From positions 2,480,001 to 2,544,000 of the forward strand of contig NC_083529.1 of NCBI RefSeq assembly GCF_032362555.1: 64,000 nt of DNA, given 5' to 3'. This document shows positions 1 through 64,000 of this stretch, piece after piece. The translations under genes and the position numbers were made by a program. A model generated the notes under the pieces. It was not told the origin of the DNA, did not search any database, and worked only from the letters and a program-made list of their open reading frames with translations. The stretch's first letter is position 1, and the number at the start of each line of letters is the position of its first letter. The DNA is from Amyelois transitella. Lineage: Eukaryota; Arthropoda; Insecta; Lepidoptera; Pyralidae.

Positions 1-410
1 TCAATACAATGGCCCTAGTTTAATCTGCCGTTTACAAAATAAAGAAGCGCCATCTATAAAACAATAATGTAAATGTTCCAAACGCTGAATCAAAACTCAA
101 CCAGGTATTATAACCTAGGTTTTGCTCGGGATATTGTACACTGGCTAACATAGATGGCGCTATTTGTAAAATGATAGGACGCTGTGTAGACATTGTTCTA
201 CGGTGCTACGAAAACCGCTACGAAAGCTACGATTTCGCTACGAGATTCGCTACGTCTGTGTTGCGTCATAAAATGTATGGTTTACAGTGAGAATGACCAT
301 GATTATTTTTGTTTTCATAAGTTCATATGGAAAAATTATTTTCTTAAATTTAAGAGCTATTTCTTGTCATTGTGCAAATATTTCTCTGTCTCCACAACTG
401 AAATATAGTA

Positions 411-677
411 CATACATACATACATACATATGATCACGTCTATATCCCTTGCGGGGTAGACAGAGCCAACAGTCTTGAAAAGACTGAATGGCCACGTTCA
501 GCTATTTGGCTTAATGATAGAACCGAGATTCAAATAGTGACAGGTTGCTAGCCCATCGCCTAAAAGAGGAATCCTAAGTTTATAAGCCTATCCCTTAGTC
601 GCCTTTTACGACATCCATGGGAAAGAGATGGAGTGGTCCTATTCTTTTTTGTAATAGTGCCGGGAACCACACGGCAC
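411..677 (-). mobile_element. SINE-like element S1, full length
   Basis: Perfect 13-bp duplication CTGAAATATAGTA (398-410, 678-690). The consensus (read on minus) begins TGCCGTGTGGTTCCCGGCAC, which folds on itself, and ends GACGTGATYATATGTATGTATG. It includes an internal AGTCTTTTCAAGACT palindrome. No clear A/B boxes. Confidence 0.92.
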
Positions 678-1008
678 CTGAAATATAGTATTTATTAATA
701 TTATTTTTCAGCAAAAAGACATAAAATTCTCTTACTTTATTTTATTACCTTATGAATTGGACTATACCTACATTAGGTAAATAAGTCCTCTGCCTCTCAA
801 ACTCAAGGTTTGGGGATAATAGGGGTTAATGGACTAACTTTACTCATTAATTAATCTTCACTGCGACAGTTTAAGTTGTTCAAACTTATTATTTTTCAGA
901 ATTGTTGTACTTCTAAATGATAATTATCGTTTTAGAGTCGCCTGCAAAGTTAAATTGACATATACCTCAGCTTTGATTCATAATTTTTACACAACAGAGC
1001 TGCTACTC

Positions 1009-1252
1009 TCACGTCTATATCCCTTGCGGGGTAGACAGAGCCAACAGTCTTAAAAAGACTGTATCGCCACGTTCAGCTATTTGGATTAATGATAGAATTT
1101 TGAGTTTTAAATAGTGACTGGTTGCTAGCCCATCGCCTAAAAAAGAATCCCAAGTTTGTAAGCCTATCCCTTAGTCGCCTTTTACATCATCCATGGGAAA
1201 GAGATGGAATGGTCCTTTTCTTTTTTGGATTGGTGCCTGGAACCACACGACT
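1009..1252 (-). mobile_element. SINE-like element S1
   Basis: From TCACGTCTATATCCCTTGC to GGAACCACACG; lacks the ATGT tail. Confidence 0.88.
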
Positions 1253-1549
1253 AAAATATAAATATAAATGAAATATTCTCATTATTCTCAACATACAATT
1301 TAATATTCATGGAAAATACTGGTGTTAATAAAATTTTCCACTCCATTATAATATAAAAGAGAGGCATAAAGACATTTCAGAAACGTGACGAGTCTGAACT
1401 GGAAATTATAATTGAAAGGATTACATGCACTAAAAAGTTCTGCGTCTTATTTATTTTACCTTAGAAATAAATAGTCGTGGTAAAAGCTCAACTTTTTATA
1501 ATCCTCGGTTTTGTTATAAAGTATACCTGTATAAACTTGATATTATTGA

Positions 1550-1735
1550 ATGAACTTTGCTCAAATCAGGGACGTCCTGACAAAAGGTCAGATCAAGGGT
1601 ACCCGAAACCGACGAGCTTGTATGAGGAGAGTTATGAATGTGGATAATGCGAAGGATGTTTGCAGAGATCGTGGCAAGTGGAAAGATGTAGTCTCTGCCT
1701 ACTCCTCCGGGAGAGAGGCGTTTGGAGGATTAACC
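1550..1735 (+). mobile_element. RTE LINE 3' fragment
   Basis: Encodes DVLTKGQIKGTRNRRACMRRVMNVDNAKDVCRDRGKWKDVVSAY-like sequence in pieces, diverged from the full-length element. The ATGT tail is missing. Confidence 0.85.
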
Positions 1736-1879
1736 TTTAATAAGGTAAATTGTTTGCGGGTGTTATGCCTGGTTTGTGGCTATACCACGGGCGAAGCCGT
1801 GGCGGCCGCTAGTTTTATAGTAAAGTATATTCAGGTTGCATTCACAGCTGTTCGCTTTAATTAAGAGATATATAGATAG

Positions 1880-2138
1880 ATGTGCCGTGTGGTTCCCGGC
1901 ACCAATAAAAAAGGAATAGGACCACTCCATCTCGTTCCCATGGATGTCGTAAAAGGCGACTAAGAGATAGGCTTATAAACTTGGGATTCTTCTTTTAGGC
2001 GATGGGCTAGCAACCTGTCACTATTTGAATCTTAATTCCATCATAAAGTCAAACAGCTGAACGTTGCCTATAAGTCTTTTCAAGACTGTTGGCTCTGTCT
2101 TCCCCACAAGGGATATAGACGTGATTATATGTATGTAT
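1880..2138 (+). mobile_element. SINE-like element S1, near full length
   Basis: TGCCGTGTGGTTCCCGGCAC head to ATGTATGTA tail. Confidence 0.9.
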
Positions 2139-2915
2139 TAAAAGATATTCTCAGATGAAACTACATTTTATACACTGTGTAAAGATTTCCATATTGTTTG
2201 AGATCAGATATCTGACGCAGAAATAATTAATGCCCATACAAATAAAAGAAAAAAAAATCGTCCGTAAAGAAAAAAAAATATGAACAATAATTAACTGCCA
2301 TTTTCTTTTTTATTTACCCGCAAAGAATGAAAAAGGTAGGAAGGGTTTTACTAATCCGCCAAACCTACAGAATTACTGTATCAAAATATATTGAGGTAAA
2401 AACTGCCTTAACTTACTCGTATTCATATATTGTTCACTTCATAAATTATTCATATGGAAGGTAAATCCAGCTTATTGGCCCGTTGAGGTAACGTTTTTAT
2501 ATCCTTTACGCTGTTCAGAGCATTTATGTAATAATATAGACAATATATACAGTCAAGTGTAAATGAACAAGACCAACGGTTTATATAAATCGGTAATAAG
2601 GCATATGAATAAAAATTTTGAATTTTGAATATATATCTAATGTTAGTACTGTAGAAATTACTGTTATGATTTATATCGTCAATCCCAAATACAAAGTGGC
2701 AATCAAAACTTAAAGGGCTGCCACGAACTTTGGCCGCTTTGGTCAAAATCAAACCAAATTAAATCCAGGCCAATGCGACGTTATGCCAAATTGTAAATCA
2801 CAAACTCAAATACAAGTTTTACCACCAACCGATTACAAAAAGAAGTCGAATACAGTCACCAGTGACTGTGATTATACTCTGTGTTCTGTGATGATTATTT
2901 CAACATACGTTCATA

Positions 2916-3110
2916 TAATCTTTATATCCTTTACGGGGTCGGCAGAGCCAGCAGTATCGAAAAGACTGAAAGGACACGTTCAGCCGTGTGGCTTAATGTT
3001 GGAATCGAAATTCAGATAGTGACAGATTTCTACATCATCGTCTTAAAGCTAAGACAAGAATACAAAGTTTAATAGCTTTTCCCTTGGTAAACTTTTACAA
3101 TCTGCACGAA
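2916..3110 (-). mobile_element. SINE-like element S1, decayed
   Basis: TATATCCTTTACGGGGTCGG, GAAAAGACTGAAAGGACACG and GATAGTGACAGATT in S1 order. Confidence 0.7.
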
Positions 3111-3178
3111 AAGAGAAGTAACTGGTGCATGTTTTTCTTCGCTGTCAGTACAGCTAGGTTCCATCTTTATATAAAAAC

Positions 3179-3402
3179 TAGATGCCGCCCGCGACTTCGT
3201 CCGCATGGAAACCCTATCTATCCCGCGGGAACTCCGGGATAAAAAGTAGCCTTTATCTTATTCTGTGTCTTTAGCTACCTACATACCAAATTTCATCGTA
3301 GTAGGTTCAGTAGTTTTTGCGTGAAAGAGTAACAAGCATCCATACTGACATCCTGATATACTAACAAACTTTCGCATTTATAATACTTGTATTAGTAGGA
3401 TG
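3179..3402 (+). repeat. Dispersed repeat with CCCGCGACTTCGTCCGC core
   Basis: Contains CCGCGACTTCGTCCGCATGG, TCCCGCGGGAACTCCGGGAT and CGCATTTATAATACTTG, a repeat type found throughout lepidopteran genomes (from general knowledge). Related copies at 31441-31716 and 45234-45908, and the inverse of the core at ~14505 and ~40218. Confidence 0.7.
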
Positions 3403-3619
3403 TTAATACAATTTTGGTTCATATGTATCGTCGTTATTAAATTAGCAGCTTCATACAGAATATAATTACTCTGTGAGGTACCTACACTAGTGAGAGCACA
3501 AAGCTCAGAGCTTGCAAACGTTGGTATGCAGGAACTGGGTTGTTGAAAAGTTTATAATTAAAGAATCCAATGTGTGTTTGTATGAAGTTATTCACAAGGA
3601 TTTCATAAATGTGGTTTAA

Positions 3620-4430
3620 TATTGAGTTTGGTTTGTTTGTAAACTCTTTATTGCACATAAAAATAAATATAACACAGAGATTGCACTTGAGTGGGTAACA
3701 TCAATAGAAAGTTCCAATATTGTGCGCTAAGTTACAATTTCACATTATTTTGAGCATTTCAGAAATTATTTGGTATTGGTTTTTATTATATCAAAATTTA
3801 AAAGATAAAGGTTTAACAAAGAATTCGGACTAATAAAAAACAAAAAAATATCTACTTCTGTTCCCGCGGGAATTTTGGAAAACCATTTATTAGTGCACCC
3901 CTAGCCTAGACCACATTAAGAACCTTTGAATTTTAAGTGTCTAGACGTAGCGGTTTTGCCTGTGGTTGTCATTGGTAAATCGGTCACTCAGTAAACCAAG
4001 AGTTTTAAATATATTAGGTATATAATGTGTATATGTATATATGTGTGTGTAATAAATCAGAAGTGGTAAATGTGTCGTTATTTCTACCATCAATCACCAT
4101 AACATTTTCAAATTACGATATTTGAATTTATTTGAACGGCTAATTTGTCCCGGTTATTTTTTTTTTTTGTTTTATTTATTTAGTAGTCTCTGCCTCCCCC
4201 CCCCTGTAAGACGCATGGTAGGATGTATAAAGCAAAAAACAGTTTTATTTCAAAAAATCTCGTGTCTATTTTAATATAACGAAGTGCGAGGTAATTGCTC
4301 TGAAAAAGTTGGATATAATTTTCAAAAGAAGTGGAAACTCTTGTGCCTCCTTTCTCCAAAGACTTCAAAGTAAGATTATATTTAAATGAAGCGAGTATTA
4401 AATTTTATTACAGTTATCTTCGAAAGCGAT
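3620..4430. other. No gene seen; short LINE 3' remnant
   Basis: TTTGTAAACTCTTTATTGCA at ~3637 is shared with ~44974, a LINE 3'-end type remnant. The rest is AT-rich with short T, C and TG runs. No coding signal. Confidence 0.5.
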
Positions 4431-4469
4431 TGTGTAATGGCCCGTCATTGAGAAATGGTTAAGGAATAT

Positions 4470-4662
4470 TATTGCGTCTGCGTCCCTTGCGAGGTAGACA
4501 GAGTCAACAGTTTTGAAAATACTTATAGAATGGATATGATGGAATTGAGATTCAAATATAATGACAGATTGCTAGCCCATCGCGTACAATAGGAATCCTA
4601 AGTTTATTAGCCTTTCCCTTAGTCGCCTTTTTGACATCCATGGAAATGAGATGGAGTGGTCT
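4470..4662 (-). mobile_element. SINE-like element S1, partial
   Basis: CGTCCCTTGCGAGGTAGACA to ATGGAGTGGTC; diverged. A head piece in plus orientation is at about 5098-5165. Confidence 0.75.
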
Positions 4663-4843
4663 TATTTTATCTTCGTGAATCTCAATCTCATAATTAAGTC
4701 ATAAGGTTGAGAACGTGGGTCTGGCTGCCTCGCAAGGAATATAGACGTGTATATTAGAAAAATTATACTAAGCCAATTCTGTTTAAAAATGAGTAGGTTC
4801 AATTTTTAAATTTACATACAAATGTATAGGAAAAACAACGTAC

Positions 4844-7800
4844 CTCGTCTAACTTGCCGCCTCCTGGGCGAGTGTGCCGGCGTGCTTTGCTCCGAGCTGT
4901 GGTCTGCGCACTCTGTGCCGCTGCTGTCATGCCCCGGTGCCAAGGAGAAGGTGGTACCGGCCGGACATCTCTCTCGACTCCTGCTGCGTTGCCAGCGAGT
5001 CTGTTCAAAAATATTAAATTAAAAATTAATCGAAAATTCGAATCGAGACGTGGCAAGCTAAGATGGTACTAGCTTGCGCCGTTTGGTTCCCGACTCTGTG
5101 CCGTGTGGTTCTAGGCACTTAAGGATAGGACCATATCGTAAAAGCGACCAAGGGAATAGAAGCTTATTTATCTAGTCCAAGCCTCCATGCTGGTCTGATA
5201 GTAAAGAAATAAAACCGACTTCAGAAGCCAAAATAAGCTAAAAAGAATTGAAAATTTAATAAACAATACGTTGTACCTAGGTGATTAGTGGGTTGGTACC
5301 TAGCCTACCTCCATAAATTTTTGGAGCCAGTGATGCCACGCCAAGTAGTAGGTAGATTGTGTACATGTAATAATTACTACACAAAAAAAAGAACTTTCAG
5401 TAACCGATACTGAACGTGTTCAAGTAAAAAAAAAAAACAACATATCCAAATTTTTCCGAATAATATAAGCAAAATGAGAGTAATACGCGTCTATTCGTCA
5501 ACCCTTTTGTCAACTTAGATGATTAATTCAAATTTTAATAATCTATAAATACAGTGTATTTTTAATACTAAGAAATATTCGAATTTTAACTTTACTAATA
5601 CCACGTAAAGGGTTGAAATTTAAGTGAGCTTTTCCTGTTTAACCAATCGTTAGTAGGTCAGGTTTTCTTTGGCTTTTGATTTATTTATAACTCGGCAGTA
5701 GGTGAATGTAGCTTCACTCTACTCGTATTAGTACTTAGGATGGAGTTATTTTGCACATACCTATTAAAAAAAACTATTATATCAATAATAAGTAATCAAC
5801 TTTGGACGAAAATACACTTTTGGTATATATTTCCGAAATAAAATTACTTTCGAAAAGTTTAATTTTGTTGAAATTTAAAATGTACACAGGATCTGTCATT
5901 AGAATTTGTAAATTCATGGGGCATCAAACTCGGTCAAGTAATTTTTGAAATATAAATAATATATATATAATATCCACAATTAAAAAATGAAAGTGTTCGT
6001 GAGGTTTAAGTACGCGATGAATGACTATTTTATGAAAATGTTTTTATTACTGGACAGGTTACACAGATTGAGTTAGGTTATGATATGAAATGGGTACTTT
6101 TTGTCATGTTAATACAATAAGTAAAAATGCGCTGTTAACCGGAAAAACAGTTAAATTTCAATTAAACTTCTTCCTTAAAAATTTATAAACGATTAATATT
6201 GGAAAAACGTTGTTAAAATATTCAAAACCATTGGTGATGTGATCTGCATTTTAATTGCTTTGGCAATGACTACGAGAAAAACACGGAAACACAGAAATAA
6301 GGGCTTCTAGCCCAGTTCAATGCAAAAAAAAAGGTGCGCGACCAACATGACATCGTGTTTATAATGTTAGAGTCTGTGCAAAAAATTGTGCTTCCATTTT
6401 TTTTTTGTGTTTTAAACATTAGTAACACTATTTTATTTTAACATGTTTGATAATTTTATTTGGCTCATTTGCTAAATTTCTATTTGTTCTTTTTAATGCA
6501 ACTTTTGGACTCCCTTTTAACATAAAATTTTATTTTATTAATTATTTGTCATTTGTTAAATGGAATGCTATAAAGAATGCTCAACGAACGTAAACGAAGA
6601 GGTTGTAAACCCAAGTTCAGCTGTATGTCATAAACAAATAAATATATACGTGACAAATTACACAGATTGAGTTAGCCTCGAAGTAAGTTCGAGACTTGTG
6701 TTTCGAGATACTAACTCACCGATACTATATTTTACAATAAATACTTATGTAGATAAATATCCAAGAGCCAGGCCAATCAGTAAAAGTTCTTTTCTTATCA
6801 TGCCCTGACCGGGATTCGAACCCGGGACTTCCGGTTTCACAGACAAGCGCACTACCGCTGCGCCACAGAGGCCGGCAATGTCATAATGATGGAATTGAGA
6901 TTCAAATAGCGACAGATTGCTAGGCTATTGCCTAAAAGAAAAATACCAAGTTTATAAATTATTGATTGTTAGTTAAAGGCTTTATATCTATACTTTCCCT
7001 AATTGTTGTTGGGTTGGACACGTCGTGTAATGAAAACTGTTGGGTTGACATTTATGGATTTTTCATTGGACTGGGAAAAGGGATATGGGATGAATGACTG
7101 TTGAAGATAGAGGGTCGCTCGACCTTTTTTATGTGAGTTAATTGAGCACAAGCGTAAAGTACTATTTTATGTCACGACTAACCTAATTGAACACCAGTGC
7201 AAAGTACTAAGTATTTTAATTTTTACAACACGCATCAGAAAATAATTTTTTATGCGTTAATACTACATTACTTTTTTTCTAGAAATTCTATAAAAAGGAA
7301 CTCTGTCTTATTAATTAGTTTCTTATTTGATTTAAAATGTTTCTTAATATTAGATAGATAATTAAGCAATTATACTCCTTTGTCTTCATGTTTTAGGAAC
7401 TTATCTTTCCGATAAAAGCTGCGACATTTTATTAGATAATTTAAAATATTTAAAAAGTGCATAATGTTTCACATCTACTTTAATGTTAATCATTTAATAT
7501 GTTTTAATAAGTTCAGTGCTCCAGTTTTATAGGTCACATCGGAATCATATTGTAATTAACATAAATTATATTTATTCATTCTAATTCATTGTAATTTTTA
7601 CTTGGAAATTGTAATTATTTTGAGTGAATTCGCGGCACCTCGTACCATGAAATGTATTGATCGTAGAAGTGATATGGCATTTTCTAGTTAATGTGCCCGG
7701 CTTATAAGCTTAGGATTCTTCTTGTAGGCGAAAGACTAGCAACCTAACACTATGTGAATCTCAATCCCATTATCGAGCCTTACAGTGCCGTGTGGTTCCC

Positions 7801-10800
7801 GGCACCAATACAAAAAATAATAGGACCACTCCATCTCTTTCCCATGGATGTCGTAAAAGGCGACTAAGGGATAGGCTTATAAACTTGGGATTCTTTTTTA
7901 GGCGATGGGCTAGCAACCTGTCTCTATTTGAATCTTAATTCTATCTTAAAGCCAAATAGCTGAAGGTGGCCTATCAGTCTTTTCAAGACTGTTGGCTCTG
8001 TCTACCCCGCAAGGGATATAGACGTGACCATATGTATGTATGTATGAGCCTTACAGCTGAACATCGCCTTATGGTTTTTTCGAGACTGTTGGCTCTGTGT
8101 TCCATCACATTAATCTTAAAGCACCGAGATAAAATAAGCAAATAGATGAATCAATTCTACCATATTTCTTTTTTCCTACGGTCAAGATCTGAAAATGTTT
8201 TTAGTGAGTCTTAAGACAAACTTTGCAGCGGAAAGCTTAAAGATTTAGCACTTACAAACTTACTTTTTGAATTTCTGCAAATTTTCTTTTCCTCAAACAT
8301 CTTCCAAAAATAACCGATCATAAGGCATCTTTAAAAAAACACATTTCATACGTTATTTCAAAGATGTCTTCCTCAACTACCAGAAATAAACTATTATTAA
8401 AATCAAATGTTGTAAAAGGCTCGTCTGGGTATGGCAGGAGGAGCATAAATCAGAATTACCCCGGTGTATATGACAACTTTAAGGAGCTTAATCGGTGTAA
8501 ATTGAGTGAGAGGATAAAGTATAGTGTGGTAAAGATAAGATAAAGTGTGAAGTGGGAAGATACAGTGACAGGAATAGAAATGGGAACACAACGACGAGCT
8601 TACATGAAAAGGTTAACGATAAGACAAGTTTACAGATATCGTGACAAATGGAAATATGTATTCACCGGAAAAAAGACGTGATAAATAGTACTTACAGAAT
8701 TCGAAAAACATTGATTATTTTTGCATATTGTGACTCAATGATGCATTTGGGGACTCTGTGAAGAACATTACACTCTTTTTGTACGGATGGGTATCGACCC
8801 CTGGACTAAGTGTCACATACGAAGTGTTCCATTTATCGCAAATTCACAGTAAAGTCATATTAATTATTCAGATTTCGGCTCTCTCTGAATAGGTAATGGT
8901 CCAACCTATTGTTCTACATACTAGCAGAATATTGAGTTACACTGTATTGATTTATTGTATTATGAATGCACTAAGTATTTAGGTAGCTGGTAGGTATGTA
9001 GTAGGTTTTTTTTTTAAGTTAGTTACACAAGATAATAAAACAGAAACAATTCTATATATATATACTATTTACAACAACCACAAGCTGCAATAGATGAATG
9101 TTCCTATTTTCTGCTTTTACCGTAAAACTCGAAAAAAAATTTCACGTTTTTACACGAAGCAACTCCCGTCTCACGCCCGCAATCTTTGAAGAGTAATCTA
9201 CTACAATTTAGTTTTACAAACTTTCTATATACGTATACATAAAATCACGCCTCTTTCCCGGAGGGGTAGGCAGAGACTACCTCTTTCCACTTGCCACGAT
9301 CTCTGCATACTTCCTTCGCTTCATCCACATTCATAACTCTCTTCATGCAAGCTCGGCGGTTTCGGGTACTTTTGACCTGACCCTTTACCAGGACGTCCTT
9401 AATTTGATCAAGATACGTTCGTCTAGGTCTTCCCACTCCGACCTTTCCCTCCACACTCTCCTTGTATATCTGCTTAGTCAACCTGTTTTCATTCATCCTC
9501 TCCACATGAATTTGTAAGTATCATGGCTGCAAAAGGTGATTATGCCTATACCCATACGCCATTGCCAGATCTTACTTTCAAATTGGTGAACAAATGTTAT
9601 GTCCTTTTCACCACGGAGAGCGGTGTGTGATGATGAGCAGACCTCACGCGGAGGCGGATTTACCTGTTAGTTCTGATGCTGACTGCCATGTAAGCCTTCT
9701 ATCAGGTTTATATTGACGCTTTTAGTATACTATTAATGTTCCTTACCCTGGCGTTTATCCTAGTAACATTCTCACCATGATACTGAATTAGGTAAATAAG
9801 GATTTTACACGAAGCAACTCCTCCTGACCTACCCAACCGGGTGAACATAACCCATTTTGGAAATATTCCCTTTTACTTGATCTTACCTTCAAATTGGTGA
9901 AGAAATGCTGCGTCCTATGTACCACAGATAGTGGGGTATGATGATGAGCAGACCGCGCGCGGGGGGGCGGGGACTGCTGGCCGGGGGGTGCGCATGACAG
10001 TTCAGACGCTGACTTGGACAACCTTCCACTTAGGGCTTCCGACCGCTCTGAAACAATAAAGGATGGTAAGCAACATCAATAAATATATACGGGACAGATT
10101 ACCTACACAGATTGAGTTAGCCTCGAAGTAAGTTAGAGACTTGTATTACTAACTCAACGATACTATATTTTATAATAAATACTTATATAGATAAACATCC
10201 AAGACCCAGGCCAATCAGAAAAAGTTATTAACTCATCATGCCCTGGCCGGGATTCGAACCCAGGACCTCCGGTGTCACAGACAAGCGTACTACCGCTGCT
10301 CTTATTGCTGTCTATATCAATGGTTTCATCATACTAGTGTCAACGTATGACTTTTTTCGTACGTAACAGGTTATCTAGTAAGGTTTAAAGACTCCAAGAC
10401 ACTCTCAGCGACCGATTCTTTTGTTTAATACTCTTTCTCGCTCTCATCTTCGCGTGTTCCCGGTTGAACCCCCCACTCCACAGCAATTATTCGGGGTCCG
10501 GGGTCTGCATTCCGCCTTTTCTTCTCTCCACCTTGATCGGTTTGGGGCGTCCTCAAGGTTGTTTAAAAATAGGCTATATCATTTTATAGTAGCCAATGTT
10601 TTCCCCAAAATGTCACAACTTGTTATTACGACTGTAAATCGATACATTCACTTATCCACTTTTCCGAACGGACCAAATTAACTTAGCATTAATCGATAAA
10701 ATGGATGATCTCAACCTCCGCAATCGAAAATGAAATTTCCTCAATTTCCATCACAAAGCTGATACTTGTTTACAATGTTACATACTTACATAAATAATAA

Positions 10801-13800
10801 AATCATGCCACTTTCTTGGTGGGATAGGTACAAATATATTTGTTATTTTAATAGTTACATTGTACATATGTACATAAATATTATCACGTCTATATCCCTT
10901 GCGGGGTAGACAGAACCAACGGACTGATTTTACTCTGTTAATAATAAATTGAAATAGTTTTTCAACTTTAATTATTTTAATATTTAAAATTGGCATATTG
11001 CCATGTAGTTTAAAATAATTCAAGAAGTACCTACTGTTAATCTAATTTTTTCCTAAAACACACTTAAATATCTAAGAGCAACATATAGCTATGCATTGCT
11101 AAGGATAACTTAAGTGTTCCCAAGTTGGTAATTGCCCTCGTAGGTATACTAAATGTACGTGAGATATCTTTTACGAAACAGCTTTATACAACTAGTTTCG
11201 AACTTATTCTTATGGCTCCGTTGCGAAATCTTGAAATCAGCATATCATAAAAATGTATATATATATATATATATATTTTTAATATTTTAAAAGTGGAAAA
11301 GTTATCAAATTAAATGTATTATTACAAAAACTTATTCTAAGACGATATTTTTACTTGTATTTGGTAACCCTCAGAAGGTTCGACTTTTATTAGTAAACTA
11401 GAAAAGCATATTGAATAACTTAAAAAGTGATGCTTAATGCAAAAAAAATTCATCTTAAATATGTCATAAATATCTGCAATTCAGATTCCATTGTCCATGA
11501 TTCATCTATCGTAATGTTTTTAGATTTTTTGTGAAGGTCAATTAGACATATATAATTTAATTCCTCAGCGTGTCACCGAGTAGGCACGCGGTGTGACCGT
11601 GTTGGCCAATGTTGCCCTGTCACGCTTCACAAAGATAACGATGACTAGTAAAACAGTCAGAATATATGACTGTGTGTGGGATACATACATACAAACAATC
11701 ACTCACTTAGGTTTTACCGGAATAAAGGTACCCTATATCCTTCTCCAGACTCTTATTAATACGCGAAATTTCAGTAGATAGCGCGATAAGGGGTAACAAA
11801 CAAAGAAACATACTTTCGCTTTTGAAATTTGAAAATCCTTACGGATTTGAAATCCCTCGCATACGAATTAACGTCCGCGTACTACGCAGTAATAAATGAG
11901 TAAAAACTTAACGATTCAAGAAAGACGTAGTAGTTTTACAATTAAACCGTCACGCTAGGTTGCATGACCGCAAATTGTGAAATTCCCGCTCGCCCCGGGA
12001 AACTAGCCTGTGTAATGGCAACACTGGAAGCCAATTTGGTTTTTATAGAGCTCCTGTGGGTTAATGTATGACTGGGCGCCATTTTGTTTTTTTAATAAAT
12101 GTGATGTTAAATAGTAGACATACATACGTGTAGTCACGTGTATATCCCTTGCGGGGTAAACAGAGCCAATAGTCTTGAAAAGACTGAAAGGCTACGTTCA
12201 GCTGTATGGCTTGAAGCTGGAACTGAGATTCAAATAGTGACAGGTTGCCAGCCCATCGTCTCAAAGAAGAATCCCAAGTTTAGATGCATATTTTTAGTCG
12301 CCTTTTAAGAAATCCATGAGATAGTGTGGTCCTATTTTTTTATATGGCCGGGAACCACACAGCACGTTGGTTTGTAGGTACATGTGAACCTAGGTACAAA
12401 AATTAAAATAGGTTGACTATAAGAGTCTTTATCCCTTATACAACAAGTATAAGTGATAAAGACGTGATTCTATGTATGTATCTATATATCTATGCTTAGT
12501 TATTTATTAATTGTCATATAAGTTGGATATAATTTAGATTTGACCTAGACGAACGTATCTTGATCAAATTAAGGACGTCCTGGTAAAGGGTCAGGTCAAA
12601 AGTACCCGAAGTATGCAGAGATCGTGGCAAGTGGAAAGAGGTAGTCCCTGCCTACCCCTCCGGGAAGGAGGCGTGATTTTATGTATGTATGTATAATTTA
12701 GATATAAGAAACTGATGTACTTATGTTTTAACCTAGCACTCATTCTCTTTTTTATAACTTACTTTTGATTATCTGTTTTAGACAAAACAAGTAATTAGGT
12801 AATGTCATTCACCTTGTGGGGAGAGGCTGGTGCACTGAGATACAGGCTCTGCTTAGTTCAGACACCGGTCTCTCGCAATCTTTTGTTATATTCCTTACCT
12901 GTGATTTGTTTGTTTATACACTAACTATAAGATTGTAGAGAAAATAAAGAAATTTTTGATTTTGATTTGATATAAATATGTACCTAGGTATGCATGTACC
13001 TGTAACCACCTGTTAACCACTTTAACACTTTTCTACCAGACTGTACTACAATTTGTACAGTCGAATGCACTAGATACCGCATCAACGTCTATACGAGTCG
13101 CCTTTATCCGGACACATCGGTAGAGAATTCCCAGACATACGTATATGTATGTTGAAAGTCTTGTCACGGAAAATTACGCCTTATTGCTTTCAAGATAATG
13201 CCCTATGTAAGGTTCCCTTTGAATCTTTTTATGCTCTAGTGCTTTCTGGTATATTTGTAGTTATAGATTATGCCCGCTACTGTGCTTGCGTCAATAAAAA
13301 CTCGTTTATTTTCTATCACTATTGGAATTTCGAGATATATTATCTTTCCTAAACACACTTCCCAACAAAATGCACGCGTAGTTTGTTTGGATTTTGTGCA
13401 ATAAACTTAAATAAGCTCGTTTATTTATGTCCACTATGAACCCAAAAGTCGGAAAGTCAGGAAAGTCAAATTACACAGGGCATCTGATTCTAGAAAAACC
13501 TTACTCACAAAAATTATTCAATTATTATATGTGGGTCTGATGCTTAGGTACAGCGGGAAAGTATCTTTCTCCTAAATTCAATACCAGTACTAAAGGAAGT
13601 TACGCTCTCAACCCACTTTTGTTTCAATGTTTTTCGTCGAGCCTTGAATGTCTCGTTAATAATAAAAATGGGCCATTTTTGACAAAATTGTATGATTTAG
13701 TGTAGTACATTTCCTTGTGAAAATTATGGGAGGGTAAAATTAAAATTGAACATTTCCTTGAGTGAATGCTGAGAGACAATTTCCCAGAGAGAGCTTACGG

Positions 13801-16800
13801 GGATAGAAAAATACAAGATGCTTTTCGAAGTCTTACTGTATTTGTTATGTAAGTATTATTTTCAAAGATTCTTCTTAAAACGTCTGTGTACAGATATGTA
13901 GTAGTTCTATACTATTCTGCTGCAAAACACACACAATGTTGCTCTCACTAACTGACTTCCTGACGAACATAAAAAAACTTGTACATTAAGGTAGCTAGGT
14001 GACAACAATAATAATTATTATAATCAATCATCAGCCCCTTTCTCGGAAAACGTGTTCACTCTGCCGGCTACCAAAATACAATGTACGAATAAACGGAAGC
14101 CTTTTTTTTTGTTATCGAAAGAAATAATTTTTACGTACATCCCCCCGAGTCTTCACGCGGGAGAGTGTGGGACTCCTGGCACCAAATGTACCAGCCTACC
14201 CTAATAATAATCTCAATTATATCATTAAGCCAAACAGCTGAACAGGGCCTATAAGTCTTTTTAAGACTGTTGGCTCTGTCTACCCCGCAAGGGATATAGA
14301 CGCGATTATACGTATGTATGTACCCACTAAAACCCCTCCGTGCGCCCTTCTTGCCATTTTGAGGGCATCATGGGATCGCAGGCATTTCACCACGATGCCC
14401 TCTGGCTAATAAACGGAAGCTTAGGTGTACTTTAATAGGCAGTCAACAATATAACCGTAAAATATACCAAAGACTCTCTAGAGAGGTGACTATCACGCCA
14501 CGATGATGACGAAGTCGCGGGAAAAAGCTAGTATTTATGCCGCGTCAGATTATTTGCGGTCAGTTATTCGAGGACAGTGACACTCGCTCCTGAATCTAAT
14601 AACCAGCGTGTGCGGAGTGGATTTTGATCCCAAGTGGGTGTACAACAATGTTATAATGGATGGATATGGCATTAAAGGTTTTAGAGGTTCTCTCTCAGTG
14701 TATTGATGGATTTCTAGTTCAGTTTTTAGTGTTTATCATGTAGTTTCTTTTGGAAAAATGCAAAGAAAAATTCTTAATTCACAAACTAATTTTAGAATTT
14801 TGTCGAAAATTTTTTTTTTATTAATATTTGATCAACTTATACAAAACTGCTTGATAAAATTAGCCCGACATAACAACCAAAAGTATACCAGCCACTTTAT
14901 ACTTTCGTTATTTATGATAAACGGTTGTATGTTTGTTTGCAGCGATACATAACGTTAAACATTTTTTATTTTTCAACCATTTATCATTTCAAACATACGT
15001 TTTACCTTTATTTCGTAGCTCAACTCTATCGTAGCAAACTAGGGTTAGTCCATCGACGCGGCGTGCCGTGAAAATGATACAAATTGCGTGACCGTGCGGC
15101 CGTGACAGCGTTATGACCGAACGATATTTTGGCGGGAAATTGTACAACAATAATAGTGTAGATGATTCAAAGATTGATAATGTGTCATCGTCTTGCATCA
15201 TCATCAGAGGATGAATGAAAGCAGGTTGACTAAGCAGATATACAAGGAGAGTGTGGAGGGAAAGGTCGGTGGGAAGTGAAAGTGGGAAGACCTAGACGAA
15301 CGTATCTTGGTCAAATTAAGGACGTCCTGGTAAAGGGTCAGGTCAAGAGTACCAGAAACCAGAAAGGAAGTATACAGAGATCGGGGCAAGTGGAAAGAGG
15401 TATTCTCTGCCTACCCCTCCGGGAAAGAGGCGTGATTTTATGTATGTCTTGCATCACACGCAGTTTCAATTTTACAGTGGCGGAGAACACCCAAAGACGA
15501 GAGAGAGATTGTAAAAGATTAATTTATGCATACCTACATACAAACGTCTAAATATGTTCACGTCTATATCCCTTGCGGGGTAGAAACAGCCAACAGTCTT
15601 GAAAAGGCAGTCCACGTTCAGCTGTATGGCTTTATGATGGAATTGAGATTTAAATAACGACAGCATGCAAGCCCATCGTCTACAAGAGGAATCCCAAGTG
15701 TATAATCCTATCTATTAGTCGCCTTTTACGACATCCATGGGAAAGATACGCAGTGGTTCTATTCTAATGTGCCGGGACCACACGGCACCTATCATTACCC
15801 ACTGCGCTATAGAAACAGATAAAACGTAGGTATAGTACATTCAACAATGACTGTAACAAATTCAAAGATATCATCAAATATAAATCTACTTCCAGTCAAG
15901 AACTGCTGTGTCAGCTGAATCCAATAGTAATTAGACCTTAATTTCAGTAGCAAAATTCAGGCTTTGTTGAAACTTAGGTCGTAGGCAGATGTGGAACAAT
16001 TATTTGTACCTACTTATGTATATGTATGTTGTACCACGTTCAACTGCATGGCTCAATGATGAAATTGAGATACAAATATTATATACATAACCTTTCCATA
16101 GTCGCCTTTTACAACATCCTTTGGAGAATATGAAGTGGTTATATGATAAAGTGCCGGCAACCACACGGCACTTTATAAGACAAAAAATCAAGTTTGTATC
16201 ATATCGTACAAAAAATCGAATCGTAGTTATAAATCCATCCACCATGTACCTGAGATTTCATCAAAGTGTCATATCATAAGTAACCTTGACATAAACTCGA
16301 AAACAAAACTCCTCTTTTGCAGTCGGTTAAATAAACGGTAGTAAACGTCTATTCAGCGTACAAGCTAACAAAAGCTAACCTACTGAATTAATCATCTAAT
16401 TCCCACGTCAGGAGAATGTAAGTGGTTCAATCCTGTAATGTTACAACCAAGTACTCGTAAGTAGCGCCCGACACGGTAGATGGCGTGACATACGCAATTA
16501 GTAAGGGCATTCACCTTTCAGTTTCATGTTCAAATGATAATTTGCGACAAATAGTATTAAACATCACTACAAAATAAAAGGTAGGTATAATGAGTCAGGT
16601 ATTATATACCTACCCATTTTGAAATCATAAGATAAGTAATCTTATGACTTCAAAATGGTTAACTAGGTATATAATGACTGACTCAAAAGAAACGCTATGT
16701 AATCATCTTGCATCGCATTCATACCAATATCCCTGCATAGGTACATACTTCTTTGGCTTGGTCCACAATCATAAGTCTCTTTATACAAGCTCGTCCGAGA

Positions 16801-19800
16801 CGGGTATTCTTGATCTGAACTTTTGTCGGGATAATAAGTAATGTTTAGTTAATTATGTATTGTAATTTAATTAATGTTAAAACAAACAAGGCGCTTAAAG
16901 TCAAACAACGTTCTACAAAGTAAAAAAATCCTTGCTTATTATGTAAATGTTGGATTTTAATTTGTTATTCATAGCTTATGACAGAATTTTCAGCTAAACA
17001 ACAGGCCTTCATTTAATTAATTAGGTAACAACCGGACATAGAATTTAAAATAATTTTGCCGACAGCTTTGAGAGCCTTGCCTTAGGGCCTCCGAGACGAA
17101 AGTAAATTTAAATATTGTTTACAAATAAGGTACCTAATCAAAGCTGTATTGTCTATGAATTTTGACAATACAATTAATCCGGTATCGTTAATTTTCAATT
17201 AAATGACTACAATAACTTTTGCATTCTTAATTTGGTTTTGTGTAATTTTTTATTGTTTACCTCATTCCAAATGTACCTATATTTTAGTTACTTACTACGT
17301 AAGTATATATTTAGTTAGTTTTAGTTATAATTACATTTAAGTGATGTGACGTCAATATGTGATACATTGTAACCAATTTTGAAAATTTTCAACAGTCTTT
17401 GCAGTCCTAAGTGAAAGGAACCTATGGAAAAAAACGTTTAAAAATACGTAAACTATCATTTACACGAGATATATATGTCGGATAATGGGAGCATCTCTGT
17501 AGCATAAGTTTCATATGATCGTCGATAGATGGCGTAGCTAGATGGATTTTCCGCTAAGAAAACATTCAATGGCGTTTGTTAACTTATTATTTGTTATTGT
17601 GTTAAATTAAAGATTAATCAGTATTCAATAATTATGATAATTCATGATTTGATTTTTGATAGTAATTTCTGCATTGTTTACGTAATAGATAACGGTTGCT
17701 ATTTTTTAATGTACTGCGCCGGAAACGCAAGCGCGCTTGTTGCACCCAAACGCGTTTGGACATGACCCTCTCAGTCGTTGTTTAGAGCCGTGCCTTTACA
17801 CATCGATTTTGAGGAACTTGTCTGTGACCGGGCAGTGACTATTTTTCTTTATTTGACTGTGGGGTAGTTACGTTATTTTTTTTATTCGATTATTAAGTAC
17901 TTTTGTATCTCGGAATAAAACTGTTTAATAGTGAAAGTGTTTTTCGTTGCCTGATTACCCACTCAACGCCCACGAAATGAATAATGAGGAAACAAATGTT
18001 TACAATGAGCCTCCGAAGTCGCCTCCGGCCACCGTCGACGCGACATCAGAAGTGGGATACCTTCAGGCACGAAATAATTCCACGAGTTTACCCGGATTAG
18101 ACGAATCTCTTCTGCGTGTTCTTCTGGAGTCGCAGAACAGAAATATGATGAGCCTGATCGATGCAATAAAACCGTCTGCATCTGCTCAAAGGATTTCTCT
18201 GCCCGAATTCGACCCGGACAAGTCCGACAACGACCCTCGTGCATGGTGTGATACCGTTGACCTCTGCGTGGCTGATCGTGATCTATGTGGCAGTGCTTTG
18301 ATAATTATACTGAGTAAAGCGCTAAAAGGAAGTGCCTCACGATGGCTATCGCAAGTGTCTTATGCTGGGATAACTTGGCCGGAATTCAAGGACATTTTTA
18401 AGGCGAGATATGACTGTATCGAGACACCAGCAGCAACGCTGATTAATTTGCAAAATAGTCGCCCAAAGGAAGGTGAATGTTATGCCGCTTATGCTTCCCG
18501 GTTGATGACTTCGCTATCGTCACGTTGGCAAGGTATGAGCGCCGAGCAGATTGCAATTTCTACGATACTTGCTCATGTGTCTCGATTCGATGATAGATTG
18601 CAACGTCTTGCTTTTACTACCGAAATTACTTCGCGTGATAAACTCCAACGAGAGCTTCAGGCATTTTCGCATATGAAACGAAAGAGCAATACCGTGTCAT
18701 CGGCACTCGACGGGCCCAATGACAGCAAGCGCATGAAGCCTTTTTTGCCAAATACCTTCAAATGCAACTACTGTGGCAAACCTGGACACCGAGCTGCAGA
18801 CTGCCGTCAGCGACGCGATGTGAAGCGGACCACCAGCGGTCCTTCGGCAACGCCTTCAACTAGTACCGGACGAGAGAAGCAGGACCTGACATGCTTCAAA
18901 TGCGGTGGCAAGGGTCACTACGCATCAAGGTGTACTCAGCGAGCAACCAGCGGCGGCGGCCAGGGATCGTCGAGCAACGGTGCATCAACCAACGCGGCCA
19001 GCCAACGACGGGTGGATGTGTGCTTCGTGAGCAATCCACGTGGTCACTTAATGAATAATGGTGAGTCGTTTCCTTTTCACTATGACTCTGGGGCCGAATG
19101 TTCTCTCATCAAAGAATGTGTTGCTTCCAAGTTTACGGGAACACGATTTGATAATGTGATAACCCTCACGGGTATTGGGCAGTCTTCAATTCAAAGTTTA
19201 GTTCAAATTTTGGCTGAAGTTACAATAAATGCTATATCTATAGAGATACTTTTTCATGTTGTTCAAGACAGTTTTCTTAGGAGTAACATTTTATTTGGAA
19301 TGAAAATATTGGATCAAGTTACCATTCTTTTGAACTGGAGACTGGCGGTTGTCAATGCGATAAAGCACTTTCGCCATTACTTGCAAGGCCGTAAGTTCAC
19401 CGTAGTAACCGACTGTGCATCAGTTCGAGCGTCAAAAAGTAAGACTGATCTTTCTTCGCGAGTTCATAGGTGGTGGGTTTATCTCCAGTCATTTGACTTC
19501 GACATTGTACATCGAGCTGGAAGCCGCATGGGTCATGTGGATTTCCTATCCAGAAATCCTCTGCCGATTACGAATACTTCGCGTAAGATTGTTCGTAAGG
19601 TAAGAAGGGTAGATCTCGCTGCATTCTCAGACAACTGGTTAGTGGCTGAGCAGGAGAAGGATGAGGATATTTCTAAGATTGTTTCGGACTTGCATAATGA
19701 AGAAATGTCTGAAGATCTTAGAAAAACCTACGAGTTGCGCAAGAACGTCTTGCATCGAAAGATTCAGCGCAACGGTCGTACGAGATGTCTGCCTATGGTT

Positions 19801-22800
19801 CCGCGTTCACTATGCTGGTCAGTAATTAATAACATTCATGAGTCTGTCATGCATTTAGGTGCGGATAAAACCCTTGAGAAGGCCTACGAGCACTACTGGT
19901 TTCCCGGTATGTCCAAGTATGTGCGAAAATTTGTAGACAATTGCATAACATGTAAGATTTCTAAATCCAATAGCGGGAGGGTCCCAGCAGAGCTACATCC
20001 GATTCCCAAGGGCACGATTCCATGGCATACTGTTCACATAGATGCGTCTGGTAAGCTGAGTGGCAAAAATGATGTCAAAGAATATGTTTTTGTCATGATT
20101 GATGCTTTCACAAAGTATGTGCTTCTAATACACTCCAAAAACATCGATAGTACTAGTAGCATAAGGGCACTCAAGCAGGGCATTTCCTTGTTTGGGACCC
20201 CTAACAGAGTAATTTCCGATCAAGGTCGATGTTTTAGTAGTAAGGAGTTCTCAAATTTTTGTAGTAGTCATAACATAAACCTTCATTTGATTGCTACTGG
20301 TGGTTGTAGAGCAAACGGACAGGTCGAGCGCATCATGAGTACGCTAAAAGGTATGTTAACCTCTGTAGAGGTTAGTAAAGATCGCTCCTGGCAGGATGCT
20401 CTTGGTGATATTCAGTTGGCAATAAATTCGACTGTCAATCGTGTAACTAAAGCCAGTCCCTTAGAATTAATGATTGGGAAGGTTGCCCGACCGTTGAACT
20501 TAATGACTATTGATGAAGAGCCTATCGAAGTTGACTTAGATATGGTGAGAGAACAGGCGACCCAGGGCATAAAGGATAACGCTTCCTATGACAAGAAACG
20601 GTTCGACTCCAATAAGGCTAAGGTGCATAAGTTTTCTGTAGGAGACTTTGTGCTTCTTGAAAATGAGGAAAGGAACCAGACTAAGCTGGATCCTAAGTTC
20701 AAAGGTCCCTTTAAGATAATTGAAGTTTTAGATGGAGATAGATACCTACTGAAATCTCTGAACTCTAACAGAACCTATAAGTATCCCCATGATCGTGTTA
20801 GGAGGATATCAGACCATCAAGTTCCCAAAGAGCTAGATAATACCGATGAAAATGATTTTGTTGATGATGATGATTGTTAGTTTTTCTGATGATACATGTC
20901 ATGGTGCTGCTGATGGTACGGGTAACCGATGGACTGGATTACTCATGATTTAGATGGCCGATGGACCGAGCCATGTTAGTGTCCGATGGACTGGATACTA
21001 TGAGTGTTCGATGGACTGAACACTGATGATTTGACGAGACATGATAGTATCCGATGGACTGGGTACTGAGAGAGCCGATGGACTGGCTCGGAGCCGATGG
21101 ACTGGCTCAAGTATGCGTACCCAGACTTGTGTCATTGATTTTTCTTTTCATTACTGTAGATTAGTACCAATTGGAATATGGGAACTTGTCGGTCAGATGT
21201 TTTAAATTAATGATTTTGGTTTTGTAAACAAAAGCCCTTGAATTATTTCTGGTCGGGATAGCCGAACGGTTTACTCTTTGTGTTTCGTTTTGTTCTCAGA
21301 TGCAACACCCGAGGACGGGTGAAGACCATCAGGATGGCCGTGTCGGATAATGGGAGCATCTCTGTAGCATAAGTTTCATATGATCGTCGATAGATGGCGT
21401 AGCTAGATGGATTTTCCGCTAAGAAAACATTCAATGGCGTTTGTTAACTTATTATTTGTTATTGTGTTAAATTAACCCTTCGTAAGCTTTAGGCCGTATC
21501 CGGGCATGTACTAGGAATGCTTTGTTCCGGATCCGTCCAAATGCACTCGTCGTAGTTTTTACACAAATATAATATCTAATAACAAGAAATAAGGTGTTTT
21601 ATTATTTGAAATGTATTTCTAACGAATGAAGCCGTCATAGACAACTGTCAAATATGAATTTCATCCGTTCATTTAGCTAACCAAGTCATTTCAAATTGTG
21701 ACTTCGTTGTGTTGCAAAGTGACTGAAGAACGTGTGAGAAAACTCGTCTTTTTTGGCTGTAATTACAAACAGGTATGTAAATGTTTTTATTTCGTTATTA
21801 TATAGTTACTTTCGAAGCAATTACGTGTAAAAGTTTATAGATTTAGTAAAAAAAGAAGGATTTTAGCTTTTTCAAAAGTAGATGGGAGTGTGTTACATAT
21901 TTCTTTCGTGTTAGTTTATGCATTATATCCAATACCTCTGTAATGGATATAATTGGTTTTAGATAGTAAATTTATTATACTATTGAAATACACTAACTTT
22001 TTTACAATAAATACATGGATTTTGTAAATATCTTATATTTTTCAAGACTGAGAATCCGTTACACGCACACATACGCACTATGTCCGCCATCTTACTTGTG
22101 TCGTACACTGTCTGTGTATTGTATCGCGACGCTAATATACAGCATGCTTTCAAAAGCCTCTGTGATTTATTCATTGATTGAAACTAAATCTACGAAATTT
22201 ATTTTATTGGTTTTAGTCAAAATGTCGTTTGGTTTTGATGACATGATGTCATGATAGTTGGGAGATGGTATACAGGATCTACGCTCCGGTAACTCGTATC
22301 GCGCTGTGTTTTAGCTCGTTAGTTTTGTCTCCGTGAGCACTTTCTGATGAAGTGACATCGAGGGTCTGATGATGCAGTCGGAAGGTGGTATACAGGATCT
22401 ACGCTCCGGTAACTCGTATCGCGCTGTGTTTTAGCTCGTCAGTTTTGTCTCAGTGAGCACTTTCTGATGAAGTGACATCGAGGGTCTGATGATGCAGTCG
22501 GAAGGTGGTATACAGGATCTATGCTCCGGTAACTCGTATCGCGCTGTGTTTTAGCTCGTTAGTTTTGTCTCCGTGAGCACTTTCTGATGAAGTGACATCG
22601 AGGGTCTGATGATGCAGTCGGAAGGTGGTATACAGGATCTACGCTCCGGTAACTCGTATCGCGCTGTGTTTTAGCTCGTCAGTTTTGTCTCAGTGAGCAC
22701 TTTCTGATGAAGTGACATCGAGGGTCTGATGATGCAGTCGGAAGGTGGTATACAGTATACAGGATCTACGCTCCGGTAACTCGTATCGCGCTGTGTTTTA

Positions 22801-25800
22801 GCTCGTTAGTTTTGTCTCCGTGAGCACTTTCTGATGAAGTGACATCGAGGGTCTGATGATGCAGTCGGAAGGTGGTATACAGTATACAGGATCTATGCTC
22901 CGGTAACTCGTATCGCGCTGTGTTTTAGCTCGTTAGTTTTGTCTCCGTGAGCACTTTCTGATGAAGTGACATCGAGGGTCTGATGATGCAGTCGGAAGGT
23001 GGTATACAGGATCTACGCTCCGGTAACTCGTATCGCGCTGTGTTTTAGCTCGTTAGTTTTGTCTCCGTGAGCACTTTCTGATGACATCGATGTCTGGTTT
23101 GAATACATGCTAATAATTTTATTTTATTGACAGATTAAAATGGAACCCCAAACCCCAAGTACTTCCAGAAGCATGTTTGTCGGCTTGGAGGTGACTAGAA
23201 CTCCTCAGGGATCCCTTATTCGGGGCAGAGATGTAGTCTTGGAGACATCTGGATCAGGGAGGATTAGAGTATGTTATTTTCCAGTTTTGTTAACTTTCCC
23301 TTTTACTTTAAAAACAAAAACTGATTATTTCGTATATTTTATTACAGCCTTGGCGGCCCCAAAATTTATCTGTGGAAGGCGAAGCCATAGAGATCGTGGA
23401 TGAGTTGGTCCATGGCGGCGAAAAAGTAGCTGCTGTAAGAATGGTTTTCTTTTTTTTGATAACTTTAGTAGATGTTCAACTTTTTTTTAACTACCAAGAT
23501 AATAATATGTCGAGATGTATACTAACTTATTGCTCACTTATTGATGTCTATTGTAAGGATTATCGAAACAAAATATTACCTATTATCACAACATGCAATG
23601 TTATTTACAAAATAATTATTTTTTAGGTACCAGAGGAACGTACGAAAGGTCAGCCGCGTAATCTTTTTGGCCGAGAACCTGTAAGTTTCATTTTCATAAC
23701 ACTCTTTGAAAGTATAAATTACTTGCATTGAGAAAGGGATTTTTATTTATTGCCGCTCTCATCGTGCACCGGACTATCTGATAGAAATCTAGTCCATCCA
23801 GTAACTAAGGTAATGTAACTAAGGGTGTTTGGTTTGTGCTTCAATAACACAATTCTGCTAAAATTGGCAATGCGGTATGAATGTATTGTAACTTCATTGA
23901 TATAAAGGTGTTTGGTGTATGCTCAATAACGTAATTCAGCGAAATTGGCAATATGGCATGAATATATTGAAAGTTAATTGAATAAAAATGAACAGGAATC
24001 TCTATTCCTGTTCATCGTTGGGATACACTAATTATTCCTTTTTATAAAAATATTGTGGTTGGCATCTCTAACAATACCCGCTTTTGTTATGTTTGTGTGT
24101 ATGCTTGCATGTGGTTTAGGGTTTGGTTTTTTTAATAGGATGAAGACATACTGGATCCTGAGCTGGCTGAAGAATTAGCCATCGACTCTGGAAGTGATGA
24201 GGATGCCGAGGAAGAATTGACTCTCGATCAGTTACAGCAGATGTTGGAATCAGATGACGATTTTATTGAAGATGAAGTTAGTGAGGAGCCATTGACTTGG
24301 TCATCTGATTTTAACGAATTTAGAGGGGTCAGGGAGGACTTCAACGAAGAAGCTGGTCCTAAAATTGAGGGAACAAGTCCTTTAGGCTTGTTTACTCAAA
24401 TTTGGGACCAGCCTCTGATGGATTCTATTGTCCACGAAACGAATCATTACGCTTGGGAAACAATAACCGGTTTCTTTGAAACCGGAGACTCCATGCCAAG
24501 TAAATCTCGCATGAACGACTGGGTGGAAACTTCGGTTTCCGAACTATATAGGCTTATAGGTGTGATGATATTTATGTCAATATGTGTAAGAAGTAGGTTA
24601 GAGGAATATTGGATGACGGGTGTGATGGGTATGCCGGAGTTTCGAAAACTGATGTCAAGGGATCATTACGTAATGCTCTTAAAATTTTTGCACTTTACTG
24701 ATAACAACAACATACATGTACAGGGGCGTGATAAGAAAATAGCTAAAATAAAACCTATTATAGATTATTTAAATAAAAAATTCCAGTCCATTTACGTGCC
24801 TCACAGAGAAGTATCGATAGACGAATCGTTGCTGCTTTGGAAGGGTCATTTAAGCTGGAAACAATGCATTCGTTCCAAAGCAGCTCGATTCGGTATCAAA
24901 AGTTATGAACTCTGTGAGGCCGTAACTGGATACGTAGTAAATTTAATTTTGTATGCCGGCAAAGGCACGACAACTGCAGAAACGGTTTACGGGTTTACTA
25001 CATCCACTGCCAAAATAGTCCTTGAGCTTTTCAAGAACTATTTAGGCAAGGGATATACCCTGTTCATGGACAATTTTTATAATTCTGTTCCTCTGACCCA
25101 ATTTCTAAAAAAACATAAAACTGACGTAGTCGGTACTCTGAACCGTCGCCGAAAAGACACGCCCGTAGAAATCCAAAATTTGCAGGATAAAAGGATGGCT
25201 AGGGGTAGTGTGGTAAGTAGACACTGTGGTGATGTATCCGTCATAGCATGGAAAGATGTGAAGCTTGTCACCACTGTATCTACTTACCACAAAACAGATA
25301 TGGCTCCAGGGCACAGGGCTGGCCAACCCTGCTCCAAACCAGTCGTGGTCCATGAATATAATAAATACATGGGAGGCGTCGATCTCAAAGATCAAAAGCT
25401 AAGCATGTATTTATTAGAAAGAAAGAGGGGAATCAAATGGTATATTAAAGTTTTTAGACGTCTTTTAAATATATCTATTTTAAATGCATATATTATATAT
25501 TGTGCTAACATTGGCCAGCATAAAAAAATGACTCACCGCCAATTTCGTTTCAAGCTTGCTGAAGAGCTCTGCTTAGAATTCGGACAAAACGTCTCCTCAC
25601 GTTCGCGCCAGGTCCCCATCCCCACCTGTAGCAGGCTGAACAGGGATTTTAATCATTTCCCTGTTCATAATGAGGTGACCGAGGAGCGAACCAAAAAACA
25701 AGATAAATTTAAGAGGGGACGTTGTGTTAGATGCAGGCAAAAATGTAACATCGCGTGCAGTCATTGCACGGTGTATATTTGTGTTGGCCAATGTTGGCTT

Positions 25801-28800
25801 GAGTATCATACTTTAGAAAATCTATAGTTTGTAAATTACTTCTGTAGTTACATATATATAAAATATATAATTAAATATTATCTATTTATTTATATTAGTT
25901 ATATATTTATATAAAATGTGTGATGTAGTAGTCAACACACCAGACTGCTACTTCCAGGTCTCGGGTTCGATCCCCAGTCAGGTCAAGTTGGTAAATTATC
26001 TTTTTCATATTGACTTCTGATCTTGGGTGTTTATCTATTTATGTATACATTATTTTATTTTTAAATATTAATATTAGGATTATTGTTTAAAAATACTTTT
26101 TTCTCTTTGATCCCTTCTTTCTTAGGACTGCACTGGTTTGGTCTACGGGTTATAAGATACATAGAATGAATATACAAATAAAATAAAAAAAAAAAAAATT
26201 CAAAGCCCTTCAGGCGAGTAGGCGACCAATACTGTTGAAAAGAGTTTCTTTCGGCGTTTCTTCTCTTGCAGTGGTCGGTTACGAAGCGCTAGTAGTCTTT
26301 AGCTTTGAAAGAATTAATAATTTTAAATTTGAGTTTTGAATACATATCTATTTAATTTATCTAAATCGATAATTTTTACATGTAATTTGACGTAAAAAAG
26401 TGCCTACAAAGGCCTATTTTCTGAATAAACGTTTGAGTTTGGTTACAGTCGGCTTGAGCTCGATCGAACGCATGCGTGTTTTGAGTCCAAACATGCTTTG
26501 TTTAAAATTTAAGTTGACGTCATTTAGAGACACTGCTGCAGTGCAGTTTGGTGCCTATTCTTCTGTTATCCTATTCTTCACTTGCGCTTCTGAATTTGTG
26601 TAAACTTTTTTGCATATGAATATTCTGCAGACTGTTTAAATAACACCCTTTTAAAACGTTGTTGTTATCAGTAAAGTGAAATGATGGGAATCTAAAATTT
26701 CGATTCCTACGCAAAATTTTTTTGTTTAATTTGAATTCATAATTCATTAAAAATAAGTATTTTTTTTTACAAAACAACCGACTTCAACACTATTCCCTAT
26801 CTCAAAAATTACTGAACCGATTTTGATGAAAGTATTTTTTTTCAATAAGTCTTTATATATTACATAGTTCTTATCATTATAGATTTATTGAAAAAAAAAA
26901 CTTATCAAAAACAGTTCAGTAATTATTTTTACAAAATTGTAATTTTATTTTTATTTTTTCATTGGTAAAAATAATTCCTAGTATGTACTATGAATCATTG
27001 GTAAAAATAATTACTAGTATGTACTATGAATTGAATAGGTTTAGAGTAGTGGAAACCAATAAACATTGTACATTTTTGTATTCCAATAAAAGAAACATTT
27101 TAATCAACATTTTATTTTTATTTTTACAAGACACTCTTTTCCAAATTACTAACGTGCACAACTAAAAACAAACATCCTGTAGATATGCCCAGATCCGACC
27201 TAAAGCAGTTAGACAAACATTGACAGTGGACGGATACGGCCATCAGCAGTTAGGCGTTAACCACATGCCGCCATTTTGTCCAGATACGGCCATCAGCAGA
27301 CAAGCAAGGCAAACAAGTCACGCACACAGACATACATTTTTCTAGTTTTTGGCTATGGTTTTTCGCTCATTTTCTCTAGGCAAGCTATATATGTCTGATA
27401 TAAAAACGAAACTACAATTTTTCGTGTTTGCCACACTGCCCTTACAGTTGAGCAAAGACAAATGTAAGTGAATGAACGAGCCAATTGAAAAAATGATAGT
27501 TTTCTAGGTAAGTTTTCAGTTTTTAGTAGAAATATACTATTTTAAGACATTTAGATACATTTTACTTGTTGTTTTGTGAAGCCAAATACATTATTTACGA
27601 TTACAATGCCTCAAATAAATCTACATTTCAATATTTTCATGGTAATAGAAGTATAAAGTTTGCGTTGTAGAAGTTGCAAAATGGCGAAATCGTGATTCTT
27701 ACTGGATTATTTGTGAAGACGATTTTAGAGAATTTTACTTGGGACATAATAACTTTTTGGCACCATTAAATTCCTCAATTATTGGACTTTGTGGAATAGT
27801 AAACAAAAACAGAATATATGAAAGATGTAAATTGCAAAATCAGTAAAATATTTACAATGGATAATTTTTCGGTAAGTTTTGAATTCAGTGACCTAAATAT
27901 AATAAACGCAAGTGTTTTTTCGCATCAAAATTTATTGCATATGATTCTTCATTTATATATCTTTAAAAAAAAATAAATTTTTGGGTAGGTCCCAAATAAT
28001 TATATACAGATATACAACAAAATCTAAGACACTGCGCGCCCGTCCGCCGCGGCGCTTGAACGCCGCAGACGAGGTGCGCAGTTTGCGTATAGCCGCCGCA
28101 GCTGAAGGGTTAAAGATTAATCAGTATTCAATAATTATGATAATTCATGATTTGATTTTTGATAGTAATTTCTGCATTGTTTACGTAATAGATAACGGTT
28201 GCTATTTTTTAATGTACTGCGCCGGAAACGCAAGCGCGCTTGTTGCACCCAAACGCGTTTGGACATGACCCTCTCAGTCGTTGTTTAGAGCCGTGCCTTT
28301 ACACATCGATTTTGAGGAACTTGTCTGTGACCGGGCAGTGACTATTTTTCTTTATTTGACTGTGGGGTAGTTACGTTATTTTTTTTATTCGATTATTAAG
28401 TACTTTTGTATCTCGGAATAAAACTGTTTAATAGTGAAAGTGTTTTTCGTTGCCTGATTACCCACTCAACGCCCACGAAATGAATAATGAGGAAACAAAT
28501 GTTTACAATGAGCCTCCGAAGTCGCCTCCGGCCACCGTCGACGCGACATATATATATATAATCTGATCGCAATTGCGTCGTAAAGGGCTATAAAATAGGC
28601 AGGTAAATAAGGGTTGAAAGGGGTCGTGTTAAAGGATAGTTACGGGCCAACGGAGGTCAAACGAAATAGGTTAAAACATACGTACTTATATCACGTCTCT
28701 ATCCTTTATGAGGTAGACGGAGTCAAAAAGCTCCGAAGCCACATTCAACTGCATGACGATTCAATAATTAATAATTCAACAATGATGGAATTGGGATTCA

Positions 28801-30341
28801 GATAAATTAAAAAATTAAAAAAAATTAAACGTAAAATTTTAAGGTTTTATTGGTATCGATAAGTTATTTAACTTTAACATTATACTATATTTGAGAAGTA
28901 CCCTATGTTCTTTAACATAATCCGGCCACACTATATTTATGCAAAAATTCAAATTCAAAATTATATTCATTATTATGGGACACTTCACATCACTTAATAA
29001 TTGTCATATCTTTTGGTTTCACAACATTGGTTGACGTCAAATAAATTACTTAAAACTAAGTTTACTGCCGCTTCTAAATCGTTTTTGAATATGACGCGTT
29101 TAGCCAATAGCAGCCAAGAGTCTAAATCGCGTAAGCAAAGATTTCACGGATTAGAACAAAAATACAACCACCGGCTCAATATTGTCGGAGCCGCGGGTTC
29201 ACCAGGCATACCAAGTCTGGCGAAAGATCTTCCCTTATTTATCAGTTGACCCCGAATCATCACTCCCGCAACAATTTTATAGTTCAGTGGTTTAACTGAA
29301 AAGAGGTAACAAACTTACTTTTACTATCAAAAAAATATTAGTAAGGACTACATAAAACGTTCATTTATTTATTTATATAAACACGTCTCTTACACTTGCG
29401 GGGAAGACGGAGCTGGCAGTCTTAAAAGACTGCTACGACACGTTCAGCTGTTGGACTTAATGATAGAACGTAGATTAAAATGGTGACAGGTGGCTAGCCC
29501 ATCGCCTAAAAGAAGAATCCCAAGTTTGTAAGCTTATCCCTAAGTCGCCTTTTATGACTTTTATGGAAGAGATGGAATGGTCCTAGGAATTATTTTTATA
29601 TTGGTGCCGGGAACCACACGGCTACATAAAACGTCTGTGTACCAAAAACGAATACGGAGCGATTCATCACGCGGCCGCTATCATCTGTCAAACGTTAGCA
29701 AATAGGGTCTCTAGTGCGTGTATTTTTCATAAGAGTAATGGCATTATTTTTCTATGAGATCCATGGAAAATTTGTGTATAAAGATGGATATCGCACTCAT
29801 CACAGAATTTTCAGAATAGAAATTTCACAATTTGTAAATATTACACAAGAACTCTAAGCATGCTTTATGTTAAATACCTTTAGAATAAATAAATATAATA
29901 TAATATATTTCATACGAATTAATTAATTTCATAATAAACCAAAATTACGTATAAATTATATTATCGTATTTAGTAGGTATTTAAAATTTCATTTCAGATT
30001 CAGATCTGGTCTTGCAAATTATCAAAATCAGTTCATATTTTCTTTTTGCAGTTGGTCGATTTATTTTATAACTACGCTAGATAGTTAAAGCAAACATAGA
30101 TATTTATTTGCCAAAGAACTAAGGGTAGTTACATTTGTCTTAAAAATAAGGAATGAAGAAGCAACCTTTTACTGGCAAAGCAAATAGGCGGCGCCCAATA
30201 TAATAATAGTATTTTTTTTTTAAATTAACTTATATTATAAAATAAAATAATTCTTAATATATAAAAAAAATATGTTATTATCATGTGCAATACAGAGTTT
30301 ACAAACTTACTAGGTTGTGGGGAGTGTTTCTTGGTGGACAT
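4844..30341 (-). CDS. Unrecognised host gene, 5' part, three exons
   Basis: Exon 1: 30311-30341, ATG then MSTKKHSPQP, donor A|GTAAGT, 1 nt left over. Exon 2: 9887-10047, acceptor TATTGTTTCAG, begins with the 2 nt that complete that codon, contains LSGRLSKSASEL, a Pro-rich stretch, HHH and QHFFTNLK, donor AAG|GTAAGA. Exon 3: 4844-5000, acceptor TTTTTGAACAG, phase 0, starts TRWQRSRSRER, is Ser/Arg-rich (SPRRRQVRR), donor GAG|GTACGT, 1 nt left over. The exons are strikingly GC-rich against the surroundings and their phases chain perfectly. No domain is recognised: this looks like the low-complexity N-terminus of a larger protein whose remaining exons lie to the left of 4844 or outside the window. 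Intron 1 (~20 kb) would contain the whole gypsy/piggyBac nest. Linking exon 1 to exon 2 is an inference. Confidence 0.55.
5170..6600. other. No gene seen; AT-rich intergenic or intronic DNA
   Basis: No open frame with coding character, no clear repeat family. Under the gene model above it is intron 2 of the minus-strand host gene. Confidence 0.5.
6634..6877 (-). mobile_element. tRNA-derived SINE, full length
   Basis: Flanked by ATGTCATAA (6625-6633, 6878-6886). On minus it begins with a tRNA-like head with A box TGGCGCAGCGGTAGTGC and B box GGTTCGAATCC, then a body ending ATATATTTATTT. It has split an older S1 copy: S1 pieces lie at ~6605-6633 and 6887-6955. Acceptor-stem pairing is poor, so it is not a tRNA gene. 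Confidence 0.9.
7786..8045 (+). mobile_element. SINE-like element S1, full length, nested in older S1
   Basis: Perfect 11-bp duplication GAGCCTTACAG (7775-7785, 8046-8056). The target is itself an S1 copy, whose two halves lie at about 7700-7785 and 8046-8105. Defines the family length as ~260 bp. Confidence 0.93.
8487..8685 (+). mobile_element. Highly decayed RTE LINE fragment
   Basis: Matches, with many indels, the RTE segments AATTGAGTGA, ACAGGAATAGAAA, CGACGAGCTT and TCGTGACAAATGGAAA in the correct order. No open frame. Confidence 0.55.
9236..9507 (-). mobile_element. RTE LINE 3' fragment
   Basis: Encodes MNENRLTKQIYKESVEGK through KWKEVVSAYPSGKEA of the RTE ORF; close to the full-length copy. 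5'-truncated. Confidence 0.9.
9570..9705 (-). pseudogene. Decayed tandem copy of exon 2 of the unrecognised host gene
   Basis: On the minus strand this stretch matches the exon at 9887-10047: TCTGCTCATCATCA, the CACCAATTTGAA end and a GTAAGATC donor-like sequence are all shared. It lacks the long C-run and, in the frame of the intact exon, has an in-frame TAA before the FTNLK end. It is probably a duplicated exon that has become a pseudo-exon. Confidence 0.6.
10079..10302 (-). mobile_element. tRNA-derived SINE, 5' truncated
   Basis: Same family as 6634-6877 (GGGATTCGAACCCAGGACCT, CACAGATTGAGTTAGCCTCG). Confidence 0.85.
10421..10565 (+). repeat. GC-richer stretch, repeat-like
   Basis: TTCGGGGTCCGGGGTCTGCA and a pyrimidine-rich part. 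It reads as an 86-codon ORF but has no family resemblance or splice context. Probably a retroelement remnant. Confidence 0.3.
12122..12365 (-). mobile_element. SINE-like element S1
   Basis: TCACGTGTATATCCCTTGCG to GGAACCACACAGCAC. Confidence 0.85.
12545..12694 (+). mobile_element. RTE LINE 3' fragment with internal deletion
   Basis: Starts at the DLDERILIKL-region nucleotides (CCTAGACGAACGTATC) and ends in ATGTATGTATG. About 45 bp covering the RRACMKRVMNVDEAK codons are missing. Confidence 0.85.
12700..14200. other. No gene seen
   Basis: AT-rich, no coding signal. An A-rich LINE-type 3' end (GATTTTGATTTGATATAAAT) is at ~12957. Confidence 0.4.
14212..14322 (+). mobile_element. SINE-like element S1, 5' truncated
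   Basis: ATCTCAATTATATCATTAAG to the ATGTATGTA tail. Confidence 0.85.
15205..15447 (+). mobile_element. RTE LINE 3' fragment, rearranged
   Basis: GGATGAATGAAAGCAGGTTG to the GATTTTATGTATG tail. Contains a small duplication (GTGGGAAGTGAAAGTGGGAAG) and the same type of internal deletion before TATACAGAGATC as the copy at 12545. Confidence 0.85.
15550..15787 (-). mobile_element. SINE-like element S1
   Basis: TTCACGTCTATATCCCTTGC to ACCACACGGCAC. Confidence 0.88.
16010..16172 (-). mobile_element. SINE-like element S1, decayed
   Basis: CCACGTTCAACTGCATGGCT, TAGTCGCCTTTTACAACATC and GCCGGCAACCACACGGCAC survive. Confidence 0.75.
16591..16685. repeat. ~45-bp imperfect inverted repeat (foldback)
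   Basis: The arms TGAGTCAG...CATAAGAT (16591-16633) and ATCTTATG...CTGACTCA (16639-16685) are complementary with a few mismatches and indels, around a 5-nt loop AAGTA. MITE-like or a hairpin-forming site. Confidence 0.85.
16712..16832 (-). mobile_element. Decayed RTE LINE fragment
   Basis: Minus-strand remnants of the 3' ORF end (CATACTTCTTTGGCTTGGTCC, AAGCTCGTCCGAGACGGGTA), no tail. Confidence 0.6.
17977..20880 (+). CDS. Gypsy gag-protease-(RT deleted)-RNase H fragment-integrase polyprotein
   Basis: One open frame of 967 residues from ATG 17977 (the frame is open a little further upstream). Order: gag; two zinc knuckles of the CX2CX4HX4C type near residues 263 and 306; aspartic protease DSGA near 370; then at about 454 the sequence passes directly from the protease/linker (KILDQVTILLNW) into the end of RNase H (VVNAIKHFRHYLQGRKFTVV). 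The whole reverse transcriptase and much of RNase H are missing in frame. Integrase follows: HHCC zinc finger (~620-665), catalytic D689, D748, E784 with a D-35-E spacing, and a GPF-type C-terminal module (KFKGPFKIIEV). No env. The intact frame over ~2.9 kb suggests either a recent deletion or a maintained non-autonomous form. Confidence 0.92.
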   Translation: MNNEETNVYNEPPKSPPATVDATSEVGYLQARNNSTSLPGLDESLLRVLLESQNRNMMSLIDAIKPSASAQRISLPEFDPDKSDNDPRAWCDTVDLCVADRDLCGSALIIILSKALKGSASRWLSQVSYAGITWPEFKDIFKARYDCIETPAATLINLQNSRPKEGECYAAYASRLMTSLSSRWQGMSAEQIAISTILAHVSRFDDRLQRLAFTTEITSRDKLQRELQAFSHMKRKSNTVSSALDGPNDSKRMKPFLPNTFKCNYCGKPGHRAADCRQRRDVKRTTSGPSATPSTSTGREKQDLTCFKCGGKGHYASRCTQRATSGGGQGSSSNGASTNAASQRRVDVCFVSNPRGHLMNNGESFPFHYDSGAECSLIKECVASKFTGTRFDNVITLTGIGQSSIQSLVQILAEVTINAISIEILFHVVQDSFLRSNILFGMKILDQVTILLNWRLAVVNAIKHFRHYLQGRKFTVVTDCASVRASKSKTDLSSRVHRWWVYLQSFDFDIVHRAGSRMGHVDFLSRNPLPITNTSRKIVRKVRRVDLAAFSDNWLVAEQEKDEDISKIVSDLHNEEMSEDLRKTYELRKNVLHRKIQRNGRTRCLPMVPRSLCWSVINNIHESVMHLGADKTLEKAYEHYWFPGMSKYVRKFVDNCITCKISKSNSGRVPAELHPIPKGTIPWHTVHIDASGKLSGKNDVKEYVFVMIDAFTKYVLLIHSKNIDSTSSIRALKQGISLFGTPNRVISDQGRCFSSKEFSNFCSSHNINLHLIATGGCRANGQVERIMSTLKGMLTSVEVSKDRSWQDALGDIQLAINSTVNRVTKASPLELMIGKVARPLNLMTIDEEPIEVDLDMVREQATQGIKDNASYDKKRFDSNKAKVHKFSVGDFVLLENEERNQTKLDPKFKGPFKIIEVLDGDRYLLKSLNSNRTYKYPHDRVRRISDHQVPKELDNTDENDFVDDDDC
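20921..21108 (+). repeat. Array of seven mini-hairpins with constant loop, gypsy 3' region
   Basis: Seven copies of a CGATGGACY core, each flanked by short inverted arms that differ from copy to copy but still pair. Examples: AGTGTTC/GAACACT around 21010-21017 (7 perfect bp), TAGTGTCC/GGATACTA around 20985-20992 (8 bp, one G-T), AGTATCC/GGGTACT around 21053-21060 (7 bp, one G-T), GAGCC/GGCTC twice (loops 21077-21084 and 21096-21103), GTAACC/GGATTAC (one bulge, loop at 20928), ATGGC/GCCAT (around 20959). The array begins ~40 bp after the polyprotein stop and lies before the 3' LTR. Confidence 0.85.
22261..23097 (+). repeat. Seven-unit 120-bp tandem array in piggyBac 5' region
   Basis: Units start at 22261, 22381, 22501, 22621, 22741, 22868 and 22995. 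Units 1-4 are exactly 120 bp; units 5 and 6 are 127 bp because TATACAG is doubled; unit 7 is truncated. Units 2 and 4 share CGTCAG/CTCAGTG variants while the others have CGTTAG/CTCCGTG, pointing to a 240-bp amplification step. The array ends ~40 bp before the ATG of the transposase and lies within the inferred 5' UTR intron. Confidence 0.95.
23140..25827 (+). CDS. piggyBac-like transposase, four coding exons
   Basis: Coding exons 23140-23268, 23348-23434, 23627-23680 and 24139-25827, all phase 0 with GT/AG introns (donors GTATGT, GTAAGA, GTAAGT), giving 652 residues against 594 for the classical Trichoplusia enzyme. The N-terminal part is acidic. The DDE_Tnp_1_7 core shows D318 (SIDESLLLWKG), D401 (LFMDNFYNS), D505 and D508 (GGVDLKDQ); spacings of 83, 104 and 3 resemble the 78, 101 and 3 of the known catalytic triad plus fourth Asp. 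The C-terminus is a Cys/His-rich zinc-binding domain (CVRCRQKC...CSHC...C...C...H) that binds the transposon ends in family members. A donor at 21773 (ACAG|GTATGT) and an acceptor at 23133 suggest a 5' UTR intron. No frameshift or stop is seen, so it could be functional. Confidence 0.92.
23825..23977 (+). repeat. ~75-bp direct duplication in transposase intron 3
   Basis: GTGTTTGG, CAATAAC and AAATTGGCAAT recur in the same order in two adjacent copies (about 23825-23900 and 23906-23977), ~80% alike by eye. A perfect 12-bp inverted repeat with a 4-nt loop follows at 23988-24015 (arms ATGAACAGGAAT / ATTCCTGTTCAT). Confidence 0.75.
25915..26193 (+). mobile_element. tRNA-type SINE inside piggyBac
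   Basis: A region with a B-box-like GGTTCGATCCC at ~25967 is followed by a body and an A-rich tail (~26178-26193). It lies after the transposase stop, so it is either a later insertion into the element or a long-carried passenger. Confidence 0.55.
28690..28800 (-). mobile_element. SINE-like element S1, decayed
   Basis: ATCACGTCTCTATCCTTTAT, CACATTCAACTGCATGACGA and GATGGAATTGGGATTCAGAT in S1 order. Confidence 0.65.
29000..29260 (+). repeat. Dispersed repeat shared with 60.4 kb and 62.1 kb
   Basis: The first half (ACAACATTGGTTGACGTCAA, AAACTAAGTTTACTGCCGCT) recurs at 60457-60515; the second half (TTTCACGGATT, GTCGGAGCCGCGG, CTGGCGAAAGATCTTCCC) recurs, diverged, at 62145-62270. These look like LINE 3' and SINE-type pieces. 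Confidence 0.75.
29380..29622 (-). mobile_element. SINE-like element S1
   Basis: ACACGTCTCTTACACTTGCG to GCCGGGAACCACACGGC. Confidence 0.85.
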
Positions 30342-30799
30342 GACTTCTTTCAGCTCATGTCAGCTGTCACAGCGCACGCACGCAATCATCGGGGATGCGC
30401 ACGCGCACTGACTTGGTCACTGATCATAAAAACTGCAACAGATTCCCGCTAACTAGGCGATCTTCGTTTCTGAAACAAGAAATTATATGGTTTTTAGATA
30501 AAAAAATAGGAGAATTACAATACAAATTTCCATGCTTCTCTTCCTGCTGCTGTTTCGCTTTTTACTACGCCGTAAAACGGGACAGCGATAATTTATTGCT
30601 GCCGGTATTGGTCCCGGTTAAATCTTTGCGCTTTTGACCACGATCCGAGATTGGGTAAGTCAGGTTTTTAGTATAAGCGACTCCCATCTGACCTCCGCAA
30701 TCCTTGCAGGGTAACCTAATCAATATTGTATAATAGTCACACATCCAGTCGCAATAATTTCATACCAATATTCTATTGATACTAAATATCACATACTAT

Positions 30800-30912
30800 A
30801 CTTGAATCAAAATTCTATCATAAAGCCAAACAACAGAACGTGACCTGTCATTCTCTTCAAAGCTGTTGGCTCTGTCTACCCCGCAAGGGACGTGACTATA
30901 TGTATGTATGTA
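30800..30912 (+). mobile_element. SINE-like element S1, 5' truncated
   Basis: ATTCTATCATAAAGCCAAAC to the ATGTATGTATG tail. Confidence 0.82.
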
Positions 30913-31440
30913 AAATTCTAATATAGTATTATAAAGAAAAGATTGTTTTGTTTTTACTGATATACTCGTAGAAACAGACAGATAAATCCATAAGAAGAAG
31001 CATGTAGCTACGATTATTTTCCAAAAAATACAACAAAAGCAAAGTCTCGCGTAAAAGCTAGTTTATAATATGATAAAAAAGAATATTTTAACTGAGATCC
31101 ACTATTTATTTTATATTTCATTCATGGAAATGAGATAGAGTGGTCTTATTCTTATATGTCTGGAACCACACGGCATTTAAGAATAGTACGAGTACCACTT
31201 ATAGCCATTTAGCTTAATAATAGTCTCTTCACAATACTTCTCAATACCAATATAATGGTCCCACGCAAAATAGCCTGTAATAAACTGAAGCAGGATCTTA
31301 TTAACGCTTTTGACGTTTCATTACAGCTATAAATTATTTGGCAGTAAAATATTTACACGGGTCTCATAAACTACCTAAATTGAAGACCGTAAAGTTATCC
31401 AAGGTATGATTTTTACTAATTTATTTATCAATTTATAACA

Positions 31441-31716
31441 CACTAGCTATGCCCGCGACTTCGTCCGCGTGGAATAGGTATTTGGGGCATCATTGAAGCC
31501 CTCAAGGATGAATAATTTTCCCCGTTTTTTTTACATATTCCATTATTTCTTTGCTCCTTATAGTTGCAGCGTGATGTTATATAGCCTAAAGCCTTCCTCG
31601 ATAAATGGACTATTCAACGCAAAAATAATTTTTCAATTCGTTAACCAGTAGTTCCTGAGATTAGCGTATTCAAACAAACAAACTATTCAGCTTTATAATA
31701 ATTTAGTATAGATAAA
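31441..31716 (+). repeat. Dispersed repeat with GCGACTTCGTCCGCGTGG core
   Basis: Core at ~31453, GCCTTCCTCGATAAATGGAC, then TTCAGCTTTATAATAATTTA; same family as 45234-45908. Confidence 0.75.
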
Positions 31717-31727
31717 AATCAGGAACA

Positions 31728-31996
31728 CCCGAACGTAGCCTATAAGTCTTTTCAAGACTGTTGGCTCTGTCTACTCTGCAAGGGATAAAGACATGATTAT
31801 ATGTATTATACTATATGTGTGTATGATTATATGTATTATACTATATGTATGTATGATTATATGTATTATACTATATACCTATGTATGTATGATTATACGT
31901 ATTATACTATATGTAGGTATGTACATGTAATCATGTCTTTATCCCTTGCAGAGAAGACAGAGCCAACAGTCTTGAAAAGACTAATAGGCTACGTTC
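31728..31996. repeat. Tail-to-tail S1 pair joined by four ~31-bp tandem repeats
   Basis: A plus S1 3' end (31728-31800) and a minus S1 3' end (31928-31996) face each other. Between them TGATTATATGTATTATACTA is repeated four times (about 31795-31925), apparently an expansion of the S1 tail. Confidence 0.85.
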
Positions 31997-32254
31997 GTTT
32001 CACAAATTCATTCACAGTAACCAGTACACTAACAGTAAAACTGAGCAAGGGAGCGGTGGTCCAGATTCCCTTGTTTTTCTACAGCTCGATTTTATAGAGC
32101 AGCGACAAAGACCTTAAGGTGACATTCCATTGTCGGAAATATCTACCGGTGTAAATATATAATTAAGTCAAGTTAATTGCATTTTGAAATTGATAAATTG
32201 GAAAGTACTACATGTGAACTTAATGCCATATAGATAGATGTATTAGGCTGAGAT

Positions 32255-32432
32255 TGAAAGAACACTCCGTTTCATTCCCATGGATGTCGTAAAAGGTGAC
32301 TTAAGCAAAAAAAAATTGTGAGCAACCTGCCACTATTTGAATCTCAAAACTCATACAGCTGAACATGGCTTTTCAGTCTTTTAAATACTGTTGGCTCTAT
32401 CTTTCCCGTAAGGGATAAAGACGTGTGTTGTA
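32255..32432 (+). mobile_element. SINE-like element S1, partial
   Basis: TTCCCATGGATGTCGTAAAA to GGATAAAGACGTG; internal deletion. Confidence 0.75.
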
Positions 32433-32906
32433 TGTTAGTATGAAGTTTCCCTTGCAAGGTCAGTCGACTCGCTTCATACTTGACTCACCCAAACCTGGAT
32501 CATGGTCAAAAGATACCTCAGCGCCTCTCGGGAGAGGTTAAGACTAAGCTTTCCAGAAAAGAGTTTACTATTTTTAAGAGGAATGTTCGAAATATCATGT
32601 GTCTGATTTTCAGAGTCACCAAGCCTGTACTTAATTCAAAATATCCCTCAAGTCACAATATTTGGTGTGCCGAGTCTTAAAATGTAACTGAAAATAACTG
32701 GAAACTGGAAAGTTTATTGGCCTGTCTATCTGTATATACGTACTCGCATCACGCGAAAACTATTGTTCTGATGTTGATGTGTTCAACTTTAAAACTGGTA
32801 AATCAAAAATGTCTCCGTACCCTTCTAATCAAGACAGGAAGTCAACTATTATGAATTGAGATTGTCCGCGAAAGAAGTTGCGGGCAAAAGCAAATAAATA
32901 AAAGAA

Positions 32907-33193
32907 CATACATACATAAAATCACGAAATACCTCTTTCCCGGAGGGGTAGGCAGAGACTCCCTCTACTACCTCTTTCCACTTGCCACGATCTTTGCATA
33001 CTTCCTTCACTTCATCCACATTCATAACTCTCTTCATGCAAGCTCGGCGGTTTCGGGTACTTTTGACCTGACCCTTTACCAGGACGTCCTTAATTTGATC
33101 AAGATACGTTCGTCTAGGTCTTCCCACTCCGACCTTTCCCTCCATACTCTCCTTGTATATCTGCTTAGTAACCAGTAACAAAAAGAAACCAAG
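32907..33193 (-). mobile_element. RTE LINE 3' fragment with 12-bp target duplication
   Basis: Flanked by TAAATAAAAGAA at 32895-32906 and 33194-33205. Encodes TKQIYKESMEGKVGVGRPRR onward; the tail is ATGTATG. Confidence 0.9.
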
Positions 33194-33204
33194 TAAATAA
33201 AAGA

Positions 33205-36200
33205 AATATAAATTTAAATCAAGTAGCAATAGAATTGCGGCTTATCATTGGCACTTCCGTCTGAGATAAGTTAACCAGATAAGCGCTTTAGCTCATGGAG
33301 TTGAAACAATAGATAGTTATGTCATATCTCCTTTTAACAGGGTCACCGAGGTCAAACGACGTTTGCTTTATGTAATTTCTTAATTGACTTTCTCACTCCT
33401 ACACTAGACTATTATTTCATTCTTAGGCTAATAAACATGGGATTCTTCATTAAATAGACGTGAATCTTCTTCTTTTTTTTCCTGGCTATAGTACCAACTG
33501 CATCCTCTCCGCTCTGGAGCCCTGGGCAAGCCATTGACCTTGGATCCTGGATAAGGTGGGTCTGGATAGGAGAGTGTTTACATGGAGCGACTCCCAACCT
33601 ACATCCGCAACCTTTGCATGGAATTCAGTTGCCTGAATGTGCATGTTTCCTCGATATGTTTTCCCTCGCCATTAGAACATCTATCATATCATTCTAAAAT
33701 AGTCATTGGTACATGGCCCAGGTGGGAATAGAACCAGTGCTGTTATGCGCAGCACGAATTTTTACCGATTCGATAAAGAATTGATTATTTGTGCCTATAA
33801 GTATACATATTATATATCTGTATGAAAATCATTGCTTGTTGAGCGAATTACTTTTTTTTGACTCGCTACCACACCATAAAAATATAAAAGAAAATAAACC
33901 TATCTGTATAAGGTATCTGAAATATATATCGTCGTCTGTTTTACAAATTGCTCGTATTATCAGAAAATATATGACGCGCGCAAAGTTTGAATATATTTCA
34001 CCTGTTAAAGTAAATCATAGTTTATTCTGGGCTATTCTTTATGTTTTCTGGAAGTATGATGTCAAAAAGGATCTAAAATTTGGCTTAAATATAGATTTAA
34101 ACACATTAACTAATTAATATAAATGTACGTAAAAAGTTACCTCTTATGCCTTATTAATCTTCTTGAAATATCACGTATAGAATAATATCATATAATATAA
34201 TTAAGAGTCCCATCAAGATAGAGTTCCAATGGGATTTGCGCAAAAACCTGTTCTCTTTTGTATGTGGCGCTAAATTTGTTGCTTTTTGTATATGGCGTTT
34301 AATTTTTTTTTTATATAAATGGTGCTAATTTAATAACTAGAGAATGTTATATCACGAACAGTTTTAAATGTTTTTTACTTTAGTTGCTTCTTACGGTATG
34401 CACATGCTAATATCCTTCCATCTCCCCCTGCGACAGCAGAAAGAATGGCAGAAGCCCTGTTTATAAAATCGTTAGAAGGGTAAGGCCGCCGAAATTGTCA
34501 ATTTTTTTGTGTGACTTTTGGTCGCTTTTTGTCGAACTACCATTATGAAGATATACTCCATAAATTGTAAAGTATACCTTAAATATATGTTTACCATCGA
34601 AGAGTAATATGATAGCCCCTACTGTTACTGTAATACCGTTGCAAAAATTCCAGATATAACTTGTTTGACGACAGTTTAAAATAAAAAAAGCGTCTTACTT
34701 TTGTGTTACATTTTTTTTTGTGTGACGAATTTATACACCCATTGTTTCGATTAAAACTACCAAATAGCAAAACAAAGTATTAATATGGCATCACTGTTAC
34801 CGACATATAAATGTAAAAAAGGCAGCCATGTTATTTTGTCACAGGAGGCATTTTGAAAGTCCGTTACATAACTTGCTATGATTGAAAAAAAAATTAAAAT
34901 TGTGATTTTGAAGGTAAGTAACCGAGATTTGTTAATTTTTGTACCGAATTGCTATGCAATGTGTTTAAAAGTGTGCGTGGAATCGCTCATAAGCGTCTAA
35001 TTGTAATAAATAACCAAGTTATAACCAAAAAATATTTTAAATATTTTACTTTTGTGTTGCTTTTGTATGACATATGTGTTACGCTTGTATTACTTCTGTG
35101 TTATTGTAACACAAATTTACGTGTTGCGTAACACAATAGATTTGTAAAGCCGCATTCACATTCTGTGAATTGAAAGTCGTTTAGTTTTAATGGTGCTACC
35201 TACAATCTCCCGTTGAAATAATAATTATTGATGTTTGATTCCTCTCCGTCGTGCTTCTTCCAGCCAGATAAATAGGCAAACAGAAAAAATATAAAAGTCA
35301 TTGTTTTGGTTGTAGGTATTGAGTTATTTGAGAGCCCTAAAAAAATGTTTACCTATTCTATTTACTTTAAAAAAATATTCTCGAAATTTACAAACCGCGA
35401 TGAGTTAATTTTACTGGTCAATATCTGTGGTACACAAGTGATATAAAAGAACCAAATATACGCGGGGTCTTTATATGTGGTTCAAATATGAAAGACATTG
35501 TAATATGTACTAATGTTATTTACAATTTTGGTTGAAAATTACTTGTTATTGATCTTTGTCGTAATGAATCACATCTTTTCATTGCAGCCAAATCCCTGAT
35601 GCGCTTCAGTTGTAACAGCTGTAAGGAATCCGATTTCTCCTGTCTTTCAAATCACTTAAAAGCTATTTCTAGAGCTTCAAAAGCTTCTGCGTGAGATGTT
35701 CCTTGACATTCATCCTCAGTGTCAGTCTCTTCTTTGAGATGAGAGCGGGAGTAAACATTCGGAGGCGCGTTTAAACTTGTCGCCACATGTCTAGTAGCGC
35801 GTTACTGGAGCCGTGACGCGAGTCCGGATAATCGGAATTTCGGATAATCGGGATTCTACAAGTTTTCGCTGCTAGTAGAAGTGGTATGTGCAGTACAACA
35901 GAAAGTTAGTTGTGTTCATAATATTTTTGAAATTAAAAATATTGGTAAAATTACAAAAGTCTTTTATTCAACCCCTTTTTCATTACTTACTTCATTTTTA
36001 CTACAGTTACTTACTTATATTCGTTAAGGTTATTTTAGTCACCAATCTGAAACGAACTTTACCCAAAATGTTCGTTGCTTTTGGGTTACATTTGTGTTAT
36101 GGTAACTCAAAATGTCTTGTGTTACTTTTGTGATACAATTGACAATTTTCGCGGCCTGACCCAGAAACGTTCAGATTATACACATGCTACGAAGTACTTT

Positions 36201-36930
36201 AGTCTACGATTTTTCTACGAAGTGCTACGATTTTGCTACGCAGCAGAACTTTATTTGAATTCTTCTTCTTGAATGTATGAGCTAACTCTTGTCGGTGGAG
36301 TCAAGTGGAGCTTTCTCCTCTTTCTATCTTTTTTTTAATTAGTTAGTATGTTGTTACTTTTCATTTTAACTTTATTTAATCAAAATATTTTATTCTTGAT
36401 CTTCCTCTATTTCCATTTTTTTTTTCATTTTCATCTTCATACTAAGTGTTTTTAATGTATGTCTAACCTGTCTCTGTAAGTATTTACTTTATATATATTT
36501 AGGTAAGTTTATTTAAAGAAACATATTTATGTAAGTCTATTATAAGTAGGTAACTAATTTTGTAAATATTCTCTTTCTACCCCGCACCATATTCTTTGTC
36601 TTATTGGTTGCCTGGGAGAGATTGAATAATTATATAAGGTCCCTATGTATGAATCACCTCAGTCATTTTTATAATTATTCTATTATCTATCTATCTAAAA
36701 GCCCATCTTCTTAAAACATACCAACATATTTATTATACTTACAATGAAATTATATCTTTAATAGATAGAAGGAAATACATGAAACAAGATAAAACAGATC
36801 AACAAAAATAAGGCACGTTTGCAGGGGATATAACAAGTAACATGTTTCCGGGCCAAACTAATATTACTTGGACTATATTTTATTACAAAGGAACTATAAT
36901 AAGGAGGTTAACGAAGTCCTATTCTTTATT
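33205..36930. other. No gene seen; AT-rich with minor repeats
   Basis: Short ORFs here have no coding character. A GC-richer repeat-like block lies at ~33480-33740. Many degenerate TGTGTTAC words, in both orientations, cluster at 34690-36150, and CTACGA words at 36185-36245. Confidence 0.45.
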
Positions 36931-36941
36931 GCCGAGAACCC

Positions 36942-37172
36942 ACACGGCACTTAAGAATAGGACCACTCCATCTTTTCCCCATGGATGTCGTAAAAGGCGA
37001 CTAAGGAAAATGCTAATAAACTTGGTATGGTTCTTTTAGGCGATGGGCTAGCAACCTGTTCTATTTGCATTTCAATTCATACAGCATACAGCTGAACGTG
37101 GCCTTTAAGTGTTTGCGAGACTGGTGGCCCTGTTTACCCCGTAAGAGATAAAGACGTCATTATATGTATGTA
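36942..37172 (+). mobile_element. SINE-like element S1
   Basis: ACACGGCACTTAAGAATAGG to the ATGTATGTAT tail. Confidence 0.85.
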
Positions 37173-37910
37173 TATTAAAGAAATATTACAATACAAAGTT
37201 ATAATAAAAACTTATGTGATTACTTCACTGGAATAATCAATTCATTCAATGACTGACTGACTTATTGACTGATACTGATTTCAGCGCACAACCTAAACCT
37301 GTAACCTAAGCTGTAGCTTCCTTTAGTGGTCTAGGATGCACTAAGAGAGGATTTCCTGGAACTCCCACGGGAAGGCAAATTGTCGGGACTTCCTGGAACT
37401 CCCGCGGGAAGGTAAATTGTCGGGATTTATTTCTTTACGCGGACGGAGTCACGGGCTTTCTGTAGTAGGTAGTATTTGTTATCACATTTGATCTAAATGG
37501 ACAGAATACTAAAAAATTTAACAAGAATACAAAAAATGATTATTTAAAAAAACAATTATCAATTATTCGAACGATGGTTATACAATGAAGACTTTGAATA
37601 TATTAGCATCCTTTTAATATTCACTGCCCAATTATTCTTATTTATTCACAACTGTCATTAAGTAAATTAAATATCGTGACGTTCACATTATTTGAAACAC
37701 TCATAAACTAGGTACGTCGCACACTTAAAAAAGAAAATATGCGCGATAAAAAAATACTATAAGTAATTACTAATAGCTCGTATCTATACTTCCAATACTA
37801 ATATAATAAAGAAAAAATATTTTAATTTTGTTCATGTAAATGCTGATTTTGAGCTGAATATAATTAAAATTATATAGCAGTCAGCAATTCGGTTCAAGAA
37901 ACTGACGAGA

Positions 37911-38131
37911 TGCCGTGTGGTTCCCGGCACCAATACAAAAAAGAATAGGACCACTCCATCTCTTTTCCATGAATGTCGTAAAAGACGACTAAGGGATAGG
38001 CTTACAAAGTAGGGATTCTTTTTTAGGCGATGGGCTAGCAACCTGTCTGTATTTGAATCTCAATTCTATCACTAAGCCAAATAGCTGAACGTGGCAATTC
38101 AGTCTTTTCAAGACTGTTGGCTCTGTCTACA
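37911..38131 (+). mobile_element. SINE-like element S1, 3' truncated
   Basis: TGCCGTGTGGTTCCCGGCAC head; stops at GGCTCTGTCTAC without the tail. Confidence 0.88.
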
Positions 38132-38173
38132 ATGGACGTCCTACGGCTTTTATTCATGATGATGTCAACTAAC

Positions 38174-38368
38174 ATACATACATATGGTCACGTCTATATC
38201 CCTTGCGGGGTAGACAGAGCCACCAGTCTTGAAAAGACTGAATGGCCACGTTCAGCTATTTGGCTTAATGATAGAATTGAGATTCAAATAGTGACAGGTT
38301 GCTAGCCCATCGCCTAAAAAGAAACCCAAGTTTGTAAGCCTTTCCCTTAGTCGCCTTTTACGACATCC
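38174..38368 (-). mobile_element. SINE-like element S1, 5' truncated, with target duplication
   Basis: Flanked by ATGTCAACTAAC (38162-38173 and 38369-38380). It lacks the head, and 5' truncation plus a duplication is the signature of target-primed reverse transcription. Another S1 tail piece lies at 38447-38526. Confidence 0.92.
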
Positions 38369-39317
38369 ATGTCAACTAACTTAAGAATTAATTGAGCCGA
38401 AGAAATTTTCACGCTACTCTAGAAATAACTAACTTAACTTCATGAATATAATCACGTCTATTTCCCTTGCGGAGTAGACAGAGTCAACAGTCTTGAAAAG
38501 ACTGATGGGCCACGTTTAGCTGTATTGATAACTTTTAGTTAAGTTAATTTTAAGTAAGAAAATATCTCTAAATCTTTACCACAAATATTCAACAACTTCA
38601 TCTTATGAAGTTGCCGTCTTTCCGACATTATCCTAACAACTTTGTGTAACTTTGTAATATTTCTCTGGATTATTTATTTATCTTTCGTGTTATTCAGGCC
38701 TTACGTATTTATAATAGCTAATAACTGTGGAGATCAACTTATTTTTTTCGTTCTAAGTGAATTCATACGTACCTATATCATAAAATAACTATAAATCAGT
38801 TACTAAATTTAAGTTCATATAGCTATAGTATCGCATTGGGTTAGCCTGTAAATATATTGTAAGAATGATAAATAAATAAAAAAATCTATATAAATAGGTT
38901 AACCAACTTAACAATTTCTATTTGTGTAAGTAATTTTTTTACAAATAAAATAATTTTTGACACAGATTTGTAACTTAAAAAATAAATACGAAAAAATAAA
39001 ACTCCATTAAAAATAAATACCTATCATTGTTATCGTAAACACGCAGTGTCACAGAGATTGAATAAATAAATTCCTTCCTGATGCAATGGCAAATTGAAAC
39101 ACAAACAGCAGAAGCCCGTATAAGCCGTATGGAGCCATCGCAAATTTCCGAATAATCACGGCAGATGGCGTGACTGTAGCCTATTTGCATAAAATCAGGC
39201 TCTCGCATCGGATATGCTACGCTGTACAAAATATTATTTTGACTAGCATTTTCGCATGGTTCGGCCCATGTGAGAATTCTAAAGAAATCTGCCTTAGCAG
39301 AAGGGACGTTGTTATTT

Positions 39318-39605
39318 CTACATTATTAGATAATTTCATTTATTTATTTAAACTTCATTGCAAAAAATATAATGTATAGCACAATTGGCGGACTTAATGC
39401 TAGTAGCATTATCTACCAGTCAATCATTGGGTCTGACAGAGAAATTTATGTGTGGTCAAACAAAATAAATATATTTATACCTACACAAAATAGAAAATAA
39501 AATAATTATAGTATACATACATAAATACTACAATAGATAAACATAAATAAATAGGTGCAGCAAAATATAGTGAAAAGGCTTATATCGTGACTCAAGAGAA
39601 ACCTA
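39318..39605 (-). repeat. LINE 3'-end repeat, copy 1
   Basis: GCGGACTTAATGCTAG, CATTGGGTCTGACAGAGAA, TTTATGTGTGGTCAAAC and GACTCAAGAGAA are shared in order with 48424-48716. Shorter relatives: ~40055-40202 and ~44966-45110. Confidence 0.8.
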
Positions 39606-40251
39606 TATACCCGTGATTTGAAATTAGAAACGTCTTAACTAGTTTTCAATACATTAAGTATATAACATGAGCTGAACGTGGCTGTTCTTGTTTTATACTA
39701 CTTGTCAATTTCATATTGAAGTCTAGTCTTTTGAGACTATTGGTTCAGTCTACCCCGTGATCCTTCACGGGGATCCCTAATGTTTTCAATGCAACAAACA
39801 TTATATTTAAGTATTGAAATATTACTGACTTGCTCAGGAATAAATGATTTGCTAACATGTGCTGAAACTGAAAATATTTTTCTTGGATTATAAATAGCCC
39901 GCTTAGAGCAATGTTATTTGTTCTCAAAAGGATGCTTATTTACTATTTGTAAGCCTACCACGAAGCTTGCCAGAATATTCGGGTCAGTAGGCTATTGAAC
40001 CCGTAGAGACTGAATTATGAATATGTGACAGACATTTTATGCCTGTGTCTTACTAGATAGATAGATAGATAACACTCTTAATTGCACCATAAGAGTAAAA
40101 CATACAAAACAACATAAAACAGATAAAGACGGTACAAAGGCGGACTTATCGCTAATGCAATCTCTTCCAGTCAACCTTAGTAAATTGCTTAAAGGCAATT
40201 CGTACAAAAATACTTACGCAGACGAAGTCGCGGACAGCAGTTGATAGACAT

Positions 40252-40437
40252 ACATATAATCACGTCTTAATCCCTTGCGGGGTAGACAGAGCCAACGGTC
40301 TTGAAAAGACTGATAGGCCACGTTCAGCTATTTGGCTTAATGATAGAATTAAGATTCAAGTAGTGACAGATTGCTAGCCCATCGCCTACGAAGAATCCCA
40401 AGTTGATAAGCCTATCCCTGACTCGCCTTTTACGACA
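40252..40437 (-). mobile_element. SINE-like element S1, 5' truncated
   Basis: ATAATCACGTCTTAATCCCT to CGCCTTTTACGACAT. Confidence 0.85.
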
Positions 40438-40664
40438 TTTATTTGGCTTTAAGATAGAATTGAGATTCAAACAATAAGCCAGTTAATGGTATAGCTATTG
40501 ATTGTACTTACCTAAATAGAAATCAGATTATTTATTCATTGTCATATAACATGTTATCATCTAACATATCAATTTGTAAAACATTCTAATGGCTCTTTTT
40601 ATTTTGAAGTAAATTTTGTACAGAGCTTCACAACTATTGATCTTACCAAAAAGAAATACCCATA

Positions 40665-40964
40665 CATACATAAAACCACGCCTCTTTCCCGGAGGGGTAG
40701 GCAGAGACTACATCTTTCCACTTGCCACGATCTCTGCACACTTCCTTCGCTTCATCCACATTCATAACTCTCATCATGCAAGCTCGGCGGTTTCGGGTAC
40801 TCTTGACCTGACCCTTTGCCAGGACGTCCTTAATTTGATCAAGATACGTTCGTCTAGGTCTTCCCACTCCGACCTTTCCCTCCACACTCTCCATGTATAT
40901 CTGCTTAGTCAAGCTTTCATTCATCCTCTCCACATGACCAAACCATATTATCAAGTACGTAACG
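40665..40964 (-). mobile_element. RTE LINE 3' fragment with 8-bp target duplication
   Basis: Flanked by TACCCATA (40657-40664 and 40965-40972). Encodes IIWFGHVERMNESLTKQIYM onward to the ORF end. Confidence 0.88.
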
Positions 40965-41391
40965 TACCCATAATATTTATTTATATCTAAAATTTCTTTA
41001 TTGTCAGAAAGAAAGTTATTGAACCATGAGTTATTTCTACCTTCACGCCTAAACCTAAGTATTATTTCTTCTAACCGCCTTCAAAAAAGAAGATACATAG
41101 TCTGACCTGTATGAATGCATGTTTGTACGCGATTATCTCGCGTTTTGCTGCATCGATTTTGATGCAGTTTTTATAAATCTGTTTGTTACACTAAGGTGAA
41201 GGTTTTAAAATTTTTATTCATAATTATATAAATTAATAGATAAATTCATTCGATATCAATAAATTATCAATGCAATTAATTAAGGCGTAGGTAGGTACAT
41301 TACTACGTGTACGCAATATATTTTTTATTTTTTAAATTAATCATTATTGATTCATATTTTCTCTCTTCTTTATCTTATCATATTTAGCTCT

Positions 41392-42105
41392 AGAAATGAC
41401 AGCATGTAATATTTTGATTGGAGGAGAAAAAGTGGAGCAAGTGAAAGAGTTTGTATATCTAGGATCAAAGTTTACATCAGATGGCAAGTATGATAGTGAT
41501 ATTGAAAGGAGAGTGAACGCGGGGAACATGGTGAATGGAGCTTTGCATGCCTTTATGAGCAGTCAGAAACTATCCAAAAAGGCTCGACTGGCTGTGCACA
41601 GGGGCGTGTTGGTCCCGACATTAATGTATGGGAGTGAAAGTTGGGTATGGCAAAAGAAGCATGAAAGCAGAATAAATGCAGTGGAAATGAGAGCGTTAAG
41701 GAGTATGATGGGTGTGAAATTGAGTGACAGGATAAGGAACAGCGTGATAAGGGAATGTTGTGATGTGAAAGAAGATGTAGTTACAGGAATAGAAAAGGGT
41801 ATGTTAAGATGGTTCGGTCATGTGGAGAGGATGAATGAAAGCAGGTTGACTAAGCAGATATACAAGGAGAGTGTGGAGGGAAAGGTCGGAGTGGGAAGAC
41901 CTAGACGAACGTATCTTGATCAAATTAAGGACGTCCTGGTAAAGGGTCAGGTCAAAAGTACCCGAAACCGCCGAGCTTGTATGAAGAGAGTTATGAATGT
42001 GGACGAAGCGAAAGAAGTATGCAGAGATCGTGGCAAGTGGAAAGAGGTAGTCTCTGCCTACCCCTCCGGGAAAGAGGCGTGATTTTATGTATGTATGTAT
42101 GTATG
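41392..42105 (+). mobile_element. 5'-truncated RTE LINE, 3' 0.7 kb
   Basis: Carries the last 228 codons of the RTE ORF, identical in translation to the full-length copy at 49.3-52.5 kb except for the final residue. Flanked by TTTAGCTCT (41383-41391 and 42106-42114); ends in an ATGT tail. A recent, 5'-truncated insertion. Confidence 0.92.
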
Positions 42106-42945
42106 TTTAGCTCTTAGTATGAACTCAAGAAACAGCTAGTTACTGACACCATACATGATGTGAAATAATTTTGCTTATTATTTGTGGTTGGATGGCTGGT
42201 TCTAAGACCTTTTGGATTTCTCCAATATTTTGTTAATAATAGTTATTATCATTTAGTTAAAATATCATGTAATAATATCAAGTTTACTTACATAGAGATT
42301 TAAGTTAAAAATAATGACGTTACTACTTACCAAAAATCATTATTTTACGAAATCCGAAATGTAACGCACTGTACAAATTACAACACTGTACAAATTATCA
42401 CAACACTAAATCAGCTAATCACAGAGCAAACTGCACTTAGACACATCATTACCGACATTCGATATTCAAAATTTTAATTTCGTATTATCGTACAGAAACA
42501 ATTTTTTTTTAAACACAAATGAGTTTTAATAGAATATTGTTGGTGTTTTGTAACAAAAGAGGTTGGTTTTCGGGCGTTAGGTGTTGCCCCTCGAGAAATG
42601 AACGTAGTACTGACGTAGATCTAAGTTTGGAGGGAAAATGCGCACGGAATGGGATGCGCGCGCAGAGAGATTCCATTTGGGGTGTTTTTGTTGGGAGAAT
42701 TTTAAAATTTCGTGATTATTCCGCGAGTTAAGAGCCGGCGCTCTTCGAGTAGTTAAGTTTTTTGACTTGAAAATGGTATTTGTGTTCGAATTACTTGACT
42801 TATCTACAGCTAGAATGATTTCACTCCAGAAAGGACACAACCGAGATAAATACGGATATGACTTTGAAAAAGTCGTGATTTTATGTATGTATTACTAAGA
42901 AAATAATAAAGTCAAGTAGGTACATGTTTACATAGGTGCATATAC

Positions 42946-43160
42946 TTAAACACGTTTTTATCCCTTACGGGCTAGACACAGCCAACAGTCTTGAAAAAAC
43001 TGAAAGGCCACCATCACCTGTATGGAATTTAGACTCAAATAGGAACAGGTTGCTATCACATCGCCTAAAAGAAGAATCCCAAGTTAATCAACATATCTCT
43101 TACAACATCTATGGAATTGAGATGGACTGGTTCTATTCTCAATCGCCGGGAACCACACGA
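42946..43160 (-). mobile_element. SINE-like element S1, diverged
   Basis: AAACACGTTTTTATCCCTTA to CGCCGGGAACCACACG. Confidence 0.8.
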
Positions 43161-43335
43161 AAGTCAAGTATACAAAATTTTTATAAGTCAAGTTATTTAT
43201 TTTTCATAAGTAGGTATAAGCCATACATACACTACTTATTTAAACACTTAGTACGAGTAGTTTAAGTTTTAAGTAATTTAAGTTAGTTGGGTTTTTCTTT
43301 TCCCTTCAAACATATGTTTTTTAAAGGCCACACTG

Positions 43336-46300
43336 CTATTTTCTTTTATTCTTCTCATAATTTTGAATAAATCGACCCACCACTTTCATGATGTTGGCTT
43401 CAAATTCTTCTATTCCTTTCTTTGAAGTTTTTATCTGGAAACGGAAATTACATAAAGTCATTTTAAAATCATTATAGTATCATTATCATCATGGCATTTG
43501 TATGAAACCCTAAAGTAAGTAATAATTAATTGAGCTACCCTCAAAATTCAAAGTACGTACAAGACTTTTATTCTAATATTGAATTATTGCAAACCTAACC
43601 CGAAATCATAACCCGGTCGTAGCTTATGTTAAAGATGAGAAAAGAAATCTTTTTCGGTTCGAACCTAACCCTATTCTGACCTTTTTTTTCGTGTGGAAAG
43701 ACCTTCGCTTATCCGGCCGGCTACGGGAAGCCGGACGGGTTATGTGGGGTTTGAACCCACTAAACTAGCTAGGGCTAGCAAGCTATCACTATTTGAATCT
43801 CTATTATATCATTAAGCCAAATAGCTGAACGTGGCCATTCAGTCAATTAAAGTAAAAATTAAATAAATTAAAGCAAAAATTCAACTACAACAGTATTCAG
43901 TACATAAATATATTTTGTTTGCACCTGATCTCCATTGAACCTGTTGAGAAGAGCTACACACACGATTGCAGACCTGATGCCGGCCTGATGAGTGAACGCG
44001 GCGAAGGCAGTAGCTTCCATCTCGATGTTCCTCACGCCTGCAGCGTACAACTTGTGGAGAAACTCCATTTTGTCCGCTTCTGTGTAATCGCAGAAGGGCC
44101 CGTCGAGGCGGCCTTGTCCTGAGAATTATACATCAATCAATACATATATATACTCTTACTAACTTACCGTGTGGTTCCCGGCAGTGACGTGTGGTTCCCG
44201 GCACCAATACAAAAAATAATAGGACCACTCCATCTCTTTCCCATGGATGTCGTAAAAGGCGAATAAGAGATAGGCTTATATACTTACGATTCTTCTTTCA
44301 GGCGACAGGCTAGCGACCTATCACTATTTGAATCTTAATTCTATCGTTAAGCCAATCTGCTGAACGTGGCCTATAAGTCTTTTCAAGACTGTTTACTGCG
44401 CAAGGTATATATATGTATATACGTGAGATACATAAGTGTGTAAATATATATGTGGGAATAGTCCTATTCAGTCTTTTCAAGACTGTGGGCTCTGTCCTCT
44501 GGCTCGCAAAGAATATATACGTGATTGTATGTATGTATGTACTAATTAATCTAATAGCGCATGATCTCATTTTTTCATAAAGAATTCACAAACAAAGAAA
44601 CATACCTACATTAAAGAATTTAAAACTTCTTACATAGATTAGATATATTGTTTACCGCTTTAGTGTTGCTATCATCAATATTTACCCCTGTAGTAGTCAT
44701 CAGCGGCCAAAGTCCCTCCAATAAGGATTTGGAAGCCGTCATCAGGTGATGTCAGGGCTTGCAGCTCCTGTGCCAGCCTCGTGTCCAGGTAGGTCGGGTA
44801 ACGGCGTTCCTCGCCAAGCACGTACTGTAAGGAAATAATGATGATGTAGATATTTCTACATTGTAGAATCATTTGAGCATTTGTGGTCCTGATGTATGGC
44901 TTAATGAAGGCATTAAGGTAAACTCAGTCAACTCACTCAACTCAAAATACAGATAAATTTCAAATTTCTTGTTTGTTTGTAAACTCTTTATTGCACATAA
45001 AAATAAATATAACAAATAACAAAACAGTTATTCGATTTAGAAGAATATGTACAATAGCGGACTTATCCCCAATTGGATTTCTTCCAGTCAACCAAAATTT
45101 ATTCTTGCATTATCCTTTTTTTTTTAAATAATACAGATATTCAGTCGCTCGGTGACCGAGGATCATTGTAATTCGTAAAGTCCCAGATAAAATAAAAGCG
45201 TAAATACGTGTGCGTTTAATACCTTTATCTTCTACTAGCTGTGCCCGCGACTTCGTCCGCGTGGAATAGTTATTTTGGGCATCATATTTAGGTCAGGCGG
45301 TCATGCGTATTAGAAAGAACGCTGGTTCGCCGTATTAAATGTTTCGCTGCAAATTGCTTATAACGACTATATCTCAAAACCTATTCGTCTGATTTATATA
45401 CTGTAAATGGCAATTTTAGTCTACATGAAAAGCCGAAAGTAATAAACATATTTATTTGGATAAGGATTAATACTGAATTAAAGAAAATTGGTTTCAAAAT
45501 AACTTATGTTTATAATGAAAAAATAATCTTAAAAAATGAACATAAAAGTGGTTATTGTAAGTAAACCTTAAGAGATAGATATATGCTCTCGCGGACATTT
45601 TTGTGGCAAAAAATGAGTACTTCACATCTTTAGTACATTGTTTTATTATATCTTTGTTGGTTTGCGCAGCGTTCGCGTGGAAAGCTCGCAGATGGCCGAC
45701 TCATTCAACTTTCACCTGCATTGTTGACGTTTCCCGTAGGAAATCCGGGATAAAATGTAGCCTATAGCCTTCCTCGATAAATAGACTATCTAACAGTGAA
45801 AGAATTATTCAAATCGGTTCAGTAGTTTCTGGGATTAGCGCGTTTAAACAAACAAACAAACAAACAAATAAACAAAACAAACTCTTCAGCTTTATAATAT
45901 TATAGTATAGATATAAAATTCTCGTGTTACAATGTTCGTTCCCGTTCTCCTCCGAAACGGCTTGACCGATTCTCATGAAATTTTGTGAGCATATTGAGGA
46001 GCTCTGAGAATCGGCCAACATCAATCTTTCATACCCCTTAATGGTTGTCCACCCACCCTTAACAATTTTTTAACTAGAAATTACTAAAAAAAAATTATAT
46101 GGCAAAACAAGGTTTGCCGGGACAGCTAAGTAGTTATTTATAAAAAGTGACATATCGCTAAACCATCGCTTGCAAGAAGATTTCCAAGTTTATTATTAGA
46201 TACTCTTTTCCTTAGTCGTCTTTTACGACATCCACGATAAAAAATGTGGTAGTCCAATTTTAAAATGCCGGGAACCACACGGATTTTAAGGACACGGGCA

Positions 46301-49300
46301 CTAATTAATATTTACCGATACATAATTCTTTTCCAATAACCCGTTGAGGCCCCATGAGGATATGATCACGTCCCCAGGTTCCACCCCCACCCCCCCACAG
46401 CTCCCAAGCCTGATAATGATGGGGTTTTTGACCTTGGCGTGGAATAGCAGTTTGATCACTTCTTGGAGAGCAGTCGTCATGGAAGGTATACCGATTCCGT
46501 GCTGAAAATAAACACAGTTTATTTTAAAGTAAAATTATTTATATTTAGAAAGGTCAAAAATAAAATTATTGACATAATTATACAAAAAACGTTGAGTAAC
46601 AGACTACCAAATTAAAAAAAAAAACATTTAAACTAAAAAAAAACATGTTTGGTCTATACCAATTTTTTTGTAATTTAGTCATTAAAAAAATATTTCTCAG
46701 TTTGATATGAATGTAATAATATTTATGTTTGTCCACAAATATATCTCGCGTTTCGCTGAACCGATTTTGTTGCGGTTTTCAGAAAAGTGTAGAAATTTAA
46801 CCGTCAAAAAAGGAGGATAATAATTGAAGGCGGTTTTCTTTTTACAAAAGTTTTTTGAAAACAAACTAGAATTCTTTCCATTAGCATGAGAATCATTCTC
46901 TGATTGACAATGGTATAATTTTTCATCGCGTTCAATTTTCTATTCCCCTTATACATATATTTCAATACTATATCTAAACTGATACGGCTTGTAGATAACG
47001 CATTCCTATCTGTTGCCGAGTGCCCTTGTGTGGTGGTATCTATTCCTGTGATAAAAACATAGAATATGGGATGCAGTACCATTTGAATATACAATGATAA
47101 ATTAATATCGAAAAAGAAATAACAGCACCAACAATATGGTTCCAAATTTTTACTCCAAAATGTGTAGAAATTTAAATTTGAGATTATATATTAATTACTT
47201 AACTAACTTGTGCCGTGTGGTTCCCGGCACTAATAGAAAATAGAATAGGACCACTCCATCTCTCTCCCATGGATGTCGTAAAAGGCGACTAAGGTAGGCT
47301 TATATACTTGGAATTCTTCTTTTAGGCGATGGGCTAGCAACCTGTCACTATTTGAATCTTAATTCTATCTTAAAGCAAAATAGCTGAACGTGGCCTATCA
47401 GTATTTTCAAGACTGTTGGCTCTGTCTACCCCGCAAGGGATATAGACGTGATTATATGTATGTATGAACTTAATATATCCTGTTTTCAATTAGCACTATG
47501 CCTTGATTTTGTGTGATGGATAAACGCAATACTGGACCGATTGTAATGTTTTTTGGATTAGAGCTTTGACATAGACCATTCAGGAGTAACATAGTTCAGG
47601 AATTCTAGAAATTCCCACGACACTGAAGCCCCGTGCTACAGCATTATTTATTTTACATTAAAACAATGAACTCACATTAAACGCCAAAACAGGTCCGACT
47701 TTGAACATGGCGTATCTCTTGGACAACTTAGTGATGTTCACTAGATTATCCTCATTGTAGGGGAGGTCTAGCAGCTGAGCCATGTAGAGAGCAAACGCCC
47801 GAAGACGGTGTTCGGTGCCTCCGGTGCAAACGAACTGAAAAAAAATCACAGAATTGGCTTAATTTTTCCTAAGCTGTACTTATAAACGTTCTGAGGCCAT
47901 TAGGCAATAAATTTAATAGAAAGAGAACCGCCTTCAATCGATATCCACCTTTTTTGAAGTAGGTTAAATTTGTAAAACCTTCTTCTCAATGTTTGGCACA
48001 AAATTTGCCATATTTTCTCACGTCATCTGAATAGGTACTTGTTACTGAAACGTAAAGCTTAAAACCACAGACAGCTGGAAGGAGACTGGTTAATTGTATA
48101 CCAGATATGTACATAAATTACAACTTACGAAGACACGACACGACACTTACAGACAGATTAAATAAATATATAAATATATACGGGACAAATTACACGGATT
48201 GAGTTAGCCTCGAAGTAAGTTCGAGACAGATACTAACTTAACGATACTTTATTTTATAATAATTACATACTTATATAGATAAACTTCCAAGAAACAGGCC
48301 AAACAGAAAAAGTTCTTTTCTCATCATGCCCTGGCCGGGATTCGAACCCGGGACGGTTAAAAACGTCAATTCTATAGTTCCGTTGTGTCTGTCCGAATGA
48401 AAGGAAACTACTCAATGAGGCTCATTAAAAATTATTATTTAAACCTTATTGTACAAAATAAAATTGTATAGCACAATGTGCGGACTAAATGCTAGATGCA
48501 TATTATCTACTAGTCAACCATTGGGTCTGACAGAGAACTTTATGTGTGGTCAAACTAAATAAAAAAATATAAAATAATTCAAATAAACATACATAAAAAC
48601 TACAATAAATAAAAAATAAACATATACAATAAGTAGGTGCAGCGATTGCCGAAATGAGTGAAAAGGCTTATACATAGGTATTAAATACTCTCGCGACTCA
48701 AGAGAATCAAGCAAAAATCAAGGGATATAGACGTGATTATATGAATGATTGAACTAAGGTAGAAGACGTGATATGTCTATACATATATATATGTATAGAC
48801 CACCACATTAAACTCACCTTGACGTCACCAAACATAGCCTCCAAGTCATCATTCGTGCTTAAATTTAGGTGGTATAAAATGTCGTGTGACTCTCTATCAA
48901 TATGTTTGTTTGGTAGCCGGGTGGTGCCATCGGGATTTCTGAAAAAATCATCATCATATCTTATTATAAGCAGAATAGGATCGTTACTTTTGATATTATA
49001 AAAAGGCGACTAAAGGATGGGCTTATAAACTTGGGATTTTTCTTTTAGGTGATGGGCTTGCAACCTATCACTATATGAATCTCAATTCTAGCATTAAGCA
49101 AAACAGCTGAACGTGGCCTATCAGTCTTACAAGATTGTTTAGGAACGAATTATAGTTTCTACCGGGATAAAATATACCCGTAAATGCAGTCCGGGATAGA
49201 CATAGACTTTCAATTATTTATACGTGATATTTAGATTTTCATGCGCACTACCAGGTTGGATATCATACATACATACATACATAAAATCACGTCTCTTTCC

Positions 49301-52300
49301 CGGAGGGGTAGGCAGAGACTACCTCTTTCCACTTGCCACGATCTCTGCATACTTCTTTCGCTTCGTCCACATTCATAACTCTCTTCATACAAGCTCGGCG
49401 GTTTCGGGTACTTTTGACCTGACCCTTTACCAGGACGTCCTTAATTTGATCAAGATACGTTCGTCTAGGTCTTCCCACTCCGACCTTTCCCTCCACACTC
49501 TCCTTGTATATCTGCTTAGTCAACCTGCTTTCATTCATCCTCTCCACATGACCGAACCATCTTAACATACCCTTTTCTATTCCTGTAACTACATCTTCTT
49601 TCACGTCACAACATTCCCTTATCACGCTGTTCCTTATCCTGTCACTCAATTTCACACCCATCATACTCCTTAACGCTCTCATTTCCACTGCATTTATTCT
49701 GCTTTCATGTTTCTTTTGCCATACCCAACTTTCACTCCCATACATTAATGTCGGGACCAACACGCCCCTGTGCACAGCCAGTCGAGCCTTTTTGGATAGT
49801 TTCTGACTGCTCATAAAGGCATGCAAAGCTCCATTCACCATGTTCCCCGCGTTCACTCTCCTTTCAATATCACTATCATACTTGCCATCTGATGTAAACT
49901 TTGATCCTAGATATACAAACTCTTTCACTTGCTCTACTTTTTCTCCTCCAATCAAAATATTACATGCTGTCATTTCTTTCTCCATTTCAAAAACCAGTGT
50001 TTTAGTTTTACTTACGTTCACTTTCATTCCTTTCTCTTTTAAAGCTTCACGCATACAGTTTACCATCTCCTGTAACTCCTCCGCTGATGACGCCAGTATA
50101 ACCTGATCGTCGGCATAGAGCAGACATTTGACGAGTAACTCATTCATCCTTAATCCACTTTTAGACTCTTTCAAATCTGTCAAACAGCTATCCATAAATA
50201 GGTTGAACAGCCACGGTGACGCAACACATCCTTGCCTAACGCCTTTCTCAATCTTAAACCACTCAGTGTGCGCTCCGTTTATCCTGACACAAGCACTCGA
50301 ATCCTCATATAAGGATTTCAGTGCTCGTATTAAGAGACTGCTCACCCCATGCATAGAAAGTGCTGACCACAATTCATTCCTCTCAACTCTGTCATAGGCC
50401 TTTTCCAGATCTACGAATGTGCAATAGACTTTTTGACTCTTGGCCAAAAACTTTTCGGCTATGCACCGCAAGGAAAAGACCTGATCAGTACATCCCATTC
50501 CCTTTCGAAATCCCGCTTGAGCATCCCATATTTTGTCATCAGTTTCATTCCTGACTCTATTAATCAATACCTTAGCATACAATTTGCCGACGACGCTAAG
50601 CAGGCTTATACCACGATAATTTTTGCAGTCCAGCTGTGACCCTTTTCCTTTGTAAAGTGGCACGATAACAGCCTTACACCAATCTTTTGGTACTCGGCCG
50701 CTTCTCCAACACAAATTGAAAAGGCAGTACAACTGACTAGCTACTACGCCTTTTCCTGCTTTAAGCATCTCGACCGACACTCTATCACACCCAGCAGCCT
50801 TTCCCGCTTTCATACTCTTAAGTGCTTCCACAATTTCGAACATTTCAATTTCGCCTTCCATCTCATTCCCTTTTTCTTCGCTATAGCAGAAATCTTTCTT
50901 ATTTCCTTCCTTTTTTTCAAATAAACTTTCAAAATAGTCCTTCCATATCTTTAGTACACATTCTTCTCCTTTCACAACGCTACCATCCTGGCATCTGATC
51001 CTAGTCAGCTCTCTGGTTATAGTATTTCCTCGGGCTGACCTTACGGATTTCCAGAATACTTTCAGATTTGACTGAAAGTCTTCTGATAGCCTTTTATCAA
51101 AAACCTCTTTATACTCTTCTTTCTTTCTAATCACAGCTTTCTTAACCAAATCTTTCATTTTCTTATATTCCTTACGTGCTTCATTCACATCTTCATCTAT
51201 AACCTCTTGCATTCTTAAGTTAGCTTTTGCTGCTAACAAATCCAGCCATGCTTTCTTCTTTAATCGCACAAGTTCTTGCACATCTTTACTCATCCACGCA
51301 TTTTTGTGATTTTTTCCTTTCCTTCTTCTACTTACACCACACACTTCAACAGCTACTTTCACAATTCTTTCTTTAAATTCCTTCCATCCATCTTCAATAT
51401 CGCTCATTTCATCTAAATCTTCAAATTCATCCTTCAGTCTATTAATATACTTCTTACCTACATCCATATCTTGCAAATTTTCTACTTTTACTCTTTCCAA
51501 AGCGCTGGTTTGCTCCCTTACCCTGTGCCGCCAGCGATTGAAGATACCCCTTATCCGGGATATCACCAGTAAATGGTCCGAGTCAATGCCAGCACCGCGA
51601 TATGCACGGGTATCCAGCACTTTGTTCTTCAATCTTTCATCTACAATCACAAAGTCTATCATACTTTTTAAAATACCTTCCACTCTTGTGTAGGTGTGGA
51701 TCTCTTTATGTTGAAACATTGAGTTCGACACAAAAAGATCCCACTCTAGACAAATTTCTAATACACTTCTTCCATTATCATTCACCTTTTCGTCACCAAA
51801 CGCACCAAGCACCTTTTCATATCCATCACGCTTTACACCCACCCATCCATTAAAATCACCTAACATAATAATCTTCTCATTTGGCTTGGTAACTTTCAAT
51901 ACTTCTCTTACACTATTCCAGAACTCCTCGTTTTCGCTTTTTGCTGATGTTGTACCCCTCGAACCCACATCCCAAGGTGCATAAACACCTAGAACGAAGA
52001 TCCGAGTGATTCCAACTTTCAGCCTAATCCATAGAAGACGAGGGCTGACACACTCATACTCATTCACGCACTCAGCCATTCGTGCAGAAAGAATTAGACC
52101 GACCCCTTGACAGCCTCGGCTGGTACTGGAAATTCCAGACCAATACGCCGTGTAAGGGCCGTGCTGCGTCGCGTCGCATCCTTTCCGCTTCGTTTCATTC
52201 ACGCACAACACATCCAAACGTCTTTCATCCATCATCTGGCATACTTCCTCAATCTTATCCTTCATTCCTCCTCTTACATTCATCGTCGCAAAGCGGCTTT

Positions 52301-52765
52301 CAGCAGACCGCATACCGCTCCCGCCGGGAACGAGACGTGATGGGGTGCGGACACCATCGCCGCCATTTATATGCTTTTTAAGGTTCATAATGCGATTCCC
52401 ACGAGACGCTAGGGAAAAATTTTGTCCGCCCCAGCAGAGCCCCGCATGCCAGGGTTGCCCCGCATGCATTGGATATCATAATATTATTAAAATGAAGGAA
52501 AAAATAATAAACATACCTAAGTACACAAGTAACAACGAAATTAAATTTTAATTTACAGAAAATCCTTGTCTGAGAAACCCTGTGAAGGAACCTAACAAAA
52601 TGTAAAAATTTAAATTAAAGTATAAATTAAAAAAAAAAAACATCAAGAACTTGAAAAAATAAAAATAAAAAACCTCAGTGGTTCGCCTTTCCATAGAGTT
52701 TGACAATTGAAATAATGCTTCTCTTTCACTGTTCCCTGAGGTAAAATATTGTCACAATCGCACAT
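43336..52765 (-). CDS. UPP: Uridine phosphorylase (7 exons, complete)
   Basis: Predicted to catalyse reversible phosphorolysis of uridine to uracil and ribose-1-phosphate in cytosolic pyrimidine salvage. Exons (minus strand): 52674-52765, 48818-48938, 47676-47834, 46316-46501, 44686-44824, 43925-44118, 43336-43434. All junctions are GT/AG and the phases fit, giving 990 nt and 329 residues, close to the ~310 of animal enzymes. Family landmarks seen: FVCTGGTEHR (phosphate-binding region), KVGPVLAFNHGIGIPS, IIIRLGSCGGVGVEPGDV, GQGRLDGPFCDYTEADK, and AGVRNIEMEATAFAAF followed by CVALLNRFNGDQ. The start is the ATG of MCDCDNILPQ. Exon 1 is the least certain: its donor is a weak GAG|GTTTTT, but its phase (2 nt) fits exon 2 exactly. 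Intron 1 (~3.7 kb) contains a full-length RTE LINE in the same orientation; introns also hold SINE-like, Helitron and LINE-tail repeats. No AATAAA is obvious just after the stop. Confidence 0.93.
44167..44412 (+). mobile_element. SINE-like element S1 with duplicated head, in uridine phosphorylase intron 5
   Basis: The CGTGTGGTTCCCGGCA head occurs twice in a row (44168 and 44189) before the body; the tail is decayed. A further S1 tail piece is at 44460-44545. Confidence 0.85.
45234..45908 (+). repeat. Dispersed repeat with GCGACTTCGTCCGCGTGG core, longer copy
   Basis: Core at 45246; ends with GCCTTCCTCGATAAATAGAC, TTCAGCTTTATAATATTATA. Directly abuts a Helitron-like copy. Confidence 0.75.
45910..46129 (+). 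mobile_element. Short non-autonomous Helitron, in uridine phosphorylase intron 4
   Basis: AAATTCTCGTGTTACAATG, GGCTTGACCGATTCTCATGA and GAATCGGCCAACATC; 3' hairpin GGCAAA/TTTGCC (46101-46118) 11 bases before a CTAA end. Confidence 0.75.
46130..46290 (-). mobile_element. SINE-like element S1, decayed
   Basis: Survives as GTGACATATCGCTAAACCAT, TTAGTCGTCTTTTACGACAT and GCCGGGAACCACACGG, just 25 bp from uridine phosphorylase exon 4. Confidence 0.7.
47211..47466 (+). mobile_element. SINE-like element S1, full length, in uridine phosphorylase intron 3
   Basis: TGCCGTGTGGTTCCCGGCAC head to ATGTATGTATG tail. Confidence 0.9.
48160..48354 (-). mobile_element. tRNA-derived SINE, 5' truncated, in uridine phosphorylase intron 2
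   Basis: CTGGCCGGGATTCGAACCCG and CACGGATTGAGTTAGCCTCG; the head is cut just before the A box. Confidence 0.85.
48424..48716 (-). repeat. LINE 3'-end repeat, copy 2, in uridine phosphorylase intron
   Basis: Same family and order of words as 39318-39605, including AATAAGTAGGTGCAGCGA. Confidence 0.8.
48995..49140 (+). mobile_element. SINE-like element S1, truncated at both ends
   Basis: AAAAGGCGACTAAAGGATGG to GTGGCCTATCAGTCTTACAA. Confidence 0.8.
49268..52468 (-). mobile_element. Full-length RTE-type LINE with 12-bp target duplication
   Basis: Flanked by a perfect duplication TTGGATATCATA (49256-49267 and 52469-52480). The 3' end on the minus strand is CGTGATTTTATG followed by ATGT repeats, as in RTE elements, with almost no 3' UTR after the ORF. 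It sits in intron 1 of uridine phosphorylase in the sense orientation. The intact ORF and intact duplication mean a recent insertion. Confidence 0.93.
49287..52469 (-). CDS. RTE LINE endonuclease-reverse transcriptase
   Basis: 1060-codon open frame. The first ATG overlaps the target duplication, so translation within the element probably starts further in, e.g. at the MNLKKH or MNVRGG Met. The N-terminal half is an APE-type endonuclease (NVRGG, VNETK, GVYAPW, GDFNGWVG, SDHLLV); the reverse transcriptase follows (GCDRVSVEML, YRGISLL, GFRKGMGCTDQVF, DLEKAYDRV, VRQGCVASPWLFNLF, LLYADDQVI). The C-terminus has WFGHVERM, GRPRRTYLDQIKDVL and RDRGKWKEVV, characteristic of this family's many fragments. 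It would nick the target and copy its RNA there. No disruption seen. Confidence 0.93.
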   Translation of the reverse strand: MHAGQPWHAGLCWGGQNFSLASRGNRIMNLKKHINGGDGVRTPSRLVPGGSGMRSAESRFATMNVRGGMKDKIEEVCQMMDERRLDVLCVNETKRKGCDATQHGPYTAYWSGISSTSRGCQGVGLILSARMAECVNEYECVSPRLLWIRLKVGITRIFVLGVYAPWDVGSRGTTSAKSENEEFWNSVREVLKVTKPNEKIIMLGDFNGWVGVKRDGYEKVLGAFGDEKVNDNGRSVLEICLEWDLFVSNSMFQHKEIHTYTRVEGILKSMIDFVIVDERLKNKVLDTRAYRGAGIDSDHLLVISRIRGIFNRWRHRVREQTSALERVKVENLQDMDVGKKYINRLKDEFEDLDEMSDIEDGWKEFKERIVKVAVEVCGVSRRRKGKNHKNAWMSKDVQELVRLKKKAWLDLLAAKANLRMQEVIDEDVNEARKEYKKMKDLVKKAVIRKKEEYKEVFDKRLSEDFQSNLKVFWKSVRSARGNTITRELTRIRCQDGSVVKGEECVLKIWKDYFESLFEKKEGNKKDFCYSEEKGNEMEGEIEMFEIVEALKSMKAGKAAGCDRVSVEMLKAGKGVVASQLYCLFNLCWRSGRVPKDWCKAVIVPLYKGKGSQLDCKNYRGISLLSVVGKLYAKVLINRVRNETDDKIWDAQAGFRKGMGCTDQVFSLRCIAEKFLAKSQKVYCTFVDLEKAYDRVERNELWSALSMHGVSSLLIRALKSLYEDSSACVRINGAHTEWFKIEKGVRQGCVASPWLFNLFMDSCLTDLKESKSGLRMNELLVKCLLYADDQVILASSAEELQEMVNCMREALKEKGMKVNVSKTKTLVFEMEKEMTACNILIGGEKVEQVKEFVYLGSKFTSDGKYDSDIERRVNAGNMVNGALHAFMSSQKLSKKARLAVHRGVLVPTLMYGSESWVWQKKHESRINAVEMRALRSMMGVKLSDRIRNSVIRECCDVKEDVVTGIEKGMLRWFGHVERMNESRLTKQIYKESVEGKVGVGRPRRTYLDQIKDVLVKGQVKSTRNRRACMKRVMNVDEAKEVCRDRGKWKEVVSAYPSGKET

Positions 52766-53104
52766 TTTATCTTAATTGAAACACACAATTATAAACCTTT
52801 ATCTTTTCAAACATCCACGACGCACTGATTAGAAGGGCATAGCTTTAATGTTTTTAATGTATTATTATCGTTAATAGTACTTAATCAACAAAGACGCGTG
52901 CGCACTGGCAGTCAACACACAACTAAATCCATTATTTATGAGAAATATGTTAATGTGATGCATCTCTATTAACTTATGACTTATTTACACTAGGTCAATA
53001 ATTGACTCAAAATCAAAAGCAAATCTGTGCTTCTGTATATATTGGTTTAGTGTTGATTGATTACAAGTAGCTCTTTTATTTCAGTGCTGGTTTCTGCATG
53101 TAGG

Positions 53105-53235
53105 TAGAAACTGCATCTTTTCATTTTCCACAATCTCTGCATGCCTACTTTCACTTCATCTACATTCATAACTCTTTCCATACAAACTTATTGGTTTCGG
53201 ATACTCTTGGTCTGACCTTTTGCCATAACATCCCC
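53105..53235 (-). mobile_element. Decayed RTE LINE fragment upstream of uridine phosphorylase
   Basis: Minus-strand match to the RTE ORF 3' end (CACTTCATCTACATTCATAA, TTTCGGATACTCTTGGTCTG), diverged. Confidence 0.65.
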
Positions 53236-54577
53236 GATTTGGTCATATGTATATGTATTAAATTGGAGGCAAATAAATTTAGTTACTATTTATTTATAGA
53301 TTAACCTTGGTTAGGTTTGATTGCAGAGTCATAAATATAGCCCCAAAATTAAAAACATTTTTATCATAACCAAAAAACCACGTGAAATAATTTTATTTAA
53401 CCATTGGGACTTATGCCTTCTGAGCAGATTAGGTTTTTCCAAATGACATAATTCCCTGAAAAAATAAACTAGGTACAGTCAATAGCACATCAACCTACAC
53501 AAATTCACTGCAGATTGCCTCTATTACCCCGTCATGGAGTTCCATACAGGGTAACTTCAAATGCAGTTGACTGTACGATATTCGGGACATAATACCAAAG
53601 TGACGGCGGACTGTAAACCCTACCATTAGCTCGCATATCTCCCCTTGAGCCTAAACGTTCATCAGAAATAGGTCAACTAAACCAGTCAGTTATTATACTG
53701 GCTGCGTTGGCACTGGCTTGTGTTACTGGCTTGCCATTGTCACTGTGTAAACTAGCCTTTATCGCTGGACACTATCTACTCGTCTAATGTCGCATCGATT
53801 TTAACCAGTTCGAAAATAAATATTTTGACTACTTATATCTTGCCTATCTTCCCGTGTAGATTGTAAAAGTCAATCAAGGGAAAGGCTTAATTTGGGATTC
53901 TTCTTTTAATCGATGGACTAGCAAAGGAACCTGTATTTATCTCAATTCCGTATGTATTTCTTTGATAATGCCTACGTTGCTGCATATTATTGTATACATT
54001 TTCGTCAGTGGTTTTACTGTCCCTATATCCATATTAGATGTATTTAAAATTATGTACTTACAGTGCAAAATAATTTTCTTTTACACATTAAAAAAAGATT
54101 ATTCGAATTTATAATACTTACGTCTTTTGCATTATGACCTTTTTTATGGCTTTTAAAACAAGAAATATGAAAAACTGAAAGATGTATCTTTTATCTTGTC
54201 AAAAAATAAAAACGAGCAAACCGACAAAAAAATATTAAAATTTAAAATTAAATAAATATTGGAATATAGTAATTTTTATCTTCTCAACATCACCATGCTT
54301 TTGTAAGTATTTTTTCCAGAGTTGCAGGCAGAGACTAAATCTTTCCATTTGCCACAAATCATTAAATTAAATTTTCATACTCTTATTTTTGATTGATATG
54401 AGGTACCTACCTATTTCCGTTCACTTTCGTTTATCATGCATTTAAACGGCATGAAAGCTGAAACTGACATGCCAGAACAGCATTTGGAGCGCCTTCATAT
54501 CCAAGGGTTCCAGTCGCATCCTCACCTCTTTGACAAGGAGCCCGGGGTGCGTTGATACTTATGACGTGCGTTGAGTT

Positions 54578-55532
54578 CAGTGCCGGATTAAGCCAGCGCA
54601 GGGCCTGTAGTAAATTCTGTCAAGAGGCCCTTGGTTTGCTATAGTTTCTCAATTTGAAGGGTATTAGATAAAACAAAACTATTACAAATAAACTTTTCTG
54701 CATTTCATATGGGCAAATTTAGATACCTAACACTTTCACTATCGACTTCAAAGTAAGGTGATTAAGACGTTCCTGGCCCATCGTGTTTCTTAACTCGTTT
54801 TTAATACGTTTTAACGTTGAAAAAGAACGCTCGCCACTGCAGTTATTGATCATGGGAGACAAGTAAATGCGCAAGGCAATTTCTACGTTTGGGAAACACG
54901 ATTCTAAGGAATTATTTGATAAAAGTTTATAAAATTGCAGTTCCAGAGACTGGTTTCTTGCTATCAATAACAGTAGCCACATCTGTTTTCAGCAGTTCAG
55001 CGAACTGCACTAATTCGTCGCCTAGGCTATTCTCCAAATCATCTTCGTTAGCACTGACCATATATGTGAGGCGTTTTTTCAAGAATGGCTCACATCTAAA
55101 GTCCTTTTAATAGTTTTTCTATGTTGTGCCAAACATAAATATACAGCATTTTCTTATTGTTTAATAGTCAATAGAATCCTATTTTGTTTGATCGGGTTGA
55201 TACGACTAGCTCGTCCGATGACAATATCAGGGGATTCCCCTGTTAGTTTTGCAGTGCTACCAACTTCGCGTGTAGCGCAGTGCAAGCAGTACAACACAAC
55301 TTTTGGTGTAGCCAACGCTCAATTGCAGAAACGTGGTAAAATTTTAAATTATTGTTGTAGATTTTAATACCAACGTTTCTCGTGGTAGATATGTGTATTT
55401 TTTTAAGGTACGTGTATTATAAATTGATATTTTTTTACGGTCAGACAGGTATTACAGACAGGACCGCGGGGCCCCCCGAGTCACGGGGCTCGTAGCATTT
55501 GCTACTCTTGCTACGTGGCTAATCCGGTACTG
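54578..55532 (-). mobile_element. hAT transposon remnant
   Basis: Ends are inverted: CAGTGCCGGATTAAGCCA on the left, and CAGTACCGGATTAGCCA as the reverse complement of the right. Flanking 8-mers GTTGAGTT and GGTAAGTT match at 6 of 8 positions. It encodes on minus the hAT C-terminal dimerisation region only. Confidence 0.85.
54719..54982 (-). pseudogene. hAT transposase C-terminal fragment
   Basis: Contains FPNVEIALRIYLSPMINNCS and GERSFSTLKRIKNELRNTMG, the hAT dimerisation signature, to a stop. The next upstream transposase codons (LENSLGDELVQFAELLK, ~54985-55060) are in another frame, so at least one frameshift; the catalytic core is absent. Not functional. Confidence 0.88.
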
Positions 55533-55658
55533 GGTAAGTTAGATTTTTACACGAAGCGACTCCTTTCCGTTTTTTTATTCATATACCTTGACCATACGAC
55601 CACCGAAACCCAATAAAGTCTTTCTCCTGCTCAAAAAAATCTAATGTTTCTTCGACAG

Positions 55659-55821
55659 TTACTCAGAAGTTCCGGCGTTAGCTGCGTACGCGCGTTCAGC
55701 GGGCATCAAAAGTGGTTTACGGGACGGTCGGCCCATGGACGGGAAACAGGAGACGTGCATCGGGATGAACGGGTGCTGCTGCTGCGGCCCATGCTGTGGA
55801 CCGTGTGGGCCATGCTGTTAG
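55659..55821 (+). CDS. Alternative terminal exon A of the SAXO-like gene, Cys-rich tail
   Basis: After acceptor TTCTTCGACAG the exon starts with 1 nt completing a codon, then 53 codons and TAG. It contains AGIKSGLRDGRPMDGKQE, nearly identical to AGIKSGLRDGQPIDGKQE in the exon at 61017-61164, and has the same entry phase. Instead of splicing onward it ends in a run of CC/GPC motifs (CCCCGPCCGPCGPCC) and a stop. AATAAA occurs at about 55951, ~130 bp later. Either a short isoform of the SAXO-like gene ends here, or this is the last exon of a tandem duplicate gene. Transcript data are needed to tell. Confidence 0.65.
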
Positions 55822-55959
55822 AACTGATCGTGAAAGTCTAAAAAAAGACTTTCAAGAACAATCTTTAAACATCAAGGCTTAAAAAGGACTTTCAAGATCA
55901 GTTCATCAAGGCTTAAAAAAGCCACTGAAGTTGTGTTTGCGAATATCTAGAAATAAATG

Positions 55960-58200
55960 GTTTGTTCAGAAGACACGTTTATTTTTGAAAACATATTAAC
56001 ATTATTATAAAGCCTTCTATAATCTAAGGTGTGAATTTGAATGTGGAGAAGGAACTTAATATCATTTTCTACTCTGCCGCTAACGTTTATCATCATTAAC
56101 CATTGCTTGATGATATAAAATCTGCGTGTTTTACCGACAACTGTGTTCGACTTGTTGGTGTATGGCTACTAAGTACCACTTTGGTTCCACGGGTCAGAAA
56201 GGCGTTATTACATTCATCTCATTATGCACGCACCTATGTTCTGATCTTCTGCGAACCTTATTTACAAAAGTAAAACATAAAACTACTGATATTTTCACCA
56301 AAGACTTTTATTTAACAGCACACGGTACTCCAAAACATTTCAATATACACGATAGGTCTCTCCGAAATGATACATGATATCTTTTAATAATGGACCTAAC
56401 GAGAATAAAAATGCATACCCTTAAAAGCGCTAATGGGCTCACATGAAAACATTGAACTTAGCTTAAACCTTCAGCAGGAACTCCTTGCATTTTTACCGAC
56501 GATACGTACAAAAACTATGGAAAATCTACTAATATGGTAGCTTCGATAATTGTATCTTCTCAATATATGTATCGCAAAGCGAATTCAACTACTTTGGTTA
56601 AACACAACGTACGCCCAATGCTCAAGGTTTATTGGGATAGCATTCAAATGCAAATTAATCTTCTGACCGTCTTCCGCGTTGTCATCAAATAAGCAGAGCT
56701 ATTCCAAATGCAGAATGCACTGTAAAATACAGAAAAAAATATATAAAGCTACAAAATTACAAATGTTTAAAGGCTTCGAAACTTAGGGTTCCTCAAGACG
56801 ATGCACTAGCGAACAGACAATTTTTTTACGAGTAGAATATCAATTCCATCATTAAGCCGTACATCTGAACGTGGCCTTTCAGTCCTATCGACACTGTGAG
56901 TTTGGTCTACATTGAAATGGAGAAAATTGTGAATTTTGTATGTCGGCAAAAGCAGCTTCTACCCGCAGCTTCACCCGCGCGGAGTAAGCGCCATCTACAA
57001 AGAATACAGATTTTTCGCTCATCCCACGAAAACTATAGTTTTTATCGGGATGTAAAGTATCTTATCGTTAGTCCTTCTCCGACTCTTGTATATACGCCAA
57101 ATTTCATAAAGATTGATTACCAGTATATAATGCGTGAAGCGACAACAAACGAGCGTAAAAGGCGACTAAGGGATAGGCTTATATAATTAGAATTCCTCTT
57201 TCAGGCGATGGGCTAGCACCCTGTCGCTATTTCATTCAATCATTAATCAATCATTTCAATTCTATCATTAAGCCAAGCAGCTGGACGTGGCCTTTCAGTC
57301 TTTTGATGACTGTTAGCTCTGTCTACCCCGCGGGGGGTATAGACGATTATATTCTCATTGTCAGGTAGGTACACGAAATAAATAATTATTGTACTTACGA
57401 CTGCATAGTGAATAGCTACGATAATCGCAGTAGCGCAAATTGCTATTGTTAGATATAACATCCCTAGCAAAATGACTGAAAATTTATCTTGTTTGTACTG
57501 AAAGCAGCAGATTAGGTATATTTATATGCACATGATATGTACCTAAAATTTACCACTGCATATTATAAGACGAACTTTCATTTAAGCTCGTGAAGGTCCT
57601 TGAAGTGACACATATTGTTCTTTCAATTTGACTGGTATCTTTTTTATGAAGGTAAGTTCAATCATAGTCAGAATATACATTCTGTTAAAACGCTTTATAG
57701 AAACATATTTTCATTTTTTTAAGTTACAACTGTTTACAAATACTAATTGTAAAAGTAGATACTATCACAGAAAAGTACATACAAAAAGGTAAAAAAATTT
57801 TTACCCAATATAAAAAAAATACATGTACTTGTAACTGGATGGTAAGAAAAATAAAATCTTTAAAATAATAACATGATATTAGCGCTTCGACGCGAAACGC
57901 CAATACCAAATGCCTCAACTACAGAGATTTCAAGCTTTTCAAGAGATTTCAAATCATTTGATTTGAATATTTCGTTCCATCGATTTCTTCCGTTGCAAAA
58001 CATTCAAATATGCCCATACCGCTTTCGTAAGTACCTACATAAATCAACGTAACTATATCTTAATTGGTTTTATGCAAATACTTATGTTCATGGAATGCAT
58101 TCTATTAATGCTATAATGAATGAATTTAATGCAATAATAAAGTTCTTATCTCATTAATCAGTCTTCTGTTTGCGTGTATTTTCTTAACGTATACATAGGT
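55960..58200 (+). other. Intron between SAXO-like alternative exons; no coding signal
   Basis: A-rich DNA with S1 pieces at 56840-56905 and 57152-57352 (plus). Other short ORFs have no coding character. Confidence 0.5.
57152..57352 (+). mobile_element. SINE-like element S1, partial
   Basis: CGTAAAAGGCGACTAAGGGA to GGTATAGACGATTATAT. Confidence 0.82.
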
Positions 58201-58206
58201 ACTTGT

Positions 58207-58303
58207 ATCATATAATCACGTCTATATAGGTACATATATCCTTTGCGGGGTAGACAGAGCCAACAGTCTTGAAAAGACTGATAGAGATACCTACGTTCAG
58301 CTG
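58207..58303 (-). mobile_element. SINE-like element S1, 3' part
   Basis: TATAATCACGTCTATATAGG with a 10-bp internal insertion, to CGTTCAGCTG. Confidence 0.8.
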
Positions 58304-58735
58304 TTGGGTATATTTGTTAGTTTTAGAGCAATTTTGGACATTTAGAGAGTGAAGGAAGAATTTTTACTTATAATTTTAACAATTCCTTGACGACCTATAA
58401 ACGTGGTAGAGATAGTTTGCTTGTCCCTGTACTGCACGTCGCTGCAGTTTTTCAAGCTATCAAAATCAATCTTATCAATCAATTCTTGTGTGTCCATCAG
58501 AATCACCGGTCACTTATCATATTTAGCACTGAACATATGACCCACTTATCACAATCCGATACTTTATCGCTTCAACCACATTCATAAATCTCTTCATGCA
58601 AGCTGGTGGGTTTAAGGTTCTCTTGATCTGACCTTATCTTAATTAAATTTAACCTTTCGCGTTGCATTATACTTTTTATAAAATAATATTAGTATTAAAC
58701 TCGCACGTAACGTACCTTTATTTTATCTGATGTCC

Positions 58736-58868
58736 TTACATACATACATACATAAAATCACGCCTCTTTCCCGGAGGGGTAGGCAGAGACTACCTCTTTC
58801 CACTTGCCACGATCTCTGCATATTTCCTTCGCTTCATCCACATTCATAACCTCTAAGCAGGCTCGGCG
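58736..58868 (-). mobile_element. RTE LINE tail fragment, internally deleted
   Basis: ATGT tail plus KWKEVVSAYPSGKEA and MNVDEAKEICRDR codons, then a jump to CGGCGGTT. A second decayed piece of the same family lies at about 58565-58640. Confidence 0.85.
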
Positions 58869-58898
58869 GTTGATGACCTTATCTTGGTTTATTCTCAG

Positions 58899-59043
58899 GT
58901 GCGGCCCAAACCCAGCCTTCCAAGTGTGGCTTCGCCCCGCAGGCAACAAGTCGGGCCCCAGGGACGGCCTCAACGTAGACCCGAACCCTGGGTGGCCCCA
59001 GCCGAGCTACTGTTGTTGTTACCCTATCTGCTACCCCCGCTAG
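58899..59043 (+). CDS. Alternative terminal exon C of the SAXO-like gene, diverged
   Basis: Acceptor TTTATTCTCAG, 1 nt, then 47 codons and TAG. It contains AGNKSGPRDG, aligning with AGIKSGLRDG of the exons at 55659 and 61017, and ends in a shorter Cys-rich tail (YCCCYPICYPR). Same entry phase as its two relatives. GC content is high against AT-rich surroundings. It sits ~30 bp downstream of an internally deleted RTE LINE fragment. It may be a third alternative 3' exon or a decaying duplicate; the remainder of its core is poorly conserved. Confidence 0.5.
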
Positions 59044-59864
59044 CCATTGTAAATGTGTGTGAAAAAAAAATTGTAAAATTTGTAACTTTGTAAATTAAAT
59101 TACGTCGGGTTTTTAATTTCACTTCGTTTTTTTCTTAGCGTAAGTTTGATTTGTAGATTTGGTAAGCCAAAGTTTATAAAACGATTCCTGTCTGACCTCA
59201 CGAATGAGCCCATTACCTTAGTCGCCTTTTTTCAACATCCAAGAGAAAGAGGCGTTAAGTACCGGGAACCACACGGCACGGTACATACCTACAACCATAA
59301 GCGCCTAAAATTTAATAAGTCGGCAAGTCAGATTTTTACACAAAGCTACTTTCAGCTGACTAAAATTTTTGGCATATGAAGAGAATAAATATTTTGATCA
59401 CGGTTGTGCTGTGGAACAAAAAGCATTTATGTGCCAGTTGCATAGGCCAGTTGCCTGTTTACCATAGACCGTGTGGGTTTATTTAATAACCCGGGGTCAC
59501 CAAACAAGTGACCAGGTTGGGTGTTCTGTACTCTGTGGCCAGTCTGAAGGATGTGTAATAAAAACCAACCTAAATATTTTTACCTATTTTATATTTATTT
59601 TAAAAATCGAACTATCCGTCGTGAAAAAAAACAAACGATATACAGACCTGTCACTTTCTAGTAACAATTATTATTTTAATGATGTTTTTATAAATTATTT
59701 TCAGTCAATTTTCATATTAGTTTTTAGTTTCAATTTTTTTACAGTGTTATTTGAATACATTTAGGTGTGTCCGTTAAATTATGCCTGAGTAAGTGACTTA
59801 TTTTTTTTGTATTTACGACATTATCTACCTCCAGGCTCTTTAGAGACCGAACTACCACTTTCAA

Positions 59865-60078
59865 TCTTATATATAAAATTCTCGTGTCACAATGTTCGTT
59901 CCCGTACTACTCCGAAGCGGCTTGACCGATTCTCATGAAATTTCGTAAGCATATTGATGAGTAGGCCTGAGAATCGGCCAACATCTATCACACCCCCTAG
60001 TGATAAGGAGGAAGGATTAACTAGAAATTACTTAAAAAAATATTTTTATGGCAAAACAACGTTTGCCGGGACAGCTAG
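59865..60078 (+). mobile_element. Short non-autonomous Helitron
   Basis: Begins TCTTATATATAAAATTCTCG, ends GGGACAGCTAG, inserted between A (59864) and T (60079). 3' hairpin GGCAAA/TTTGCC at 60050-60067, 11 bases before the CTAG end. All Helitron hallmarks without coding capacity. Confidence 0.85.
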
Positions 60079-60612
60079 TTTATTTATATAAGTACTAAAC
60101 CAAGATATACACATGCAGTGAGTAGGTTTACATCGGTGATAATCGCCTGGATACTACTTATCACGGCTCTACCAACCTTCCGGTTTTACACCCAACAATG
60201 TACCCATGGCTTCTTACAATAACATCCAGTTATTTAGTGCCATTCCGTTACCACAAAACCGTTAAACGGTGGCGCTGATCAAATCACATACAAATTCCCG
60301 TTTACTTGCTCGACGCGTTTCATCGAGTAAAACTCGCACTTACCTACCCCTCAGGTGGGTTTGAAAAATTCAAAATAAAAAAAAAAAACAAAATTTTTAT
60401 TCATTATTGTAGCATACTTGGTATCGCTTAATAATTGTCAAAACGTATGGTTTAACAACATTGGTTGACGTCAAATAAATTACTTAAAACTAAGTTTACT
60501 GCCGCTTCCAAGGCGTCAGAGCAGTAGAAGCGGTAACAAACTGCACTGCAGCATTTTCTTCAAAAACGTCAACTTCACAATATTAATTAAACTTAGAATA
60601 GAATGTGGTGTA

Positions 60613-60772
60613 TACATACATACATATGGTCACGTCTATATCCCTTGTGGGGGTAGACAGAGCCAACAGTTCCACCACGTTCAGCTATTTAGCTTAATTA
60701 TAGAATTGAGATTCAAATAGTGACAGGTTGCTAGCTCATCGCCTAAAAAAAGAATCCCAAGTTTGTAAGTTT
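60613..60772 (-). mobile_element. SINE-like element S1, 5' truncated
   Basis: CATACATATGGTCACGTCTA tail to AGAATCCCAAGTTTG. A (TA)n run follows. Confidence 0.85.
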
Positions 60773-61016
60773 GTAGATGTTATATATATATATATATTAA
60801 TATATACAAAAATTAAATATATCTAGTACATATATAAGAACACTGATAAAAACCACAGAGGTTTGTCCACAGTGTTAACATCAACGTCAATATAAAAATA
60901 TTTTGTATTAATCACACTATAGTTAAAAGACAAAAAAAAATAGGAACCACGTACGTTGACCATTTAAAAGACAAGTACCTAGTAGTAATTTTTACTTACA
61001 CGATGAAATGATTTAG

Positions 61017-63870
61017 GTGTATACCATGCCCCGCGGCTGCGCCGTGCGCGGCGTCCGCCGGGATAAAATCTGGCCTGCGGGACGGGCAGCCTATTGACGG
61101 GAAGCAGGAGAACCCATGCCCCTGCAGGAGCTGCTGCTGCGGAAAACCACCTATCGTTAAGCCAGTAAGACGTTATAGTATATATACCTATAGGGAAATA
61201 ATGACTTCTATTGACGGGGTAACTGACGGCCGAATACTGAAACGTTACTCAAATCTTATACTCAGTTAAAGGGCTCTTAAATTTAAGTATATCTCAGATT
61301 AAAGTAGTATACTCAAAGGCAACTTAAATGATTTCAAGGCATAGGCTACTCAGCTAAGCAGCCATCAAATTAACATAGGTATCTCTAAAAACTTGCTCTT
61401 ACATACATACATATAATCACGTTTTGCGGGGAAGACAAAACCAACAATATCGAAAATAACATTAGCCACGTTCAGCTGTTTGGCTGCAGTCCATGGCCTA
61501 AAATAAGAATTAATTTTAAATATTTGATTATGAATTTGTTATTGTGGTGCAATAAAAAGTTATTGTATTGTTTTGTATGGAAAGAGATGGAGTGGTCCTA
61601 TTCATTTTTTTTCGATTGGTGCCGTGTTATTCCTGGCTTTAAAACTTGCTTGCAAACTTGCTCTTGTAAGAAGAAACCCAAGTTTTTAACTCTATCCCTT
61701 AGTCGCCTTTTACGACATTCCATGGGAAAGAGATGGAGTGGTCCTATTCTTTGTTGTATTGGTGCCGGGAACCACACGGCTATGATGCACAATATGATAC
61801 ACGAACATACATGTAATAAATTTTGTTCAGTGCTACAAACAACCCAAGATCCCGGACTCGTACGCGCCCCGACGCTGCTACATGAAGCCGACGGCGCCGG
61901 TGGAGGGCACCACCACGTACAACCTGTCGTACCTGCCGGTGGACGGCTGCAAGAACCTCAGGGGGGAGGCGAGGAAGCCCGCCCCCAATCTGGTGCCGAG
62001 CTGTGAGCCTATGGAGTCTTGTACTGTGCAGAAGGTGTGTGACGAGTGAGACGTTATTTTTCGTACATACATATGTTTGTGGCGACATCTCTACGCCACT
62101 AGTCACGACAATATATCGCGCGAAGTATCACTCAAAGAACAGCGAAAAATCGCGCAAGCAAAAATTTCACGGATTGGAGCGCATATATACAACCTCCGAC
62201 ACAACAACGTCGGAGTCGCGGTACCCCAGGCATCACACCAGCCTGGCGGAAGATCTTCCCGTTGTTGACGGTAAGGCCGAATCACCCGCTACACGTTATA
62301 AGGCCAGTTTGTTTTTTTTCTCACGTCTCGCACTTTTGTTTGCAGGAAAACACGGTGAAAGCAGACCGTTTTTCTACCTCTAAAATAATAAATCTGGTTC
62401 ATTGTGTCCTGGTCTGATCCAGACTTTAGCCGGTTGCATTAGAGTCCATCATAGACAGATAGATAGATAAATAATTTATTTGTTGCTACAAAACACTCCT
62501 AAGTTACATGATTATTCCATCACAAAAGTTATTCTTTTTCCCCAGTTGTCATTCCTGCCAAACCCTGTCTGCGTGACGCAGCCGATTCGCCCCTGCAACC
62601 ACGACATGTGGGGCCAGGGTCCCATGCAGAACCTCACGACACAGCGTCACGACTACGTGCCCAAACCATGCGTACTGCGGGAGAGCTTTAAGCCCCCAGC
62701 GAAGTTTCACTGCGTGGAACAGCCTTTCGAAAGTAAGATTGGATTTGCCCTGGTTTTATTTGCACTTGAACCAAAAGCAATTGCCGCGGAAGTAGGTGGA
62801 CTTCTTGGTGCGCAGTTTACATTTGCTGTTATGTTTATATATTTTTTCATTCATATTTAATGATAACGACCCTTATAATAATACCTATGTCCTTTTGTAA
62901 CACGGAATCTGGTACCCGGAAGTTTTCGAACATTCCAACTCTGATCTTTCTTCTTCTGACATACCTACTAAAACTTTTAATTTCTCACAATCTCAATTCG
63001 ACTTAAACCAGCTGTAAATGAACCTTATTAGTTCATTTCAAAAAATCCTACAATTAAAAAAAAAACATGAACATCCCCAGATCGCACCGTCAACAAGCTA
63101 TCATATTTGCCGCCTGAGAAGATAGAGCCGACGAAATCCTACGCCCCAGAGCGGTGTTACGAAAAGCCGGCCGCCAAGATGGACGGCTCGACCACGCACA
63201 AGATGAGCTATTTGCCCAACCAGGTTTACATTTTATACATACATACATACATAAAATCACGCCTCTTTCCCGGAGGGGTAGGCAGAGACTACCTCTTTCC
63301 ACTTGCCACGATCTCTGCATACTTCCTTCGCTTCATCCACATTCATAACTCTCTTCATACAAGCTCGGCGGTTTCGGGTACTTTTGACCTGAGCCTTTAC
63401 CAGGACGTCCTTAATTTGATCATTCATTTGACATTTTATGCTAGCTACATTATGTCGACAGGGTCAGACGGGAGTTGCTTTGTGTGAAAAACAAATCTAG
63501 GATCGTGGTCACAGGTGGATCTCGAATTCTTCTGCAAAGAGGTGAGGAGGATGATAATTTAGTAAAGTGTTTGGACGTTTTAGGTCAGTAAAAATATCCT
63601 TCTAACATCGTTTGGAGACAAGTGGAGAAAAACAGTGGCTACAATTGCTCTGTCAAAAGCATACGATGAGGAATAGACATTTTTAGTCTCTTGCATGAAA
63701 GAGATCTAAAGCGAAACTATAGATGTATTGCCTTGGGAAATAATGCGATTTATGTGAGGAGTCCTTATATTATTCCAGATTCTTCCTAAGGAACCTCTAC
63801 CGTGGGCTTGCAAGGGACAGTACCAGAAGCCGTGCCAGAAACTGGATGGCAACACTACTTACACAATGAG
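61017..63870 (+). CDS. SAXO-like (stabilizer of axonemal microtubules) gene, partial
   Basis: Five joined exons: 61017-61164, 61831-62034, 62546-62732, 63081-63223, 63779-63870. The last ends at donor AG|GTAACT in phase 2, so the gene continues beyond the window. All acceptors and donors are consistent in phase. The protein starts Cys-rich (CPCRSCCCGKPP) and then repeats the Mn-type module of SAXO/FAM154 proteins: EGTTTYNLSYLP, ESCTVQKLSFLPNP, MQNLTTQRHDYVPKP, FENRTVNKLSYLPP, DGSTTHKMSYLP, DGNTTYTM, each preceded by a Pro/Lys/Cys-rich linker such as SYAPRRCYMKP. In animals this family binds and stabilises ciliary and flagellar microtubules, so a sperm-tail role is likely (inference). The upstream exon must leave 2 nt (first exon starts G|TGT) and was not securely found. 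An RTE fragment lies 13 bp after the 63223 donor. Confidence 0.85.
61402..61787 (-). mobile_element. Two S1 pieces in the SAXO-like intron
   Basis: 61402-61500 is a 3' part (CATACATACATATAATCACG, CACGTTCAGCTGTTTGGCT). 61667-61787 is a head part (AAGAAACCCAAG to GGAACCACACGGC), with another head-like piece at 61575-61625. They lie 43 bp upstream of exon 61831. Confidence 0.8.
62104..62285 (+). repeat. Dispersed repeat in SAXO-like intron
   Basis: Related to 29108-29250; contains small palindromes (CCGACACAACAACGTCGG and CCAGGCATCACACCAGCCTGG within 62198-62253). Confidence 0.65.
63237..63430 (-). mobile_element. RTE LINE fragment in SAXO-like intron
   Basis: Flanked by ACATTTTAT (63228-63236 and 63431-63439). 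It starts 13 bp after the exon donor at 63223; the insertion lies downstream of the GT, so the donor itself is kept. Confidence 0.88.
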
Positions 63871-64000
63871 GTAACTCTGACAAAATGAAATTTTCACAAT
63901 TTTTTATTTTCATAATAAAAATCTATTAGGTATACTTGGGTAGCTTGAGTTCACTTGAGGTCATGGATTGTTGATTGTTGGTTGAGGAGTGGATGACAAA

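What the first reader, a model, noticed from the sequence alone, without database searches (positions are those of the whole stretch)
20921..21108. Seven consecutive mini-hairpins with one fixed loop and covarying stems in a retrotransposon 3' region
Every copy keeps the loop GATGGACT (GATGGACC once), but the arms differ (AGTGTTC/GAACACT, TAGTGTCC/GGATACTA, AGTATCC/GGGTACT, GAGCC/GGCTC twice, ATGGC/GCCAT, GTAACC/GGATTAC). Pairing is preserved, including G-U pairs. Compensating arms beside an invariant loop imply selection on an RNA structure with a loop-specific ligand: for example packaging, localisation, translational control, or tethering of the RT-less element's RNA to a helper. I do not know a described system like this. 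An alternative is that a DNA-level palindrome-generating process created it.
Basis: seen in the sequence. Interest (0 to 1): 0.88.

Follow-up and report, generated by a model that had tools for sequence, protein, structure and literature searches.

The report
Covarying RNA hairpin arrays in retrotransposons
A mobile genetic element in this genome carries, just before its right-hand end, a row of small hairpins whose loop stays fixed while the stems change in matched pairs, and a good part of the related elements examined in the same genome carry their own different row of repeats there, which hints at a fast-evolving RNA recognition tag.

Summary
Seven hairpins lie at 20922-21108, in the 3' untranslated region of a Ty3/gypsy element, between integrase stop and 3' LTR. 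The folded core is a hexaloop AUGGAC closed by G-U (G-C in copy 2); stems covary beyond controls. The seven two-LTR copies found in the genome all keep the array, with 6, 7 or 8 hairpins.

It is not unique. Of 62 integrase-downstream regions examined (148 integrase matches found), 35 have a tandem array there, in 17 different unit types. Fixed core plus compensating arms recurs, best supported in L050/L065 and L096; several other types gave no or weak support. The trait clusters on an integrase tree.

Best reading: a multivalent protein-binding element of the genomic RNA, most likely read by the element's own Gag; ligand and step are inferred. Rivals: host-factor export or stability element; palindromes made by reverse-transcriptase template switching. 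Strand tests were inconclusive. Family-specific 3' UTR tandem repeats are known in plants; I found no description of covarying hairpin arrays in ten searches of an open-licence library.

The parts
17476..18046 (+). 5' LTR, 571 bp, TGTCGG...GCGACA
   Evidence: self-comparison of the window, sequence, full-length matches elsewhere in the genome
17977..20880 (+). open reading frame whose first ATG lies inside the 5' LTR: two CCHC zinc knuckles, RNase H remnant, integrase; reverse transcriptase domain missing
   Evidence: ORF list (which starts it at TTG 17947), sequence, Pfam
20922..20942 (+). hairpin 1: GTAACC-GATGGACT-GG(A)TTAC, one bulged A
20954..20974 (+). hairpin 2: ATGGCC-GATGGACC-G(A)GCCAT, one bulged A, loop-closing pair G-C
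20977..21000 (+). hairpin 3: TAGTGTCC-GATGGACT-GGATACTA
21003..21024 (+). hairpin 4: AGTGTTC-GATGGACT-GAACACT
21045..21068 (+). hairpin 5: TAGTATCC-GATGGACT-GGGTACTG
21072..21089 (+). hairpin 6: GAGCC-GATGGACT-GGCTC; 19-bp unit whose number varies between genomic copies
21091..21108 (+). hairpin 7: GAGCC-GATGGACT-GGCTC
21330..21340 (+). CAGGATGGCCG directly before the 3' LTR; CAGRAYGGCCG occurs downstream of integrase in 17 of the 62 regions examined
21341..21475 (+). 3' LTR, left part, 100% identical to 17476-17610
28110..28549 (+). 3' LTR, right part, 100% identical to 17607-18046; separated from the left part by an insertion with TTAA at both ends that holds a piggyBac-type transposase

Best explanation
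The array is a cis-acting structural element of the retrotransposon's genomic RNA. Each hairpin shows one protein a constant hexaloop (AUGGAC closed by G-U or G-C); stem sequence matters only in that it pairs. Several copies side by side give avidity. The array would let Gag pick its own full-length RNA for dimerisation or packaging, including RNA of deleted copies mobilised in trans. Shown: position, hairpins, covariation, change of unit number, presence in the seven two-LTR copies found, recurrence of arrays in other families. Inferred: selection on RNA, Gag as ligand, packaging as the step, mobilisation in trans.
For: Stem covariation above shuffled and slid controls in this family and in L050/L065, where RNAalifold by itself predicted the structure I had drawn and 6 of 10 pairs change on both sides; same pattern in L096 (15 of 15 cells paired, 80 of 5000 permutations as good) and by inspection in L069, L092, L072, L066. 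Free arms beside a constant core: pairs 2-6 vary, pair 1 does not. 7 of 7 two-LTR copies found keep the array although C16 and both C32 copies lack part of integrase and the window copy lacks RT. The most widely shared k-mer among the 17 unit types is no more shared than in shuffles, against one common reader. Two CCHC knuckles in the frame. No untranslated stretch lies between 5' LTR and gag. Published: Ty3 RNA localisation and packaging depended on UTR or POL sequences (PMC4974528, passages).
Against: No binding or functional data. Units were collected by searching for their core, so constancy of the core is partly built in; in the window array a one-mismatch search finds no other variant, in other families this was not checked. 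Strand tests inconclusive: 7 G-U against 4 A-C stem cells; the + strand folds better in 15 of 17 array regions but also in 9 of 12 regions without arrays. Unit folding energy is at about the shuffle mean in L061, L069, L075, L087, L088, and local folds of L053, L072, L075 and L087 partly pair neighbouring units instead of folding each unit. Arm tests were not significant in L087 and L090 and without power in L053, L083, L091, L088, L075. Single k-mers (GGAC in 7 units, TGGTCC and GGTCCT in 3) do exceed their own shuffles, though picked among many. 27 of 62 regions show no array, so gypsy elements can do without it.
Confidence: 0.4

Rival explanations
1. The array is an RNA element read by a host factor: a nuclear export, stability, localisation or translation element of the unspliced element RNA, working like the constitutive transport elements of simple retroviruses.
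For: Same kind of place, after the last coding frame and before the 3' LTR (place of the M-PMV element recalled). Simple retroviruses recruit NXF1/NXT1 through such RNA elements (PMC4829213, abstract and passages). Covariation fits any RNA-binding reader.
Against: Core sequences differ between families and the most shared k-mer is no more shared than in shuffles; one conserved host protein would be expected to hold one motif. Single k-mers such as GGAC (7 of 17 units, 2 of 300 shuffles as high) leave some room. No Rfam match over the array.
Confidence: 0.22
2. No selection on pairing: reverse-transcriptase template switching or slippage makes and expands short palindromes and copies one arm onto the other, so arms stay matched for mutational reasons.
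For: Unit number changes by exact 19-bp steps between copies. Tandem repeats in the 3' UTR of plant Ogre elements were hypothesised to come from illegitimate recombination or abnormal strand transfer (PMC7004042, passages). No strand preference shown. Cores were used to find the units, so slow loops are not independently proven.
Against: Arm-to-arm copying does not explain a loop that stays while arms diverge in the same units, nor the G-U pairs, nor that the only loop change is G-U to G-C. Arrays persist with different units within supported groups of families.
Confidence: 0.24
3. A DNA-level binding-site array (insulator or regulator), like the su(Hw) array of Drosophila gypsy, with the palindromic arms part of the DNA site.
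For: Tandem array in a gypsy UTR with several copies of a 10-bp core. Strand tests do not exclude a DNA level.
Against: Arm letters are free and only their pairing is kept, unlike a DNA site with fixed letters; location is 3', not 5' (5' UTR repeat of gypsy as insulator: PMC3286476, passage).
Confidence: 0.08
4. A reverse-transcription aid: structure that sets plus-strand priming or strand transfer near the polypurine tract.
For: The last hairpin ends 232 bp before the 3' LTR. Sireviruses have an inverted repeat around the polypurine tract for which such a role was proposed (PMC2829016, passages).
Against: Many units at a distance; the CAGRAYGGCCG motif before the LTR is also present in families without arrays such as L057 and L058.
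Confidence: 0.06

Closest known systems
Hypervariable 3' UTR tandem repeats of plant Tat/Ogre Ty3/gypsy elements (Macas 2009, known to me only through PMC7004042, passages)
   Same: Short tandem repeats between the pol region and the 3' LTR, different in sequence between elements, unit number unstable, also found in copies with deleted pol.
   Different: Discussed as satellite seeds, hypothesised to arise by abnormal recombination or strand transfer; the word hairpin does not occur in the paper's text. Here several unit types are hairpins with a constant core and compensating stems.
Packaging and dimerisation signals of retroviruses and of Ty1/Ty3
   Same: Structured genomic RNA read by Gag; Ty3 packaging depends on UTR or POL sequences (PMC4974528, passages).
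   Different: Retroviral signals lie mainly in the 5' leader (recalled); here a repeated array in the 3' UTR, ligand unknown.
Constitutive transport elements of simple retroviruses (M-PMV)
   Same: Structured RNA element in the 3' part of the genomic RNA (place and repeats recalled) acting in cis.
   Different: Read by host NXF1/NXT1 (PMC4829213, abstract and passages); here a different core in each family and no known ligand.
3' UTR stem-loops of LINE and SINE elements (PMC5135761, search listing only)
   Same: Stem-loop in a retrotransposon 3' UTR proposed as a self-recognition signal.
   Different: Non-LTR elements, recognition by the LINE reverse transcriptase; not an array of many hairpins as far as the listing shows.
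Sirevirus (Ty1/copia) palindromic repeated motifs and polypurine-tract inverted repeat (PMC2829016, passages)
   Same: Many palindromic boxes in non-coding parts of LTR elements.
   Different: Boxes lie in the LTR or near env, mostly with a CGG-CCG core, and are read as DNA motifs; here outside the LTR, constant loop and free stems.
gypsy insulator, su(Hw) site array (recalled; 5' UTR repeat as insulator in PMC3286476, passage)
   Same: Array of short repeats in a gypsy UTR.
   Different: 5' UTR, fixed DNA letters, no pairing arms (recalled).

Membership tests
Ty3/gypsy LTR retrotransposon | paired LTRs and Ty3-type order RT, RNase H, integrase after gag | tested here: met
   LTRs; zinc knuckle, RNase H, H2C2, rve in that order; RT sequence in the C32a and C2 copies; RT absent from the window copy
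Mag lineage of Ty3/gypsy | primer binding site for tRNA-Leu or tRNA-Ser (PMC3286476, passage) and place in an RT tree | not tested
   TCAGAAGTGGGAT follows the 5' LTR and resembles a tRNA-Leu end by recall only; no reference tree was built
Hypervariable 3' UTR tandem repeats as in plants | tandem repeats between pol and 3' LTR, different between families | tested here: met
   35 of 62 integrase-downstream regions, 17 unit types; 3' LTR bounds were determined only for the window family
Hypervariable 3' UTR tandem repeats as in plants | member of the plant Tat/Ogre lineage | not tested
   window looks animal by its piggyBac and RTE-type genes; lineage not tested by tree
Retroviral-type packaging signal | bound by Gag and needed for RNA encapsidation | not testable with these tools
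   no binding data
Retroviral-type packaging signal | location in the 5' leader | tested here: not met
   array lies at 20922-21108, after the integrase stop
Constitutive transport element | one conserved sequence that binds NXF1 | tested here: inconclusive
   binding not testable; most shared k-mer among 17 unit types no more shared than in shuffles, single k-mers such as GGAC above their own; no Rfam match over the array
Sirevirus palindromic motif | CGG-CCG core inside the LTR or near env | tested here: not met
   array is outside the LTR and lacks that core; definition
Any curated RNA family (Rfam 15) | match over the array | tested here: not met
   window 20600-21480 at E up to 5: two matches far below gathering score, neither over the hairpins

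The most novel reading that the evidence does not exclude
Gypsy families living in one genome mark their genomic RNAs with family-specific arrays of hairpins, a recognition code that each family's Gag reads to package its own RNA (and that of its deleted copies) and not that of its neighbours; the array is inherited while the loop code turns over as families split.
Probability: 0.24. Interest if true: 0.87.

Novelty: new variant of a known kind. Interest (0 to 1): 0.72.

Why it matters
[quoted passage not shown] If the reading is right, this genome holds many parallel runs of one experiment: a short core, freely changing stems and a matching set of Gag proteins. Swapping hairpins and nucleocapsid domains between families in binding tests would test RNA selection directly. 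It would also give a functional reason why tandem repeats sit in the 3' UTR of LTR elements, which the papers seen here treat as by-products, satellite seeds or possible regulators.

Tried and rejected
Coding repeat: rejected; loop spacings 32, 25, 25, 43, 24, 19 are not all multiples of three and the frame stops at 20880. Chance: rejected. Known RNA family: none over the array. Viral relatives: two CGATGGACTG cores within 36 nt occur in 31 viral loci; in 0 of 31 do two cores both have stems of 5 pairs; they look like repeats in coding sequence, not tested; no relative of the integrase was confirmed in viral contigs. Motif shared across families: not supported overall; 'ATGG' looked shared by eye but 139 of 300 shuffles reach its count. 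Strand asymmetry: inconclusive. Host tandem repeats as control: only one suitable array in the window (unit z +1.1), too few. m6A reading of GGACT in the loop: considered, not tested. Labels 'array' and 'none' were set by me from the TRF table, first 1600 bases per region: period 15 or more, about 2.8 copies or more, not A+T only, near the integrase; the window family (by its hairpins) and L096 (by eye) were counted as arrays although below that rule; L111 has a tandem array only beyond 1180 bases and was counted as none; L098, counted as none, folds well (z -4.5) and is a near sister of L088, so it may be mislabelled. In one search copies 1 and 2 had their bulged A taken out by hand; they were left out. 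The L075 anchor was badly placed and says nothing. One search stopped with an error before L092, so 16 of 17 unit types were scored. The alignments used wrong stretches or strands and are void. The odds of the best reading and the novel case were lowered by 0.02 and 0.01, and the mutational rival raised by 0.02, on rechecking, because units were found by their cores.

Full report
WHAT IS THERE. The seven hairpins exist as described. Five further exact GATGGACT sites in the window have no stem (0 of 5). Cognate arms pair much better than swapped arms (9 of 5040 permutations as low) or shuffled arms (mean -12.4, sd 4.8 against -60.5 kcal/mol). A scan of the window for repeated loops with differing arms finds this array and one A+T-rich repeat near 31800; 20 Markov windows gave none for 8-nt loops. 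Folding each unit alone gives a hexaloop AUGGAC closed by G-U; the single loop variant, copy 2, converts that pair to G-C. Copies 3 and 5 lie in a 38-nt direct repeat spaced 68 bp, and copies 6 and 7 are a 19-bp tandem unit.

THE ELEMENT. A 571-bp LTR lies at 17476-18046. Its second copy is cut in two, 21341-21475 and 28110-28549, both 100% identical to the 5' LTR, by an insertion that starts and ends at TTAA and holds a piggyBac-type transposase. The open frame runs from inside the 5' LTR to 20880 and has two zinc knuckles, an RNase H remnant and integrase; the reverse transcriptase domain is missing. The array is in the 3' untranslated region. The genome that holds the window has 327 Mb in 33 contigs; it is unnamed, and that it is a moth or butterfly is my guess.

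OTHER COPIES. A DNA search with the array finds 7 copies. Aligned in the right orientation, hairpins 1-5 are identical in 7 of 7, while the GAGCC units number one (two copies on C32), two (window) or three (C21, C16, C6, C2). One C2 unit reads GGGCC/GGCTC, an A to G change that keeps a G-U pair. Starting from the LTR instead, the same 7 two-LTR copies come up (26 matches from 22 scored candidates; the 5' LTR of C32a has an internal deletion), and all 7 carry the array; the other matches are solo or partial LTRs, and 3 of them, fetched, show no GATGGAC[TC] within about 600 bases. C21 is colinear with the RT-less window copy; C16 and both C32 copies lack about window 19481-20417. C32a still has RT sequence, and C2, 5710 bp from LTR to LTR, has a long open frame with RT, RNase H and integrase domains. 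Deletion derivatives of several kinds thus keep the array.

ARRAYS RECUR IN OTHER FAMILIES. An integrase protein search of the genome gives 148 matches, 100% to 27% identical, a lower bound in which some elements give two rows. By TRF and my reading, 35 of 62 have a tandem array after the integrase, in 17 unit types; 27 do not. Some units show a constant core with compensating arms: L096, core CAGACGTAGAGYTACGTGG, arms GGAC/GTCC, TTGAC/GTCAA, GTGAAC/GTTCAC, GTGATC/GATCAC; L069, outer arms GTGC/GCAC, ATATGC/GCATAT, ATTAATACAC/GTGTATTAAT; L092, loop YGCTGT, arms CAGG/CCTG, CGGG/CCCG, CAGC/GCTG; L072, loop ACAATGRGG, arms GCAGA/TCTGC, TCAGG/CCTGA, ACAGG/CCTGT. For L050/L065 (12 units, 10 distinct) RNAalifold alone predicts a two-helix structure with 6 of 10 pairs changed on both sides; 91% of cells pair against 82.8% shuffled (0 of 500 as high), slid registers 21-43%.

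STATISTICS, FOR AND AGAINST. Arm permutation tests: window family 46 of 48 cells paired, 2 of 5000 permutations as good; L096 15 of 15, 80 of 5000; L072 23 of 25, 294 of 5000; L069 (14 of 15) and L092 (12 of 12) with only three arm pairs each give 813 of 5000, about the floor of one in six; L087 (1256 of 5000) and L090 (1659 of 5000) are not significant; L053, L083, L091, L088 and L075 have no power. L050/L065, L066, L061, L079 and L093 were not in that test. Unit folding energy against dinucleotide shuffles is weak singly: 16 of 17 types scored, z from -2.2 to +0.7, with L061, L069, L075, L087 and L088 at about the shuffle mean. Local folds of L053, L072, L075 and L087 partly pair neighbouring units. 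Whole 3' regions: 17 with arrays have mean z -2.8, 12 without -0.96, Mann-Whitney p 0.002; repeats inflate such z values. Strand tests: 7 G-U against 4 A-C cells in stems; the + strand folds better in 15 of 17 array regions and in 9 of 12 others. Both are inconclusive. Units were gathered by their cores, so that cores look constant is partly built in; in the window array a one-mismatch search found no hidden variant.

PHYLOGENY. On an integrase tree of 32 rows (20 array, 12 none) the label needs 4 changes against 9.9 in shuffles (0 of 500 as low), and near copies help this; one origin or loss alone does not fit (0% of bootstrap trees). Window family, L050/L065 and L053/L055 form one supported group, L092/L095/L096 another, L072/L073/L075/L090/L091 a third. 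Within each group arrays stay and unit sequences differ. Against a simple story, L057 (none) lies beside L069 and L098 (none) beside L088. L050 and L053 share CCAGTAT or CAGTAT in the loop, by inspection. Among the 17 unit types the most shared 4-, 5- or 6-mer is no more shared than in shuffles (201, 172 and 282 of 300 as high); single k-mers (GGAC 2 of 300, TGGTCC and GGTCCT 0 of 300) exceed their own shuffles but were picked among many.

HOW IT PROBABLY WORKS. Free stems that must pair and a constant loop are what a protein-bound hairpin looks like; repetition suggests avidity. With gag starting inside the LTR there is no untranslated stretch between LTR and gag to hold such a signal (inference; the transcription start is unknown). 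The main non-functional rival is arm-to-arm copying by reverse transcriptase, which would make matched arms without selection but does not by itself explain slow loops.

WHAT IS KNOWN. Tandem repeats that differ between elements in the 3' UTR are known from plant Tat/Ogre elements and were hypothesised to come from illegitimate recombination or abnormal strand transfer (PMC7004042, passages; Macas 2009 known only through it). PMC3286476 (passages) says repeats in LTR elements usually lie in the 5' or 3' UTR and describes mosquito elements with tandem repeats. Sireviruses have palindromic boxes and an inverted repeat at the polypurine tract (PMC2829016, passages). Ty3 RNA localisation and packaging depended on UTR or POL sequences (PMC4974528, passages). 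M-PMV type export elements recruit NXF1/NXT1 (PMC4829213, abstract and passages). A 3' UTR stem-loop is proposed for human L1 and Alu (PMC5135761, listing only). In ten literature searches I saw no description of same-loop, covarying hairpin arrays in LTR elements; only an open-licence library was searched, and listings were read as titles and abstract starts.

Noticed in passing
window 21472-28113: A piggyBac-type element with TTAA at both ends (transposase 24217-25827, inner tandem repeats of about 120 bp at 22251-23084) has inserted into the 3' LTR of the gypsy element.
   Followed up: partly
window 17977-18062: The gag frame starts inside the 5' LTR and runs across the presumed primer binding site; TCAGAAGTGGGAT after the LTR resembles a tRNA-Leu end (recalled).
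   Followed up: no
window 21330-21340; 17 of 62 integrase-downstream regions: A CAGRAYGGCCG motif stands directly before the 3' LTR here and occurs downstream of integrase in 17 of 62 regions, with and without arrays; LTR bounds of the others were not determined.
   Followed up: partly
L050 2545-2902, L065 2576-2834: Two-helix repeat units with six of ten pairs compensated, predicted by RNAalifold on its own.
   Followed up: yes
L082, L083, L103: Nearly identical 42-bp units with about 3, 9 and 11 copies: recent array growth or loss.
   Followed up: no
L098: Labelled without array but its 3' region folds far better than shuffles (z -4.5); near sister of L088, may hold a diverged array.
   Followed up: no
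G000 contig C32: By my count about 47 of the 148 rows lie on C32, several of them broken; perhaps a degenerate sex chromosome (guess).
   Followed up: no
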